DNA from: Limnohabitans lacus
GTDB lineage: Bacteria; Pseudomonadota; Gammaproteobacteria; Burkholderiales; Burkholderiaceae_C
Length of the DNA: 64,000 nt
NCBI RefSeq assembly: GCF_030053395.1
Contig: NZ_JASGBH010000001.1
Coordinates: 248,001 to 312,000 of the forward strand
Direction: 5' to 3'
The position numbers and the translations under genes were made by a program. Each line of letters begins with the position of its first letter. Positions within the stretch are counted from its first letter, which is position 1. The notes under the pieces are model-generated. The model was given only the letters and a program-made list of their open reading frames with translations. It searched no databases and was not told the DNA's origin. Shown in pieces: positions 1 to 64,000 of the stretch.

Positions 1-873
1 GATGGCAGCTGCTTTCATGGACAGGGCCAGCGTTTCGTTCACGCGTGCGGCGGCATCAGCAGGCTGCATGGCCCAGTCGGCCAGAGTGTTGCCCCAGAAG
101 GTGTCGCCAGCGCCTACGGTGTCGGCCACGGTGATGTGCGGCACGGGCAGGCTGTGGTGTTGGTCTTCAATGTCCAGAGAGGCCCCATCACCGCCAAAGG
201 TCAGCGCAATACGGCTCAAGGCGCCGGTCTGGGCTGTTGATCGCAGCTCTGAAACCAAGCGGGCTGACTCGGACAAATGGACGCCTTCAAAACCCAAAGT
301 CTCCAGGTCTTCGTCGCTGGCTTTGATCCAGTCGGCCCAGACCATGACCGAGCGCACGGCGGCGGCATAGGCGTTCAGGTCTTCTGCCAGTTTGGGGCGC
401 AAATTGATGTCCACGCTCACTGTCCAGCCCAAGGCTTTGGCGCCTTGCACGATGGCCAGCACTTTCTCGTGTTCGGGCGGCACCAAGGCCAAAGAGCCGG
501 TGTGCAGGATGCCAGGGGCTGCGTTTTTCAACTGAGCCAACACGCTGTCCACGCTGTAGTCGCGGTCGGCAATGCCTTCGCGGTAAAAGCCGTAGCTGGG
601 CTGACCGTCCTTGATTTGGATCACCGCCAGCGAGGTGGGCAGGCGCGAAGACTGCTCGGTCACGGCCACGCCGTTGCTGAGCAGTTGGGCTTTGAGCTGG
701 GTGCCGAAGTTGTCGCTCGACAAGGGGTTGAGGTAGCGCACCGTTGCACCGCGCAAGGCGGCGGCTCGGGCCAGGTTGTAGGGGCTGCCGCCCATCAGGG
801 GCCGCAATTGGCCGTCGGGCTGCGCGATGCAGTCCATCAGGGCTTCGCCCAAGACAAAAATCGAAGGAGACAT
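1..873 (-). CDS. PfkB-family carbohydrate kinase (fructokinase-like), 3' end cut by window edge
   Basis: This is a cytoplasmic sugar kinase that would phosphorylate the sugar imported by the adjacent ABC transporter. 291 codons are visible, running off position 1 without a stop; family members are about 300-310 residues, so little is missing. The N-terminal PfkB glycine motif (GGSPYNLARAAALRG) lies near residue 29. The C-terminal signature DTVGAGDTFWG, holding the catalytic Asp and anion hole, is near residue 252. The ATG at 871-873 follows a GGAGA on the minus strand, and the permease stop lies only 6 bases upstream, so the gene is last in the permease-kinase arm of the cassette. The sugar (fructose, ribose or a rarer ketose) cannot be read from sequence alone. 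The kinase call is firm and the substrate is open. Confidence 0.88.
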   Translation of the reverse strand, partial: MSPSIFVLGEALMDCIAQPDGQLRPLMGGSPYNLARAAALRGATVRYLNPLSSDNFGTQLKAQLLSNGVAVTEQSSRLPTSLAVIQIKDGQPSYGFYREGIADRDYSVDSVLAQLKNAAPGILHTGSLALVPPEHEKVLAIVQGAKALGWTVSVDINLRPKLAEDLNAYAAAVRSVMVWADWIKASDEDLETLGFEGVHLSESARLVSELRSTAQTGALSRIALTFGGDGASLDIEDQHHSLPVPHITVADTVGAGDTFWGNTLADWAMQPADAAARVNETLALSMKAAAI

Positions 874-879
874 AAAAAA

Positions 880-1824
880 TTATTTTTTGAGCAGGTGCTT
901 GCGGCGCACCACGTCGATCCAGACAGCCACGATCACGACGGCGCCAATGGCCATCATTTGCTTGAACTGGGAGACTTCCATCAGGTTCATGCCGTTGCGG
1001 ATCATGGTGATCAGCACCGCGCCGAGCAAGCTGCCCCAAATGCTGCCGCGACCGCCAAAGAGGGATGTACCACCCAAGATGACGGCCGCAATCGCGTCCA
1101 GCTCGAACATCTGCGCCATCTTGCCGCTCGACGAGTCCATGCGGGCCATCAGCACGATGGCGCCCAGCGCACAGCTCAGGCCCGAGACGACATACACGCC
1201 CAGCTTGTACCAGCGGATGTTGATGCCCACTTGGCGCGCACCCATTTCGTTAGAGCCCATGGCGTACACATAGCGGCCGATTTTGGTGCTCGACAAAATG
1301 AAGGCCATCACCACAAAAAAGAGGCCGGTGATCAACGTGGGCATGGGGATGCCGAACACATCGCCATAGCCCAAGAAGGGGAAGGGCTCGGGCAAGCCCG
1401 CGTTGTCAAAACCGCCGGTCAGGTCAAACGCCAGGCCGCGCCACAGCGTGAGGCCACCCAAGGTGACGATGAACGCCGGAATGCCCACAAAGGCCACCAA
1501 ATAGCCGTTGAACAGGCCCACGGCAGCGCCAATCGCCAGCGCCACCACCATGGCCAGGTAAGGGTCAACGCCGATCTTGATCATCAAGTGGCCAGCCACA
1601 GCGCCCGCCAGCGCCGTCAGGGCGCCCACCGCCAGATCCACGCCGCCAGTCAAGATCACAAAGGTTTGTCCACCGGCCAACAGCGCGATCACCGAGGCCT
1701 GCACCAAGATGTTGGACAGGTTGCCGGTGGTCAGAAAGTAGGGCGAGGCGAAGGAGAGCAAAACGCCCAACACAATGACCGCCACCAAGGCGCCGTACCA
1801 CTCTTGACGGGTGATGGATTTCAT
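880..1824 (-). CDS. ABC sugar transporter permease (RbsC/FrcC type)
   Basis: This is an inner-membrane permease of the ribose/fructose ABC importer family (BPD_transp_2), 314 residues and strongly hydrophobic with about 8-10 membrane segments. The family signature appears as GGVDLAVGALTALAGAVAG. I chose the ATG at 1824 because GAGAAA sits just upstream of it; an in-frame TTG at 1845 would add seven residues (MKTIEKN). It lies downstream of the binding-protein gene after 184 bases containing a REP-like repeat, and directly before the kinase. It should pair as a homodimer with the single-domain ATPase encoded divergently at 3130. Confidence 0.9.
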   Translation of the reverse strand: MKSITRQEWYGALVAVIVLGVLLSFASPYFLTTGNLSNILVQASVIALLAGGQTFVILTGGVDLAVGALTALAGAVAGHLMIKIGVDPYLAMVVALAIGAAVGLFNGYLVAFVGIPAFIVTLGGLTLWRGLAFDLTGGFDNAGLPEPFPFLGYGDVFGIPMPTLITGLFFVVMAFILSSTKIGRYVYAMGSNEMGARQVGINIRWYKLGVYVVSGLSCALGAIVLMARMDSSSGKMAQMFELDAIAAVILGGTSLFGGRGSIWGSLLGAVLITMIRNGMNLMEVSQFKQMMAIGAVVIVAVWIDVVRRKHLLKK

Positions 1825-1902
1825 ATTTTTCTCGATTGTTTTCAATGCATCGCACGCGCGATGCTTTTTTTTGAGGGGCAGATAGCCCGCTGGCCATGGA
1901 TA

Positions 1903-1968
1903 TGTAGGCGCAGGCCCTGCAAGCGACGGGCTTTGGGGGGCCTATCGCCAGCAGGGCTGGCTCCTACA
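1903..1968. repeat. REP-like inverted repeat between binding-protein and permease genes
   Basis: Two arms face each other. One is TGTAGGCGCAGGCCCTGC at 1903-1920. The other, at 1951-1968, read on the opposite strand gives TGTAGGAGCCAGCCCTGC and continues into TGGCGATAGGCC. The second arm resembles the Pseudomonas-type REP consensus known from memory (TGTAGGAGC-GAGC-TGCTCGCGA). It lies inside an operon, where such hairpins often protect the upstream message and lower expression of the downstream gene. That would fit a binding protein needed in excess over its permease. The repeat is seen directly; the role is inferred. Confidence 0.65.
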
Positions 1969-2008
1969 AAAAAGGGGAGGGCCCGGACGCACTGTTCCGG
2001 GCGGCCCA

Positions 2009-2974
2009 TCACTTGGCTTTGACTTTCATGAACTGGCCCACGCCGGAGTCGGCGGCGAACTTGTCCACGTTGGCAGGCAGCACCAGGAAGGAGCCGGTGT
2101 CGATGCGGGCATCGACCTTTTTGCCTTGGGCCGCAGCCACAGCGGTTTCCACGCCGACTTGACCGATCTTGGCCAACATCTGCGCGGCGTTGGCTTGCTG
2201 CCAGCCTTGCTTCATCATGTCCAGGCCACCAGGCGAGCCATCAAAGCCAGCGATCTTCACGTCGCCGGGCTTCTTGCCTGCAGCCATCAATGCGGCTTTG
2301 GCACCCAAAGCGCCGCCGTCCCATGCGCAGGCAATCACCTTCACTCCGGGGTTGGCGCGCAGGGCGGCTTCCACGCCGTTTTGGGCCATGGTCTGGTCCC
2401 AAGTGGTGGGCACTTCAACGACCTTGACGTTCTTGCGGCCAGCGTTCAGGGCATCGACGAAGCCCTTCTTGCGCTCTTGACCGGTGGACTGGCCTTGGTC
2501 GCCGGTCACATAGATCACGGTGTCGCCGTCCTTGATTTGCTCGGCCGCCCATTTGCCCTGCACGTTGGCGGCTTTGATGTTGTCGGTGGCCACATACGAG
2601 GTGATGGCGGCACCGGTGATGCCGGTGTCCACAGCCACCACAGCGATACCGGCTTTCAGGGCTTTGTTGATGGCGGGGGCGATGCCAGCCGAGTCCACGG
2701 GGGCGATGGCAATCGCATTGACTTTGCGGGTGATCATGTCTTCCACGATGGCCAATTGCTTGGACAACTCGCCTTTTTCAGCGGCCAGCTCGATGAACTT
2801 CACGCCTTTGGCTTGGCCCGCTTTCTTGGCGCCGCCGTTGATCAGCGTCCAGCCTTCGTTGGTGTTGCCGTTGGTGATGTAAGCCACCGTGACGTCTGCG
2901 GCCATGGCCGAGGTGAACAGGGTGGCTGCAGCTGCAGCGATGGCCAGACGGCCGAATGTGCGTTTGGTGATCAT
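2009..2974 (-). CDS. Periplasmic sugar-binding protein (RbsB/FrcB type)
   Basis: This is the secreted substrate-binding protein of the sugar ABC importer, 321 residues, Peripla_BP_4 fold. An N-terminal signal peptide has an Arg/Lys start, a long Ala-rich core and a likely cut after AMA near residue 26. The mature protein begins ADVTVAYITNGNTNEGW, and the D-x-x-GG...G-x-DGSPGG patterns of ribose-binding relatives follow. The ATG at 2974 is preceded by GGAGA; the longer reading frame to 3052 has no ribosome site. It is first in the minus-strand arm of the cassette and shares the 2975-3129 promoter region with the ATPase gene. A REP-like element follows it. Confidence 0.9.
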   Translation of the reverse strand: MITKRTFGRLAIAAAAATLFTSAMAADVTVAYITNGNTNEGWTLINGGAKKAGQAKGVKFIELAAEKGELSKQLAIVEDMITRKVNAIAIAPVDSAGIAPAINKALKAGIAVVAVDTGITGAAITSYVATDNIKAANVQGKWAAEQIKDGDTVIYVTGDQGQSTGQERKKGFVDALNAGRKNVKVVEVPTTWDQTMAQNGVEAALRANPGVKVIACAWDGGALGAKAALMAAGKKPGDVKIAGFDGSPGGLDMMKQGWQQANAAQMLAKIGQVGVETAVAAAQGKKVDARIDTGSFLVLPANVDKFAADSGVGQFMKVKAK

Positions 2975-3056
2975 GGGTTTATCTCCGTTGTTGAGGGTTT
3001 CGGTCATCGCTCCACTTTTTTCTGACCGCGAACGGATTGGAATCGAAAACACTGAC

Positions 3057-3081
3057 TAAGTAAACCTAGTAGTTTTACTAA
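3057..3081. promoter_or_regulatory. Candidate operator palindrome in the divergent sugar-cassette promoter
   Basis: A 25-base, AT-rich imperfect palindrome lies in otherwise GC-rich DNA. The left arm is TAAGTAAAC and the right arm is GTTTTACTAA, separated by CTAGTA. It sits between the start codons of the binding-protein gene (2974, minus) and the ATPase gene (3130, plus). A ROK-family repressor is encoded in the plus-strand arm, and ROK regulators bind AT-rich palindromes, so this is the natural operator candidate for both arms. Confidence 0.5.
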
Positions 3082-3129
3082 TGCACGAGATCCATAAATT
3101 TGCGATGCTCGGGGCCATTCCTGTTTGAA

Positions 3130-3927
3130 ATGATCACCATGTCGACCTCCCAACCCGTTCTTGAAATCAGCCAATTGACCAAGCATTACGGCGGTGTCAA
3201 AGCCCTGACCGATGCGCAATTTCGCCTCCTACCCGGTGAGCACGCCGCCATCGTGGGTGACAACGGCGCGGGCAAAAGCACCTTTGTCCGACTGATCACC
3301 GGGGTGGAGCAGCCCAACACCGGTGACATCCTGCTCGATGGCCAGAAGGTGAGCTTTGAGTCGCCGCTCGATGCCCGCGAACAGGGCATCGAGACCGTGT
3401 ACCAAACGCTGGCGCTGGCCGAAGACCTGGACGTGCCGGCCAACATCTTCTTGGGCCGCGAGATCACGCGGCTGAACTTGGGGCCGCTGTCCATCCTCAA
3501 CCACAAGGCCATGCGCGAGAAATCGGCCAGCATGCTCGCCACCACGGGCGTCAAGATCCAGGACATGAGCGAGAGCCTGCGCGGCATGTCGGGCGGTCAG
3601 CGCCAGTGCGTGGCGATTGCCCGCGCCGCCGGGTTCGCCAAAAAACTCATCATCTTGGACGAACCCACCGCAGCACTGGGCGTGCAAGAGACCGCCCGCG
3701 TGGAAGAAATCATCAAGGGTCTCAAAAAGCAGGGCATTCCGCTCATCATCATCAGCCACAACCTGCGCCAGGTGTTTGATTTGGTCGACCGCATCTGGGT
3801 GTTCCGCCAAGGCCGCATCATCTGCAGCCGCCTGACCCGCGAGACCAATCCCGAAGAAATCGTGGGCCTGATCACCGGCGCCATCGATCCGGCCAGCCTG
3901 CGCTCCGAAGAGGCGGCCACATGCTGA
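3130..3927 (+). CDS. Single-domain sugar ABC transporter ATPase (FrcA-like)
   Basis: This is the cytoplasmic ATPase that powers the importer formed with the permease and binding protein encoded divergently. About 265 residues hold one complete nucleotide-binding domain: Walker A GDNGAGKST near residue 47, signature MSGGQRQ, Walker B LIILDEPTAALG and the H-loop IIISHN. Classical RbsA proteins are double-length with two such domains, so the single-domain form resembles FrcA of rhizobial fructose importers. The start is uncertain: ATG at 3130 or 3139 (MSTSQPVLEI), with no strong ribosome site at either. The 3' end overlaps the next gene by 7 bases. Confidence 0.88.
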   Translation: MITMSTSQPVLEISQLTKHYGGVKALTDAQFRLLPGEHAAIVGDNGAGKSTFVRLITGVEQPNTGDILLDGQKVSFESPLDAREQGIETVYQTLALAEDLDVPANIFLGREITRLNLGPLSILNHKAMREKSASMLATTGVKIQDMSESLRGMSGGQRQCVAIARAAGFAKKLIILDEPTAALGVQETARVEEIIKGLKKQGIPLIIISHNLRQVFDLVDRIWVFRQGRIICSRLTRETNPEEIVGLITGAIDPASLRSEEAATC

Positions 3928-4361
3928 AAGGGATCGACCCGCTGCTGACGCCTGAGCTCTTGATGCACCTGTGCGCCATGGGTCACGGCGAATGGGTGGC
4001 GGTGGTGGATGCCAATTTCACCGCCGACTTTTTGAGCCAAGGCAAACCGGTGGTGCGCATCCCCGGTCACAGCCTGGAGCGCGTGAGCCGCGCCGTGTTG
4101 TCGGTGTTGCCGCTGGCGGTGGATGTGGCGCAACCAGCGGCCTTCATGCGCGTGTGCCACAGCCCTGATGGGCACCGCACCGCCGCCCAGCAAGCGGTGG
4201 TCGATCTGGTCGTGGCCGAAGGTTTCCAAGCCGATCAAGTCGAAGCCGTGGAGCGCTACGCCTTTTACGAGAAAATCAAGGGCGCCAGCCTGATCGTGCA
4301 AAGCGGTGAGGGCACGGCCTTCGGCAATGCCTTGTTCTGCAAAGGCGTGATCCTGCTTTAA
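3921..4361 (+). CDS. RbsD/FucU-family sugar mutarotase
   Basis: A 146-residue cytoplasmic protein of the RbsD/FucU family, which interconverts sugar anomers or ring forms (D-ribose pyranase, L-fucose mutarotase). The hallmark stretch near the N-terminus is visible: MGHGEWVAVVDANF with the active-site His, then the C-terminal AFYEKIKGAS. It overlaps the ATPase gene by 7 bases and precedes the ROK regulator by 29, so it is translationally tied to import. Its presence suggests the imported sugar enters the pathway in one specific anomeric form. Which family member it matches best is not resolvable here. Confidence 0.85.
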   Translation: MLKGIDPLLTPELLMHLCAMGHGEWVAVVDANFTADFLSQGKPVVRIPGHSLERVSRAVLSVLPLAVDVAQPAAFMRVCHSPDGHRTAAQQAVVDLVVAEGFQADQVEAVERYAFYEKIKGASLIVQSGEGTAFGNALFCKGVILL

Positions 4362-4390
4362 CCTTTTCTCAACGACTTCCATCCGTTTTC

Positions 4391-5614
4391 ATGAACAGCG
4401 CCACCCCGACTTCCGCCATGCGTGGTTCCAACCACGTGGGGATGCGCCAGTTCAACGAGCGCACCGTGCTGCAGGCCATCCGCCACCACGGGGCCATCCC
4501 CAAGGCCGATTTGGCCCGCTTGACCCAGCTGTCCACCCAGACGGTGGCCATCATCGTGGGTCGTTTGCTGGACGACGGCTTGCTCGTCAAACAAGACCGG
4601 GTGCGCGGCAAGATCGGTCAGCCTTCGGTGCCGCTGTCGCTCAACCCGAAAGGCGCGTTCAGCGTGGGCATCCAGGTGGGGCGGCGCAATCTGGAGTTGC
4701 TGGTGGCCGACTTCACCGGCCAGCCGGTGGAGCGGGTCGAAGTGCTCTACGACTACCCCGATCCGGACCAGCTTTTCGCTTCCATGGCCGAGGGTCTGCA
4801 GACCCTGCAAACCCGCATGGGTGATTTGTGGGCTCGCACCGTGGGTGTGGGCCTGACGGCCCCGCTGTCCCTGCACAAATGGGCCGACCTGATGGGCGGC
4901 CCTGCGGCGGAGGCTTTGGCCCGCTGGGAACACATCGATCTGCCGGCCCGTGTGCAAGCCCTGACCGATTTGCCGGTGGTGTTTGCCAAAGACACCACCG
5001 CCGCCTGTGTGGCCGAGTTGCTGCAAGGCCATGGCCGCAGCGTGCGCAGCTTTTTGTACGTGTTTGTCGGCACCTTCATCGGCGGTGGTCTGGTGCTGTC
5101 GGGTCACATCATGAACGGCGAACGCGGCAACGCTGGCGCGATTGGCTCACTCCCTGTGGGTTTGGCCACGTCTGTGTCCAAACGTTCGGGCATGCCGCCG
5201 CAGCTCTTGCAAAAAGCCTCGGGCTGGCAGCTGGAGCAAGCCTTGCTGGCCGCAGGCCACAACCCTTTGCTGATCCATCAGGGCGCCATCATGGATGCGG
5301 CCTATGCCGAGTTCACTGCGCCGTGGATCGCGCAAGCCAGCCAAGCCCTGGCCATGACGGTGGCCAGTTCGGCCGCTTTGCTGGATCTGGACGCGGTGGT
5401 GATGGACGGCTCTTTGGGGGCGCCCCTTATGACCGCTTTGATGGCGGCCACGCAAGACGCGCTGGCCCAATACCGTTTTGATGGCATGCACCAGCCGCAA
5501 CTGCTGGCGGGTCAGGTAGGGGCGCACGCCCGCGCCTTGGGCGGGGCCTTGCTGCCGCTGCACAGCCAGTTTTTCCCCGACAAGGACATCTTCCTCAAGC
5601 AGGACGCCGCATGA
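4391..5614 (+). CDS. ROK-family transcriptional regulator
   Basis: A 407-residue DNA-binding repressor of the NagC/XylR/Mlc type. The N-terminus holds a winged helix (residues about 18-75, ADLARLTQLSTQTVAIIVGRLL) followed by a ROK sugar-binding domain (SVGIQVGRRNLELLVADFTG; FIGGGLVLSGHIMNGERGNAG). The CxCGxxGC zinc motif of classical ROK proteins is absent after GNAGAIGSLPVG, which is unusual and suggests a non-kinase sensor. It sits inside the sugar cassette and overlaps the downstream aldolase gene by 4 bases, so it is probably a local autoregulator that binds the palindrome at 3057-3081. Confidence 0.88.
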   Translation: MNSATPTSAMRGSNHVGMRQFNERTVLQAIRHHGAIPKADLARLTQLSTQTVAIIVGRLLDDGLLVKQDRVRGKIGQPSVPLSLNPKGAFSVGIQVGRRNLELLVADFTGQPVERVEVLYDYPDPDQLFASMAEGLQTLQTRMGDLWARTVGVGLTAPLSLHKWADLMGGPAAEALARWEHIDLPARVQALTDLPVVFAKDTTAACVAELLQGHGRSVRSFLYVFVGTFIGGGLVLSGHIMNGERGNAGAIGSLPVGLATSVSKRSGMPPQLLQKASGWQLEQALLAAGHNPLLIHQGAIMDAAYAEFTAPWIAQASQALAMTVASSAALLDLDAVVMDGSLGAPLMTALMAATQDALAQYRFDGMHQPQLLAGQVGAHARALGGALLPLHSQFFPDKDIFLKQDAA

Positions 5615-6282
5615 AGTTCTACCTCGACTCTGCCGACGCCCGCCAATGGGCGCTGCCCGCCGGTTGCCCGCCCGTGCAGGGCGTGACGACCAACCCCACC
5701 TTGGTCATGCAAGCCGGTTTGCCGGTCAGCTTGGCCGGGTATATGAAATTGGTGGCGCAAGCCGGTGAGGCCAAAATCCCTGAGCTGATGCTGCAGCTGC
5801 CCCGCGCCGATGTGGGCGAGGCTGCACAGTGGCTTGAGGTGTTGCTGCCGGTGGCCGTGCAGGCCCGTGTGCGCCTGACCATCAAACTGCCTTGCCACCC
5901 CGACTGGCAACCGGCTCTGCGCGAGGTGCAAGCCTGGGGCGTGCCCACGCTGCTCACGGGCTTGTCCAACCCGGTGCAATTGCTCTGGGCACGTGCGCAA
6001 GGGGCCAGTTATGTGGCGCCTTATGTGGGTCGCTTGCAGGCCGATGGCCGCGATGTCTGGTCTTTGATCGAGGCTTGCGTCGCTGTGCAGGCCGATGGCC
6101 TGCAGCTGCTGGCCGCCAGCATCAAGTCGGCCGATGTGCTGTCGCGATTGCTCGCTTGCGGCGCGCATGCTGTGACGGTGCGGCCCGAGTTTGCGGCCAG
6201 TTTGGCCACCGACCCGATTACGCACGCGGCGATGGCGCAGTTCGACCAAGACGTGCAAACAAGCCAAAACGCGGTGCTGTAG
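5611..6282 (+). CDS. Transaldolase / fructose-6-phosphate aldolase-like protein
   Basis: A 223-residue class I aldolase of the short transaldolase (FSA/TalC) family. Visible landmarks are the start MKFYLDSAD, the TTNPTL motif, the Schiff-base lysine in LTIKLPC near residue 91, YVAPYVGRL, and LLAASIKSA near residue 167. Length matches FSA (about 220) rather than full transaldolase B (about 317). It overlaps the ROK gene by 4 bases (ATGA) and ends the plus-strand arm. With the kinase at the other end, the cassette could take a sugar through phosphorylation to aldol cleavage. Activity (transaldolase versus F6P aldolase) is not decided by sequence alone. Confidence 0.85.
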   Translation: MKFYLDSADARQWALPAGCPPVQGVTTNPTLVMQAGLPVSLAGYMKLVAQAGEAKIPELMLQLPRADVGEAAQWLEVLLPVAVQARVRLTIKLPCHPDWQPALREVQAWGVPTLLTGLSNPVQLLWARAQGASYVAPYVGRLQADGRDVWSLIEACVAVQADGLQLLAASIKSADVLSRLLACGAHAVTVRPEFAASLATDPITHAAMAQFDQDVQTSQNAVL

Positions 6283-6353
6283 GTCGGCACCTTCAGGTCC
6301 GACGTGTAAGGCTCATGCCAAGTCGCTTGTCGGGGCTGAAGCCAACGACCTGC
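6279..6353. repeat. Paired REP-like palindromes at convergent gene ends (copy 1)
   Basis: This holds GTAGGTCGG...TCAGGTCCGACGTG followed after about 16 bases by TGTCGGGGCTGAAGCC-ACGACCTGC in opposite orientation. It fills most of the space between the convergent aldolase and amiC genes. Sister copies occur at 12352, 14928, 22451, 30884 and 47302. A bidirectional terminator or transcript-end role is inferred; no U-tract is present. Confidence 0.65.
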
Positions 6354-6391
6354 GGATGGTGCGAAAGGTCCAACTTCCGCCCTGCAACGAA

Positions 6392-7783
6392 TCAAACAGA
6401 ACGGTTGCGGGCCAGCGGTGGGTTGCGCGAGAAGTATTGCAAGATGCCGCGCATCAAGGCGTCGGTGAGTTTTTGCTGGTAGCTTTCGCTGCGCAGTTTT
6501 TCTTCTTCTTCCGGGTTGCTGATGAAGGCGGTCTCGACCAGCACGCTGGGGATGTCGGGGGCTTTGAGCACCGCAAAACCAGCTTGCTCGACGCGGGGCT
6601 TGTGCAGCCGACCCACGCCACCAATTTCTCGCAGCAGGCTGTGGCCCAGTTGCAGGCTGTCCTTGATTTGGGCGGTGGTGCTCATGTCCAGCAGGGCGCG
6701 CTGCACTTGCGCATCTTGCGCCCCCAGGTTCAGGCCACCGATCAGGTCGGCCTTGTTTTCTTGCTGCGCCATCCATCGGGCGGCACTGCTCGAAGCGGCC
6801 CCTTGGCTGAGGGCGAACACGCTGGCGCCGCTGGCTTGGGGGGTGAAGAACGCGTCGGCATGGATGCTGACGAAAAGGTCGGCTTGCACGCGCCGCGCTT
6901 TTTGCACCCGCACGTGCAGCGGCACAAAAAAGTCGGCGTCGCGTGTCAGGTAGGCCCGCATGGGGTTGCCACCCACGCTGGCCGCGTTGATGCGGTCGCG
7001 CAGCAAGGTGGCGATCTTGAGCACCACGTCTTTTTCACGGGTGCCGCCAGGTCCGATGGCGCCAGGGTCTTCGCCGCCGTGTCCCGGGTCGATGGCGACC
7101 ACGATCAAGCGGTCGGTGGGCGTGGCAGGGCGAGGCGGGTGGTCGGGCCGGTCCATCGATGCGGTCGGTGGCGGCTCAAAATCCTGTTTGCGTGTGGACG
7201 GCACGGGCAGCTTTTGCCCTTGCTTGGCGATCAAATCGCCCAAAGGGTCCAAGGTCGACGGCGCAGGAGTTGTGGGTGCACTGTTTGCCGCTGCACCGCT
7301 TGCCGTCGCACCGCTTGCCGTCGCATGGGTGCGCTCCTGGATGAGTTGCTCCAGCGGGTCGGCCGCTTGCGCGGGGTACAGGTCCAGCACCAATCGGTGG
7401 GCATACGAAGCCACCGGGGACAGGGTGAACACTTGCGGTGCGATGGGCCGCTTGAGGTCGATCACCAGGCGCACCACGTTTGGGCTGAACTGGCCCACCC
7501 GAATGCCGGCGATGTTGGGGTCGGACGCTTGCACCTTGCCCACCAGCTCGCGCAGCGCGGGGTTGAGCTCCATGCCTTCGATGTCCACCGCCAAACGCGG
7601 CGGCGAGGCGATGAAGGTTTGCCGCGTTTGCAGCGGCTTGTCCGATTCGAGCGTGACCCGGCTGTAATCGGCGGCGGGCCAGATGCGCACAGCCATCATG
7701 GTCGCGCCGCGCACCATGTGCGAGGCGCCCAGACTCAGGGCCAAGAATCCGGCTTTGACGAGGCGTCGGCGGTCAGCGCGCAT
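6392..7783 (-). CDS. amiC: N-acetylmuramoyl-L-alanine amidase AmiC
   Basis: A periplasmic zinc amidase that cleaves the amide between MurNAc and the stem peptide, splitting septal peptidoglycan at cell separation. 463 residues. The N-terminus carries a twin-arginine-like signal (RADRRRLVKAGFLAL). An AMIN targeting domain follows (about 30-150), then a Pro/Ala/Thr linker with repeated ATASGA units, then the Amidase_3 domain (about 215-455). Zinc ligands and catalytic residues are visible in AIDPGHGGEDPGA, TREKDVV, SIHADAF and the final VLVETAFISNPEEE glutamate. The gene overlaps tsaE by 11 bases, a common pairing in betaproteobacteria. Confidence 0.95.
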   Translation of the reverse strand: MRADRRRLVKAGFLALSLGASHMVRGATMMAVRIWPAADYSRVTLESDKPLQTRQTFIASPPRLAVDIEGMELNPALRELVGKVQASDPNIAGIRVGQFSPNVVRLVIDLKRPIAPQVFTLSPVASYAHRLVLDLYPAQAADPLEQLIQERTHATASGATASGAAANSAPTTPAPSTLDPLGDLIAKQGQKLPVPSTRKQDFEPPPTASMDRPDHPPRPATPTDRLIVVAIDPGHGGEDPGAIGPGGTREKDVVLKIATLLRDRINAASVGGNPMRAYLTRDADFFVPLHVRVQKARRVQADLFVSIHADAFFTPQASGASVFALSQGAASSSAARWMAQQENKADLIGGLNLGAQDAQVQRALLDMSTTAQIKDSLQLGHSLLREIGGVGRLHKPRVEQAGFAVLKAPDIPSVLVETAFISNPEEEEKLRSESYQQKLTDALMRGILQYFSRNPPLARNRSV

Positions 7784-8351
7784 GCCCGTTGCCCATCCAG
7801 TCGTTCAGCCAAGCTTGGCCCGCAGGGGTGTGCGCGCTCATGTGGACTTGGCGTTGGTCTTCGTCCAGCGCATGCAGCGCGATCACCAGATCGGCCGGGG
7901 GCAATTGGCCCGCCACTTTGTCGGGCCACTCCATGAGCTTGAGGCCGGGGCCGGCAAAGATGTCGCGAAAGCCCGCGTCTTCCCATTCCTGCGGATCGCT
8001 GAAGCGGTAAAAATCAAAATGCCAGATGGGCCAAGCGGTGTCGCCCGTGCCGGCCTGGTGGGGCTCGACCACGGCGTAGGTGGGGCTTTTGATGCGGCCT
8101 TGCACCCCCGCTGCCCGCAGCAGGTGGCGCACCAAGGTGGTTTTGCCCGCGCCCAGGTTGCCGCGCAATTCGATGCGGGCGTCACGTCCCCCGGGCCAGG
8201 TTTGCAGGGCTTGGGCCAGACGGGCGGCAAAGCTTTGGGTGGCCGATTCATCGGGCCACAAGCCTGTCCAGACCTGGGGCATCGACGGGGCGGCGGCGGG
8301 GCTTTCTACAATCGGCGTGTGACTGCTCAAAGTACTCAGATCGAACCTCAT
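7773..8351 (-). CDS. tsaE: tRNA threonylcarbamoyladenosine biosynthesis ATPase TsaE
   Basis: A cytoplasmic ATPase that partners TsaB/TsaD in making t6A37 on ANN-decoding tRNAs. The Walker A motif GNLGAGKTT, the SPTYAVVEPH motif, HFDFYR and LMEWPDK are all present in family order. The start is uncertain: ATG at 8351 gives about 192 residues, and ATG at 8282 (MPQVWTGLWPDE) gives about 170, nearer the usual 150-160. The 8351 start lies only 3 bases from the queG start on the other strand, so the shorter form may be right. amiC follows with an 11-base overlap. Confidence 0.92.
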   Translation of the reverse strand: MRFDLSTLSSHTPIVESPAAAPSMPQVWTGLWPDESATQSFAARLAQALQTWPGGRDARIELRGNLGAGKTTLVRHLLRAAGVQGRIKSPTYAVVEPHQAGTGDTAWPIWHFDFYRFSDPQEWEDAGFRDIFAGPGLKLMEWPDKVAGQLPPADLVIALHALDEDQRQVHMSAHTPAGQAWLNDWMGNGHAR

Positions 8352-8354
8352 GAC

Positions 8355-9419
8355 ATGCTGCCCCAGATTCAAATCTGGGCGCGGGAGTTGGGATTGTCCC
8401 AAATTGGCGTGACGGGCATCGATTTGGCCACGGCAGAGCCCGGATTACAGGCTTGGCTCGATGCCGGATTTCACGGCAGCATGGACTATATGGCCTCGCA
8501 CGGCATGAAGCGCACCCGCCCAGCCGAGCTGGTGCCCGGCACGGTGAGCGTGATCACCGCCCGCATGGATTATTTGCCCCAAGGCACGCGGCCCGACTGG
8601 GCAGAGCGTGAAACCGCCCGCAGCTTGCAACCGGGCGAGGCGGTGGTGTCGCTTTATGCACGGGGCCGGGACTACCACAAGGTGCTGCGCAGTCGCTTGC
8701 AAAAGCTGCAAGACCGCATGGCCGATGCGATCGGGCCTTTCGGTCACCGGGTGTTCACCGACTCGGCCCCGGTGCTGGAGGCCGAGCTGGCCACGCGCAG
8801 TGGCCTGGGCTGGCGCGGTAAACACACCCTGGTTTTGAACCGTGAAGCGGGCTCGATGTTTTTCTTGGGCGAACTGTTTGTGGACTTCGCTTTGCCCGAG
8901 ACCGTGGCCGTGAGCAGTCATTGCGGCCAATGCACCGCTTGCATGGACCTGTGCCCGACGCAGGCCATCGTGGGGCCCTACAAATTGGATGCGCGGCGCT
9001 GCATTTCGTATTTGACGATCGAGCACGCCGGGCCCATCGACGAGGCACTGCGTCCCCTGATGGGCAACCGCATCTATGGCTGCGACGATTGCCAGCTGGC
9101 TTGCCCTTGGAACAAGTTCGCGCAAGTCAGCACGCTGCCCGACTGGCAGCCGCGTGAGGGCCTGAGCGCGGGTCACATCGTGGATTTGATGGGTTGGAGC
9201 GAAGCCGAGTTTTTGCGCCGCACCGAAGGCAGTGCGATCCGCCGCATCGGCCACGCCCGCTGGCTGCGCAACCTGGCCCTGGCGGCGGGCAATGCGCTGG
9301 CGTCTGATGCGTTGGCGCTTTCAGAGCGGCAACAACTTCAGCGGACTTTGAGCGTCCTCACAGCGCATGCGGACCCTGTGGTGCAAGAGCAGGCGGCTTG
9401 GTCACTGAGCAGGGCTTGA
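8355..9419 (+). CDS. queG: Epoxyqueuosine reductase QueG
   Basis: A cytoplasmic cobalamin- and iron-sulfur-dependent enzyme performing the last step of queuosine synthesis, reducing epoxyqueuosine to queuosine in tRNA. 354 residues from this ATG. Two 4Fe-4S clusters are marked by CGQCTACMDLCP and CDDCQLACPWN. Upstream lie the DUF1730 region (PAELVPGTVSVITARMDYLP) and SGLGWRGKHTLVLN. An in-frame GTG about 36 bases earlier (VTAQSTQIEPHD) is an alternative start, with a TACAAT minus-10-like hexamer near 8308. It is divergent from tsaE and converges on the AEC transporter, whose stop is 1 base away. Confidence 0.94.
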   Translation: MLPQIQIWARELGLSQIGVTGIDLATAEPGLQAWLDAGFHGSMDYMASHGMKRTRPAELVPGTVSVITARMDYLPQGTRPDWAERETARSLQPGEAVVSLYARGRDYHKVLRSRLQKLQDRMADAIGPFGHRVFTDSAPVLEAELATRSGLGWRGKHTLVLNREAGSMFFLGELFVDFALPETVAVSSHCGQCTACMDLCPTQAIVGPYKLDARRCISYLTIEHAGPIDEALRPLMGNRIYGCDDCQLACPWNKFAQVSTLPDWQPREGLSAGHIVDLMGWSEAEFLRRTEGSAIRRIGHARWLRNLALAAGNALASDALALSERQQLQRTLSVLTAHADPVVQEQAAWSLSRA

Positions 9420-9420
9420 C

Positions 9421-10326
9421 TCAGCGCAACACGCCCAGTGCAAAAGGCAAGCTCCACATGCCCGACAAAGTGGACAAGGTCACTAGGCCCGCCACATAGG
9501 GGCCGTTGTAGCCCATGCGAGCTGCCAGCACGTAGCAGGTGGACGCGGTGGGCAGGGCCGAAAACGCCAGCAAAACCGTGGTCTGCATCGGATCGAGTTG
9601 AAACAACCTTGACATGCCCAGTGCGATCAAGGGCAAGAAGAAGTGTTTGATGGACAGCACGCTCAGGCCCAGCAATTTGCCCTGGGTCAGGGTGCCCAGT
9701 TGCATGCCGGCACCGGCAGCCATCAGGCCCAGCGCCAAGGACGAGGCACCAATGCGGCTGATGCTCGGGTCCAGCCATTGCGGCATGCGAAAGCCCATCA
9801 GGTTGGCGGCCAGGCCCGTGCAGGTGGCGATGATCAGCGGGTTGCGCAGCAGCTCACGCATGAAGCCCTTGTTGGCGTGCTGGGCCATGGGCCAGACCGC
9901 GCCGATGTTGAACAAAGGCACACAGACCCCAATGAGCATCGAGATCATCAGCAAACCGCCGGGGCCAGCCAGGCGATCGGCCAGGGCCAAGGCAATGAAT
10001 GAGTTGAAACGAAAGCCCACCTGGGCACTGGCGGCGTGGTCGCGTTGGTTCAGGCGTTTGCCCAACACGGGCCAGTAGGGCAGGCTGTAAGACAGGGCAA
10101 TCGCGCACAAGCCCAGGCTCACGCCTGCGCCGATCAGGCTGGAGGCGGCGTTCACATCGATCGGACTTTTGACGATGGAGTGAAACAGCAGCACCGGAAA
10201 GAGGAAGAAATACACCAGCGTTTCGACCGACTGCCACACCGGGCGGTTCAAGGCGGTGTAGCGGCAGATCAGGTATCCGCACAAGATGAGCGAAAAGTCG
10301 GGGAAAAGCAGTTGGGCAAAGTTCAC
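9421..10326 (-). CDS. AEC-family transporter (auxin efflux carrier / malonate permease type)
   Basis: An inner-membrane secondary transporter of about 301 residues with roughly ten membrane segments. Relatives move organic acids such as malate or malonate. The family's start VNFAQLLFPDFSLILCGYL is followed by NRPVWQSVETLVYFFLFPVLLF. The end FSALPTASTCYVLAARMGYN...VTLSTLSGMWSLP is also typical. I chose the GTG at 10326 because relatives begin at MNFAQL; the frame remains open to a TTG at 10350. The substrate is unknown. It diverges from the Bug protein at 10470, which hints at organic-acid traffic. Confidence 0.82.
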   Translation of the reverse strand: MNFAQLLFPDFSLILCGYLICRYTALNRPVWQSVETLVYFFLFPVLLFHSIVKSPIDVNAASSLIGAGVSLGLCAIALSYSLPYWPVLGKRLNQRDHAASAQVGFRFNSFIALALADRLAGPGGLLMISMLIGVCVPLFNIGAVWPMAQHANKGFMRELLRNPLIIATCTGLAANLMGFRMPQWLDPSISRIGASSLALGLMAAGAGMQLGTLTQGKLLGLSVLSIKHFFLPLIALGMSRLFQLDPMQTTVLLAFSALPTASTCYVLAARMGYNGPYVAGLVTLSTLSGMWSLPFALGVLR

Positions 10327-10469
10327 GTTGGGAGCATAACCGCGACCCAACAGGAAGGGGCTTGGTGCTGTCGCTTGGGCGATGCGTTGTCGGCTTTCCC
10401 GTGGTTTCCCCTCGTCTGAAGGGGCATTGATTCTGCTTATGATGGCGTCTGTCTTTAGGAGTTTTTCAC

Positions 10470-11435
10470 ATGCAACGACGCAATTTGATTTCTCTGGCCA
10501 CTTTGGCCTTGGTCAGTGGCTCTGTTTGGGCACAGGCTTACCCCAATCGCCCTGTCAAACTGCAGGTGCCTTTTGCACCCGGCGGCACCACAGACATCGT
10601 GGCACGGGTGATCTCTGAGCCTTTGGGCAAGGCCCTGGGCCAAAGCGTCGTGGTGGAGAACAAAGCCGGTGGCGGCGGTGTCGTGGGTGCCAACGAAACC
10701 GCCAAGTCCAGCCCCGATGGCTACTCCTTGGGCATGGCCACGGTGTCCACCACGGCGGCCAACCCTGCGATCAACACCAAGATCCCGTACAACCCGATCA
10801 CCGATTTCACGCCCATCGTCAACATCGCAGCCACGCCCAATGTGATCGCGGTGCACCCCAGCTTTCCGGCTCAGGACTACAAAAGTTTCGTGGCCGAGTT
10901 GAAGAAAAACCCTGGCAAATATTCCTACGCTTCCTCGGGCACGGGCGGCATTGGCCACCTGCAGACCGAATTGTGGAAGGGCCTGGCAGGTGTTTTCATC
11001 ACGCACATCCCCTACCGTGGTGCGGGTCCTGCGCTCAACGACACGGTGGCCGGTCAGGTGCCGATCATTTTTGACAACATGCCCTCGGCCATGCCCTTCA
11101 TCCAAACCGGCAAGCTGATCCCCATCGTGGTCGCGGCGCCCCAGCGTTTGCCCCAGTTGCCCAATGTGCCTACGTTCAAGGAAGTGGGGCTGGAGCCGGT
11201 CAACCGCATGGCCTATTACGGCATCTATGGCCCCAAGAACCTGCCCAAAGAGGTGGTCGAGAAGGTCAGCGCGGGCGTGAAGAAGGCCCTGCAAGACCCA
11301 GCCGTGGTCAAACGCATCCAGGACACCGGCTCTTTGGTGGTAGCCAACTCCCCTGAAGAGTTCGCGGCCCAGATCAAGGCCGAATTCGAGGTCTACAAAA
11401 AAGTCGTGGACACGCAAAAGCTCAAGCTGGACTGA
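10470..11435 (+). CDS. Bug/TctC-family periplasmic substrate-binding protein
   Basis: A secreted binding protein of the Bordetella uptake gene (TctC) family, 321 residues. The signal peptide ends near AQA (residue 22). The mature start YPNRPVKLQVPFAPGGTTDIVAR is the family hallmark, and NKAGGGGVVGA and SPDGYSLGMA follow. AGGAG upstream fixes the ATG. Such proteins bind small carboxylates, amino acids or aromatic acids. No TctA/TctB membrane partner is encoded nearby. The gene overlaps xerD by a single base (TGATG). The ligand is unknown. Confidence 0.9.
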   Translation: MQRRNLISLATLALVSGSVWAQAYPNRPVKLQVPFAPGGTTDIVARVISEPLGKALGQSVVVENKAGGGGVVGANETAKSSPDGYSLGMATVSTTAANPAINTKIPYNPITDFTPIVNIAATPNVIAVHPSFPAQDYKSFVAELKKNPGKYSYASSGTGGIGHLQTELWKGLAGVFITHIPYRGAGPALNDTVAGQVPIIFDNMPSAMPFIQTGKLIPIVVAAPQRLPQLPNVPTFKEVGLEPVNRMAYYGIYGPKNLPKEVVEKVSAGVKKALQDPAVVKRIQDTGSLVVANSPEEFAAQIKAEFEVYKKVVDTQKLKLD

Positions 11436-12343
11436 TGCACCCGGACAGCCAGACGGCCATCGACCGCTTTGCCGATGCCCTCTGGCTGGAAGATGGCCTG
11501 GCCGCCAACACCTTGGCGGCTTATCGGCGGGATCTGGAACTCTTTTCCACCTGGCTGTTTTTGAACCAGCGGCTGGCGCTGGAACACACGCAAGAGCACC
11601 ACCTTCAGGCTTATTTCGCTGACCGGCATGCCCACAGCAAAGCCACTTCGGCCAACCGTCGCCTCACGGTGTTCAAGCGCTACTTTCGCTGGGCGCTGCG
11701 CGAACGCTTCATCACCCAAGACCCCACCTTGCGCATGCTGGCGGCCAAGCAGGCTTTGCGGGTGCCCAAAACACTGGGCGAAGCCCAAGTCGATGCCTTG
11801 CTCTGCGCCCCCGATGTGGCCACCCATTTGGGCCTTCGGGACCGCGCCATGCTGGAGCTGATGTACGCCAGTGGCCTGCGCGTGAGCGAATTGGTCTTGC
11901 TCAAAACCCTGCACGTGTCTTTGAACGAGGGCGTGCTGCGCATCATGGGCAAAGGCAGCAAGGAGCGCTTGGTGCCTTTTGGCGACGAGGCCCGGCAGTG
12001 GCTGCAGCGCTACATGGCGCAAGCCCGCCCGGCCTTGCTGGGGCAGCGCCAGACCGAAGACTTGTTCATCACCTCCAGTGGCCCCAAGCCCGGCACCGGC
12101 ATGTCGCGCATCATGTTTTGGAACCTGGTCAAGCGCTACGCCATCCAGGCGGGCATCACCTCACCTTTGTCGCCGCACACCTTGCGCCACGCCTTTGCCA
12201 CACATTTGCTCAACCATGGGGCCGATCTGCGGGCGGTGCAAATGCTGCTGGGCCACGCCGATATCTCCACCACCACGATCTACACCCATGTGGCCCGCGA
12301 ACGGCTCAAGAGCCTGCACGCGCAGCACCACCCGCGTGGCTGA
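11435..12343 (+). CDS. xerD: Tyrosine recombinase XerD
   Basis: With XerC this resolves chromosome dimers at dif during division. 302 residues; the N-terminal SAM-like core-binding domain (about 5-95) is followed by the catalytic domain. The catalytic residues fall at family positions: Arg in GLRVSEL near 148, Lys in GKGSKERLVP near 174, HTLRHAF near 247-250, His in LGHAD near 273 and the nucleophile Tyr in TIYTHV near 282. These agree with E. coli XerD numbering to within a few residues. It shares TGATG with the Bug gene upstream. No integrase-like cargo or att site is nearby, so it is the housekeeping enzyme. Confidence 0.93.
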   Translation: MHPDSQTAIDRFADALWLEDGLAANTLAAYRRDLELFSTWLFLNQRLALEHTQEHHLQAYFADRHAHSKATSANRRLTVFKRYFRWALRERFITQDPTLRMLAAKQALRVPKTLGEAQVDALLCAPDVATHLGLRDRAMLELMYASGLRVSELVLLKTLHVSLNEGVLRIMGKGSKERLVPFGDEARQWLQRYMAQARPALLGQRQTEDLFITSSGPKPGTGMSRIMFWNLVKRYAIQAGITSPLSPHTLRHAFATHLLNHGADLRAVQMLLGHADISTTTIYTHVARERLKSLHAQHHPRG

Positions 12344-12351
12344 AATGCTGT

Positions 12352-12419
12352 GCAGGTCGGAGCTTCAGCGCCGACAGGGGGTGCTGGGGCGCATAAACGT
12401 CGGACCTGAAGGTGACGAG
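12352..12419. repeat. Paired REP-like palindromes at convergent gene ends (copy 2)
   Basis: GCAGGTCGGAGCTTCAGCGC-CGAC, then about 24 bases later CGTCGGACCTGAAGGTGACG. It occupies the gap between convergent xerD and the DUF455 gene. It shares its GTCGG(N)CTTCAG(N)CCGAC core with the other copies. Confidence 0.65.
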
Positions 12420-12433
12420 CTGCGGGCAGGGTG

Positions 12434-13210
12434 TCAGCTCAGAGCGTCCAATTCCGCTTGTTCAAAACCAGCCAATCGCCTGGCGCTCATGTTGAAGGGC
12501 GGGCGCAGTTTGGGCGCGTCGTATTGCGCGATCAGCTCGGCATAGGTCGTCACCGGGTCCAGGCCACGCTGTGCGCACAGGTAGCGGTACCAGCGGTTGC
12601 CCGCGGCCACGTGGCCGATCTCTTCTTCCAAAATGATGTCCAAAATTTTGCCGCCTTCGTGGTCGCCCGCGCTCACCAGCTTGTTTTTGACGCCAGGGGA
12701 CGCGTCCAAGCCCCGCGCCTCCATGGTGCGGGGCACGATGCCAATGCGGGCCAGCACATCGCCCTGGGTGCGTTCGGCCATGTCCCACAAAGAGTTGTGC
12801 GCCGGGAAGTCGCCATAGTCGTACCCCATGCCCACCAGATGGTTGCGCAGCAAGGTGAAATGCTTGGCTTCCTCTTGGGCAATGCGCACCCAATCGGTGT
12901 AGAAGGCATCGGGCATGCCGGCAAAGCGCCACACCACGTCCAGCGCCAGGTCGATGGCGTTGAGCTCAATGTGCGTGATCGAATGCAGCAAGATGGCCCG
13001 TCCCTCGAGGGTGGTGAGCGACCTGGCCTTGATGTGGGTGTGCGGCAGCAATTCGGGGCGGGCAGGGCGGCCTGGGCTTTGACGGGGCGCTTGCAAGGCT
13101 TCATGTGCATGCACAGGCATGCGCAAGTCCAGGGCCAAAGTGGCCTCGGCTTTTTTCACGGGGTCGGCTTCGGCCCAAGGCCCCAGGGCAGCAATTCGCA
13201 AAGAAGACAT
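12434..13210 (-). CDS. DUF455 ferritin-like domain protein
   Basis: A cytoplasmic protein of about 258 residues from the DUF455 ferritin-like family; its biochemical role is not established. A four-helix bundle with iron-ligand-like residues is suggested by [30 protein letters not shown] and [16 protein letters not shown] (E, ExxH patterns). MSSLRIAAL at 13210 is the likely start; the frame opens three codons earlier at 13219. It is divergent from the carbonic anhydrase-like gene and converges on xerD. Confidence 0.82.
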
Positions 13211-13310
13211 GCGTGGCAAGAAGAGATCGTCACAATGGGTTTCCCGTCAAAAAAGTCCCGTGTTCGAAGGACATGACGGTGCGTGGGCCCAAGCAACAGC
13301 CTTGAGCCTC

Positions 13311-13324
13311 CCTACAATTGTAGG
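13311..13324. promoter_or_regulatory. Perfect 14-base palindrome in the DUF455 / carbonic anhydrase divergent region
   Basis: CCTACAATTGTAGG is a perfect palindrome that contains TACAAT, a good minus-10 hexamer, on both strands. It lies between the two divergent genes, 35 bases before the plus-strand ATG at 13359. It may be overlapping promoters or an operator; no convincing minus-35 was found. Confidence 0.35.
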
Positions 13325-13358
13325 TTTCGCCCAACCGATCACCCCACAGGAGACCCCC

Positions 13359-13883
13359 ATGGCCATTTACCAACTCGATGCGCACACCCCCGAAGTGGCC
13401 GATTCCGCCTGGGTCGCCGACTCGGCGCAGGTCATGGGTGCGGTCAAAATCGCCAAAGACGCCAGCGTCTGGTTTGGAGTCACCATCCGCGGTGACACCG
13501 AAACCATCGAGATCGGCGAAGGCAGCAACATCCAAGACGGCAGCGTGATGCACGCCGACCATGGCAAGCCGATCAAGGTTGGCCAGCACGTCACGGTGGG
13601 CCACATGGTCATGCTGCACGGCTGCACCATCGGTGACGAATCGTTGATCGGCATCGGTGCCGTGGTGCTCAATGGCGCCAAAATTGGGAAAAATTGCCTG
13701 GTGGGCGCAGGCTCCTTGGTGACCGAGGGCAAAGAGTTTCCCGATGGCTCCATGATCATGGGCACGCCTGCTAAGGTGGTGCGCGAATTGAGCCCCGAGC
13801 AGATTGAAGGTCTGCGCCAAAGCGCACGGCACTATGTGGAAAACGCCCAGCGTTTCAAAGCCGGTTTGAAAAAAATCGGCTGA
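13359..13883 (+). CDS. Gamma-class carbonic anhydrase family protein
   Basis: A 174-residue left-handed beta-helix protein (hexapeptide repeats such as [20 protein letters not shown] and [16 protein letters not shown]). It carries the three metal-binding His positions of the gamma carbonic anhydrase family in [15 protein letters not shown] and LHGC. Relatives (YrdA/CaiE/PaaY) include true carbonic anhydrases and thioesterases. The ATG is fixed by CAGGAGA eight bases upstream; the open frame extends back to 13119 without a better start. hslO follows after 50 bases. Confidence 0.88.
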
Positions 13884-13933
13884 GCTTGAACTTTTACTTT
13901 TGAGGATTGGCCCGACCGGCCGGTGAATTGACT

Positions 13934-14920
13934 TTGTCCGAACTCCATAAATTCATTTTTGAAGGCCTGCCGGTGCGCGGCATGCTCGTGCGCCTGACCG
14001 ATGCCTGGCAAGACATCTTGGCCCGCCGCGCTGCCAACTCCGAAACCGGAGCCTACCCCGCGCCCGTGCGCCAGCTGCTGGGCGAGATGGCCGCTGCCGG
14101 TGTGCTGATGCAAGGCAACATCAAGTTCAACGGGGCCTTGGTTTTGCAGATTTTTGGAGACGGTCCGGTCAAGCTGGGTGTGGTCGAGGTGCAGCCCGAT
14201 TTCAGCCTGCGTGCCACCTGCACCCAAGTGGGCGATGTGGCCGAAGACGCCAGCTTGAGCCAGATGGTCAACGTGAACAATCAGGGGCGCTGCGCCATCA
14301 CACTCGACCCGCAAGACCGCCTGCCCGGCCAGCAGCCCTACCAAGGTGTGGTGCCGCTGTTTGGCGACCAAGGCGAGAAGCTGGAGAATATCAGCGAGGT
14401 GCTGGAGCATTACATGCTGCAGTCCGAGCAGCTGGACACCGTGCTGGTGCTGGCGGCCGATGACAAGGTCGCCGCGGGTTTGCTGATCCAGCGCTTGCCG
14501 ATCGAAGGTGAGGGCAATCTGGCCGGCAAGGCGGATTCGGTGGAGCGCGAAGCGGTGCTGGGTCAAAGCGAAGACTTCAGCCGCATTGCGATTTTGACCA
14601 AGAGCCTCAAGCGCGAAGAGTTGCTCACGCTGGACGCCGAAACCATCTTGCACCGCCTGTATTGGGAAGAGCCGCTGGCCCGCTTTGAGCCCTTCATCGG
14701 CGAAACCGGCCCCCGATTTGCCTGCCGTTGCAGCCGTGAGCGCGTGGGCAACATGATCCGCAGCTTGGGCACCGAAGAGGTGGAAAGTATCATCGCCGAG
14801 CGCGGTCAGGTGGATGTGGGCTGCGATTTCTGCGGTGCCGAATACCAGTTCGATCCGGTCGATGCAGCGGGTCTCTTCACCGGTTTGGTGCCGGATCCCT
14901 CGGGCGGCTCGGTCCACTGA
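13934..14920 (+). CDS. hslO: Redox-regulated chaperone Hsp33
   Basis: A cytoplasmic holdase activated by oxidation. About 328 residues. The C-terminal zinc switch is intact: CRC near residue 265 and CDFC near residue 298 give the CxC...CxxC motif. The N-terminal domain (LHKFIFEGLPVRGMLVRL) and DTVLVLAADDKVAAGLLIQRLP match the family. I chose a TTG start at 13934 because it yields MSELHKFIFEG, the form seen in relatives, with GGTGA 7 bases upstream. TTG codons at 13907 and 13928 are alternatives, and there is no ATG. The rare start codon suggests modest translation. Confidence 0.9.
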   Translation: MSELHKFIFEGLPVRGMLVRLTDAWQDILARRAANSETGAYPAPVRQLLGEMAAAGVLMQGNIKFNGALVLQIFGDGPVKLGVVEVQPDFSLRATCTQVGDVAEDASLSQMVNVNNQGRCAITLDPQDRLPGQQPYQGVVPLFGDQGEKLENISEVLEHYMLQSEQLDTVLVLAADDKVAAGLLIQRLPIEGEGNLAGKADSVEREAVLGQSEDFSRIAILTKSLKREELLTLDAETILHRLYWEEPLARFEPFIGETGPRFACRCSRERVGNMIRSLGTEEVESIIAERGQVDVGCDFCGAEYQFDPVDAAGLFTGLVPDPSGGSVH

Positions 14921-14927
14921 TGGAACG

Positions 14928-15003
14928 ATAGGTCGGTGGATTTAGCCCCGACAAATTCAGGAACATCAACAGAACAGTGTCGGAGCTGAAGCGCCGACCT
15001 ACA
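14928..15003. repeat. Paired REP-like palindromes at convergent gene ends (copy 3)
   Basis: ATAGGTCGGTGGATTTAGCC-CCGAC and, 28 bases later, GTCGGAGCTGAAGCGCCGAC followed by CTACA. It fills the gap between convergent hslO and the NadR-like kinase gene. Confidence 0.65.
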
Positions 15004-15004
15004 G

Positions 15005-15682
15005 TTAGGTTAACCGCTCTTTAAGGAGCCCCGTGAACAACTTGTGTTCGCACTCGGGGTCGCTGCACTCGTTGCATTGCCACACGGTGCGCCCCTGATT
15101 GATCGCAAATTGGCCCTGTTCGCGCAGCTGCCGGGCTTGTTCATCTTCACCTTGCAGACCCAAGGCCAGCAGGGCGTTGTTCAGGCGTTGTGGCCCTTGA
15201 CCATAGACCACGCGGTAATGAATGCCTGAGCGCTCCAGCGCTTGGCGCACCAGTGTGTCTACGGGGCCACGCACATGGGCGCCATCGCGCTGCAAACCGT
15301 CTGCGACCCAGGGCAAGTCCAGGCCTGTCACCAGCGTGATGTCGTAGTGCTTTTGATGCGCCAAGGCCATGGGGTACAGGCTTTCATCGGCAAACAGCAT
15401 GTGGCTGTAAACCGCCGTCATCAAGGGCGTGGTGTCCGAGATGACCCAGTCTTGGGGGCCTTGCGGCCCGGCTTGCTCCACTGCTTGCGCCTGCACTTGA
15501 GCGATGCCCAACTGTTCATGGGGCTGTGGTGTCCGGCCTTCGCGCTCACACCAGGTGCGCAAGACCTCGTCGATGGTGTGTACCGCCTGACCACGCAGGC
15601 GGATCACCTCGGCCAGCGCTTGCGTGAGGGACGATTTGCCGGTGCTTTCCGCGCCCACGATGGCGATGCGCAATGGCGTCAT
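15005..15682 (-). CDS. NadR-like P-loop kinase (probable ribosylnicotinamide kinase) with Cys-rich tail
   Basis: A 225-residue ATP-binding protein of the NadR/AAA_28 type, predicted to phosphorylate nicotinamide riboside to NMN. Walker A GAESTGKSS is near residue 10; EVLRTWCEREGRTP, ISDTTPLMTAVYS and LDLPWVADGLQRD follow as in NadR kinases. It overlaps pnuC, the nicotinamide riboside permease gene, by 4 bases, which supports the assignment. The last about 25 residues carry CNECSDPECEH, a C-x2-C-x4-C-x-H cluster not found in E. coli NadR as I know it, possibly a metal site. The NadR repressor and adenylyltransferase domains are absent. Confidence 0.82.
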   Translation of the reverse strand: MTPLRIAIVGAESTGKSSLTQALAEVIRLRGQAVHTIDEVLRTWCEREGRTPQPHEQLGIAQVQAQAVEQAGPQGPQDWVISDTTPLMTAVYSHMLFADESLYPMALAHQKHYDITLVTGLDLPWVADGLQRDGAHVRGPVDTLVRQALERSGIHYRVVYGQGPQRLNNALLALGLQGEDEQARQLREQGQFAINQGRTVWQCNECSDPECEHKLFTGLLKERLT

Positions 15683-16248
15683 GACGAGGCCTTCATGCGC
15701 ACTTGCCAAGCTCGCCAGCCCCACACGCTCATGAGCGCGAACAAGCCGTACAGCAGGCAGGTCAGCCACAGCCCTTTGTAGGCAAACAGCGCGACGCTGA
15801 TCAGATTGACCACCAGCCAGACCAGCCAGTTTTCGATGAATTTGCGGCCCAGCAGCACTTGCCCGACCAGGCTCAAGGCGGTGGGCAAGGCATCGCCCCA
15901 AGCCACATCGCTGTCGGTGAAATGTTGCAGCAACAGGGCCAAGGCAGGCCAAAGTGTCAGTGAGGCGAGGGCGACCCAAGCCCAACCGCGTCGGGACAAG
16001 CGCTGAATGAGCAAAGTCGGTTGGGCGTCATCGCCCGGGCGCAACCATTGCCACCAACCCCACAAAGCGAGTGCGACGAACACCAGCTGCAAAGCGGCTT
16101 CGCCATACAACAGGCTGTCTTTGAAAACGAAAAAATACAGGAGGGAGCTGATGATGGCCAAGGGCCAGCTCCAGTGCAGCTCGCGGATGCTGCAGACCAC
16201 CATCACCAAGCCCAGCGCGAAGCCGGCGATCTCGGTGGGGGACATCAT
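15679..16248 (-). CDS. pnuC: Nicotinamide riboside transporter PnuC
   Basis: An inner-membrane facilitator for nicotinamide riboside, about 189 residues with seven or so hydrophobic helices. Family marks are WPLAIISSLLYFFVFKDSLLYGEAALQ and the signature ENWLVWLVVNLISV. It is coupled by 4-base overlaps to ftsB upstream and to the NadR-like kinase downstream, so import and trapping by phosphorylation are co-translated. MSPTEIAG at 16245 is an alternative start one codon in. No NiaR or NAD riboswitch-like leader was seen; expression probably follows the eno-ftsB transcript. Confidence 0.9.
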   Translation of the reverse strand: MMSPTEIAGFALGLVMVVCSIRELHWSWPLAIISSLLYFFVFKDSLLYGEAALQLVFVALALWGWWQWLRPGDDAQPTLLIQRLSRRGWAWVALASLTLWPALALLLQHFTDSDVAWGDALPTALSLVGQVLLGRKFIENWLVWLVVNLISVALFAYKGLWLTCLLYGLFALMSVWGWRAWQVRMKASS

Positions 16249-16520
16249 TTGGCGATCTGAACGAAAATTTCGTTGGCTTTGACCATGCCCAACTCTTGCC
16301 GGGCACGTTCTTCCACCATGTTCAGGCCTTCTTTGAGGTCATTGACCTCGGCGTTGAGCTGTTCGTTGGTGCGGCGGGCTTCCTCGTTGGAAGCCTTTTG
16401 CGCCTGAAGGTCACGCTCGAGCTTGGACACATTGGGCAAACTGCCCCGTCCGAACCACAACTGAGCATTCAAGATCACCAACAAGGTGATCAGCACGATG
16501 GGGACGAGGCGATTGCCCAT
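16245..16520 (-). CDS. ftsB: Cell division protein FtsB
   Basis: A 91-residue bitopic inner-membrane divisome protein that joins FtsL and FtsQ. One N-terminal membrane helix (VPIVLITLLVILNAQLWFG) is followed by a periplasmic coiled coil (KLERDLQAQKASNEEARRTN). It lies directly after eno (6 bases) as in E. coli and many proteobacteria, and overlaps pnuC by 4 bases. The length and topology match the family closely. Confidence 0.93.
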   Translation of the reverse strand: MGNRLVPIVLITLLVILNAQLWFGRGSLPNVSKLERDLQAQKASNEEARRTNEQLNAEVNDLKEGLNMVEERARQELGMVKANEIFVQIAK

Positions 16521-16526
16521 GTTGTA

Positions 16527-17825
<1,299 letters not shown>

Positions 17826-17844
17826 TCAATGGAAAAATAAAACT

Positions 17845-18132
17845 TTACAAACCTTCGACCACGACCATGCGCATGATGGCTGCACCGGCTCGGGCTTCGC
17901 GGGCTTTGAGGTATTCAGGCACTTCATAAAAGGCCTTGGCCGCTTCAAAGGTCGGGAATTTCAAAATCACGATGCGCTCAGGCGACCAGTCGCCTTCCAG
18001 CACTTCCACCTTGCCGCCTCGCACGCAGACTTCGGCGCCGGTGGCTTGCATGGCGGCGGTGGACCACTTTTTGTACTCTTCGTATTGGGTCGGGTTGGTC
18101 ACCTGAACGTTGGCGATGATATAGCCGCTCAT
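17845..18132 (-). CDS. DUF1330 domain protein
   Basis: A 95-residue dimeric alpha-beta barrel-like protein of the DUF1330 family; function unknown. [21 protein letters not shown] at the start and [23 protein letters not shown] in the middle are typical. It is embedded between kdsA (4-base overlap) and eno, so it is co-transcribed with essential metabolism. Confidence 0.85.
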
Positions 18133-18983
18133 GCGAAGTTGTCCTCGAGGAAGGGGTTCTTTTTGGTGACGGAATCGAGCTGAACCAGCGTCTCCAGCAA
18201 GGCCTTCATTTTGCCCAGTGGCACCGCGTTAGGGCCATCCGACCAGGCCTCGGCGGGCTTGGGGTGGGTTTCCATGAAGAGACCCGCCACACCCGCGGCC
18301 ACGCCTGCGCGGGCCAGGACCGGCACCATCTCGCGGGCACCCCCGCTGCTGGTGCCTTGGCCGCCTGGCTTTTGAACCGAGTGGGTCACGTCAAACACCA
18401 CCGGTGCGCCGGTTTTGCGCATCTCGGCCAGGCTCGACATGTCGGCCACCAGGTTGTTGTAGCCAAAGCTCACGCCGCGCTCGCAGGCCAAGAAGTTGTC
18501 TTCGGGCAGACCGGCTTCACGCGCAGCGGAGCGGGCTTTGTCGATGACGTTTTTCATGTCCCAAGGCGCCAAGAACTGGCCCTTCTTGATGTTGACCGGC
18601 TTGCCCGACTGGGCCACGGCCCGGATGAAGTCGGTCTGGCGGCACAAAAAGGCGGGGGTTTGCAACACATCGACCACACTGGCCACGGCCTTGACCTGCG
18701 ACTCGTCGTGCACATCGGTGAGGATGGGCACGCCAATTTGGCGTCGCACTTCGTCAAGGATTTTCAGGCCCGCGTCGATGCCCACGCCGCGCTGGGTGTT
18801 GCCCGAAGACCGGTTGGCCTTGTCAAACGAGCCCTTGTAGATCAAGGGGATGCCCAGACCCGCGCAGATTTCCTTGAGCTGACCGGCCACATCGATGGAC
18901 ATTTCCAGGCCTTCGATCGAGCAGGTGCCTGCAATCAAAAAGAAGGGTTGATGCAGGCCAACGTCAAATCCGCAGAGTTTCAT
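18129..18983 (-). CDS. kdsA: 3-deoxy-8-phosphooctulonate (KDO-8-P) synthase
   Basis: A cytoplasmic enzyme condensing phosphoenolpyruvate with arabinose 5-phosphate, the first committed step to the KDO of lipopolysaccharide. 284 residues. Family marks are [52 protein letters not shown] and [12 protein letters not shown]. It follows pyrG by 18 bases (CTP is used when KDO is activated to CMP-KDO) and overlaps DUF1330 by 4. Confidence 0.96.
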
Positions 18984-19001
18984 GGGGGCTCCTGTGTGGG
19001 A

Positions 19002-20711
<1,710 letters not shown>

Positions 20712-20725
20712 CTACATTCCCCGGC

Positions 20726-21937
20726 ATGAGCACATTGGCTGGAAAACACATCGTTCTGGGCTTGTCCGGCGGCATTGCGGCCTTCAAGTCGGCTGAACTC
20801 TGCCGCGCCTTGGTCAAGGCGGGCTGCACGGTACAGGTCGTGATGACCGAGGCGGCGGAGCAATTCATGACCGCGGTCACCATGCAGGCCTTGTCGGGCC
20901 GGCCGGTCTACACCTCGCAGTGGGACAGCCGTGAAGCCAATAACATGGCCCACATCAATTTGAGCCGTGAGGCTGATGCCATTGTGGTGGCGCCTGCCAG
21001 CGCTGATTTCATGGCCAAACTGCTGCATGGCCGGGCCGATGAGCTGCTCAGCCTCATGTGCCTGGCGCGTCCGCTGGACAAGGTGCCCTTGATCGTGGCC
21101 CCGGCCATGAACCGCGAAATGTGGGCCAATCCGGCGACCCAACGCAATGTGGCGCAGCTCAAAGCCGACGGGATCCATATGCTGGACGTGGGGCAGGGCG
21201 ATCAGGCTTGTGGCGAAACAGGCGATGGCCGCATGCTCGAAGCCGAAGAAATTTTGGAAGATCTGGCGGCGTTTTTTGCGCCCAAAACCATGGTGGGCCA
21301 GCAAGTGCTGGTCACGGCGGGGCCCACTTACGAAGCGATTGACCCGGTGCGCGGCATCACCAATCTGTCGAGCGGAAAAATGGGCTTTGCCATTGCCCGC
21401 GCGGCCCGCATGGCGGGGGCCCAAGTGACCTTGGTGGCAGGGCCGGTGCACTTGCCCACGCCGCGTGGGGTGCAGCGCATCGATGTGCGCTCGGCCCGTG
21501 AAATGCTGGAGGCGGTGCAGGCCCAAGTGGACAAGGCCTCGGTCTTTGTGGCCACCGCCGCTGTGGCCGACTGGCGGCCTGACGTGCAAGCCGATCAGAA
21601 GATCAAAAAAGACGGATCGGGCCAAACGCCAGCGCTCAAGTTTGTAGAAAACCCGGACATCTTGGCCACGGTGGCGCAGTCCACCCGGGCCCAATCGGGC
21701 GCACTGTTTTGCGTTGGGTTTGCCGCCGAAAGCCATGATCTGCTGGCCCATGCCACCGCCAAGCGCATCCGCAAAGGGGTGCCGCTTTTGGTCGGCAACA
21801 TCGGCCCGGCCACATTTGGGCAGGACGACAACGCCTTGCTCCTGGTGGACGATGCCGGTGCCCGTGAATTGCCGCATGCCAGCAAGCAGGCCTTGGCCGA
21901 GCAACTCATTGCAGATATTGCCCGCCGTTTGAAATGA
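20726..21937 (+). CDS. coaBC: Bifunctional phosphopantothenoylcysteine decarboxylase / synthetase
   Basis: Two consecutive steps of coenzyme A synthesis in one 403-residue protein. The N-terminal FMN decarboxylase (CoaC) shows [20 protein letters not shown], the active-site region and [17 protein letters not shown]. The C-terminal CTP-dependent synthetase (CoaB) begins near residue 190 ([20 protein letters not shown]) and includes [10 protein letters not shown] and [11 protein letters not shown]. It is divergent from pyrG, which makes the CTP it uses, and is followed by dut, a pairing common in proteobacteria. Confidence 0.95.
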
Positions 21938-21989
21938 TTCTTCAGCGCGACATGGCCTGATGGGTCATGCGCTTCAATTTGGACAACCC

Positions 21990-22439
21990 ATGAACATCGA
22001 CCTCAAAATCATCGACGCCCGCATGGCCGAGCAACTGCCTGCCTATGCCACCTCAGGCAGTGCAGGCTTGGACTTGCGTGCTTGCTTGGATGCACCCTTG
22101 ACCTTGCAGCCCAATGCCTGGCAGCTGGTGCCCACGGGCATTGCGGTGCACCTGAAAGACCCGGGTTACGCCGCGATGCTCTTGCCCCGCTCCGGTTTGG
22201 GCCACAAGCACGGCATCGTCTTGGGCAATCTGGTGGGCTTGATCGACAGCGATTACCAGGGGCAGCTGATGGTCAGCGCTTGGAACCGCAGCGATGTGGC
22301 CTTCACCATTGAGCCGATGGAGCGCATCGCGCAGATGGTGATCGTGCCGGTGGTGCAGGCCACTTTCAATGTGGTGGATGAATTTGACGCGCCCAGCGAA
22401 CGCGGTGAGGGCGGTTACGGCTCGACCGGCAAAAAATAA
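21990..22439 (+). CDS. dut: dUTP diphosphatase
   Basis: A cytoplasmic trimeric enzyme hydrolysing dUTP to dUMP, keeping uracil out of DNA and feeding thymidylate synthesis. 149 residues from ATG 21990 ([12 protein letters not shown]), the usual size. The five dUTPase motifs are visible: [45 protein letters not shown] and [11 protein letters not shown]. An in-frame ATG 30 bases earlier is less likely. Confidence 0.95.
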
Positions 22440-22450
22440 GTCCGAGCCCG

Positions 22451-22519
22451 AAGGTCGGCGCTTTCGCGCCGACGTGACAATGGCGTGTGGGGTGTCGGGG
22501 CTCAAGCCACCGACTTACC
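22451..22519. repeat. Paired REP-like palindromes at convergent gene ends (copy 4)
   Basis: AAGGTCGGCGCTTTCGCGCC-GAC, then GTGTCGGGGCTCAAGCCACC-GACTTACC. It occupies almost all of the gap between convergent dut and the SlyD-like gene. Confidence 0.65.
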
Positions 22520-22525
22520 ACCGCA

Positions 22526-23059
22526 TCAGTGGAATGTGGGCCCCGTCGGCGTTCCTTCATCGCCCACTTCGATTTTGAAAAAACCGGTGCCACAGCTGCC
22601 GCTGCCCACTTCGGCTTCGGTCGGTTCGCGCACCGATTCCACTTTCAGGCTCAGGCGCAGCGCTATGCCCGACAGAGGGTGGTTGCCGTCCAGCACCACG
22701 TGTTCGGGGTAGATCTCGGTCACGGTGTAGAGCACGTTGCGCGGCGCGTCGGGGTTGCAACCGTCGGGCAAGGCGGCGCCCTCGATGGTCAGGCCTTCTT
22801 CCAGTCCAGCCGGGAACAGGGCGAGCGGTTCCAGAAACAGCAACTGGTCGTCGAAGTCGCCAAAGGCGTCTTCGGGCTCCAGGTGCAGATCGACCTTGGC
22901 GCCTTTTTCGTGGCCGTGCAGGGCTTCTTCGATTTTGGGCAGCAGGTCCTTGCCACCAATGAAAAATTCAACGGGCTCGTCGAGGGTGTCCAGCGTTTCG
23001 CCCAGCGTGTCTTTGAGTGTCCAGGTCAGTGCGACCACGGAAGGTGTCTTGATTTCCAT
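22526..23059 (-). CDS. FKBP-type peptidyl-prolyl isomerase (SlyD-like)
   Basis: A 177-residue cytoplasmic proline isomerase and chaperone. The FKBP core is split by an IF-domain-like insert as in SlyD: VVALTWTLKDTLGETLD, FFIGGKDLLPKIEEALHGHEKG, then PEDAFGDFDDQLL. The His-rich metal-binding tail of E. coli SlyD is missing; instead the C-terminus is VGSGSCGTGFFKIEVG. It diverges from the roxA-like gene at 23146. Confidence 0.85.
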   Translation of the reverse strand: MEIKTPSVVALTWTLKDTLGETLDTLDEPVEFFIGGKDLLPKIEEALHGHEKGAKVDLHLEPEDAFGDFDDQLLFLEPLALFPAGLEEGLTIEGAALPDGCNPDAPRNVLYTVTEIYPEHVVLDGNHPLSGIALRLSLKVESVREPTEAEVGSGSCGTGFFKIEVGDEGTPTGPTFH

Positions 23060-23145
23060 AGGACAATTGTCGCAGTTTGGCGAGCCGTTTTGGCCGCCTT
23101 GGCTTTGAATCGGGTCCGTGATGGAGCCGCAGACATCTACAAATC

Positions 23146-24267
23146 ATGAACACAGAACAACCCTTGGCCTTGCTCGGTGGCCTCACGCCCAGCCAATTCA
23201 TGAAGCGCCATTGGCAGAAAAAACCGCTGCTGGTGCGCAACGCCATCCCCGGCTTTGTGCCTTGCGTCAACCGCGCTGAGTTGGTGGCCCTGGCGGGCCA
23301 AGAAGGCGTGGAGTCGCGCCTGATCATCGATTCGGACAAGGGCTGGAAAATGAAGCACGGCCCGCTGGCCAAACGCAGTCTGCCGCCTTTCAGCCAGAAG
23401 AAATGGACTTTTCTGGTGCAAGGTGTGGACTTGCACCACGACGGCGTGCATGCCCTGATGCAGCAGTTTCGCTTTGTGCCTGATGCGCGGCTGGACGATC
23501 TGATGATCAGCTATGCCACCGATGGCGGGGGCGTAGGCCCCCACTTTGACAGCTACGACGTGTTTTTGCTGCAAGCCCACGGCCAGCGCCGCTGGCGCAT
23601 TGGCCGCAACAAAGACTTGACGCTGCAATCGGGTGTGCCGCTCAAGATTTTGCAAAGCTTCGAGGCCGAAGAAGAGTTCGTGCTCAACCCCGGTGACATG
23701 CTCTACCTGCCGCCCAAATACGCCCATGACGGCATAGCCGAGGGCGAGTGCATGACCTGGTCGATCGGCTTTCGTTCGCCCCCTGAGGGTGAACTGGCCC
23801 GCGAAATTCTGTTGGGCCTGGCCGATGAGGCGTTCGACGGTGTGGGCGATGCCTTGTACCGCGACCCCCAGCAAACCGCCGTCAGCCAACCCGCTGCCAT
23901 GCCCGCAGCACTGGGCGATTTTGCCCGCCAGGCGATCGTCAAAGCCCTCAAAGATCCTCACCTGGTGGACAGCTTGCTGGGTGAGTATTTGACCGAACCG
24001 AAAGCCAATGTCTGGTTTGATCCTGCGGACGATGAGCCGGATTTGTCTCAAGGCGTAGTCCTGGACCGTCGAACGAAGATGATGTACGACGATCGGCACA
24101 TTTTCATCAATGGCGAGAGTTTCCGGGTGGCCGGCAAAGACGCCCGCTGTTTGCGTCAGTTGGCAGACGAGAGGCAACTCTCAGCCCGGCACTTGGCACC
24201 CATTAGTGAGGCTGCGCGCGAAGCTTTGCAAGACTGGATGTCGGCCGGTTGGTTGAAAACCCTCTAA
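23146..24267 (+). CDS. roxA: Cupin ribosomal protein oxygenase (YcfD/RoxA-like)
   Basis: A 2-oxoglutarate/Fe(II)-dependent JmjC-type oxygenase; E. coli YcfD hydroxylates an arginine of ribosomal protein L16. 373 residues, the same length as YcfD. The Fe-binding facial triad is seen in GPHFDSYDVF (HxD) and LYLPPKYAHDG (distal His); the start is LGGLTPSQFMKRHWQKKPLLVRNA. The C-terminal dimer/wing domain ends LQDWMSAGWL. It stands alone, divergent from the SlyD-like gene. The exact target residue is inferred from homology. Confidence 0.88.
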   Translation: MNTEQPLALLGGLTPSQFMKRHWQKKPLLVRNAIPGFVPCVNRAELVALAGQEGVESRLIIDSDKGWKMKHGPLAKRSLPPFSQKKWTFLVQGVDLHHDGVHALMQQFRFVPDARLDDLMISYATDGGGVGPHFDSYDVFLLQAHGQRRWRIGRNKDLTLQSGVPLKILQSFEAEEEFVLNPGDMLYLPPKYAHDGIAEGECMTWSIGFRSPPEGELAREILLGLADEAFDGVGDALYRDPQQTAVSQPAAMPAALGDFARQAIVKALKDPHLVDSLLGEYLTEPKANVWFDPADDEPDLSQGVVLDRRTKMMYDDRHIFINGESFRVAGKDARCLRQLADERQLSARHLAPISEAAREALQDWMSAGWLKTL

Positions 24268-24311
24268 GGATCTTCCCTAGGGCTGTTGCAGTTTGAAGGT
24301 TTCGCGTCAGT

Positions 24312-24341
24312 TTGATGGTTGACAGCAGAAAACGCTATAAT
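24312..24341 (+). promoter_or_regulatory. Strong sigma-70 type promoter for the small lipoprotein gene
   Basis: TTGATG at 24312-24317 and a perfect TATAAT at 24336-24341 are separated by 18 bases. A second TTGACA at 24319-24324 lies too close (11 bases) to use the same minus-10. The predicted start is near 24348, giving a leader of about 100 bases before the ATG at 24451. Confidence 0.7.
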
Positions 24342-24353
24342 TTAAGGCTGAGT

Positions 24354-24420
24354 ACAAAAGAGCTCGAGTGCTTTTGTCTCGGTCTTAATGACCGTTTTGG
24401 TTATTAAGGCAGTTTCCGGA
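24354..24420 (+). promoter_or_regulatory. Structured 5' leader of the small lipoprotein mRNA
   Basis: Three inverted repeats lie in a row: ACAAAAG (24354-24360) with CTTTTGT (24371-24377); CTTAATGACC (24384-24393) with GGTTATTAAG (24399-24408), one mismatch; and TTCCGGAA at 24413-24420. All fall between the promoter and the ribosome site (AAGGA near 24438). Such a leader may stabilise an abundant message or be a target for a small RNA or protein. No known riboswitch class was recognised. Confidence 0.45.
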
Positions 24421-24450
24421 AATTGTTTTAACCCTACAAGGAAAATCATC

Positions 24451-24645
24451 ATGAACAAGTCCCTCGTTTTGGCCGCCGTGATCGCTGCAGCTGCTTTGGC
24501 CGCTTGCGGTAAAAAAGAAGAAGCCGCTGCGCCTGCCGCTCCTGTGGCTGCTCCTGCTGCTGCCCCAGCTGCTGACGCTTCTGCTCCTGCCGCTGCTCCA
24601 GCTGCTGACGCTTCTGCTGCAGCTCCTGCACCAGCTGCCAAGTAA
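24451..24645 (+). CDS. Small Ala/Pro-rich lipoprotein
   Basis: A 64-residue protein with a lipoprotein signal (MNKSLVLAAVIAAAALAAC, lipobox LAAC, lipidated Cys near residue 19), then GKKEEAAAP and a low-complexity tail of repeated APAADASA units encoded by a 33-base near-tandem repeat. Short lipoproteins of this make are common in Burkholderiales and have no known function. A consensus promoter, a long structured leader and a perfect terminator indicate high monocistronic expression. The ATG follows AAGGAAAATCATC. Confidence 0.82.
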   Translation: MNKSLVLAAVIAAAALAACGKKEEAAAPAAPVAAPAAAPAADASAPAAAPAADASAAAPAPAAK

Positions 24646-24682
24646 TTGGCGAGCGTGTTCCCGACGCGAGTCGGGAATGCAT

Positions 24683-24711
24683 AAAAAACCCCCGCATGGC
24701 GGGGTTTTTTT
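24683..24711. terminator. Bidirectional intrinsic terminator
   Basis: A-rich AAAAAA, then CCCCCGC-ATG-GCGGGG and a seven-T run. It lies between the small lipoprotein gene and the convergent bamC stop (24742) and can serve both strands. Confidence 0.92.
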
Positions 24712-24741
24712 ATGGTTGAGCCATGTCCATGGTCCCGTGTG

Positions 24742-25851
24742 TCAACGCAGTTCGTTGGCCATCAACTTCAAGATGCGTTCGGCATTGGCTGCTTCTTCGG
24801 GCTTGCCATTCACATCCATCACTTGAACCCAGCTTTGCGCATCGCCCTTGGCGGTCAATGTGATGCGGTAGCGCGACAAGGCAGGCACTTCTTTTTTGCT
24901 GCTGAACAAACGGTCAAAGAAGCCCGGCTCTTGGGCGGCTGTGCCCGGCGCCACATAGCGCACAAAGTAAACGCCTTTGGCGCGGTCACGGTCTTCCACG
25001 GTGAAGCCACTGCGGTCCAGGGCCACGCCCGCGCGGCGCCAGCTGCGGTCCAGGCTGTCGGCCAGGGTGATGGTGGGCTGGCCATCGACAAGCGTGACTT
25101 GCGCCCCCAGGGCCTTGGCTTCGGGGGTGTTGGTGGCAGCTTTGGCCGCTTCAGGGCTGGCGCCCAGTTTGACCATCAGACGGCGCAAGAATTCAATTTC
25201 CAGCTCCGGGTCTGCCGCGCGCGGCTGCCAAATGGTGCGGTTCTTTTGAGCGTCTGCAAAGTTCTCGACCATGCCGCGGTGGGTGATGTAAATCTCCACC
25301 TCGCCTTTGGCGTTGCGCTCGATGCGGGTGCGGAACTTGTCACGCTCGCCGGTCGAATAAAGGCCGTCCAACACCTTGCCCAGCGTCTTGCGCACAAAGT
25401 CCTGTGGCAACTTGGCGCGGTTTTCGGCCCAATCGGTTTCGATGATGCCCACATCCTTGGATTCGGTCACGAGGTTAAAGCCACTGGATTTCCAAAATTC
25501 GATGACGGGGTCCCAGACTTTGTCAGCAGGGCGGCTCACCACCAGCCAGCGCTGTTGGCCTTCGCGGACCATCTTGACATCGCCCAAGGCATTGGTTGCG
25601 GTGCCAGCGTCTGTGACTTTGGCCGCCGCACCTTGAAAGCCCAAGGCCGAAGCCGACGTGCTCTCCAGCGCGTAGCGCGAATCTTTGCGCAGCTGGGTCA
25701 AATCGGGCGGAACTTCCAGTGTGGTGGGCTTGGCTGCGCCTTTGTAATTGATCTTGTCTTCTTCCAGCACGCCGCAGGCGCTGAGCAAAATCGCCACCGA
25801 CGCCAGGGCGGCGGTGCGTTGGATCGTCACAGACTTGGAGGAACGGTTCAC
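24742..25851 (-). CDS. bamC: Outer membrane protein assembly factor BamC
   Basis: An outer-membrane lipoprotein of the BAM complex. 369 residues with a lipobox ending SAC at residue 26, then the BamC unstructured start (EDKINYKGAAKPTTLEVPPDLTQL contains the conserved PPDLT) and two helix-grip domains (RWLVVSRPADKVWDPVIEFW; GVYFVRYVAPG). The start codon is GTG at 25851 with AGGA upstream. dapA lies 16 bases upstream, the same dapA-bamC pairing as in E. coli. Confidence 0.92.
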   Translation of the reverse strand: MNRSSKSVTIQRTAALASVAILLSACGVLEEDKINYKGAAKPTTLEVPPDLTQLRKDSRYALESTSASALGFQGAAAKVTDAGTATNALGDVKMVREGQQRWLVVSRPADKVWDPVIEFWKSSGFNLVTESKDVGIIETDWAENRAKLPQDFVRKTLGKVLDGLYSTGERDKFRTRIERNAKGEVEIYITHRGMVENFADAQKNRTIWQPRAADPELEIEFLRRLMVKLGASPEAAKAATNTPEAKALGAQVTLVDGQPTITLADSLDRSWRRAGVALDRSGFTVEDRDRAKGVYFVRYVAPGTAAQEPGFFDRLFSSKKEVPALSRYRITLTAKGDAQSWVQVMDVNGKPEEAANAERILKLMANELR

Positions 25852-25867
25852 AAAGAATCCTTGGTAA

Positions 25868-26764
25868 TCAGATCAGGCCGCTGGCCTTCAGTGCAGCCTC
25901 GACCACAGGGCGTAGTGCTGCTGACAACTCGGTCATGGGCAGGCGCAGTGCCGGGCCCGACAGGCCCATGCGGTTCATGGCCCATTTCACAGGAATCGGA
26001 TTGGCTTCCACGAACAGGTTTTTGTGCACCGGCATCAATTGAAATTGGATCTTCATGGCTGCAGCGATGTCGCCTTTCATGGCGGCCACGCACAGCTCGT
26101 GCATCAAGCGAGGAGCCACGTTGGCGGTCACGCTGATGTTGCCTGCTCCGCCACAGAGCATCAAAGCCACAGCGGTCGGATCATCACCCGAATAAACCGC
26201 AAAAGACTTGGGCAGATCGCGGATCAACCATTGAGCGCGTTCGATGTTGCCGGTGGCTTCCTTGATGCCGATGATGCCGGGCACTTGGGCCAGGCGCAGC
26301 ACGGTGTCGTGCTGCAGATCAGCCACAGTGCGGCCGGGCACGTTGTACAAAATCACGGGCAGTTTGGGCGTGGCTTCGGCAATCGATTTGAAGTGCAGGA
26401 ACAAACCCTCTTGGGTGGGTTTGTTGTAATAGGGCACCACTTGCAATTGGGCGTCAGCGCCAATCGACTCGGCAAACTTGGCCAGCTCAATCGCTTCTGC
26501 CGTGGAGTTGGCGCCGCAGCCGGCAATGATGGGGATGCGTTTGGCCGCTTGCTCGACCGAGACGCGCAAAATTTCGCGGTGTTCGTCCACCGTGACCGTG
26601 GGCGACTCGCCCGAGGTGCCCACAATCACCAAGCCATCGGTGCCTTCGGCCACATGCCAGTCGATCAGTTGGCGCAAGGTGGGGTAATCCACTTGGCCGT
26701 CTGCCAGCATGGGGGTGATCAGGGCAGGAATACTGCCTTGGATGGGGCGAATTTCGGTGGTCAT
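25868..26764 (-). CDS. dapA: 4-hydroxy-tetrahydrodipicolinate synthase
   Basis: A cytoplasmic enzyme condensing pyruvate with aspartate semialdehyde in lysine and meso-diaminopimelate synthesis. 298 residues. Family marks are [29 protein letters not shown] and YNVPGRT, and the Schiff-base lysine in [10 protein letters not shown] near residue 167. A perfect hairpin lies 57 bases upstream. Confidence 0.95.
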
Positions 26765-26820
26765 GTCAGGGTGTTCTGAACGAAAAAGGACATTCTAACG
26801 ACAGCGCACGGTTTTTCCGG

Positions 26821-26837
26821 TCTGCCCCTTGGGCAGA
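26821..26837. other. Perfect short stem-loop between the methyltransferase gene and dapA
   Basis: TCTGCCC-CTT-GGGCAGA: a 7-base-pair stem with a 3-base loop. No U-tract follows on the minus strand, so it is not a standard terminator. It could be in the dapA leader or an RNA-processing site. Confidence 0.4.
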
Positions 26838-26870
26838 TGTCACGAGAATTGAGGTTTTGCGAGGGGCAGT

Positions 26871-27416
26871 TCAAGCCCGCTTCAAGGGCCAGCGCACCGG
26901 TTCTGCCTTGGCCGAAGACCGCACGGCCACGATCCTTTGAACGAAGCGCTCGGGCGAGGACTCAAAACCCTCTTCGAAGGCCACGGTGCGCAAGCCTTGT
27001 GTGACTTGCAGCAACTCTGCGGGCTGCAGCAAAAAGTCGGGGCGCGAGGGCTTGCCTACCGTCTCGTTGCCTGCTGCAAAGGTTTCGTAAATCAGCACGC
27101 CACCTTCGGCCAGGCACGCCAGCATGTCTGGGAACAAGGGGCGCCACAGGTAATTCGTCACCACCACGGCGTCAAAAGTCTGGCTGGCATAAGGCCAGGG
27201 GCCGTTTTCGATGTCGGCCAAAACCGTCTGACCAGCCGATGCGGCCAGGGCCAAAGCATCTGCGTTGCGGTCCACACCCGTGACCGTATGCCCTTGGGCA
27301 GAAAGGAAGCGCATGTGGCGGCCCGCGCCGCAGGCCACATCCAGCACACGCCCGTTGGGGCGGATCAGGTGGGCCCATCGCTGGACCCAGGCAGAGGGTT
27401 GTTCAGTGCCGTGCAT
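26871..27416 (-). CDS. Class I SAM-dependent methyltransferase (TehB-like)
   Basis: A cytoplasmic methyltransferase of 181 residues from ATG 27416 (MHGTEQPSAWVQRWAHLI). The SAM-binding motif I is VLDVACGAGRHMRFL; later VTGVDRNADAL, FDAVVVTNYLWRPL and EGGVLIYETFAAGNE. The substrate is unknown. It follows the 46-residue membrane protein gene after 11 bases with no clear ribosome site of its own, suggesting translational coupling. The frame upstream to 27491 overlaps that small gene and is unlikely to be used. Confidence 0.82.
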   Translation of the reverse strand: MHGTEQPSAWVQRWAHLIRPNGRVLDVACGAGRHMRFLSAQGHTVTGVDRNADALALAASAGQTVLADIENGPWPYASQTFDAVVVTNYLWRPLFPDMLACLAEGGVLIYETFAAGNETVGKPSRPDFLLQPAELLQVTQGLRTVAFEEGFESSPERFVQRIVAVRSSAKAEPVRWPLKRA

Positions 27417-27427
27417 CGTCAATTCAT

Positions 27428-27568
27428 TCAAAAACAGGCCCACAACTGCTCGGACAACATGATCAACATGTCGGGGCGTTGGTAAAGCCAAACCACCCCA
27501 GCCATGGTCATGGCCAACACCCCTCCAAAGAGGGCGCGGCGCCAGATCGACTTGGGTGGCTTGAGCAT
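27428..27568 (-). CDS. Small membrane protein, 46 residues
   Basis: A short open frame lies in the gap between the MFS stop (27573) and the methyltransferase start (27416). The product begins MLKPPKSIWRRALFGG, has one hydrophobic helix (VLAMTMAGVVWLY) with a positive N-side, and ends RPDMLIMLSEQLWACF. The tight 4- and 11-base spacing on both sides and the clear single-helix design argue for a real gene. I recall similar short proteins in Comamonadaceae but cannot verify it. Function unknown. Confidence 0.6.
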   Translation of the reverse strand: MLKPPKSIWRRALFGGVLAMTMAGVVWLYQRPDMLIMLSEQLWACF

Positions 27569-27572
27569 GGGA

Positions 27573-28784
27573 TCAGGCGGCCTGCAAAGGCTTGCGCACG
27601 ATGGCGCTCTCGCGCACCGGCAGGTTCACCAGCGCCGCAAACACGCCCAGTGCCACGGCCAAGTACCAAACGATGTCGTAGCTGCCGGTCTTGTCGTACA
27701 GGTAGCCGCCCAGCCACACGCCCATGAAAGAGCCGATCTGGTGGCTGAAAAAGATGAAGCCGCCCAGCATGGACAAATGCGCCACGCCAAAAATCTGCGC
27801 CACCGCCGCGTTGGTGGGCGGCACGGTGGACAACCACAGCAAACCCATGACGGCCGAGAACAGATACACGCTGTTGGGCGTGAGTGGGGCCAACAGGAAC
27901 AACACGATCGCCACCGAGCGTGAGAAATAAATCGTCGCCAGGATGTTCTTCTTGGCCATCTTTTGACCCAATGAGCCAGCGATGTAGGTGCCAAAGACGT
28001 TGAACAAGCCGATCAGCGCCAAGGCATAACTGGCCACTTGGGGCGGCAAACCGTGGTCCTTGAGGTAACTGGGCATGTGCACGCCGATGAACACCACCTG
28101 AAAGCCACAGACAAAGTAGCCGGCCATCAAGAGCTGAAAACTGGGGTATTTGAAGGCTTCGGCCAGAGCCTGGCCGATGGTTTGGTCGCGCTTGACTTGA
28201 CCCGGTGCGCTCAAAGCCGGTTCGCGCAAGCCCCAAGCCAAGGGGATGATCAAAGCCGTGGCCGCGGCCAAGATCAACAAAGCGTTTTGCCAACCGGTGT
28301 TGCTGATCAACAGGCCCTCGACCGGCACCATGAGGAATTGGCCGAAACTGCCCGCCGCCGCCGCAATGCCCATGGCCCAGGAGCGCCGCTCGGCTGGTAC
28401 ATTGCGCCCGATGACGCCGTAAATCACGGCATAGGTGGTGCCTGCTTGTGCGGTGCCAATGATCACGCCGGTGAACAAGGCAAACAGCCAAGGCGTGGTC
28501 GCTTGCGACATGCCCACCAGACCCAGGGCATAGAGCAGAGCGCCCGCAATGATCACGCGAAAAGCACCAAACCGGTCGGCCACCATGCCCGCAAAAATGC
28601 CCATGAAACCCCAAGACAGGTTTTGGATCGCCATGGCCATGGCAAATTCCTGACGGCCCCAGCCTTGGGTTTGGGTGACCGGCTGTAGCCACAGGCCAAA
28701 GCCGTGGCGGATGCCCATGGACAGGGTGACGATGGCCGCGCCGCAGGCCAGCACCTGAAAAAGTGAGAGGGGTTTGTGTTGCAT
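27573..28784 (-). CDS. MFS transporter
   Basis: An inner-membrane secondary transporter of 403 residues with 12 predicted helices. The start is MQHKPLSLFQVLACGAAIV; loop 2-3 has GMVADRFGAFR; the middle loop is PALSAPGQVKRDQTIGQALAEAFKYPSFQ. The pattern resembles the oxalate/formate and monocarboxylate branch, but the substrate is not clear. An upstream ATG at 28829 is less likely. It heads an MFS-small protein-methyltransferase-dapA-bamC series and shares its upstream region with parE. Confidence 0.85.
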   Translation of the reverse strand: MQHKPLSLFQVLACGAAIVTLSMGIRHGFGLWLQPVTQTQGWGRQEFAMAMAIQNLSWGFMGIFAGMVADRFGAFRVIIAGALLYALGLVGMSQATTPWLFALFTGVIIGTAQAGTTYAVIYGVIGRNVPAERRSWAMGIAAAAGSFGQFLMVPVEGLLISNTGWQNALLILAAATALIIPLAWGLREPALSAPGQVKRDQTIGQALAEAFKYPSFQLLMAGYFVCGFQVVFIGVHMPSYLKDHGLPPQVASYALALIGLFNVFGTYIAGSLGQKMAKKNILATIYFSRSVAIVLFLLAPLTPNSVYLFSAVMGLLWLSTVPPTNAAVAQIFGVAHLSMLGGFIFFSHQIGSFMGVWLGGYLYDKTGSYDIVWYLAVALGVFAALVNLPVRESAIVRKPLQAA

Positions 28785-28841
28785 CCTTGGACTGTAACCA
28801 ATGTCGGCGCACAGCAGCGTCGCGGCCAAGACCTGGATGAA

Positions 28842-28861
28842 TACTGTTTATCCATCCAGTT
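28842..28861. promoter_or_regulatory. LexA-like box in the MFS / parE divergent region
   Basis: TACTGTTTATCCATCCAGTT has the CTG-N10-CAG form of proteobacterial SOS boxes. It overlaps a wider inverted repeat, CTGGATGAATA (28833-28843) with TATCCATCCAG (28849-28859), 10 of 11 positions pairing. It covers the region where the parE minus-35 would lie, upstream of TACAAT at 28880-28885. Confidence 0.4.
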
Positions 28862-28893
28862 TTGCGGCGCAATTCCCACTACAATCCGCCACC

Positions 28894-30876
28894 ATGGCTA
28901 CCCAAACATCTGTCAAAACCTCCAGCGAATACTCCGAAGGCTCGATCCGGGTCTTGAAAGGCCTGGAGCCGGTCAAGCAGCGGCCGGGCATGTACACCCG
29001 CACCGACAACCCCCTGCACATCATCCAAGAAGTGCTGGACAACGCCGCCGACGAGGCGCTGGCTGGGCACGGTAAAAAGATCAAAGTCACTTTGCACACC
29101 GACGGCTCGGTGGGCATCGAAGACGATGGCCGCGGCATCCCCTTTGGCATGCACCCCGAAGAAAAGGCCCCGGTGATCGAGCTGGTTTTCACCCGACTGC
29201 ACGCGGGCGGCAAGTTCGACAAGGGCAAGGGCGGCGCCTACAGTTTCTCGGGCGGTTTGCACGGTGTGGGCGTGAGCGTGACCAACGCCCTGGCCAAGCG
29301 CCTGGAAGCCACCAGCCACCGCGAAGGCCAGGTGGCCACCTTGGTCTTCTCGGGCGGAGATGTGATCGAACCATTGGTCTCCCGCGCCCAAGAATCGGGC
29401 GACCGCAAGCAAGGCACCTCGGTGCGCGTGTGGCCCGACGCCAAATATTTTGACTCCGCCGCATTGCCCATGGGCGAGTTGACCCACCTCTTGCGCAGCA
29501 AGGCCGTGCTCATGCCAGGTGTGAGCGTGAGCCTGGTGAACGAAAAAACCAAAGAAACCCAGACCTGGCAATACAAAGGGGGCCTGGGCGACTACCTGAG
29601 CCAGACCTTGACGGCCGACCCGGTCATCCCCCTGTTTGTGGGGGAGGGTTTTGCCGATGCCAACAGCGACAGCTTTGCCGAAGGCGAGGGCGCCAGCTGG
29701 GCCGTGGCCTTCACCGAAGACGGCTCGGCCGTGCGCGAGAGCTACGTCAACCTGATCCCCACCAGCGCAGGCGGCACGCACGACAGCGGCTTGCGCGACG
29801 GCTTGTTCACCGCCGTCAAGAGCTTCATCGAGCTGCACGCCTTGCTCCCCAAAGGCGTCAAGCTCATGCCCGAAGACGTGTTCGCCCGCGCCAGCTATGT
29901 GCTGAGCGCCAAGGTGCTGGACCCGCAGTTCCAAGGCCAAGTCAAGGAACGCTTGAACTCGCGTGACGCGGTGCGTCTGGTCTCCAGCTTTGTGCGCCCA
30001 GCTCTTGAACTGTGGCTCAACGAGCATGTGGACTACGGTAAAAAATTGGCCGAGCTGGCCATCAAGGCCGCCCAATCACGCCAGCGTGCGGGCCAAAAGG
30101 TCGAAAAGCGCAAGAGCTCGGGCGTGGCTGTTTTGCCCGGCAAGCTGACCGATTGCGAAAGCAAAGACATCGCCGACAACGAGGTGTTTTTGGTCGAGGG
30201 CGACTCGGCCGGCGGCAGCGCCAAGATGGGCCGCAACAAAGAGTGCCAAGCCATCTTGCCCCTGCGCGGCAAGGTGCTCAACACCTGGGAAGTGGACCGC
30301 GATCGCTTGTTTGCCAACAACGAAATCCACGACATCTCGGTGGCCATCGGCGTCGACCCCCACGGGCCCAACGACTCGCCCGACATGAGCAATTTGCGCT
30401 ACGGCAAGGTGTGCATCTTGTCCGACGCGGACGTGGACGGCTCGCACATCCAGGTGCTGCTGCTCACATTGTTTTTTCGTCATTTCCCTAAGCTGATCGA
30501 AGCGGGCCATTTGTATGTGGCGCGGCCTCCGCTGTTCCGCGTCGATGCGCCTGCACGCGGCAAAAAGCCTGCATCCAAAGCCTATGCACTGGACGAAGGC
30601 GAGCTGACGGCCATCATCGACAAACTGCGCAAAGACGGCGTAGCAGAAGGCAAGTGGAGCATCAGCCGCTTCAAGGGCTTGGGCGAGATGAGTGCCGAGC
30701 AGCTGTGGGACACCACCCTCAACCCCGACACCCGCCGCCTGCTGCCCATCGCGCTGGGCCCGCTGGACAACGCCGCCACAGAAAACCTGATGACTCAGCT
30801 CATGGGCAAAGGCGAAGCCGCTGCCCGCCGCGAGCTGATGGAGCTGCACGGCGATTCGATTGAAATTGACGTTTGA
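28894..30876 (+). CDS. parE: DNA topoisomerase IV subunit B
   Basis: The ATPase subunit of the decatenating topoisomerase. 660 residues: a GHKL ATPase domain (EVLDNAADEALAG; DGRGIPFGMH; SGGLHGVGVSVTNAL), a transducer, and a TOPRIM domain (LVEGDSAGGSA near residue 430; ILSDADVDGSHI). The ATG at 28894 is only about 9 bases beyond a TACAAT minus-10 (28880-28885), so the message may be nearly leaderless; no ribosome site is visible. A longer frame opens at 28801 but crosses the LexA-like box. parC follows after 91 bases that hold a REP pair. Confidence 0.95.
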   Translation: MATQTSVKTSSEYSEGSIRVLKGLEPVKQRPGMYTRTDNPLHIIQEVLDNAADEALAGHGKKIKVTLHTDGSVGIEDDGRGIPFGMHPEEKAPVIELVFTRLHAGGKFDKGKGGAYSFSGGLHGVGVSVTNALAKRLEATSHREGQVATLVFSGGDVIEPLVSRAQESGDRKQGTSVRVWPDAKYFDSAALPMGELTHLLRSKAVLMPGVSVSLVNEKTKETQTWQYKGGLGDYLSQTLTADPVIPLFVGEGFADANSDSFAEGEGASWAVAFTEDGSAVRESYVNLIPTSAGGTHDSGLRDGLFTAVKSFIELHALLPKGVKLMPEDVFARASYVLSAKVLDPQFQGQVKERLNSRDAVRLVSSFVRPALELWLNEHVDYGKKLAELAIKAAQSRQRAGQKVEKRKSSGVAVLPGKLTDCESKDIADNEVFLVEGDSAGGSAKMGRNKECQAILPLRGKVLNTWEVDRDRLFANNEIHDISVAIGVDPHGPNDSPDMSNLRYGKVCILSDADVDGSHIQVLLLTLFFRHFPKLIEAGHLYVARPPLFRVDAPARGKKPASKAYALDEGELTAIIDKLRKDGVAEGKWSISRFKGLGEMSAEQLWDTTLNPDTRRLLPIALGPLDNAATENLMTQLMGKGEAAARRELMELHGDSIEIDV

Positions 30877-30883
30877 ATTTCTT

Positions 30884-30950
30884 GTAGGTCGGAGTTTCAG
30901 CTCCGACACCTGTGTGCGCACCCCACGTCGGCGCTGAAGCGCCGACCTAC
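30884..30950. repeat. Paired REP-like palindromes between parE and parC (copy 5)
   Basis: GTAGGTCGGAGTTTCAGCTC-CGAC and, after about 22 bases, GTCGGCGCTGAAGCGCCGAC followed by CTAC. This is the best-preserved copy, and unlike most it lies between genes read in the same direction. Confidence 0.7.
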
Positions 30951-30967
30951 ACAACACCTGTCTTGCC

Positions 30968-33331
<2,364 letters not shown>

Positions 33332-33475
33332 AGGCGCGGTCAGGCCTGCGTGGCGCTGACTGTTTTTTGAGCACGCCCCGCCAGCCCAGGCTGGACGCGG
33401 CATCGGGGACTTATCCCTGCACTTGTCCACAAACTTGGGCACGGCAGCTGGGGATACTTTGCGTTGGATCAGCCG

Positions 33476-33498
33476 AAATGAGAATGGTTCTCGATAAA
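33476..33498 (+). promoter_or_regulatory. Fur-like box upstream of feoA
   Basis: AAATGAGAATGGTTCTCGAT is a near-palindrome (TGAGAA-TGG-TTCTC) close to the Fur consensus, and a TAAAAT minus-10-like hexamer overlaps its end (33495-33500). It lies 30-50 bases before the feoA ATG. Iron repression of feoAB is the expected outcome. Confidence 0.75.
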
Positions 33499-33526
33499 AT
33501 CGATCTGCTCCTTGAATTTGCTCCCG

Positions 33527-33769
33527 ATGAACCTCGCTCAAGCCCCCTTGTCTGCCGTGCTGCGCGTGGCGCGGGTGCGTGTGATTGCGGGGCAGGAAGC
33601 CCAAGCCCGGCAACTGGAAGAGATTGGTTTTTTGCCTGGCGAGCCGGTGTGCGTGATGGCGCGTGGCTTGTGGGGCGGCGACCCGCTGGCGGTGCGGGTG
33701 GGTTTGTCCACCTTTGCTTTGCGCCGAGAAGAGGCCGCTTGCATCGAGCTGGAAGCGCCCGATGCGTGA
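33527..33769 (+). CDS. feoA: Ferrous iron transport protein A
   Basis: An 80-residue cytoplasmic SH3-like protein that supports FeoB-mediated ferrous iron uptake. The start MNLAQAPLSAVLRVARV, the ARQLEEIGFLPGEPV motif and the terminal GDPLAVRVGLSTFALRREEA are family marks. A TTG at 33512 would add five residues, but the ATG is preferred. It overlaps feoB by 8 bases; no feoC follows. Confidence 0.9.
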   Translation: MNLAQAPLSAVLRVARVRVIAGQEAQARQLEEIGFLPGEPVCVMARGLWGGDPLAVRVGLSTFALRREEAACIELEAPDA

Positions 33770-35657
33770 GCAGCGCCTGCACCTGACGCCTCGCGGCACC
33801 TTGGTCGCGCTGGTGGGCAACCCCAATTGCGGCAAGACGGCGCTGTTCAACCGCCTGACCGGCAGCCGCCAGAAGGTGGCCAATTACGCGGGCGCCACGG
33901 TCGAAAAGAAAGAGGGCAGCTTGCCCATGCCCGAAGGCGCCCCGTTGCGGGTGCTCGATTTGCCCGGCGTTTACAGCCTCTACCCCCGATCGGACGACGA
34001 ACGCGTGGCCTGCGATGTGCTGTTGGGCCGCTTGCCCGGCGAAACACGCCCCGATGCATTGGTGTGTGTGGTGGACGCCACCAATTTGCGCCGGGGTTTG
34101 CGTCTGGTCTTGGCCGTCAAGCGCTTGGGCCTGCCTTGTCTGGTTGTGCTCAACATGGCCGATTTGGCTGCGGGGCGTGGCCTGAAGATTGACCCCGAGG
34201 CACTGTCGAATGCCTTGGGTTTGCCGGTCGTCACCAGCGTGGCTGTTCACGCGGGGGGCGACGCCGCCATTCGCCAATGGTTGTTTGCCAGGCCGTGGAC
34301 CTCGTGGTCACCTGTGCCAGAGGCGGCCGATGGCCCGCAGCTCAGCCAGGAGCACGATCGCATCGAGGCCGACCATGCGGTGGTGCAGGGCATCTTGCGC
34401 CGATTGGGTCTGGACTCGTTGGTGCCCGATGTGCTGAGCGACCGCATCGACCGTGTGGTGCTGCACCCATGGGCTGGGCCCGTGATTTTGTTGGCCGTGC
34501 TTTTCTTGGTGTTTCAAGCGGTGTTTGCCTGGGCGGTGGTGCCCATGGATTTCATCAAGGGGTGCACCGATGCCTTGGCCAACGCCGCTGTGCAGGCCTT
34601 GCCCGCTGGCTGGTGGCGTGATTTGCTGGTGCAGGGCCTGTTGGCCGGCATGGGCGGCGTGCTGGTCTTCTTGCCGCAGATCCTGATTTTGTTTTTCTTC
34701 ATCTTGTTGCTGGAAGAGTCGGGCTACCTGCCACGCGCGGCGTTTTTGCTCGACCGCATCATGGGCGGGGTGGGGCTGTCGGGGCGCTCGTTCATCCCTT
34801 TGCTGTCGAGCTTTGCCTGCGCGGTGCCCGGCATCATGGCCACGCGCAGCATTGCCAACCGGCGCGACCGTTGGGTCACGATTTTGATTGCGCCCCTGAT
34901 GACCTGCTCGGCCCGTTTGCCGGTCTACACCTTGCTGATCTCGGCTTTCATTCCGGCGGGCACCTGGCAGGGCATGCACCTGCAGGGCTTGGTCTTGCTG
35001 GGCCTGTACCTCACGGGGATTGCGGGCGGCATGGCGGTCGCCTGGGTGCTCCAGTGGCTCACCCGATCGGGGCGTCAGTCACGCCCTTTGATGATGGAGT
35101 TGCCGTCATACCACTGGCCCACTTGGCGCAATCTGGCCATGGGTTTGTGGCAGCGGGCTTGGATTTTCTTGCGTCGCGTGGGCACAGTGATTTTGTTGCT
35201 GTCGGTGGCCCTGTGGTGGCTGGCCAGCTACCCTGCTGCGCCAGCGGGCGCCTTGGGTCCAGCCATCGAGCACAGCTATGCCGGCCAAATCGGTCACGCC
35301 CTGCAGGGGGTGTTTGCGCCCCTGGGCTTTAACTGGCAGATCAGCGTGGCGCTGCTGACAGGCATGGCCGCACGCGAAGTGGCCATTGGTGCGCTGGCCA
35401 CGGTCTATGCTGTGGTGGCCGGAGACGGCGGGGCGGCCACTGCGCTGGCCCCGGTGCTGGCTGGGCAATGGAGCCTGGCCACGGGCATGGCGCTGTTGGC
35501 TTGGTACATCTTTGCCCCGCAGTGCCTGTCCACGCTGGTGGCCATCCACCGCGAGAGCGGCAGCTGGAAGCTGCCCGCCATCACCTTGCTGTACCAGTTG
35601 GCCTTGGCTTATGGCGCGGCCTTCGTCACCTTTCGGGTGGTGTCGCTCTGGGCCTGA
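33762..35657 (+). CDS. feoB: Ferrous iron transport protein B
   Basis: An inner-membrane GTP-gated Fe(II) transporter. 631 residues, shorter than E. coli FeoB (773). The N-terminal G domain has G1 GNPNCGKTALFNRL, the G3 motif DLPGVYSLYPRSDDE and NMAD in place of the usual G4 NKxD. The membrane part has two Gate domains (SGRSFIPLLSSFACAVPGIMATR; MTCSARLPVYTLLI). The overlap with feoA (TGA inside the start region) implies coupling. The C-terminus ends directly in a membrane helix without the cytoplasmic tail. Confidence 0.93.
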   Translation: MREQRLHLTPRGTLVALVGNPNCGKTALFNRLTGSRQKVANYAGATVEKKEGSLPMPEGAPLRVLDLPGVYSLYPRSDDERVACDVLLGRLPGETRPDALVCVVDATNLRRGLRLVLAVKRLGLPCLVVLNMADLAAGRGLKIDPEALSNALGLPVVTSVAVHAGGDAAIRQWLFARPWTSWSPVPEAADGPQLSQEHDRIEADHAVVQGILRRLGLDSLVPDVLSDRIDRVVLHPWAGPVILLAVLFLVFQAVFAWAVVPMDFIKGCTDALANAAVQALPAGWWRDLLVQGLLAGMGGVLVFLPQILILFFFILLLEESGYLPRAAFLLDRIMGGVGLSGRSFIPLLSSFACAVPGIMATRSIANRRDRWVTILIAPLMTCSARLPVYTLLISAFIPAGTWQGMHLQGLVLLGLYLTGIAGGMAVAWVLQWLTRSGRQSRPLMMELPSYHWPTWRNLAMGLWQRAWIFLRRVGTVILLLSVALWWLASYPAAPAGALGPAIEHSYAGQIGHALQGVFAPLGFNWQISVALLTGMAAREVAIGALATVYAVVAGDGGAATALAPVLAGQWSLATGMALLAWYIFAPQCLSTLVAIHRESGSWKLPAITLLYQLALAYGAAFVTFRVVSLWA

Positions 35658-35679
35658 GGCCTTGAACCCTTGAACGGTA

Positions 35680-36447
35680 TCAACCGGCGAACAAGGCAAA
35701 CAACTCGCTTTTGAAGTGGATGCCCAGCCGGGCAAAGGCGCGGTTGCGGTAGGTCTTGACCGTGGGCAGGCTGACGCCCAGATCACGCGCGATGCCTTCT
35801 TGCGTCATGCCCGATAAAAGGCGTGCGCAGACGTCCCGCTCGCGTTCGGTCAGTGCGGGCGCCAGGCTTTGCAAGGGCTGCACCCAGTCGCTGGGGCTGC
35901 GCTTGCCCAGCCGGGGGCGCGTCAGCTCGATTTGCTTTTGCGCCAAGCTCAGCAAAGCCGGTGCCAGCGCTTCGAAGTCGGACAGTTGCCCATCGCTGAA
36001 AGGGCGCTGGTGGTCGTGCCGGTAAAAGTTGATCGCGAAGATCGCCGCGTTTTGCCGCTGGACGATCGACACCCGCTCGGCCATGCCGTGTGCTTCATAG
36101 ACGCGGGTGCGGTGCGGCGCGGGCACTTCGGGGGCTGTGATGTGGCAAAGCACCATGCCATCGGGCGCTGTGTCTTGCACGGCCAGGGTGCGGTCACTGC
36201 GGTAGGGGCCCGACAGGTAGGCGTTCCAGCATTCACGGGTGGTGTCGGGAATGCCCAGGCTGGACGACATGAAGCGGGTCGGATCGCAACCGCTGCCGGT
36301 TTGGTAAATCGAATAAGACGCCGCCGGCACCAGCGGCTGGACATGGCCCAGCAGCGAGGTTTCAAACTCGCGCTGCCCCATCAGGCCGATGAGGCCTTGC
36401 AGCACCTGAACGGGGCTGCTGGTACACGAGGGGGTCCATTGGCGCAT
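35680..36447 (-). CDS. LuxR-family transcriptional regulator
   Basis: A 255-residue regulator: an N-terminal unidentified sensor region and a C-terminal LuxR helix-turn-helix (about 192-255, LTERERDVCARLLSGMTQEGIARDLGVSLPTVKTY contains the recognition helix). No receiver Asp or autoinducer-binding signature was recognised. It is divergent from the DUF3237 gene, suggesting control of the DUF3237-Bug-esterase series. It converges on feoB, 22 bases away. Confidence 0.83.
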   Translation of the reverse strand: MRQWTPSCTSSPVQVLQGLIGLMGQREFETSLLGHVQPLVPAASYSIYQTGSGCDPTRFMSSSLGIPDTTRECWNAYLSGPYRSDRTLAVQDTAPDGMVLCHITAPEVPAPHRTRVYEAHGMAERVSIVQRQNAAIFAINFYRHDHQRPFSDGQLSDFEALAPALLSLAQKQIELTRPRLGKRSPSDWVQPLQSLAPALTERERDVCARLLSGMTQEGIARDLGVSLPTVKTYRNRAFARLGIHFKSELFALFAG

Positions 36448-36506
36448 GACTGAAAAAAGGGGCGGGTTTTCCTGTCATCTTAAGGGAGGACAGACAGCCC
36501 AAGCCC

Positions 36507-36522
36507 TTAGGAATACCCTAGG
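36507..36522. promoter_or_regulatory. Candidate operator before the DUF3237 gene
   Basis: TTAGGAATACCCTAGG is an imperfect inverted repeat ending 3 bases before the ATG at 36526, in the region shared with the divergent LuxR gene. It is a tentative LuxR-regulator site. Confidence 0.25.
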
Positions 36523-36525
36523 CCC

Positions 36526-36993
36526 ATGCTGAATTTGCCGACGCCTCCTTTGAATTTTTTTGCTGATTTTTCCGTGCAGGTCGACAAGCCTCAGGAAGTT
36601 GGCCAGACCCACCACGGCGTGCGCCGCCTGATCCCGATCTTGGGCGGTCAAGTGCAGGGCCAAGACTGGACAGCGCGCGTGTTGCCCGGTGGCGCTGATT
36701 TTCAGCTGATCGTCAACGAGCGCATGGCCGAGCTGGACGCGCGCTACACGATCGAGACCGATGGCGGTGATTTGATCTACGTGCAAAACCGTGCGGTGCG
36801 CACGGCTGCGCCAGAGGTCATGGCGCGATTGGTGCGTGGCGAAGCGGTGCCGCCCGAGTTGGTTTACTTTCGCTGCAGCCCCAGTTTTGAGACGGCTTCG
36901 GCTTCTTTGCGCTGGATCACCGAGCGTTTGTTTGTGGGCACGGGTGCCCGCCATCCGGACCGCGTGGTCATGCGTTTGTTTGAAGTGGCCTGA
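36526..36993 (+). CDS. DUF3237 domain protein
   Basis: A 155-residue beta-barrel-like protein of the DUF3237/UPF0311 family, function unknown. Typical stretches are VDKPQEVGQTHHGVRRLIPILGG, VLPGGADFQLI and ELDARYTIETDGGDLIYVQNRAVR. Members often sit beside aromatic or xenobiotic breakdown genes, as here next to a Bug protein and a tannase-like esterase. A small stem (CCGCT-AGCGG) follows at 36995-37008. Confidence 0.83.
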   Translation: MLNLPTPPLNFFADFSVQVDKPQEVGQTHHGVRRLIPILGGQVQGQDWTARVLPGGADFQLIVNERMAELDARYTIETDGGDLIYVQNRAVRTAAPEVMARLVRGEAVPPELVYFRCSPSFETASASLRWITERLFVGTGARHPDRVVMRLFEVA

Positions 36994-37064
36994 TCCGCTT
37001 TGTAGCGGTTTCAAGCCCCCATTCTTTCTTTGATTTTTGACATCTTTCTTTGGAGACATTCACC

Positions 37065-38072
37065 ATGAAAACCGTTTTGAACCCCTTGACTTCTTGGAAC
37101 CGCCGCCATGCCTTGTTGGCCGTGGGTTTGGCCGCCAGCGCTGTGAGCCTGGGCGTGCAAGCGCAAACCCAGTACCCCTCACGTCCAGTGCGCATGATCG
37201 TGGGCTTTCCGGCCGGCACAGGCCCAGACATCGTGGCGCGTTTGCTGGCGCAAAAGCTGTCCGAGGGCTGGGGCAATATGGGCGTGATCGTGGACAACAA
37301 GCCCGGTGCCGGTGGCCTGATCGCCGCCAGCGAAGCGGCCCGCGCCACGCCCGACGGCTACACGATCATGTTGGGTGAAACCGGCCAGCTGAGCATCGCC
37401 CCCAGCAGCTACAACAAACTGCCTTACGACCCGGTCAAAGACTTCGCCCCCGTGAGCCAAGTGGTCAGCGCCGACTTTGTGCTCTTGGTCAACCCGCAAA
37501 AAGTGCCCGCCAAAAACGTCAAGGAATTTGTGACCTGGACGCAGCAGCAAAAGGGCTTGTTCATGGCCACCTTTGGCGCGGGCACGCCCGGCCACTTTGG
37601 AGCGTTCATGTTTGGGGACGCGGTCAAGCTCAAGCCCGAAGCGGTGCACTACAAGAGCACGGGTGATGCGCTGGGCGGCCTGTTCAGTGGCGATGTGCAA
37701 GGCGTGTTCGCCAGCGTGGGTTTGGCTGCGCCCAACGTGAAGGCGGGCAAGTTGGTGGCCTTGGGCAGCACCGGTGCCACACGCACCGGCGCTTTGCCCG
37801 ACGTGCCCACCATCAAGGAGCAGGGCTTCAACAACCTGGAGTTTTCATCTTGGTTTGGCATCGTGGCGCCATCCAAAGTGCCGGCCGACATCCTGGCCAA
37901 GCTGAGCGCCGACATCCAAAAAGCCGTCAAATCGCCTGAGACCAAAGCCAAGCTCGAAGAGTCGGGCTTTCGCGTGACCGGCACGAGCCGCGAAGAGTTC
38001 ACGCGCATCATCGCGGCCGACACCGTGACCTGGGGCAAGGCCGTGGCGGCCACCGGTTTCAAGGCCGATTGA
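37065..38072 (+). CDS. Bug/TctC-family periplasmic substrate-binding protein
   Basis: A secreted binding protein of 335 residues. The signal peptide (RRHALLAVGLAASAVSLGVQAQ) ends near VQA. The mature start YPSRPVRMIVGFPAGTGPDIVAR and NKPGAGGLIAA, TPDGYTIMLGE are hallmarks. GGAGA precedes the ATG. It is followed by five 10-base repeats and a tannase-like esterase gene, so its ligand may be an aromatic acid or ester product. No membrane partner is nearby. Confidence 0.9.
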   Translation: MKTVLNPLTSWNRRHALLAVGLAASAVSLGVQAQTQYPSRPVRMIVGFPAGTGPDIVARLLAQKLSEGWGNMGVIVDNKPGAGGLIAASEAARATPDGYTIMLGETGQLSIAPSSYNKLPYDPVKDFAPVSQVVSADFVLLVNPQKVPAKNVKEFVTWTQQQKGLFMATFGAGTPGHFGAFMFGDAVKLKPEAVHYKSTGDALGGLFSGDVQGVFASVGLAAPNVKAGKLVALGSTGATRTGALPDVPTIKEQGFNNLEFSSWFGIVAPSKVPADILAKLSADIQKAVKSPETKAKLEESGFRVTGTSREEFTRIIAADTVTWGKAVAATGFKAD

Positions 38073-38075
38073 GAC

Positions 38076-38125
38076 AGATTGAAATAGATTGAAATAGATT
38101 GAAATAGATTGAAATAGATTGAAAA
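38076..38125 (+). repeat. Five-copy 10-base tandem repeat between the Bug and esterase genes
   Basis: The unit AGATTGAAAT repeats five times with a period of exactly 10; the last copy ends in AA and runs into GGAGA, the ribosome site of the esterase gene at 38136. Read in any frame it contains stop codons (TGA or TAG). It begins 3 bases after the Bug stop and may have grown from that end (GATTGAGACAGATTGA). Slipped-strand copy change would alter spacing but not coding. Confidence 0.9.
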
Positions 38126-38135
38126 GGAGACCGGC

Positions 38136-39863
38136 ATGAAATCGAAAATTGGGCACCGCACCCTCCAAGGGGCGGGCGTTTTGTCGGCCGTAGGCTTGCT
38201 GATGGCGTGCGGCACTTTGCCGGGTTCTTCGGTGGCGCCCCTCAAGGCGGCCACGGGCGCCACGTTGGCCAACTGCTCGGCCTTGGTCTCCTCTTTGAAA
38301 TTGGCCAACACCCGCATCGAGTCCTCTGCGCCGGTGGCCGCAGGGGCTGTCATGCAGGGCGACCGTCCCGTGCCTGAGCACTGCCGGGTTTTGGGTCGCA
38401 TGCACGAGCGCAAGGGCAGCGATGGGCGCGACTACGCCATCGGTTTTGAGATGCGTTTGCCTATGGCCTGGAACGGCCGGTTTTATTACCAAGGCAATGG
38501 CGGCCTGGACGGCTCGGTCCAGCCTGCCTTGGGCGCTTTGGGCGGTGGCCCGCTCACTGGCGCTTTGATGCAAGGCTTTGCGGTGATCAGTTCGGACGCA
38601 GGCCATTCGGGCCCGCAAACGACGGTGTTCGGCTTGGAGCCTCAAGCCCGACTGGACTACGGCTACCAAGCGGTTGAAAAGCTCACGCCCATGGCCAAGC
38701 AATTGATCGCGGGGGCTTACGGCAAAGGGCCTGACCGCTCCTACATTGGCGGCTGCTCCAACGGTGGGCGCCACGCCATGGTGGCCGCCGCCCGTGTGGG
38801 CGATCAGTACGACGGCTACTTGGTCGGTGCGCCGGGTTACCGTTTGCCTTATGCCGCGCTCACGCAAATCTGGGGGGCCCAGCAGTGGGCCACCATCGCC
38901 ACACCCGGCGCGACGGTGAAGAACCCGATGAACCCGAACGGCACGCTGCCCGATCTGGCCAGCGCCTTCACCCCGCAAGAGCGCATCACCGTGGCCAAAG
39001 CCATTGCCGAAAAATGCGATGCCCTGGACGGCGTGCGTGACGGCATGGTGCAGGCCACACAGGCTTGCCAGGCCCAATTCAACGTGCAAACCGATGTGCC
39101 CACCTGCACCGGCGAGCGCCATGGCGCGTGCCTGAGCACGGCGCAAAAGAACGTTATCGCCAGTGTGTTCGCTGGGGCCAAGACATCATCTGGCCAAGCG
39201 TTTTACGCCAGCTTTCCGTATGACATGGGCATCGCCGGGGCCAATTGGGGCACATGGAAGTTCATCGATTCATTGATCCGCGATCCGCTGGCCATTGGCA
39301 CCATTTTCAGCGTGCCGCCTATGCCGCTCAAGCCGCTCCAAGAAAACGTCACAGCACGTCTGGCCATGTTCTCGGCCACCAACGACAGCTACCGTGAATC
39401 GGGCTGGTCGCTCATGACGCCGCCCGGAGAGGCCAACCCCGCCAACATGGCCGCCTTGCGTGCCCGGGGCGCCAAAGTGGTGATGTACCACGGCGTGAGC
39501 GATGCGATCTTTTCGGCCGAAGACACCCGTCAGTGGGTCGAGCGCCTGAACCGTGTGAATGCCAACCCTGGCGCGGACTTTGCCCGCTACTTTCCGGTCC
39601 CCGGCATGAACCACTGCAGCATGGGCCCGGCCGCCGACCAGTTTGATTTGCTCGGACCGCTGGTGCAGTGGGTGGAGCAGGGCGTTGCACCCCAGGCCGT
39701 GGTGGCCAGCGTGCGCGGCGCGGGCAATGCCGGTGGCGTGAACACCGAGCTGCCCGCCGATTGGTCGGCCAAGCGCACCCGGCCGCTTTGCGCCTACCCC
39801 ACCGTCGCCACCTACAAGGGCAGCGGCTCGGTGGAAGACGCCAGCAACTTCAGCTGCCGTTGA
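38136..39863 (+). CDS. Tannase/feruloyl-esterase-family lipoprotein (MHETase-related)
   Basis: A secreted, probably outer-membrane-anchored ester hydrolase of 575 residues. A lipoprotein signal (VLSAVGLLMACG, Cys near residue 25) is followed by an alpha/beta-hydrolase with a large lid. The catalytic triad and the neighbouring disulfide typical of the family (CS-D-HC) are visible: GGCSNGGR near residue 208, GVSDAIFS near 455 and GMNHCSMG near 491. Fungal tannases, feruloyl esterases and MHETase share this fold. The substrate is probably an aromatic ester and cannot be narrowed. It follows a Bug gene across the 10-base repeat. Confidence 0.85.
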   Translation: MKSKIGHRTLQGAGVLSAVGLLMACGTLPGSSVAPLKAATGATLANCSALVSSLKLANTRIESSAPVAAGAVMQGDRPVPEHCRVLGRMHERKGSDGRDYAIGFEMRLPMAWNGRFYYQGNGGLDGSVQPALGALGGGPLTGALMQGFAVISSDAGHSGPQTTVFGLEPQARLDYGYQAVEKLTPMAKQLIAGAYGKGPDRSYIGGCSNGGRHAMVAAARVGDQYDGYLVGAPGYRLPYAALTQIWGAQQWATIATPGATVKNPMNPNGTLPDLASAFTPQERITVAKAIAEKCDALDGVRDGMVQATQACQAQFNVQTDVPTCTGERHGACLSTAQKNVIASVFAGAKTSSGQAFYASFPYDMGIAGANWGTWKFIDSLIRDPLAIGTIFSVPPMPLKPLQENVTARLAMFSATNDSYRESGWSLMTPPGEANPANMAALRARGAKVVMYHGVSDAIFSAEDTRQWVERLNRVNANPGADFARYFPVPGMNHCSMGPAADQFDLLGPLVQWVEQGVAPQAVVASVRGAGNAGGVNTELPADWSAKRTRPLCAYPTVATYKGSGSVEDASNFSCR

Positions 39864-39881
39864 AATGCGCGGGGCGCCGAC

Positions 39882-41192
39882 TCAGCCCGGTGCCTCACTT
39901 TGCATTTCGATGGCCGGGTATGTGTAGGTGTGGTTCTGGTGAACCTCGCCTGGCAGGTACAAGCGCAGGGCCAGATAAAACGGCTCTGCAGGCGCGGGTA
40001 GCCAGTTGCTGATGTCATCTGGGCGCTGGTGACTCAGCTGCAGCGTCAGCCCCCCTTCGCTGTCGTACGTCAGTCCGGCCGTGCGGTCTCCGATGGCAAA
40101 CTTTTGCTCCGGGTGGTCGTAGAACAGGTAATCGGCTTTGCGGTACATCGTGAGCGACCAAAACGAATCCACCTGAGGCAGACCGCCCGGCGCAAATCGC
40201 AATTGGTAGCGGTTTGTGCCATCCAGCACCTGGCCTTGGCTGTCTCGAAAAGCCAGCAGGTAGAGCACCTCTTGCGAACCCAAAATGCCAATGTAGGCAC
40301 GGGCCACGCGGGCGCGTGTGAGCCAGTCGCCATTGAAGTTGTCTTGTACTTCCACGGCGGTTCTCCAGCCCCCTGCCAGATCGGTGTCTTCTGGGGTGTC
40401 GATCTCCTGCAAGGTCGCCGCCAGGGCGGATTGAAGCAGGCTGATATCTGCGGGTACTTCAAGTCCTGGGCCGATACCCAGCTGCGCCCACTGCTGCAAT
40501 GGCAAGCGGTCTCTGTCGGGCGGGGGATTGAGTGCCATGGCTTGGTTCACCACCCGCACAAAGCTGCGGGCATCGCCTGGCAATGCTTGGGGTTGGACCA
40601 GGCATTCACTCACCCGCTGGGCGGGACGTCCCTCGAGCGTGGTGATCTCGAATGCATCTTGCAGGGCATGCACGGGGCCCATGTCTTCATCGGCGTTGGC
40701 CAAGATGCGTCCCAAGACCCAGACGTGGGGCGTTGGACAGGCCACTGCAGTGCAACCCGCAGGCACAGTGCCTTGCCATTGGGGGCCATGCACAAAGAAA
40801 GTTTGCGCACCGTTGCCGGTGGTGCGTGTGCCAAGGTGTGCAAAAGGGTTGGTGTAAAAGTCCAGCAAGCCCAGCACGTAATAGCGCTCGCCGGTATCGG
40901 GCGTTTTGATCAGCACCGGCCCATCACTCAAATCGAGCCAGGCGTTGGTGTAGAGCGTGTCGTTGTTGGGAGTGACCACGCGGCGGTCGCTGGCGTTGAG
41001 CAATCGGCGTGAATGTGAAAACAGGTTGATCCAACGCTTCAATGACTCCGGGCCTGCCGTCGGGTCGGACAGCTCGCCTTGGGCATTTTTGCGTGGGCTG
41101 CTGGAGGCCCGCATGCGCGCCATTTCATAGATGGGCAGGGCATACAAGATGGCCTCCCGAGCCAGGGCGTTCAGGTCAGTCAGCTTGTTCAT
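39882..41192 (-). CDS. DUF1254/DUF1214 domain protein
   Basis: A 436-residue protein with the DUF1254 region first (REAILYALPIYEMARMR; NNDTLYTNAWLDLSDGP) and DUF1214 at the C-terminus (QVDSFWSLTMYRKADYLFYDH; EPFYLALRLYLP). Function unknown; no signal peptide is evident from the chosen start MNKLTDLNALAREA. It overlaps the Bug gene upstream by 4 bases (ATGA), so the two are coupled. Confidence 0.85.
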   Translation of the reverse strand: MNKLTDLNALAREAILYALPIYEMARMRASSSPRKNAQGELSDPTAGPESLKRWINLFSHSRRLLNASDRRVVTPNNDTLYTNAWLDLSDGPVLIKTPDTGERYYVLGLLDFYTNPFAHLGTRTTGNGAQTFFVHGPQWQGTVPAGCTAVACPTPHVWVLGRILANADEDMGPVHALQDAFEITTLEGRPAQRVSECLVQPQALPGDARSFVRVVNQAMALNPPPDRDRLPLQQWAQLGIGPGLEVPADISLLQSALAATLQEIDTPEDTDLAGGWRTAVEVQDNFNGDWLTRARVARAYIGILGSQEVLYLLAFRDSQGQVLDGTNRYQLRFAPGGLPQVDSFWSLTMYRKADYLFYDHPEQKFAIGDRTAGLTYDSEGGLTLQLSHQRPDDISNWLPAPAEPFYLALRLYLPGEVHQNHTYTYPAIEMQSEAPG

Positions 41193-42148
41193 TTGCGCAG
41201 CGTCCGGTTGATGCGTTCCCACATTTGTGTGTCGCTGGCGATGAATCGGGTGAACTCGTCGGTGCCCATGAAGGCCGCTTCCCCGCCTGCACTGACCAGG
41301 CGTGTTTGGGCTTCAGGCTTTTGAATGGCCGCCTTGATGGCCGCTTCCAGTTTGCGCAGCACGGCCGCAGGCGTGTTGGCGGGAGCGTGCAGGCCATACC
41401 AGGAGATGACGGTGGCATCCGGGTAACCCGCCTCGGCAATGGTGGGAACATCTGGCAACTGGGCGGAGCGGGCTGAACTGGTGGTGGCCAGTGCTCGCAA
41501 TTTGCCCGATTTGACATGGGGAAAGGCCACGCTGGAAGGCAGCACCGACATGGAAAAGGCGTTGTTGATCAGATCCAGCGCCAGCGGTGGTGCGCCTTTG
41601 TAGGGCACGGCCTCCAGTTCGATGCCGGTGGTGGATTTCAAAATCTCGACCGCCATGGTCTGCGTGGTGCCCGCGCCCGGATCGCCAAATTGCAAAACAG
41701 GTTTGGCCCGCTTGGCCATCTCCACATAGTCGCGAACGGTCTTGGCAGGCGAAGCTGCCGGCACGCACATGAAGCTGGGCGACATGGAAAACCGCGCTAC
41801 AGGTATCAAGTCCTTCGGCGCCCAGCGCAAGGCGTTTTCCTGCATGGGGTTGTTGATCAAAAAAGGCGCTGACACCAGCAAGGTGTAGCCATCAGCGGCC
41901 GCGCGGGCCACCGCTTCGGCAGCCAGGTTGCCGTTGGCACCCGCTCGTGACTCCACCACCACCGCTTGCCCCAGTTCTGTCGTCAGCCCTTGGGTCATGG
42001 CGCGGGTTTGGACATCGACCACGCCGCCCGCCGGGTAGGGCACGATCACTTTCAGGGGGCGATCGGGGTAGGTATCTTGTGACTGAGCCAAAGCACTGTA
42101 AGCAGCGCTCATGGCCAATGCGGACAGGGTGAATGTTCTGCGTTGCAT
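41189..42148 (-). CDS. Bug/TctC-family periplasmic substrate-binding protein
   Basis: A secreted binding protein of 319 residues. Signal RRTFTLSALAMSAAYSALAQ; mature YPDRPLKVIVPYPAGGVVDVQTRA; ESRAGANGNLAAEAVARAAADGY as in the family. AGGAGACTTC precedes the ATG at 42148; the frame to 42298 overlaps the IclR gene and is rejected. It sits between IclR and DUF1254. The ligand is unknown, probably a small organic acid. Confidence 0.9.
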   Translation of the reverse strand: MQRRTFTLSALAMSAAYSALAQSQDTYPDRPLKVIVPYPAGGVVDVQTRAMTQGLTTELGQAVVVESRAGANGNLAAEAVARAAADGYTLLVSAPFLINNPMQENALRWAPKDLIPVARFSMSPSFMCVPAASPAKTVRDYVEMAKRAKPVLQFGDPGAGTTQTMAVEILKSTTGIELEAVPYKGAPPLALDLINNAFSMSVLPSSVAFPHVKSGKLRALATTSSARSAQLPDVPTIAEAGYPDATVISWYGLHAPANTPAAVLRKLEAAIKAAIQKPEAQTRLVSAGGEAAFMGTDEFTRFIASDTQMWERINRTLRK

Positions 42149-42189
42149 GAAGTCTCCTGGTCTGGGTTGCGAGGTGGATGGGTTGGGGT

Positions 42190-43014
42190 TCAGCGCACAC
42201 CGGTTTGTGCATCGGCCATGCGCACCATGTCGGTCAGCCGTGGGCCGATGGTTTTGAGCAGTTCTTGTGGCTTGACGCGGTAGCCGGGCACGGCGCAATT
42301 GAAAAGCAGTTGGCGCGAGCCATAGCGGATGCGGGAGGCGACTCCCACGGCCAACACCCCCAAGCCTGCATCGCCCATGTTGATGGCAAAGCCGCGCTTT
42401 CTGTAGTGGCTGAGGCTTTCTTGCACACCTGTAAGGCAGCGTTCGTGGTCTTCAGGCCTTTGCAGGCGAACCCGTTCGAGGATGTCTTGTCGCGCTGATT
42501 CGTCCAGCGATGCCAGCAAGGCCCTTCCCATCGCGGTTTCCACAATGCCGCGCACGGCGCCCACGGCAGGCCGCTTCAAGGTGCCTTGCTCATGGGTGCA
42601 GGACTCCAGGTAAACGACGTCCAAATCCATGGCCACACCAATCGAAACGGCCCCCATCATTTGGGTGGCCATGGCTTGCATGGCTGGGCGTAACTGGTTG
42701 ATCAGTGGTGTGCTGATCAGGTAAGGGTAGCCCAATGAGACGATGGCCGGTCCTATGAAATAGCGGTCCAGGCGCTCGTCATGGTCGAGGTAGCCCATGG
42801 CTTGCAGCGTGCGGCACAGTCTTGAGACGGTGGGCCTGGGGATGCCCAGCCGCTTGGCCAATTCGCTGTTGGCATGTGGGCGTGGGTCACTCACAAAGCA
42901 TTGCAAGATCATCATCCCTTTGGCCAAGGTGCCTGCAAAACTGGGGTTGTCTTCGCGCAGCAGTTGCAACTCGGTTTGGTCACGCAAATGTTGAGGTGCA
43001 GTGTTCGCTCGCAT
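42190..43014 (-). CDS. IclR-family transcriptional regulator (PcaU/PobR-like)
   Basis: A 274-residue regulator with an N-terminal winged helix (about 28-85, LAKGMMILQCFVSDP...SELAKRLGIPRPTVSRLCRTL) and a C-terminal IclR effector domain (MGRALLASLDESARQ; GFAINMGDAGLGVLAVGV). Members controlling protocatechuate and related pathways share the style. It is divergent from the acyl-CoA dehydrogenase gene, with a perfect palindrome between them. Confidence 0.88.
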   Translation of the reverse strand: MRANTAPQHLRDQTELQLLREDNPSFAGTLAKGMMILQCFVSDPRPHANSELAKRLGIPRPTVSRLCRTLQAMGYLDHDERLDRYFIGPAIVSLGYPYLISTPLINQLRPAMQAMATQMMGAVSIGVAMDLDVVYLESCTHEQGTLKRPAVGAVRGIVETAMGRALLASLDESARQDILERVRLQRPEDHERCLTGVQESLSHYRKRGFAINMGDAGLGVLAVGVASRIRYGSRQLLFNCAVPGYRVKPQELLKTIGPRLTDMVRMADAQTGVR

Positions 43015-43054
43015 GGGGTAATGGTCGTTGTTAGGTCACATGTGGGCGATAGAA

Positions 43055-43071
43055 GTTTCATTATTTGAAAC
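43055..43071. promoter_or_regulatory. IclR-type operator
   Basis: GTTTCATTATTTGAAAC is a perfect 6+5+6 inverted repeat between the divergent IclR (43014) and acyl-CoA dehydrogenase (43104) genes. It closely resembles IclR/KdgR-type sites (AATGAAAC...GTTTCATT). It overlaps TTGAAA, a potential minus-35 for the plus-strand gene, with CACAAT at 43090-43095 as minus-10 (19-base gap). Repression or activation cannot be told apart. Confidence 0.65.
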
Positions 43072-43103
43072 ATGCGTTCACACCTTAAGCACAATCGCGC
43101 ACC

Positions 43104-44273
43104 ATGGCAAGCATGATCAGAGACCCTCAAAAACTGCAAAACCTCCTGTCCGAAGTGCGTGCCTATGTGCGAGAGCAGTGGCATCCGCTGGAAAACACCG
43201 TCGAACAACTTGACCACGTGCCCGACGACATCGTCCAGGATTTGCGGGAACGCGGTTTTTTTGGCTGGAGCATTCCCGAAGCCTACGGCGGCCTGGGACT
43301 GAGCACCGAAGAGTTGATCCTGGCCGCTTTTGAACTCTCGCAAGCATCGGTTGCATTGCGGGCACGGGTGGGCACCAACACCGGCATCGGCTCCGAAGCC
43401 TTGGTGGCCGACGGTACCGAAGCCCAAAAGCAACGATGGTTGCCGCGCATGGCCACCGGTGAGCTGACCGGGTGCCTGGCATTGACCGAGCCCGATGCAG
43501 GCTCCGAAGCCAGCAATGTGCAGACCACCGCCCGCTTGGAGGGGGATCACTATGTCTTGGATGGCCGCAAGTGCTACATCACCAATGCGCCGATTGCCGA
43601 TGTTTTCACCGTGGTGGCGCGCACCGAGCCCGGCACCAAGGGCAGTTCTGGCTTGTCGGCTTTCATCGTTGAGCGTGGCACGCCGGGTTTGCGCACCGGC
43701 CCGGCGTACAAAAAAATGGGGCAGGCGGGTTCGCCCGTTTCGGATGTGTTTTTTGAAAATTGCCGTGTTCCCGTGGGCAACCTGATCGGTGGACAGGAGG
43801 GCGTGGGCTTTAAGACCATCATGAAGGTGCTCAACAAACAGCGTTTGCACTTGTCGGCTCTGTGCACGGGACCGGCCATTCGCATGCTGGACTTGGCCAT
43901 GGAGCACACCCAAAATCGGCAGCAATTCGGTAAGGCGGTGGGCAACTTCCAGTTGCTGCAGGCCATGGTGGCGGACAGCCAGACCGAGATTTATGCGGCG
44001 CAATCGATGATTTTGGAAGCCGCCCGTGCGCGTGACCGTGGCGAAGACGTGGCCCTCACCGCGTCAATGTGCAAATACTTTGCGTCCGAGATGTGCGGTC
44101 GCGTGGCTGACCGCTGTGTGCAGATGTTTGGCGGAGCAGGTTATGTGGCCGACTTCAGCCCGATCGAGCGGTACTACCGCGATGTGCGTTTGTTCCGGCT
44201 CTACGAAGGCACAAGCCAGATCCATCAGATGAACATCGCCAAGCTGGTTTTGCGCGAGCACGGCGCGACTTGA
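43104..44273 (+). CDS. Acyl-CoA dehydrogenase
   Basis: An FAD flavoenzyme of 389 residues oxidising acyl-CoA to enoyl-CoA (or a glutaryl/aryl-propionyl-CoA relative). The N-, middle- and C-terminal domains show IPEAYGGLGLSTEEL, ALTEPDAGSEASNVQTTA and YKKMGQAGSPVSDVFFENC. The catalytic Glu lies in RLYEGTSQIHQMNIAKL near residue 368. The promoter-to-ATG distance is short (about 9-10 bases past CACAAT). A Bug protein and a class III CoA-transferase follow, suggesting a CoA-ester pathway under IclR control. Confidence 0.9.
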   Translation: MASMIRDPQKLQNLLSEVRAYVREQWHPLENTVEQLDHVPDDIVQDLRERGFFGWSIPEAYGGLGLSTEELILAAFELSQASVALRARVGTNTGIGSEALVADGTEAQKQRWLPRMATGELTGCLALTEPDAGSEASNVQTTARLEGDHYVLDGRKCYITNAPIADVFTVVARTEPGTKGSSGLSAFIVERGTPGLRTGPAYKKMGQAGSPVSDVFFENCRVPVGNLIGGQEGVGFKTIMKVLNKQRLHLSALCTGPAIRMLDLAMEHTQNRQQFGKAVGNFQLLQAMVADSQTEIYAAQSMILEAARARDRGEDVALTASMCKYFASEMCGRVADRCVQMFGGAGYVADFSPIERYYRDVRLFRLYEGTSQIHQMNIAKLVLREHGAT

Positions 44274-44314
44274 TTCAGCACACCCGCATTTTTTTGACTT
44301 TCTGGAGACTTCCC

Positions 44315-45283
44315 ATGCCTACCTTTTCTATCCGTCCAATGGCCGCTGCTGCGCTCCTCCTGTTGTCCATGGGTGTGCATGCGGCAGACTATCCCGTGCA
44401 GTCCATCCGCGTGGTGGTGCCGTTTCCAGCAGGGGGCAGCACCGATTTGGTCACCCGTGCGCTGGCCGTGGAGTTGGGGGCTGTGCTCAAGCAGTCGGTG
44501 GTCGTGGACAACAAGGCGGGGGCAGGGAGCTTGCTGGGCTCGGAGCTGGTGTCCAAAGCACCGGCCGATGGCTACACCTTGCTCATGGCGGGGCTGACCA
44601 ATGTGTTTTTGCCTTATGTCCATAAGAATTTGCGCTTCCATCCGGTGGACGATTTCGCCAACATCGGCTTGGTGGCGGACTTGCCCAATGTGATTGCGGT
44701 GAATGCGTCCATGCCCTACAAAAAACTCGACGAGTTGATCAAGGCCGAGAAAGCCAAGCCCAAAACCATCAACTTTGCATCTGCAGGCGTGGCCACACCC
44801 TCGCACCTGGTGTGCGAGATGGTCAACTTCCAGACCGGCAGCCAGTTTGAACATGTCCCCTACAAGGGCAACGCGCCTGCTGTGGCCGATTTGATGGGCG
44901 GGCACATTCCTGTCATGTGCAATAACTTAGGCGGTACGCTGCCCTACATGAACAGCGGGCAGATCCGCATCCTGGCGCAAACGGGCAAGACCCGCTCTGC
45001 GGCAGTGCCCGATGTGCCGACCTTTGCCGAATTGGGCATTTCCGGCTTGGAAGCGGGTTTGTGGATGGGTTTGGTCGCTCCCAAAGGCACCCCTGCAGAG
45101 GTGATCAAAACCCTCAATGCGGCGTTGGCCAAAGCCATGACCTCACCCGCACTCAAAGACAAATTGCAGCAACTGGGCGCTACACCTTTGCCCACTTCTG
45201 TTTCGGCCTTCGATGACCGTGTGCGGCAAGACCGTAAGGCTTGGGACCCGATGCTGGGCAAGCTCAACCTGTCGGGCAATTGA
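44315..45283 (+). CDS. Bug/TctC-family periplasmic substrate-binding protein
   Basis: A secreted binding protein of 322 residues. Signal peptide ends near VHAAD (residue 24); the mature start YPVQSIRVVVPFPAGGSTDLVTRA and NKAGAGSLLGSELV match the family. CTGGAGACTTCCC precedes ATG 44315. The gene lies between the dehydrogenase and CoA-transferase genes, whose substrate it may deliver. The stop is 1 base before the next ATG. Confidence 0.9.
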   Translation: MPTFSIRPMAAAALLLLSMGVHAADYPVQSIRVVVPFPAGGSTDLVTRALAVELGAVLKQSVVVDNKAGAGSLLGSELVSKAPADGYTLLMAGLTNVFLPYVHKNLRFHPVDDFANIGLVADLPNVIAVNASMPYKKLDELIKAEKAKPKTINFASAGVATPSHLVCEMVNFQTGSQFEHVPYKGNAPAVADLMGGHIPVMCNNLGGTLPYMNSGQIRILAQTGKTRSAAVPDVPTFAELGISGLEAGLWMGLVAPKGTPAEVIKTLNAALAKAMTSPALKDKLQQLGATPLPTSVSAFDDRVRQDRKAWDPMLGKLNLSGN

Positions 45284-45284
45284 G

Positions 45285-46508
45285 ATGGCGCAAACCCAAG
45301 ACACGCAGTCGCAGGGGCCATTGCGCGGTGTGCGCATTCTGGATTTGGCCACCGTGGTGGCCGCCCCCATGGCTGGGACTTTGTGCGCTGACATGGGTGC
45401 AGAGGTGATCAAAGTCGAGCTGCCCCGGGGGGGCGACGCTTTGCGCTCGCTGGCACCGGTTTGGCAAGGCCATGAACTGTTTTGGAAAGTCACCAACCGC
45501 GGTAAGAAAGGCATCACCCTAGATGTGCGTCAAGCGGATGGCCGAGCCCTTTTTTTGAGCATGTTGCCGCAGTTCGACGTGCTGATTGAAAACTTCCGCA
45601 CCGGCACGCTCGATGCATGGGGTTTGGACATTCAGACACTGCACCAACACCACCCGAATTTGATTGTCTTGCGTTTGACCGGCTTTGGCCAAACCGGGCC
45701 CTATGCCAAGCGCCCGGGCTTTGCCCGTGTTTTTGAAGCCATGAGCGGCTTCACCCATTTGACCGGGGAAACCGATGGGCCGCCCCAGCACATGAACTAT
45801 CCCTTGGGGGACGCCATTGCGGGCCTTTTTGGGGCCTTTTCCATCTCCACGGCGTTGGCAGAAAAGGCCAGAACGCCGCCCGAGCAGTACCGCGGATCTG
45901 AAATCGATTTGGCTGCCACCGAAGCTTTGTTCCGCCTGCTCGATCCACTGGCCGCAGAGATGCAGTTCATGGATGTGGTGCGGCAACGCAACGGGTCACG
46001 GGCGACCTACACCGCGCCCTCCAATGTCTACCAATCGGCCGATGGCCATTGGATCACCATTGTGGGGACAGGCAACCCCATTTTCGAGCGCATCTGCAAG
46101 GCCATGGACCGACTGGACTTGCTGACCGACCCACGCTTTGCCAACAACCTGGAGCGAACCCGCCACTTGGTCGCGCTGGACAAAGAGGTGGCCGATTGGT
46201 GCCGCCAGCATTCCATGGCCTATGTCATGCAGCGTTTGGACGAGCAAGATGCGCCTTACGGACGCATCAACTCGATTGCCCAAGCGGCTGAAGATCCGCA
46301 TTTTCAGAGTCGCCAGGCCTTGATCGATTTGCCCGATGATGCCTTGGGCAGCGTCAAGGCCCCTTGCATCGTGCCACGGTTTGTGGGGCGTGAGCTTCCT
46401 GTTCCGCACACCGGTCCCGGCCGAGGCGAGCACAACGCTGAGTTTTATTCAGCGCTGGGGCTCACCGAGGCAGACTTGCAGCGTTTGCGGGACAGTCAAA
46501 GCATTTGA
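45285..46508 (+). CDS. Class III CoA-transferase (CaiB/BaiF family)
   Basis: A 407-residue cytoplasmic enzyme moving CoA between carboxylates. The start is GVRILDLATVVAAPMAGTLCADMGAEVIKVE; FENLRTGTLD-like LIENFRTGTLDAWGLD; the catalytic Asp is in YPLGDAIAGLFG near residue 176, close to Asp169 of formyl-CoA transferase. It starts 1 base after the Bug stop. With the dehydrogenase it suggests activation by CoA transfer and then alpha-beta oxidation. Confidence 0.9.
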   Translation: MAQTQDTQSQGPLRGVRILDLATVVAAPMAGTLCADMGAEVIKVELPRGGDALRSLAPVWQGHELFWKVTNRGKKGITLDVRQADGRALFLSMLPQFDVLIENFRTGTLDAWGLDIQTLHQHHPNLIVLRLTGFGQTGPYAKRPGFARVFEAMSGFTHLTGETDGPPQHMNYPLGDAIAGLFGAFSISTALAEKARTPPEQYRGSEIDLAATEALFRLLDPLAAEMQFMDVVRQRNGSRATYTAPSNVYQSADGHWITIVGTGNPIFERICKAMDRLDLLTDPRFANNLERTRHLVALDKEVADWCRQHSMAYVMQRLDEQDAPYGRINSIAQAAEDPHFQSRQALIDLPDDALGSVKAPCIVPRFVGRELPVPHTGPGRGEHNAEFYSALGLTEADLQRLRDSQSI

Positions 46509-46517
46509 AGCCTGTGC

Positions 46518-47033
46518 TCAGCCCTGCGCGCCCAGAAGGTAATCCACCTTGCCGACTTCGACGCCGTTGTGGCGCAGGATGGTGTAGGCCGTGGTGATGT
46601 GGAAATACATATTGGGCAGCATCCAACCGGTGAGGTAGTCCTGACCTTTGAGGGTGCGTGTTTTGCCCGGCCCTGCGGGGAAGGTGATCTCTTTGTCCTC
46701 GGTGCCATCCAGCGCAGCGGCAGGCACGGTGGCGATGTAAGCCAAGGTTTTCTGGATGCGTTCTTGCAGTTGGGCGAGCGTGGTTTCGGTGTCGTCGAAT
46801 TTGGGCGCTTCCACACCAGAGAGGCGGGCCACGCCGTTTTTCACCGCATCGCAGGCGATCAGGATCTGGCGCGTGAAGGGCAGCATGTCGGGCGCCAGGC
46901 GGTAGGTGGTCAGTGCCGCAGGGTCGATTTTTTTGGCCTCGACGAATTGCTCGGCTTTGCTCAGGATGTGGCTCAGATTGCTCAGCATGCGGGTGCACAC
47001 AGGCAAGCTGGCGCTGGACATGGAAATGGTCAT
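46518..47033 (-). CDS. DUF1993 domain protein
   Basis: A 171-residue cytoplasmic helical-bundle protein of DUF1993, function unknown. MLSNLSHILSKAEQFVEAKKI, RLAPDMLPFTRQILIACDAVKNG and LPNMYFHITTAYTILRHNGVEVGK are typical. GGAGA precedes ATG 47033; the frame to 47198 overlaps the next gene and is rejected. Confidence 0.85.
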   Translation of the reverse strand: MTISMSSASLPVCTRMLSNLSHILSKAEQFVEAKKIDPAALTTYRLAPDMLPFTRQILIACDAVKNGVARLSGVEAPKFDDTETTLAQLQERIQKTLAYIATVPAAALDGTEDKEITFPAGPGKTRTLKGQDYLTGWMLPNMYFHITTAYTILRHNGVEVGKVDYLLGAQG

Positions 47034-47076
47034 GCAAGTCTCCGGTGGTGAAAGGTTCTGGCCAAGGATTGGCCCG

Positions 47077-47286
47077 TTATCGGGATTCTGGGGCGAGTTG
47101 GCTGCGCTCTTTTTGGTATTGGTCGTAGCGCGGCAAGCCCGTGCCAGGCGGCACAGACGTGCCCACCGCCTTGGCCCTTTCTTGAGCGCGAATTTCATCG
47201 TAAACGGCTTGGCTGGACGTCAGGCCACAGCCCGACAAAACGCTCAGGAGTGACAAGGCCATCAGGGCTTTGTGGATCATGGACAT
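47077..47286 (-). CDS. Small lipoprotein
   Basis: A 69-residue predicted lipoprotein: MIHKALMALSLLSVLSGCG has a lipobox LSGC with Cys near residue 20, followed by a short polar tail (SSQAVYDEIRAQERAKAVGT...). ATG 47286 or 47280 could start it. No family is recognised. A partial REP-like element lies just upstream. Confidence 0.7.
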   Translation of the reverse strand: MSMIHKALMALSLLSVLSGCGLTSSQAVYDEIRAQERAKAVGTSVPPGTGLPRYDQYQKERSQLAPESR

Positions 47287-47301
47287 GTTTTGAAAAGCCT
47301 T

Positions 47302-47348
47302 GTCGTGGCTAAAGCCACCGACCTACAACAACTAGAGAGGTCGGTCGG
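47302..47348. repeat. Partial REP-like palindrome (copy 6)
   Basis: GTCGTGGCTAAAGCCACCGA-CCTAC followed by GAGGTCGGTCGG, between the small lipoprotein and RidA genes (both minus strand). It is degraded relative to other copies. Confidence 0.5.
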
Positions 47349-47380
47349 AAGCATCAGTGACGACATGGGGATGCCGATGG

Positions 47381-47839
47381 TCAACCGATTTCAGCAATCA
47401 GCTCGATCTCGACGCAAGCGCCCAGCGGGATCTGGGCCACGCCAAAGGCGCTGCGGGCGTGTGCGCCGACTTGGGGGCCAAAGACTTGGCCCAGCAGTTC
47501 GCTGCAGCCGTTGGTCACCAGGTGCTGCTCGGTGAAGTCGCCGGTCGAGTTGACCAGGCTCATCACTTTGACGATGCGCTTGATCTTGTTCAGGTCGCCC
47601 ACGGCGGCGTGCAGCGTGCCCATCAGGTCAATCGCCACGGCACGGGCCGCTTGCTGGCCTTCGGCGGTGCTGGTGTCTTTGCCCAATTGGCCGGCCCAGA
47701 CTTTGCCGTCTTTCTTGGCGATGTGGCCGGACAGGTAAACCAGATTTCCGCTTTGCACAAAAGGCACATAGGCCGCAGCGGGCACAGCCACGGGGGGCAG
47801 TTCGATGTGGAGGGATTTCAGGGTGTCGTAAACGCTCAT
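47381..47839 (-). CDS. RidA/YjgF-family protein
   Basis: A 152-residue trimeric protein; RidA proteins hydrolyse reactive enamines/imines from PLP enzymes. YVPFVQSGNLVYLSGHIAKKDGKVWAGQLG and KIKRIVKVMSLVNSTGDF match, but it is longer than RidA (about 128) and belongs to another Rid subgroup. MSVYDTLKSLHIELP at 47839 is the likely start. The terminal Arg-containing motif of archetypal RidA (EIEAVA-R) is replaced by ACVEIELIAEIG. Confidence 0.85.
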   Translation of the reverse strand: MSVYDTLKSLHIELPPVAVPAAAYVPFVQSGNLVYLSGHIAKKDGKVWAGQLGKDTSTAEGQQAARAVAIDLMGTLHAAVGDLNKIKRIVKVMSLVNSTGDFTEQHLVTNGCSELLGQVFGPQVGAHARSAFGVAQIPLGACVEIELIAEIG

Positions 47840-47930
47840 GGCAGGGGTCGTTCCAAGGGAAAAAAGAATGCGTTCAGCAGGGGCTGAACAACCGAAAAAC
47901 AAGTCAGATTGTCGCCGAAGGGCCGAGGGT

Positions 47931-48830
47931 TCATTCGCCCACTGGCGCCACCGTCACGGCCACTTCCAGGGTGTGGGCGCCGCCGCCTTGCAGCACGCCG
48001 CGCAGCGGCGACACATCGGCAAAGTCGCGGCCCACGGCCAGGCGCACATAGTCCAGGCCCGGGCTGGCCAGGCCGCAGCGGTTGTTGGTGGGGTCCAGGT
48101 CCAGCCAGCCTTGGCTGGCGTGGCTGGCCAGTTCGGGCAGATACACCGAGGCCCAAGCGTGCGAGGCATCGCTGCCCACCAGGCGCGGCTGGCCTGGGGG
48201 TGGTTGCGTGAGCAAATAACCGCTCACGTAGCGTGCGGGCAAACCCAGCGATCGCAAGCAGGCCAGCAAGATGTGCGCAAAGTCCTGGCAAACGCCGCGA
48301 CGGCTTTCCAGCGCTTCGATCGCTGGGGTGTTGATGTCGGTGCTTTGCGAGGCATAGGTGAAGTCGCGGTGCATGCGCGCCGTGAGCTCTATGGCCGCTT
48401 GCATCAAGGGGCGGCCGGGGCTGAAGCTGCTTTGGGCATAGGCCAAAAAAGCTTCGTGCACGGGGGCGTGGTGCGAGCCGAACACAAAGCCGTTGTTCAC
48501 ATCGGCGGGGTGGCCGCCCCGGTAGCGGAAATGTTCGCGCACCGACTCCCAGCTTTGCGACGAAGTGGCGGGTGCGATGGTCGAGGTTTGGAGTTCGCTG
48601 TAGGCACGCACCCGCAAGCCGTCGTGCGGGTTGTTCAGCGCCCAGTAGGCGCGGTGGTTGCAAAAGGCATCGATGTTGTGCTGCACCGTGGCAGCGGGCT
48701 CCACATCCAGTTGGTGCTGCAGCACGGTTTGGCAGGGCGTGTTGGCCGGTTGCAGGTGGGCCACATGCTGCGCGGTTTGCACTGCGGGGCTGTAGCTGTA
48801 ACGGGTTTCGTGGGTGATGGCCAGGTGCAT
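47931..48830 (-). CDS. Transglutaminase-family (papain-like) protein
   Basis: A 299-residue protein with a beta-sandwich N-terminal domain (MHLAITHETRYSYSPAVQ) and a transglutaminase core. The Cys-His-Asp triad is visible: RRGVCQDFAH near 180, DASHAWASVY near 222 and WLDLDPTN near 244. Bacterial members linked to ATP-grasp/alpha-E proteins are thought to be peptidases or amide-bond enzymes rather than true cross-linkers. It follows the ATP-grasp-alpha-E fusion gene after 6 bases, so the two are co-transcribed. No signal peptide is seen. Confidence 0.88.
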   Translation of the reverse strand: MHLAITHETRYSYSPAVQTAQHVAHLQPANTPCQTVLQHQLDVEPAATVQHNIDAFCNHRAYWALNNPHDGLRVRAYSELQTSTIAPATSSQSWESVREHFRYRGGHPADVNNGFVFGSHHAPVHEAFLAYAQSSFSPGRPLMQAAIELTARMHRDFTYASQSTDINTPAIEALESRRGVCQDFAHILLACLRSLGLPARYVSGYLLTQPPPGQPRLVGSDASHAWASVYLPELASHASQGWLDLDPTNNRCGLASPGLDYVRLAVGRDFADVSPLRGVLQGGGAHTLEVAVTVAPVGE

Positions 48831-48836
48831 GGGGTC

Positions 48837-51497
48837 TCAAGCGCCAAAGCTGAAGCGGGCGTCGCCACTGTGGGTGAAAAACAGACCGCACAACTGGTCT
48901 GACACATGCCGTGCCGAGCTTTGGCATTCGGCCAGGGCCGCGTGCAAGGGCAGGGGGTGTTCGGCGCTGGCCAAGATGGCGTCGGCCGTGCAGTCCAGTG
49001 GCCACAGGGCTTCGGGCGTGAGGTCCACCAAACGCGGCACCACCGCGGCCAGGGGCACGGTGGCCCCATCGGCCAAGTTGCCCATGCGCAGCAAGCGCGA
49101 GCGCAAGGTGTGCGCCACCCAGCCCAAGGCGCGGGGGTTGTCTGGGTTGGTCACCAGCAGGTCCATCAGCGCTTGCGGGGTGCGGCTTTGCTGGTACTGC
49201 GCATGGAAGCTGATGGTGCTGTCAAACAGGTCCAGCACCGCGTCAAAGCCGGCCTGCTCGCCGATCAGGCCGCCTTGCACGGCGGTGCTCAGGGCGCTCG
49301 ATAAAAATTCCAGTCGCTCGATGTGGCGGCCAATCGACAACAGGCGCCAGCCATCGTCGCGTGTCATGCGGTCGGTTTGTGCGCCGGTCAGGGCCGCCAG
49401 CATCTGGCTGGTCTCGGCCAACAGGGCTTGGACTTCCACCGTGTCCTGCGAGTTGTCGCTGGCCACCGAATTGAAAAAGCGCGATTCGGCCTGCTCCAGC
49501 AAACGCCAGTGCTCGGGCGACAAACGCTCGCGCACCGACGAGGCGGCCAAACGCACCGAGCGCAAATTGAACCCCACGCTGGTGGCCAGTTTGTTGTCCC
49601 ACAGGCCTGCAATGAGCGATCGCTCGAACACGCGGTGGGCTTGCGCTGCGGCAGGCACGCCCGGGCGCACCAGGCCGTGGCGTGTGGCCATGGCGGTGAT
49701 GAAGTTCAAGAGCTGCGGCTGGTTCTGGTTTTCGCTGTTCAAAATCTCCAGGCTCAGGCGCACCAAGCGCAGCGTGTTTTCGGTGCGCTCGGTGTAGCGA
49801 CCCATCCAGAACAGGTTTTCGGCGGCGCGGCTGGTGACCAGGCGCTGGCGCTGGGCCAGCACGCTGGCCGAGGGTTGGGTCGATTCGGCTTTGGGCACGC
49901 TGATGGGGGCATTGGCTGGCGAGGTGACTGGCGAAGCGGTGGTCTCGGTCGCTTTGGCTTGCACCCACACATCGGCACTGCTGCCGCCGCGTTGCATGGA
50001 GGCAATGCCCGCGCGGGTGCCCAGCCGGGCCAGACCGCCGGGCAGCACTTGCCAGCCGCCTTGGGCATCGGCCACGGCAAACACGCGCAGCACCACCGGG
50101 CGCGATTCGATCGCGGGCTGGCCATCGGCCTGCACCTGCCATGTGGGCTGGTGCGACAGCGGCAACCAGGACTGCAAGGTGTAGGCATCGGGGTCGCGCA
50201 GGATGCGCCCAGCCCATTCGTCTTGCTCGCGGCGGCTCAGTTGGTGGCCCAGCACCGGCTCAAAGCTGTGGCGGTCGGTGTGGTAGGGGTAAGTGGGTTT
50301 GATCACACAACCCTGGATGCGCGGCAGCACGTCTTGCAGGGCCGCCGCTTCGCCACACCACCAGCTGGGAATGGCGGGCAGCTGCAGCTCTTCCCCCAAT
50401 AAATCTCGCGCCAGCGCAGGCATGAAGCCCAGCAGCGCGTTCGACTCCAAAAAGCCCGAGCCCGGCGTGTTGGCCACCAACACATGGCCGCTGCGCACCG
50501 CTTGCAACAGACCGGGCACACCCAGGGTGGAGTCGGCGCGCAGCTCCAGCGGGTCCAGCCAGTCGTCGTCCACACGGCGCAAAAGGCCGTGCACCGGTTG
50601 CAGGCCCTGCAGGGTTTTGAGGTAAAGCTTTTCGTCGCGCACCGTCAGGTCGTTGCCCTGCACCAGGCTCAGGCCCAGGTAGCGGGCCAGGTAGGCGTGC
50701 TCAAAATAGGTTTCGTTGTAAGGACCAGGCGTGAGCAGCGCGATGTGGGCCGAGGCGCCAGCCGGGCTGCGGGCCTTGAGCCCATCGATCAGGGTGCGGT
50801 AGGTCTCGGCCAGGCGCTGCACCGGAAAGCCTTCAAACGCTTTGGGGAACTGGCGCGAGACGATGAGGCGGTTTTCAAGCAAATAACCCAGGCCCGATGG
50901 CGCTTGCGTGCGCTGCGACAAGAGCCACCAGCAGCCGTCTGGCCCACGGGCCAAGTCAAACGCGGCCAGCGACAGGTAGCGGCCACCCACGGGCGGCACG
51001 CCGTGCATGGCGGGCAGGTAAGCGGGGTGACCTTGTATGAGTGCGGCCGGTAAATGGCCGTCGAGCACCAGTTTTTGGGGGCCGTAGGCATCGGCCATGA
51101 TGCGTTCGAGCAATTGCATGCGCTGCAAAACACCGGCTTCGATCTGCTGCCAGTTGGCCTTTGGCACCATGAGCGGGAAGAGGTCGAGCGACCAAGGGCG
51201 CTGCGGCTGGTCGGCCGCGGCATAGACGTTGTAGGTGATGCCGTTGTCGCGCACTTGCCGCTGCAAGTTGCCCATGCGCAGCCCCAATCCGTCCAGGCCC
51301 TCGCTGCCCAGGTGCTGGATGAAGGTCTGCCAGGCTTCGCTCATCTGCGCCGGGTCTTGGGGCGATGGCGCCGCCGTGTTGGCCAATCCTCGCAGCTCGT
51401 CCCAATGGCCCGCGGGCGCCGCCAGAGCCTGGTGCGCCAACCAATTCATGGCTTGCGCATCCAAGTTTTCAGAGCGGTTTTCGCGGGAATCATTCAT
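48837..51497 (-). CDS. Circularly permuted ATP-grasp fused to alpha-E domain
   Basis: An 886-residue two-domain protein. The circularly permuted type 2 ATP-grasp part (about 60-510) has MADAYGPQKLVLDGHLP, LTPGPYNETYFEHAYLAR, RRVDDDWLDPLELRADSTLGVPGL and VIKPTYP. A Ser/Thr/Pro/Ala linker (about 510-550) follows, then an alpha-E domain from about 552 (SRAAENLFWMGRYTERTENTLRLVRLS). ATP-grasp enzymes ligate amide bonds, and the alpha-E partner is of unknown role. The ATG at 51497 (MNDSRENRSENLD) is 14 bases from the DUF2126 stop upstream; the open frame to 52007 overlaps it and is rejected. Substrates are not known. Confidence 0.9.
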   Translation of the reverse strand: MNDSRENRSENLDAQAMNWLAHQALAAPAGHWDELRGLANTAAPSPQDPAQMSEAWQTFIQHLGSEGLDGLGLRMGNLQRQVRDNGITYNVYAAADQPQRPWSLDLFPLMVPKANWQQIEAGVLQRMQLLERIMADAYGPQKLVLDGHLPAALIQGHPAYLPAMHGVPPVGGRYLSLAAFDLARGPDGCWWLLSQRTQAPSGLGYLLENRLIVSRQFPKAFEGFPVQRLAETYRTLIDGLKARSPAGASAHIALLTPGPYNETYFEHAYLARYLGLSLVQGNDLTVRDEKLYLKTLQGLQPVHGLLRRVDDDWLDPLELRADSTLGVPGLLQAVRSGHVLVANTPGSGFLESNALLGFMPALARDLLGEELQLPAIPSWWCGEAAALQDVLPRIQGCVIKPTYPYHTDRHSFEPVLGHQLSRREQDEWAGRILRDPDAYTLQSWLPLSHQPTWQVQADGQPAIESRPVVLRVFAVADAQGGWQVLPGGLARLGTRAGIASMQRGGSSADVWVQAKATETTASPVTSPANAPISVPKAESTQPSASVLAQRQRLVTSRAAENLFWMGRYTERTENTLRLVRLSLEILNSENQNQPQLLNFITAMATRHGLVRPGVPAAAQAHRVFERSLIAGLWDNKLATSVGFNLRSVRLAASSVRERLSPEHWRLLEQAESRFFNSVASDNSQDTVEVQALLAETSQMLAALTGAQTDRMTRDDGWRLLSIGRHIERLEFLSSALSTAVQGGLIGEQAGFDAVLDLFDSTISFHAQYQQSRTPQALMDLLVTNPDNPRALGWVAHTLRSRLLRMGNLADGATVPLAAVVPRLVDLTPEALWPLDCTADAILASAEHPLPLHAALAECQSSARHVSDQLCGLFFTHSGDARFSFGA

Positions 51498-51511
51498 GCA
51501 GCCATTGTCGC

Positions 51512-54500
51512 TCAGGCTTTGCGCAAATCCAGGGTGTACGGGAACTCTGGGCTGGCGTGCAGGGTCACGTTGGGGCCGAGAGCCGCCAGTTGCTTCATGG
51601 CGCCGGGCGTGTGGCCCATGCGGAAGAAGCGCGACAAGCGGCGGCTTTCGGCCTCGTAGGCGTTGACCGGGAAGGTGTCGTAATTGCGGCCACCGGGGTG
51701 GACCACGTGGTACTGACAGCCGCCCAGCGAGCGCTTCATCCAGGTGTCCACCAGGTCCACCGTCAAAGGCGCATGCACACCGATGCTCGGGTGCAAGGAC
51801 GACGGCGGGTTCCAGGCTTTGTAGCGGACGCTGGCCACGTACTCGCCCACCACGCCGGTGGGCTGCAAGGGCAGGGGCTTGCCGTTGACGGTGAGCATGT
51901 GGCGCGAAGGGTTGATGCCGGTCACGTGCACTTCGATGCGCTCGAGCGACGAGTCCACATAGCGGGCGGTGCCGCCTGCGCCGTTTTCTTCGCCCATCAC
52001 GTGCCAAGGCTCCAGCGCATTGCGCAGGGTCACCACCGCGCCGTCGACTTTGACTTGGCCGACCAGCGGAAAGCGGAACTCGAAATGTGGCGCGAACCAG
52101 CTCGGGTCAAAGTGAAAGCCCGCATCGCCCAGCTCGGTGAGCACGTCGTCAAAGTCCTTGTGGATCCAGTGCGGCAGCATGAAGCGGTCGTGCAGCTCGG
52201 TGCCCCAGCGGGTCACGGGGGCTGCATAAGGCGCGTCCCAGAAGCGGGCCACCAGGGCGCGCAGCAGCAACTGCTGCACGATGCTCATGCGGGCGTGCGG
52301 CGGCATCTCAAATGCGCGCAGCTCCAAGAGGCCCAGACGCCCGGTGCTGCTGTCGGGTGAGTACATCTTGTCGATGCAAAACTCGCTGCGGTGCGTGTTG
52401 CCGGTGACGTCGATCAGGATGTTGCGCAGGGTGCGGTCCACGATCCAGGGCGGCATGTCGGCGCCGTACTTCTGGCGGTTGCGCATGATCTCGCGCAGCG
52501 CAATTTCCAGCTCATAGACCTGGTCGTTGCGGGCCTCGTCCACGCGCGGAGCCTGGCTGGTGGGGCCGATGAACATACCGGAAAACAAGTAGCTCAAAGA
52601 CGGGTGGTTGTGCCAATACAGGATCAAGCTGGCCAGCAGTTCGGGGCGGCGCAAGAAGGGGCTGTCGGCGGGCGTGGCGCCCCCCATCACCATGTGGTTG
52701 CCGCCGCCGGTGCCGGTGTGGCGGCCATCGGTCATGAATTTTTCGGCGGACAGGCGCGTCTCAAAGGCCGCTTGGTACAAAAACTCGGTGTGGTCGACCA
52801 GCTCGGCCCAGTTGTGGGCCGGGTGGATGTTGACCTCGATCACGCCGGGGTCGGGCGTGACCTGCAGCAGTTTCAGGCGCGGATCGCGTGGTGGCGGGTA
52901 GCCTTCCATCACCACCCTCATGCCCAGCTTCAAGGCGGTGGCTTCCACCGCGCTCACCAGGGCCAGGTAGTCCTCCAGACGCGCCAGCGGCGGCATGAAG
53001 ACATACAAGACGCCAGACTTCTCACCTTTTTTCAGGGCATCGGCCTCGACCTTGGGGCCGTTGGCGCGGTTCGGGTCGCGCACTTCCACGCACAAAGCGG
53101 TGCGCACCACCGACGGGTCCGACTCAAAGCGCTTGGCCGCTTGCGCAGGCACAGCCTGGCTGCTGTGTCGGGTTTGCAGTGTGATGGGCGCGGCAGGCAG
53201 GGCGGTGCGGGCCGTGAGGTGCGGTGAAAAAGGGTCCTGCTCGATCATGTGCAAGCGGTCGGTGGGGGCAGACCATGGCAGGGAGTCCAGCGGCAAGCGC
53301 CAGCCCATGGGCGAGTCGCCTGGCATGAGGTACATGCGCTCTTCACGCAAGAACCAGCGGCCCGTCTCCCACGAGGAGATGGCCGGGTTGCCGGTGTCCA
53401 AAGGTTGCAGGGGCAAGACATAGCCCACCTCTTGTTCCAAACCTTGGCTGAAGACGCGGCGCAGGCGGTTGCGCTCCATCTCATCGTCCAGGCGTGCATC
53501 GAACGGGTCCACGTTGACGGGCAGACGGCGTTCGCGCCAGAGGTAGTACCAAGCGTCTTCGTGGCCGGGCAGTACGGTTTGGCTGCCCAAGCCCAGCTGC
53601 TCGGTCAGGCCCAGCATGAAGCGTTTGGCATCGGCGCTGGTGTAGTGGCTGGGCTCGCGCTCGTCGGCAAAGGCCGCGGGGTTGTGCCAGCAGGGCTTGC
53701 CGTCTGCCCGCCAATAGATGCTCAGCGCCCAGCGCGGCAGCTGCTCGCCGGGGTACCACTTGCCTTGGCCGAAATGCAAAAAGCCGCCTTGGCCGTATTG
53801 CTGGCGCAGCTTGTGCACCAGCTCGGTGGCCAGGCCCCGTTTGGTCGGGCCCAAGGCGTCGGTGTTCCATTCGGCGGCATCTCGGTCTTGGGTGGCCACA
53901 AAGGTGGGCTCGCCGCCCATGGTCAGGCGCACGTCTTGGGCCAGCAGTTGGGCATCCACCTTGTCGCCCAGGCTCAACACATCGGCCCATTGTTCTTCGG
54001 TGTAAGGCTTGGTCACGCGGGGCGATTCGTGGATGCGGGTCACCTTCATTTCGTGGCTGAACTCGACCTCGGCCTTGTCCATCAGGCCTTCGATTGGGGC
54101 GGCCGCCGAGGGCTGCGGTGTGCAGGCCAGCGGAATGTGGCCTTCACCGGCTAGCAGACCCGAGGTCGGGTCCAGTCCCACCCAGCCTGCGCCGGGCAGG
54201 TAGACCTCGCACCAGGCGTGCAGGTCGGTGAAGTCGACCTCGGTGCCGCTGGGCCCATCGAGCGATTTCACATCGGGGGCCAGCTGGATCAAATAGCCCG
54301 ACACAAAACGGGCCGCGATGTTCATGTGGCGAAACAGCTGCACCAAAAGCCAAGCCGAGTCGCGGCAGGAGCCGCTTTTCAGGGTCAGCGTTTCCTCGGG
54401 CGCTTGCACGCCCGGCTCCATGCGGATGGTGTAGCGGATGTCTTGGTGCAGGCGCTGGTTGATCTGCACCAGGAAATCGATCGTGCGCTGGCGCTTGCGG

Positions 54501-54904
54501 TCCAGGCTGCACAGGTATTTCTTGAACTTTGGGGTCTTGTTTTCTTTGACCAGGTAAGACTGCAGCTCTTCCTTGACCACATCGGTGTACTTGAAGGGCA
54601 CTTCCTCGGCCGAGGGCTCCAAAAAGAAGTCGAAGGGGTTGAACACGGCCATTTCGGTGACCACGTCCACCGTGACCTTGAATTGGGTGGTTTTCTGGGG
54701 AAAGACCAAGCGTGCCTGGTAATTGGCAAACGCATCTTGCTGCCAGTTGATGAAATGTTCTTCGGGCTCGACTTTCAGGCTGTAGCTCAGGATGCGGCTG
54801 CGGCTGTGGGGGGCAGGGCGCAGGCGGATGACTTGGGGGCCCAGCTGAACAGGACGGTCGTAGGTGTAGTGGGTGACGTGGTGCAGGGCAACGTGTATCG
54901 ACAT
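51512..54904 (-). CDS. DUF2126 transglutaminase-family protein, large
   Basis: A 1130-residue protein. Residues 1 to about 85 are the bacterial transglutaminase N-terminal domain (MSIHVALHHVTHYTYDRPVQLGPQVIRLRP). The core carries the triad: SGSCRDSAWLL near 178, DLHAWCEVYLPG near 228 and GLDPTSGLL near 244. The rest is DUF2126 (QDVRLTMGGEPTFVA; HTGTGGGNHMVMGG; PWIVDRTLRNILIDVTGN; YHVVHPGGRNYDTFPVNAYEAESRR), which has no established function. It heads the three-gene minus-strand operon and is divergent from comEC. The ATG at 54904 is well supported by homologous starts; the frame beyond it crosses the divergent promoter. Confidence 0.9.
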   Translation of the reverse strand: MSIHVALHHVTHYTYDRPVQLGPQVIRLRPAPHSRSRILSYSLKVEPEEHFINWQQDAFANYQARLVFPQKTTQFKVTVDVVTEMAVFNPFDFFLEPSAEEVPFKYTDVVKEELQSYLVKENKTPKFKKYLCSLDRKRQRTIDFLVQINQRLHQDIRYTIRMEPGVQAPEETLTLKSGSCRDSAWLLVQLFRHMNIAARFVSGYLIQLAPDVKSLDGPSGTEVDFTDLHAWCEVYLPGAGWVGLDPTSGLLAGEGHIPLACTPQPSAAAPIEGLMDKAEVEFSHEMKVTRIHESPRVTKPYTEEQWADVLSLGDKVDAQLLAQDVRLTMGGEPTFVATQDRDAAEWNTDALGPTKRGLATELVHKLRQQYGQGGFLHFGQGKWYPGEQLPRWALSIYWRADGKPCWHNPAAFADEREPSHYTSADAKRFMLGLTEQLGLGSQTVLPGHEDAWYYLWRERRLPVNVDPFDARLDDEMERNRLRRVFSQGLEQEVGYVLPLQPLDTGNPAISSWETGRWFLREERMYLMPGDSPMGWRLPLDSLPWSAPTDRLHMIEQDPFSPHLTARTALPAAPITLQTRHSSQAVPAQAAKRFESDPSVVRTALCVEVRDPNRANGPKVEADALKKGEKSGVLYVFMPPLARLEDYLALVSAVEATALKLGMRVVMEGYPPPRDPRLKLLQVTPDPGVIEVNIHPAHNWAELVDHTEFLYQAAFETRLSAEKFMTDGRHTGTGGGNHMVMGGATPADSPFLRRPELLASLILYWHNHPSLSYLFSGMFIGPTSQAPRVDEARNDQVYELEIALREIMRNRQKYGADMPPWIVDRTLRNILIDVTGNTHRSEFCIDKMYSPDSSTGRLGLLELRAFEMPPHARMSIVQQLLLRALVARFWDAPYAAPVTRWGTELHDRFMLPHWIHKDFDDVLTELGDAGFHFDPSWFAPHFEFRFPLVGQVKVDGAVVTLRNALEPWHVMGEENGAGGTARYVDSSLERIEVHVTGINPSRHMLTVNGKPLPLQPTGVVGEYVASVRYKAWNPPSSLHPSIGVHAPLTVDLVDTWMKRSLGGCQYHVVHPGGRNYDTFPVNAYEAESRRLSRFFRMGHTPGAMKQLAALGPNVTLHASPEFPYTLDLRKA

Positions 54905-55025
54905 ATTTCTAACAGCGCAACAGGGGCTGCACGCATGACAAGTGCAGCTTGGGCTTTTTAAACTAGCAAGACACGCGCCAGGCCAGACGCTGGCGCCCCA
55001 CAACAGCCATTCAGGGAGGCTGAAG

Positions 55026-57512
55026 ATGCACAACTTGCGCTGGGCCCGGGGCTTATCGCCTGTGTTGCTGGCCTGGTGCGCTGGGGTGGCGGTGCAGTTG
55101 CAGCAAGTGGCGCTGTGGTCTGCGTCCAGTTATGCGGTCACGTTTGCCGCCACCTTTGCGGCCCTGGCTGGGCTGGCGCTGCGGGGGCGTGGGCATTCAC
55201 GGCGCTTTGGCGCATGGCGGCCAATGGCTGTGTGTGGCGCGGTTGGCGTGTTGGCTTTTGCCGTCACCGCAGGCCATGCGCTACTCAAGGTGCAGGCCAT
55301 CGATCCCGCTCTGGAGGGCCAAGACCTGGTCTTGGTGGGCGTGGTGCAGGCCATGCCGCAGCGCCAAGACATCGGCTGGCGCTTTCGCTTTGAGGTGGAA
55401 ACGGCCCACCGGGTGCAAGGCGGTCAAGCGGTGCGTGTGCCCCGCCACGTCTATTTGGGCTGGTATGGCCAAGACGGCGTGAGCGACAGCGGCTGGAACC
55501 TGTCGGCCCTGCCCGAGCCGGTGCAAGCCGGTGAGCGCTGGCGCTTACGCGCACGCCTGAAGGCCCCGCACGGCAACATGAATCCACGCGGCTTTGACTA
55601 CGAACTGTGGCTGTGGGAGCAGGGCCTGGGCGCCACAGGCACCGTGCGCACAGGCGCAGCCCACCCACCGCCAGAGCGCCTGGCACAAACCTGGGCGCAC
55701 CCGGTGGAGTGGTGGCGGCAAAGCGTGCGCGATCGCTTGCAAAACCGCCTGGCGCCTGAGCATGCCAGCGTGGCGGGCATCGTGGTGGCGCTGGTCACGG
55801 GCGATCAAGCGGCGATTGACCGCAGCCATTGGGACGTGTTTCGTGCCACCGGCGTGGCGCACCTGATGAGCATTTCGGGCCTGCACGTGACCATGTTCGC
55901 ATGGCTGGCTGCCGTGGCTATGGCTGGGTGTTGGCGGCAGTCGGCGCGGTGGGGGTTCAAGGGTGCATTGCGCTGGCCTGCGCCGCAGGTGGGGGCCGTG
56001 GCGGGGCTGGGTTTGGCGGTTTTGTATGCGGTGTTCAGCGGCTGGGGCGTGCCCGCGCAGCGCACCGTGTGGATGCTGGGCGTGGTGACGCTTTTGCGCC
56101 TGTCGGCCAGGCAATGGGCGGCGGGTCAGGTGTGCCTGTTGGCTGCAGCCGTGGTGTTGGCGCTGGACCCTTGGGCGCTGTTGCAGCCCGGTTTTTGGCT
56201 CAGTTTTGTGGCGGTGGCGGTGCTGCTGTGGACCGATCAACGCAGCGCAGTTGTGCACCGCTTGGGTGCCAAAGAAGGTGCGCCGTGGTGCCCCGCATGG
56301 GTGCGTTCATGGGTTGGGCGGCTGTGGGGATTGTTGCGCGAGCAATCGGTGGTCACGCTGGCGCTGGCGCCATTGTGTTTGCTGTTTTTTGGGCAGGTGT
56401 CGCTGGTGGGTTTGCTGGCCAATCTGGTGGCCATTCCGTGGGTGAGTTTTGTGGTCACGCCGCTGGCCATGTTGGGCGTGCTGTGGCCGGGTCTGGCCGT
56501 GTGGGCCGCATGGGCGCTCGAGCCCTTGACCGCCTTGCTGGTGTGGCTGGCCGCTTGGCCCGCAGCCAGTGTGCAACTGGCATTGCCGCCTGGGGGCTTT
56601 GCCCTGCTGGCGCTGGTGGCGGCGCTCTTGTGGGTGTCGGCCTGGCCCCGATCCTGGAAGCTCGCCAGCCTGACTTTGCTGTGGCCCGCACTGTTTTGGA
56701 CGGCGCCTCGTCCCGCATTGGGAACTTATGAATTGCTCATCACCGATGTGGGGCAAGGTAACGCTGTTTTGGTGCGCACGGCCAAGCACAGCTTGCTCTA
56801 CGACGCGGGGCCGCGTTATTCTGCCGAGAGCGACGCGGGGCATCGGGTGCTGGTGCCTTTGCTGTCGCAGACCGCCGAAAAGCTCGATGTGCTCATGCTC
56901 AGCCACCGCGACAGCGACCACACCGGTGGTGCCGCGGCGGTGCTGGCCATGCAGCCGCAGGCTGGGCTCATGTCCTCGTTGGAGGCTTCGCATCCTTTGT
57001 GGGGCATGGCCCGTACGATGCAACTTTGCCAGCGTGGCCAGCGCTGGGCATGGGACGGTGTTCAGTTTGAGGTGCTGCACCCGACAGCCGGGGCGCTTGA
57101 TGGGGCAGAGCCTCTGGCCAAACCCAATGCTTTGAGCTGTGTGCTGCGCATCAGCGACGGGGCGCGCTCGGTGCTGCTGGCCGGCGACATCGAAGCGCCG
57201 CAGGAGCGGGCGCTGGTGGCCGCTGGTCTGGACCCGGTGGACCTGCTCTTGGTGCCGCACCACGGCAGCAAGACCTCGTCCACACCCGAATTTTTGGCGG
57301 CTTTGCAGCCGCGGCTGGCGCTGGTGCAAGCGGGTTACCGCAACCGCTTTGGGCATCCTGCGCCTGCGGTGGTGGCGCGGTATCAGGCCTTGCACATCCG
57401 TTTGATCGACAGCCCCCACTGCGGCGCAGCCACTTGGCGCAGCGATGCGCCCGAGCAGGTCGTTTGCGAGCGCGAACGTTCCCGCCGCTATTGGCACCAC
57501 GCACCGCCTTGA
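55026..57512 (+). CDS. comEC: DNA internalisation competence protein ComEC/Rec2
   Basis: An inner-membrane channel for single-stranded DNA uptake in natural transformation. 828 residues: an N-terminal DUF4131 region with membrane helices, the Competence domain (about 220-500, HLMSISGLHVTMFAWL; GWGVPAQRTVWM) and a C-terminal metallo-beta-lactamase-like nuclease domain (ITDVGQGNAVLVRT; LSHRDSDHTGG near residue 626; VPHHGSKTSS). AGGGAGGCTGAAG precedes ATG 55026. It lies between the two ATP-grasp/alpha-E loci and reads in the direction of the second. The other com genes are not in this window. Confidence 0.93.
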   Translation: MHNLRWARGLSPVLLAWCAGVAVQLQQVALWSASSYAVTFAATFAALAGLALRGRGHSRRFGAWRPMAVCGAVGVLAFAVTAGHALLKVQAIDPALEGQDLVLVGVVQAMPQRQDIGWRFRFEVETAHRVQGGQAVRVPRHVYLGWYGQDGVSDSGWNLSALPEPVQAGERWRLRARLKAPHGNMNPRGFDYELWLWEQGLGATGTVRTGAAHPPPERLAQTWAHPVEWWRQSVRDRLQNRLAPEHASVAGIVVALVTGDQAAIDRSHWDVFRATGVAHLMSISGLHVTMFAWLAAVAMAGCWRQSARWGFKGALRWPAPQVGAVAGLGLAVLYAVFSGWGVPAQRTVWMLGVVTLLRLSARQWAAGQVCLLAAAVVLALDPWALLQPGFWLSFVAVAVLLWTDQRSAVVHRLGAKEGAPWCPAWVRSWVGRLWGLLREQSVVTLALAPLCLLFFGQVSLVGLLANLVAIPWVSFVVTPLAMLGVLWPGLAVWAAWALEPLTALLVWLAAWPAASVQLALPPGGFALLALVAALLWVSAWPRSWKLASLTLLWPALFWTAPRPALGTYELLITDVGQGNAVLVRTAKHSLLYDAGPRYSAESDAGHRVLVPLLSQTAEKLDVLMLSHRDSDHTGGAAAVLAMQPQAGLMSSLEASHPLWGMARTMQLCQRGQRWAWDGVQFEVLHPTAGALDGAEPLAKPNALSCVLRISDGARSVLLAGDIEAPQERALVAAGLDPVDLLLVPHHGSKTSSTPEFLAALQPRLALVQAGYRNRFGHPAPAVVARYQALHIRLIDSPHCGAATWRSDAPEQVVCERERSRRYWHHAPP

Positions 57513-57570
57513 CGCGGGTCAAGTGCGATTGGTATGCATCTTGCTATCCTTTGCTCAGGAGTAATGAGCT

Positions 57571-59022
57571 ATGCGCCAATTTGACGAGATGTACAGCCGC
57601 TTGCCTGCTGCGGGCGATGCGGGCGAGGTGAGAAAACACTACGAGGCTTATGCCCGTTGGTTGCAGGCGCAAGACCCCCAGACCATGGCCGCTCGCCGCG
57701 AAGAAGCCGAGATGATCTTTCGCCGCGTGGGCATCACCTTTGCGGTCTATGGTGACAAAGACGAAGACGGCTCGGGCACCGAGCGTTTGATCCCTTTTGA
57801 TCTGATCCCCCGCGTGATCGCCGCCCAAGAGTGGAAGAGCATGGAAGCCGGTTTGGTGCAGCGCGTCACGGCGCTCAACCGCTTCATCCACGACGTTTAC
57901 CACGACCAAGACATCCTCAAAGCGGGCGTCATCCCGCGCGAGCAGATCGAAAACAACGCCCAGTTCCGCCCCGAAATGGTGGGCGTGGATGTGCCCAACA
58001 ACATCTATTCACACATCAGCGGCATCGACATCGTGCGCGCCCCCGACAGTTCGGGCAATGGCGAGTACTACGTGCTCGAAGACAACCTGCGCGTGCCCAG
58101 TGGCGTGAGCTACATGCTGGAAGACCGCAAGATGATGATGCGGCTGTTCCCCGAGTTGTTCAGCCAGCACCGCGTGGCCCCGGTGGCGCACTATCCCGAC
58201 TTGCTGCTGGAGACCCTGCGTGCCAGCAGCCCCGCCACCACGGCCGAGCCCACGGTGGTGGTGCTCACGCCCGGCATGTACAACAGCGCTTATTTTGAGC
58301 ACGCCTTTTTGGCGCAGCAGATGGGCGTGGAGCTGGTCGAAGGGCAAGACCTGTTTGTCAAAGACAAGTTCGTTTACATGCGCACCACACGCGGCCCCAA
58401 GCGGGTGGACGTGATCTACCGCCGGGTGGACGATGACTTTTTGGACCCCAACGTGTTCCGCCCCAGCTCGACCCTGGGCTGCGCTGGCCTGATGGAAGCT
58501 TACAAAGCGGGCCATGTGGCGATCTGCAACGCGGTGGGTACCGGCGTGGCCGACGACAAATCGATCTACCCCTATGTGCCCGACATGATCAAGTTCTATC
58601 TGGGCGAAGAACCGATCTTGAAGAACGTGCCCACTTATCAGTGCCGCAAACCCGACGACCTGCAGTACACCTTGGCCAACCTGAAAGACTTGGTGGTCAA
58701 GGAGGTGCACGGCGCAGGCGGCTACGGCATGTTGGTCGGCCCGGCCTCCACCAAAGAAGAAATCGAGCGCTTCCGTGGCGCCCTGTTGGCCAACCCCGAG
58801 GGCTACATCGCGCAGCCCACCTTGAGTCTGTCGAGTTGCCCCACCTTTGTGGACAGTGGCGTCGCGCCACGGCACATCGACCTGCGGCCCTTTGTGCTGT
58901 CTGGCCGCACGGTGCAGATGGTGCCCGGTGGCCTCACGCGCGTCGCGCTCAAAGAAGGCTCTTTGGTGGTGAACTCGTCACAAGGCGGCGGCACCAAAGA
59001 CACCTGGATATTGCAGGACTGA
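57571..59022 (+). CDS. Circularly permuted type 2 ATP-grasp protein
   Basis: A 483-residue stand-alone ATP-grasp ligase. MRQFDEMYSRLP, then FAVYGDKDEDGSGTERLIPFDLIPR, VYHDQDILKAGVIP, VLEDNLRVPSGVSYMLEDR, LTPGMYNSAYFEHAFLAQQMG and VVKEVHGAGGYGMLVGPAS are hallmarks. It is 17 bases upstream of the alpha-E minigene and paired with the full alpha-E gene, the standard two-gene arrangement. AGGAG lies 9 bases before the ATG. The amidoligase role is predicted; product unknown. Confidence 0.9.
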   Translation: MRQFDEMYSRLPAAGDAGEVRKHYEAYARWLQAQDPQTMAARREEAEMIFRRVGITFAVYGDKDEDGSGTERLIPFDLIPRVIAAQEWKSMEAGLVQRVTALNRFIHDVYHDQDILKAGVIPREQIENNAQFRPEMVGVDVPNNIYSHISGIDIVRAPDSSGNGEYYVLEDNLRVPSGVSYMLEDRKMMMRLFPELFSQHRVAPVAHYPDLLLETLRASSPATTAEPTVVVLTPGMYNSAYFEHAFLAQQMGVELVEGQDLFVKDKFVYMRTTRGPKRVDVIYRRVDDDFLDPNVFRPSSTLGCAGLMEAYKAGHVAICNAVGTGVADDKSIYPYVPDMIKFYLGEEPILKNVPTYQCRKPDDLQYTLANLKDLVVKEVHGAGGYGMLVGPASTKEEIERFRGALLANPEGYIAQPTLSLSSCPTFVDSGVAPRHIDLRPFVLSGRTVQMVPGGLTRVALKEGSLVVNSSQGGGTKDTWILQD

Positions 59023-59038
59023 AAAGGGGAGAACACAC

Positions 59039-59170
59039 ATGCTTTCAAGAACCGCCGACCACCTCTTCTGGATGTCCCGCTACATGGAGCGGGCCGAAAA
59101 CGAAGTTTCGCCAAAACACGGCCGAGCGCGCAGCGCTTGCGGGGTTTTCGGCCTCAAGGGAGTTATCTGA
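59039..59170 (+). pseudogene. Alpha-E N-terminal minigene (duplicate 5' end)
   Basis: A 43-codon open frame whose first 21 codons encode exactly the start of the alpha-E protein that follows (…LFWMSRYMERAEN). The two DNA copies (59039-59101 and 59170-59232, 131 bases apart) differ at several third positions and in the Leu-Ser-Arg codons, but every change is synonymous. After codon 21 the product diverges (EVSPKHGRARSACG...VI) and stops at TGA overlapping the ATG of the real gene. It has its own ribosome site (GGGGAGAACACAC). It may be the remnant of a second alpha-E gene, or a leader peptide for translational coupling. Confidence 0.6.
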
Positions 59171-60147
59171 TGCTGAGCCGTACCGCCGACCACCTTTTCT
59201 GGATGTCCCGCTACATGGAGCGGGCCGAGAACACCGCAAGGATGTTGAACGTCAGTTACGAAACCTCCTTGCTGCCGCAATCAGCTGCTGCCGTTGAAGC
59301 CGGTTGGGAAGGCATCTTGTCGATCAGCGAGTTGCTGCCGTCCTATTTGGCTTTGTACAAAACCATCACGCCACGCGATGTGATGGCTTTCATGGTCAAG
59401 GACGTGGACAACCCATCTTCGATCATCTCGTGCCTGCGCGCCGCACGCGAGAACGCCCGTGCGGTGCGCGGGACCCTGACCACCGAGGTCTGGGAGACGC
59501 AAAACCAGACCTGGCTCGAAGTCAACCGCATGCTCAAGAGCGGAGAGTTCGAGCGCGATCCGGGCCAGTTTTTTGAGTGGGTGAAGTTCCGCTCGCACCT
59601 GTCACGCGGCGTGACGGTGGGCACCATGCTGATGGACGAGTCGCTTTACTTCATGCGCATGGGCACGTTTTTGGAGCGGGCCGACAACACGGCGCGTTTG
59701 GTGGATGTGAAGTTCCACGCCATGAACAACGACTTTTTTGGCGCACCGCAGTACGGCACCTCCGAGGCCGAGAGCACGCAGGAATACGACTTCTACCACT
59801 GGAGCGCGATCTTGCGCAGCGTCAGCGGCTTTGAGGTCTACCGCAAGGTGTACCGCGATGTGATCCGCCCCGAGCGGGTGGCCGAGCTTTTGATCTTGCG
59901 CTCGGACATGCCGCGCTCTTTGCACGCCAGCCTCAATGAGGTGGTGTCCAACTTGGCGCTGGTCTCGCACGACCGCGAAAGCGACACCTTGCGCCACGCA
60001 GGCCGTCTGCGCTCAGAACTGGCCTTTGGCCGCATCGACGAGATTTTGGCGACCGGCTTGCACGCTTACCTGACGCAGTTTTTGGACCGCGTGAACGTGC
60101 TGGGCGGCCGCATCAGCCGGGAGTTCTTGATGCCGTCAGCGGCATAA
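59170..60147 (+). CDS. Alpha-E domain protein
   Basis: A 325-residue all-helical protein of the alpha-E family, function unknown but almost always beside a circularly permuted ATP-grasp ligase. It begins with the family signature SRTADHLFWMSRYMERAENTAR, then HLSRGVTVGTMLMDESLYFMRMGTFLERADNTARLVD, with repeated ERA(E/D)NTAR motifs. The start overlaps the minigene stop (TGATG), so translation is likely coupled. It ends the plus-strand locus; a transglutaminase and a protease often follow elsewhere but are absent here, where a REP-like repeat and xthA follow. Confidence 0.9.
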   Translation: MLSRTADHLFWMSRYMERAENTARMLNVSYETSLLPQSAAAVEAGWEGILSISELLPSYLALYKTITPRDVMAFMVKDVDNPSSIISCLRAARENARAVRGTLTTEVWETQNQTWLEVNRMLKSGEFERDPGQFFEWVKFRSHLSRGVTVGTMLMDESLYFMRMGTFLERADNTARLVDVKFHAMNNDFFGAPQYGTSEAESTQEYDFYHWSAILRSVSGFEVYRKVYRDVIRPERVAELLILRSDMPRSLHASLNEVVSNLALVSHDRESDTLRHAGRLRSELAFGRIDEILATGLHAYLTQFLDRVNVLGGRISREFLMPSAA

Positions 60148-60193
60148 ACCGTCCTGGCGCGAGAAGTTAAGCAGGCACAGCTCTTGGCGTGCA

Positions 60194-60284
60194 ATCGTCG
60201 TTGCGAGCGAAGCTTGGCAATCCAGCTGCGCGCTTGACGAGACATCTGGACTGCCGCGTCGCTGCGCTCCTCGCAGTGACGATT
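60194..60284. repeat. Long imperfect inverted repeat of the CGTCATTGCGAG... type
   Basis: ATCGTCGTTGCGAGCGAAGC-TTGGCAATCCAG at 60194-60225 faces CTGGACTGCCGCGTCGCTGC-GCTCCTCGCAGTGACGAT at 60247-60284. This matches a repeat widespread in proteobacterial intergenic DNA (consensus recalled from memory). It lies between convergent alpha-E and xthA genes. Confidence 0.75.
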
Positions 60285-60291
60285 TGACCGA

Positions 60292-61059
60292 TCAATCGCC
60301 CAGCGTCAACACCACGGGGGCGTGGTCGCTGGGGCGTTCATTCTTGCGTGGGGCGCGGTCGATCACGCAGGCGGTGGCGCGGTCCTTGAGCGCTGGGGTG
60401 ATCAGGATGTGGTCGATGCGCAGGCCGCGGTTGCGGCGAAAGCCAAACTCGCGGTAGTCCCACCAGCTGTAGCTTTTCTCGGGCTGCTCAAACAAACGGA
60501 AACTGTCCGTGAGGCCCAGATCGGTCAGGGCTTGGAGCTTTTCGCGCTCTTCCACCGTGCAGTGGATGGTGTCTTTGAGGCCCACCGGGTCCCACATATC
60601 CAGCTCGTCAAAGGTGATGTTGTAGTCGCCCATCAGCACCAGATTCGGGTGGCGTGTCATTTCGTCCTTGACCCAGTCGCGCAGCGCATCGAGCCAGCGC
60701 ATCTTGTAGGCGAACTTGTCGCTGTCAGGCGCCTGGCCGTTGGGGAAATACGCGCCGATCACCCGCAAATCACCGTAGGTGGCCGCGATCACACGCGACA
60801 TCTCGTCTTCAAAGCCGGGGATGTTCTTGACCAGGTCCACACCCTCGGTGCGCGAGATCAGCGCCACGCCGTTGTAGGTCTTCTGGCCAAACCAGTGGGC
60901 CTGGTAACCGGCTTCCTTGAAAGCTGCGACCGGGAATTTGTCGTCGGTGAGTTTGAGTTCTTGCAGGGCCAGCACGTCGGTGGGGTTGGCGGCGAGCCAG
61001 TCCAGCACCTGAGGCAAGCGCACCGACAGCGAGTTGACGTTCCAGGTCGCGATGTTCAT
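60292..61059 (-). CDS. xthA: Exodeoxyribonuclease III
   Basis: An AP endonuclease and 3' exonuclease of base-excision repair. 255 residues. The metal and catalytic residues are visible: NVNSLSVR (Asn), LQELKLTDDKFP (Glu), GDYNITFDELD (Asp, Asn), RIDHILITPAL (Asp) and SDHAPVVL (His). The start is MNIATWNVNS at 61059. It lies 17 bases from the DUF4337 gene and converges on the alpha-E gene. Confidence 0.94.
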   Translation of the reverse strand: MNIATWNVNSLSVRLPQVLDWLAANPTDVLALQELKLTDDKFPVAAFKEAGYQAHWFGQKTYNGVALISRTEGVDLVKNIPGFEDEMSRVIAATYGDLRVIGAYFPNGQAPDSDKFAYKMRWLDALRDWVKDEMTRHPNLVLMGDYNITFDELDMWDPVGLKDTIHCTVEEREKLQALTDLGLTDSFRLFEQPEKSYSWWDYREFGFRRNRGLRIDHILITPALKDRATACVIDRAPRKNERPSDHAPVVLTLGD

Positions 61060-61076
61060 GAAGCCGTGTGTCTCTC

Positions 61077-61649
61077 TCAAATGTGCAGGTAAGCCAAAAC
61101 GCCGACAACCACGCCGCCAGCGCCTGCGCCGTACATGACGTATTCCAGCCATTTCTTTCTGGACAGCAGGGCAATCGCGGCCATGGCAATGGCCACTTGC
61201 AGCACGGTGGTGGCCTGCGCCCAGCGGTGGTGCTGGTGCATTTGTTCGTCAGACCGCTGGTCCCAGGCTTTGGCTTCGGCTTCGAGCTTTTCAGCACCGG
61301 CCTTGATTTCGGCTTTTTCGCCCTTGTAGCGCTTGATCTCGTCTTGGTAGAACTCTTTTTTGCCGGGTGACAATTCCAGAGCCAGCTCGCTCAGGTTTTG
61401 CTTGCTGCTCTTGGCTTGGTAGTAGTTCCACTGGTTGGAGGCTTCGGTCTTTTTGATGGCCGCGTTGTTTTTGTACAGGCCTGCATTGGCCTGCGTGGCT
61501 CCGCCCATGTAGCCAAACAGGGCCCCCACCGTGGCGATCACGGCGGTGAACATGGCGATCGAGCTGGTGTGTCCGTCGCCGTGGCCTTGGGCGGCGTGCT
61601 CCAACTCATGGTCGTGCGGGCCGTGAACGTGAAAACCTTGTCCAGACAT
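61077..61649 (-). CDS. DUF4337 domain membrane protein
   Basis: A 190-residue membrane protein of unknown function (DUF4337). A His-rich cytoplasmic start (GFHVHGPHDHELEHAAQGHGDGH), one helix (IAMFTAVIATVGALFGYMGG), a charged coiled segment (KKEFYQDEIKRYKGEKAEIKAGAEKLEAEAKAWDQR) and two C-terminal helices are visible. The His-rich start might bind metal. It sits between folA and xthA with 9- and 17-base gaps. Confidence 0.82.
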   Translation of the reverse strand: MSGQGFHVHGPHDHELEHAAQGHGDGHTSSIAMFTAVIATVGALFGYMGGATQANAGLYKNNAAIKKTEASNQWNYYQAKSSKQNLSELALELSPGKKEFYQDEIKRYKGEKAEIKAGAEKLEAEAKAWDQRSDEQMHQHHRWAQATTVLQVAIAMAAIALLSRKKWLEYVMYGAGAGGVVVGVLAYLHI

Positions 61650-61658
61650 GGTGTCTCC

Positions 61659-62147
61659 TCAGATAGGGTGTTGGTATGTGACAAAACTGAAGGGCAGGCC
61701 ACTGGCTGCCACATGCTGTTCGCGCCGGACTTCTTGCCAGCCCGCGCCGAGTGTAGGGGCGAATGCATCCCCCTCGAAGTCCTGGTCAATTTCAGTGACC
61801 ACTGCGGTGCTGGCGTGCGGTTCGGCCTGCGCGTAAATCTCGGCACCACCGATCACCCAGGCATCGGTGGCTTCGGGGCACAGGTTTTGGGCTTCGTCGA
61901 TGGAGCCAGCACGCACAGCGCCTTCGGCCTGCCAATCGGTTTGGCGGGTGACCACGATGTTGACGCGGCCGGGCAGGGGGCGGAATTTGGGCGGCAGCGA
62001 ATCCCAGGTCTTGCGGCCCATGATGACCGGCTGGCCCAGCGTGGTGCGCTTGAAGTGCGCCAGGTCTTCGGGCAGGTGCCAGGGCAAGGTGTTGTGGACG
62101 CCGATCACGCCATTGCGGGCGCGGGCATAGATCAGGTGAAGTTTCAT
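61659..62147 (-). CDS. folA: Dihydrofolate reductase
   Basis: Reduces dihydrofolate to tetrahydrofolate with NADPH and restores the cofactor consumed by thymidylate synthase, encoded just upstream. 162 residues from ATG 62147 (MKLHLIYARARNGVIG). LPWHLPEDLAHFKRTTLGQPVIMGRKTWDSLP, VIGGAEIYAQ and VTEIDQDFEGDAF are family marks. The longer frame to 62255 overlaps the thyA end and is rejected. Confidence 0.95.
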   Translation of the reverse strand: MKLHLIYARARNGVIGVHNTLPWHLPEDLAHFKRTTLGQPVIMGRKTWDSLPPKFRPLPGRVNIVVTRQTDWQAEGAVRAGSIDEAQNLCPEATDAWVIGGAEIYAQAEPHASTAVVTEIDQDFEGDAFAPTLGAGWQEVRREQHVAASGLPFSFVTYQHPI

Positions 62148-62178
62148 CTCAGGCAGGCGCCAAGGCCTCAGCAATGTG

Positions 62179-63018
62179 TCAAACAGCCACGGGCGCTTTG
62201 ATGGCCGGATGGCACTCGTAGCCCAAGACCTCGAAGTCTTCGAATTCGTAGTCAAAGATGGAAGCGGGCTTGCGCTTGATGTTCAGCGTGGGGTAGGCCA
62301 TGGGCGAGCGGCTCAGCTGCAGCTCGACCTGTTCGTGGTGATTTGAGTAAATGTGGCAATCGCCACCGGTCCAGATGAAGTCGCCCACGTCCATGTCGCA
62401 TTGCTGCGCGATCATGTGGGTCAGCAGTGCATAGCTGGCGATGTTGAAGGGCACACCCAAAAAGATGTCGGCGCTGCGCTGGTAAAGCTGGCAGCTGAGT
62501 TTGGGCTTGTCGCCCGCCTTTTGGGGCGGCGCCACATAGAACTGAAAGAAAGCGTGGCAAGGCATCAGCGCCATTTGGTCCAGCTCGGCCACGTTCCAGG
62601 CGCTCACGATGATGCGGCGCGAGTCGGGGTTGCTTTTCAGCGTGTCCATCACCTGCTGGATCTGGTCGATGTGCCCGCCGCTGGGCGTGGGCCAATTGCG
62701 CCACTGCACGCCATACACCGGGCCGAGGTCACCGTCTTCGCGGGCCCACTCGTCCCAGATGGTGCAGCCGCGCTCTTGCAGCCATTTCACATTGCTGTCG
62801 CCGCGCAAAAACCACAGCAGCTCCACGATGATGGCCCGCAAAAATACCTTCTTGGTGGTGATCAGCGGGAAACCTTCGTTCAGGTCAAACCGCATTTGGT
62901 GGCCAAACACGCTGCGCGTGCCGGTGCCGGTGCGGTCGCCTTTTTGCACGCCGGTCGTGTAGACATGGCGCATGAAGTCTTCGTATTGGCTGCGGATGGG
63001 GCGTGCGGGCGTGTTCAT
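62179..63018 (-). CDS. thyA: Thymidylate synthase
   Basis: Makes dTMP from dUMP with methylene-tetrahydrofolate. 279 residues, slightly longer than E. coli (264). The nucleophile Cys is in [11 protein letters not shown] near residue 153; [49 protein letters not shown] and GDCHIYSNH are hallmarks. folA follows after 31 bases. dut, which supplies dUMP, is elsewhere in the window. Confidence 0.96.
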
Positions 63019-63052
63019 GGGGTGGAGTGTAAATGCTGTCGAATTTGTCAGA

Positions 63053-64000
63053 TCACGGGCAGTTGATGACCCGTCCTGGGTTCAGCAGGTTCTGCGGGTC
63101 CAGCGCTTTTTTCACGGCCCGCATCATGGCCAGCGCGGTGGGATCTTTGTACAAGGGCAGCTTGCCCACTTTGAGTTCGCCCACGCCATGCTCGGCGCTG
63201 ATCGAGCCGTCGTATCGGGCCACTTGCTCAAACACCAAGGTGTTGACGCGTTCTTCGTTGTCGCGCAAAAAGACTTGGCCATCGACGCCTTCGGGGGCTT
63301 GCACGTTGTAGTGCAGGTTGCCGTCGCCCAAGTGGCCAAAGTCCACCATGCGCACGCCGGGCACTTCGCGCGCTAGCAGGGCATCGGTCTCGGCCACAAA
63401 GGCCGGGATGCGCGAGACCGGGATGCTGATGTCGTGCTTGATGTTCAGGCCTTCTTCGGCCTGCGCCAAGGTGATGCTTTCGCGGATGTGCCACAGGCCC
63501 CTGGCTTGCGTCAGGTTTTCGGCCACCACCGCGTCGCTCACGCAGCCAGCTTCCAGTGCGGCTTCGAGCAAGGCTTCAAATTGAGCACGCGCATGGGCTT
63601 CGTTCTCGCTGTCGGAGTTTTCGAGTAGCACGCACCAGGGCGTGTCTTGCCAAAGCGGCACGCGCAACTGCGGGTAATGCTTGTCCACCAGGCCGAGTGC
63701 AAACTGGTTCATGACTTCAAAGCCTGTCAGGCCCGGGCCCAGGCGCTGGTGGGCCAGGCCCAGCAGATCCACCGCCGCTTGCATGCTGGGCACTGCGGCC
63801 CAAGCGGTCAGCTGCGCGGCGGGCAGGGGGTAGAGCTTCATGGTGGCAGCGGTGATGATGCCCAGCGTGCCTTCGCTGCCGATCATCAGGTTGCGCAGGT
63901 CGTAGCCGGTGTTGTCTTTGCGCAGGCCTGTCAGGCCGTTCCAGACTTCGCCTTGGGCATTGACCACTTCCAGGCCCAGGCACAGCTCGCGCGTGTTGCC
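63053..64000 (-). CDS. FAD-linked oxidase (GlcD/D-lactate dehydrogenase-like), 5' end cut by window edge
   Basis: The C-terminal 315 residues of an FAD-dependent oxidase of the GlcD/Dld2 type that oxidises 2-hydroxyacids such as D-lactate, glycolate or D-2-hydroxyglutarate. Visible are [27 protein letters not shown], the metal-site [10 protein letters not shown] and [19 protein letters not shown], ending [13 protein letters not shown]. The reading frame continues to position 64000 ([13 protein letters not shown]), so the N-terminal FAD-binding part lies outside. The stop is 34 bases from the thyA start. Confidence 0.9.

What the first reader, a model, noticed from the sequence alone, without database searches (positions are those of the whole stretch)
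59039..59232. Minigene repeating the alpha-E start with synonymous-only differences, coupled to the real start
Seen: the first 63 bases of alpha-E are duplicated 131 bases upstream; both copies encode the same 21 residues although the DNA differs in at least the Leu, Ser, Arg, Leu and Glu codons (codons 2, 3, 4, 9 and 20). The minigene has its own ribosome site and a TGA overlapping the ATG of alpha-E. Random decay of a pseudogene would not leave only silent changes, so either the copy came recently from a diverged alpha-E homologue, or the peptide sequence itself is kept, for example as a leader peptide that gates alpha-E translation.
Basis: partly seen in the sequence, partly recalled or inferred. 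Interest (0 to 1): 0.75.

Follow-up and report, generated by a model that had tools for sequence, protein, structure and literature searches.

The report
Self-copied leader minigene before alpha-E
A bacterial gene is preceded by a short, translatable copy of its own beginning plus RNA hairpins, and the same arrangement recurs in related bacteria, so it looks like a kept translation leader rather than junk DNA.

Summary
The duplicate is real, as described, and not a one-off: I read 62 such units at 51 alpha-E loci of 50 genomes. Lower bound in the family: 26 of 399 genomes, 16 of 141 genera; a strict pattern found none among 203 alpha-E genomes of other families. A typical unit is a forward copy of alpha-E's first 20-24 codons interrupted by a hairpin, a 20-nt inverted copy of codons 24-18, then a second ribosome site and the real start. 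In 62 of 62 units the minigene stops within -18..+11 nt of the next start. The hairpin, and pairing of the inverted arm with the gene's own codons, covary. The silent differences in the window fit import of spacer plus gene start from a diverged relative: the sister genome has an empty site. Best reading: a translation-coupled leader born from fold-back duplication and spread by recombination. Function is inferred; folding does not support simple masking of the ribosome site, and in the window's own genome the arm is not predicted to pair with the gene.

The parts
57571..59022 (+). upstream gene, circularly permuted ATP-grasp protein
   Evidence: Pfam PF14403/PF04174; ORF
59025..59031 (+). ribosome-binding-like site of the minigene (AGGGGAG); same place and letters before the single alpha-E start of G017
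59039..59170 (+). minigene: 43 codons plus TGA that overlaps the alpha-E ATG (TGATG)
59039..59101 (+). copy 1 of alpha-E codons 1-21 (native-type start; same peptide as the main start, 5 silent codon differences)
59096..59109 (+). hairpin 1, short form in this genome (GAAAACGAAGTTTC); longer covarying stem in other genera
59110..59152 (+). hairpin 2 (fold-back palindrome)
59135..59154 (+). inverted copy (16 of 20 nt here) of main codons 18-24; the pairing arm
59156..59162 (+). ribosome-binding-like site of alpha-E (AAGGGAG)
59170..60147 (+). alpha-E gene (PF04168), 325 codons
59222..59241 (+). alpha-E codons 18-24, the possible partner of the inverted arm
59103..59313 (+). probable imported tract (spacer to about codon 48), all-silent excess divergence from sister G017; ends approximate

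Best explanation
A translation-coupled leader cassette. Seen in the sequences: a forward-inverted-forward duplication of the alpha-E start leaves an open minigene, a covarying hairpin, a 20-nt inverted arm able to pair with alpha-E's own codons 18-24, and a second ribosome site; in all 62 units read, the minigene frame ends at the next start. Inferred: ribosomes enter at the native site, translate the minigene through the hairpins, stop at the overlapping or adjoining stop/start and re-initiate on alpha-E, so alpha-E output depends on leader translation, and extra tandem units may tune it further. Also inferred: existing cassettes spread between alpha-E genes by ordinary homologous recombination, which imports spacer plus gene start and leaves the recipient's own start as the minigene; this would have produced the silent differences in the window.
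For: 62 of 62 units (51 loci; tandem units not independent) have the minigene stop at -18..+11 of the next ATG; the two other frames do so in 8 and 6 of 62; shuffled spacers in 27.0 +/- 3.6 of 51 (maximum 36 in 500 shuffles) against 51 of 51. 53 of 62 units have length 2 mod 3; in the two genera searched by homology all six lengths seen (101, 125, 140, 149, 152, 206) are 2 mod 3. Arm:main helix, 50 loci: 96.4% of cells paired, 33 cells changed on both sides against 10.9 +/- 2.3 in shuffles, 0 of 500. The arm fits the main gene (mean 10.31 of 11) better than copy 1 (8.06) (the arm's place was chosen by its fit to main, which favours main). Hairpin 1: 8 of 9 pairs with changes on both sides; covariation score reached by 0 of 500 shuffles. 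Many same-type orthologous pairs differ by 1-6% in the spacer where fourfold sites of the gene differ by 8-30% (exceptions below). A covariance model of the spacer gave 24 strong hits (E 5.4e-9 or better) in 22 genomes: in the 15 filled ones, at the alpha-E units, and none in the 7 empty ones (only the best 150 first-look candidates per genome were scored). Import; G373a and G508 have identical main codons 2-19 although fourfold sites of the body differ by 0.257.
Against: No expression data. Shuffling the arm does not ease opening of the alpha-E ribosome site (10.7 against 10.5 kcal/mol, p 0.45), so the arm is not a simple mask. In the window's own genome the arm is predicted to pair with main at only 0.02, and 10 of 51 loci lie under 0.1. 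Presence is patchy: 8 of 17, 22 of 47 seen, 2 of 62 matching genomes in the window's genus, so it is dispensable. 50 of 62 stops lie at +7, which follows from alpha-E beginning ATGCTGA once that frame is open. Only two arm:main pairs have changes on both sides; shared ancestry inflates the counts. Some same-type pairs show little or no slowing of the spacer (G373b/G526 0.228 against 0.223; G373b/G538 0.217/0.273; G521/G520 0.043/0.052; G402/G333 0.087/0.133). A unit whose copy 1 had lost more than 7 of 19 residues or shifted frame inside them would have been counted as empty.
Confidence: 0.55

Rival explanations
1. A mutational by-product without function: fold-back template switching at codons 18-24 makes the duplication, later switching and gene conversion keep arms and copies matched, and cells tolerate it.
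For: Forward-inverted-forward anatomy; at least 6 and 7 presence/absence changes in two genera; copy 1 carries replacements in several units; conversion between copies is suggested (L221 main start reads as a mosaic).
Against: Frame and stop position kept in 62 of 62 units; spacer often slower than fourfold sites; a G.A mismatch inside the arm helix stays in 40 of 50 aligned loci (alignment), which palindrome correction should remove.
Confidence: 0.27
2. A leader peptide whose amino-acid sequence is itself the signal, being the alpha-E N terminus.
For: Copy 1 differences between orthologous units are mostly silent: 38 silent to 8 replacing codons in 11 independent pairs.
Against: Conversion from the main gene and import can produce the same bias; replacements at conserved positions (W to R, R to H, Y to C, L to W) occur in units whose frame stays open; the tail peptides differ widely between genera.
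Confidence: 0.08
3. A selfish mobile element that homes into the alpha-E start and regenerates it.
For: Spacer plus start moves as a block (G373a/G508; paralogue-type pair G547/G516 spacer 0.85 against body 0.74).
Against: No strong copies elsewhere among the scored candidates of 22 genomes; homologous recombination through the flanking alpha-E sequence suffices.
Confidence: 0.08
4. Assembly artefact or one-off accident in the window's genome.
For: None beyond its rarity in the window's genus.
Against: Same structure in 49 other genomes, including ones held as a single contig.
Confidence: 0.01

Closest known systems
Termination-reinitiation translational coupling (overlapping or adjoining stop and start; recalled)
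   Same: Upstream frame ends at the next start codon in 62 of 62 units.
   Different: The upstream frame is a truncated copy of the downstream gene's own start, with conserved hairpins in it; coupling itself is untested.
Translational attenuators with leader peptides (erm type; recalled; starts of the abstracts of PMC8274638 and PMC9178857 seen in a listing)
   Same: Short leader ORF, alternative pairings possible, gene start downstream.
   Different: No known inducer or stall site; the arm pairs with codons 18-24 inside the gene rather than with its ribosome site; the leader is a duplicate of the gene start.
Small inverted triplication / tandem inversion duplication (PMC13334657, start of abstract in a listing; bacterial work recalled)
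   Same: Forward-inverted-forward order of one short segment.
   Different: Here a unit of 101-206 nt, present in many species at one gene, with a kept reading frame.
REP/MITE-like palindromic repeats (recalled)
   Same: GC-rich palindromes between genes.
   Different: Not seen as a dispersed repeat: strong matches at alpha-E only.

Membership tests
Translationally coupled leader ORF | Upstream ORF stops at or near the next start | tested here: met
   62 of 62 units, -18..+11 nt
Translationally coupled leader ORF | Downstream translation depends on upstream translation | not testable with these tools
   needs reporter fusions
erm-type translational attenuator | Mutually exclusive RNA pairings that hide or free the ribosome site | tested here: inconclusive
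   Arm can pair with the hairpin 2 left arm or with main codons 18-24; opening the alpha-E ribosome site costs 10.5 kcal/mol with the unit against 8.1 with upstream removed, but shuffling the arm does not lower it (10.7)
erm-type translational attenuator | Ribosome stalling on the leader by an inducer | not testable with these tools
   no expression data
Small inverted triplication / tandem inversion duplication | Forward-inverted-forward copies of one segment | tested here: met
   arm is the reverse complement of main codons 24-18 at 18 of 20 positions in G552 (sequence) and 16 of 20 in the window; copy 1 is forward
Dispersed palindromic repeat (REP/MITE) | Many copies per genome at unrelated sites | tested here: not met
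   24 strong model hits in 22 genomes, at alpha-E units; other hits E 0.006 or worse; 150 candidates per genome scored. Hairpin 2 core pattern with up to 3 mismatches: 4 of 14 genomes, one site each, at alpha-E
Rfam RNA family | Match over the family's gathering score | tested here: not met
   six loci, E up to 1: two matches, both below gathering score and both on other parts of the loci
Decaying pseudogene copy | Frame lost over time | tested here: not met
   frame open in 62 of 62 units recognised, though copy 1 residues do drift

The most novel reading that the evidence does not exclude
A gene-made regulatory cassette: fold-back duplication of a gene's own start creates, in one step, a leader ORF, a structured RNA and an arm that pairs inside the gene; the cassette is then kept by selection, multiplies in tandem (1-3 units) as a translation tuner, and passes between species and between alpha-E paralogues by homologous recombination.
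Probability: 0.4. Interest if true: 0.8.

Novelty: new variant of a known kind. Interest (0 to 1): 0.62.

Why it matters
If right, it shows how a single replication slip can turn the start of a gene into its own leader and RNA control region, and that such a product can persist, multiply and spread across a bacterial family. It also offers a natural set of filled and empty sister species in which gene-start duplication can be tested directly, and it warns that short ORFs repeating a gene's start should not be dismissed as annotation noise.

Tried and rejected
Whole-gene replacement by a diverged alpha-E: rejected, because the sister G017 aligns at 94-95% on both sides and only spacer to about codon 48 is anomalous. 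Dispersed repeat: not supported by pattern or model searches. Similarity of the spacer to an acnB-like start in seven fetched loci (L167-L170, L176-L178; gene named from recall): a match of about 30 bp, left as probable chance. Rfam: nothing at the unit. General start duplication in other genes: scan of the window plus 20 stretches of G301 (464 kb, 1388 long frames, spurious ones included) found only alpha-E, an antisense echo beside it and one internally repetitive protein. Simple masking of the ribosome site by the arm: not supported. Papers: searches listed nothing that, from titles and abstract starts, describes this; one passage of PMC3710099 was read and did not help. The library is open-licence only and the lists were capped, so absence in print is not shown.

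Rows dropped: G427 was left out of alignment A1 (50 of 51 loci; arm not clearly identified, though it is). A2 holds 37 and A3 36 of the 46 spacers of 74-95 nt, chosen for one hairpin type; the window's and G100's spacers are in neither, so the hairpin 1 test does not include the window. L231 (cut by its contig end) was left out of the tree. 17 of the 47 genomes were not read beyond the match table. Not every weak match was read.

Full report
What is there. At 59039-59170 lies a 43-codon frame whose first 21 residues equal those of alpha-E, which starts at 59170. Five codons differ, all silently. The stop TGA shares a base with the alpha-E ATG. Upstream is a circularly permuted ATP-grasp gene; the main frame is Pfam Alpha-E.

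Relatives. Of 90 genomes searched in the window's genus, 62 matched the start region, and only G000 (the window) and G100 showed a second match at copy 1 (only 7 candidates per genome were scored and 30 loci fetched). Named relatives are Limnohabitans and other Comamonadaceae records; none of the 80 best named loci shows a second copy, but that list may leave out records near the window. The sister G017 has a single start, identical to copy 1 over codons 1-21, with the same short intergenic gap. G017 aligns to the window at 94-95% on both sides of the unit. The main gene of the window differs from G017 at 20 of codons 1-48 and 8 of codons 49-110, all silently. So the native start seems to survive as the minigene, and spacer plus main start look imported. 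The donor was not found.

Recurrence. A search with the spacer alone matched 36 of 399 family genomes; many, not all, of these sites are alpha-E start duplications, from several genera. A strict degenerate pattern for two starts in tandem hit 21 of 399 genomes in 14 of 141 genera, with no hit of the reversed control pattern. Five more genomes (G247, G349, G404, G408, G427) come, so the union is 26 of 399 genomes and 16 of 141 genera. This is a lower bound: the pattern needs a well-kept copy 1. In two genera the unit is common: 8 of 17 (all 17 loci read), and 21 of 47 read in full plus G513 cut by its contig end. The same pattern hit 2 of 399 genomes of the order, both of this family. In one search, which shows the same handles, alpha-E is present in 215 of 399, of which 12 are of this family; so 0 of 203 alpha-E genomes of other families match. 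Duplications with a more diverged start would be missed.

Anatomy. Units are 101-206 nt long, most often 149 (23 of 62) or 140 (21 of 62), and come in one to three tandem copies. In the typical unit copy 1 is followed, after codon 20, by hairpin 1, then a segment like codons 21-24 forward, then the reverse complement of codons 24-18 (18 of 20 positions in G552; 16 of 20 in the window), then the second ribosome site and start. Some units depart: seven end in a GTTYGAGGC-type or otherwise mismatched arm (G440, G354, G136, G479, G285, G409, G408) and G517 lacks hairpin 1. The forward-inverted-forward order is what a fold-back template switch gives (mechanism recalled; related work seen in a listing). 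Two alpha-E genes of one genome can each carry units (G373; G526).

Evidence of constraint. (1) Frame: the minigene stop lies at -18..+11 of the next ATG in 62 of 62 units; the other frames do so in 8 and 6 of 62; spacers shuffled except for their last 14 nt keep it in 27.0 +/- 3.6 of 51, at most 36 in 500 trials, against 51 of 51. (2) Hairpin 1: 90.6% of cells paired, 8 of 9 pairs with changes on both sides, no shuffle of 500 as high in covariation score, and the slid versions far lower (window not included). Hairpin 2 upper stem also covaries; its lower stem is broken at one pair in 16 of 36. (3) The arm is complementary to main codons 18-21: 36 of 51 loci are perfect over 11 nt, mean 10.31 against 8.06 for copy 1, and 526 matches in all against a mean of 478 when mains are dealt at random (maximum 496 of 2000). 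The arm's place was chosen by fit to main, which favours main in these comparisons. On 50 aligned loci 96.4% of cells pair and 33 cells changed on both sides against 10.9 in shuffles; these changes sit at two pairs, the third bases of codons 19 and 20; the number of such pairs and of pair types is no higher than in shuffles. (4) In the two genera codon 19 is GCA in 26 of 29 filled loci (the other 3 GCT with a matching arm) but in 9 of 17 empty ones (Fisher p 0.010); phylogeny is not corrected for. (5) Many same-type units in sister species differ by 1-6% in the spacer while fourfold sites differ by 8-30%. Over all 36 pairs the figures are 0.111 and 0.215, over 11 independent pairs 0.106 and 0.167; some sister pairs carry units of different type, and a few same-type pairs (G373b/G526, G373b/G538, G521/G520, G402/G333) show little or no slowing.

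What speaks against. Copy 1 is not strictly conserved: L171, L179, L213 (outer), L222 and L226-L229 have replacements. Over 11 independent pairs copy 1 shows 38 silent and 8 replacing codon changes, main 45 and 0; conversion between the copies can mimic constraint. The unit is gained or lost often (at least 6 changes among 17 loci, 7 among 29), and a few empty loci keep what look like remnants of the spacer end (L253, L240, L241). In predicted folds the arm pairs with main at 0.90 or more in 32 of 51 loci, but under 0.1 in 10, among them the window at 0.02. The alpha-E ribosome site costs more to open with the unit (10.5 kcal/mol) than with upstream sequence removed (8.1) or in 14 empty loci (7.6), yet shuffling the arm does not change this (10.7). 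So the helix is supported as a structure in many relatives, less so as a mask, and not in the window itself.

Spread. G373a and G508 have identical main codons 2-19 and spacers differing at 3 of 83 positions although fourfold sites of the body differ by 0.257; G511 and G515 are close relatives with different unit types. G547 and G516, of two paralogue types, have spacers at 0.85 and bodies at 0.74 identity; over 1275 pairs spacer and body identity correlate only moderately (Spearman 0.44). Homologous recombination with a filled donor explains this and the window: it brings spacer and start, and leaves the recipient's own start as copy 1.

Conclusion. The finding is real and larger than described. 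It is best seen as a recurrent translation-coupled leader made from the gene's own start. The parts, the frame rule and the covarying pairings come from sequence; dependence of alpha-E on leader translation, and any signal, are inferred. I saw no description of it in the listings (open-licence library).

Noticed in passing
60186-60290: A palindromic block after alpha-E (CGTCGTTGCGAGCGAAGC...GCTCCTCGCAGTGACG) that looks like a common intergenic bacterial repeat (recalled).
   Followed up: no
L014, L015, L017 upstream of alpha-E: In some Limnohabitans the ATP-grasp/alpha-E gap is much longer (about 80-140 nt) with other palindromes, and alpha-E starts with a different set of silent codons (CTGAGCCGC instead of CTTTCAAGA).
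   Followed up: partly
L152 (G404) and L232 (G509): Units of two genera share an extra stretch of about 72 nt with two more hairpins and about 3 differences, although the gene bodies are about 81% identical.
   Followed up: partly
L172 and L174: A different hairpin-rich repeat containing GCGCGCAGCGCTTGCGGGGTT in two other genera, not at alpha-E.
   Followed up: no
L220, L225, L229 against L221, L223, L224: Close relatives carry two different unit types at the same alpha-E site, and the L221 main start looks like a mosaic of copy 1 and main.
   Followed up: partly
G000 C4:58686-58762 and G440 C3:326193-326274: Weak spacer-model matches away from alpha-E (E about 0.006-0.008), probably chance.
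   Followed up: no
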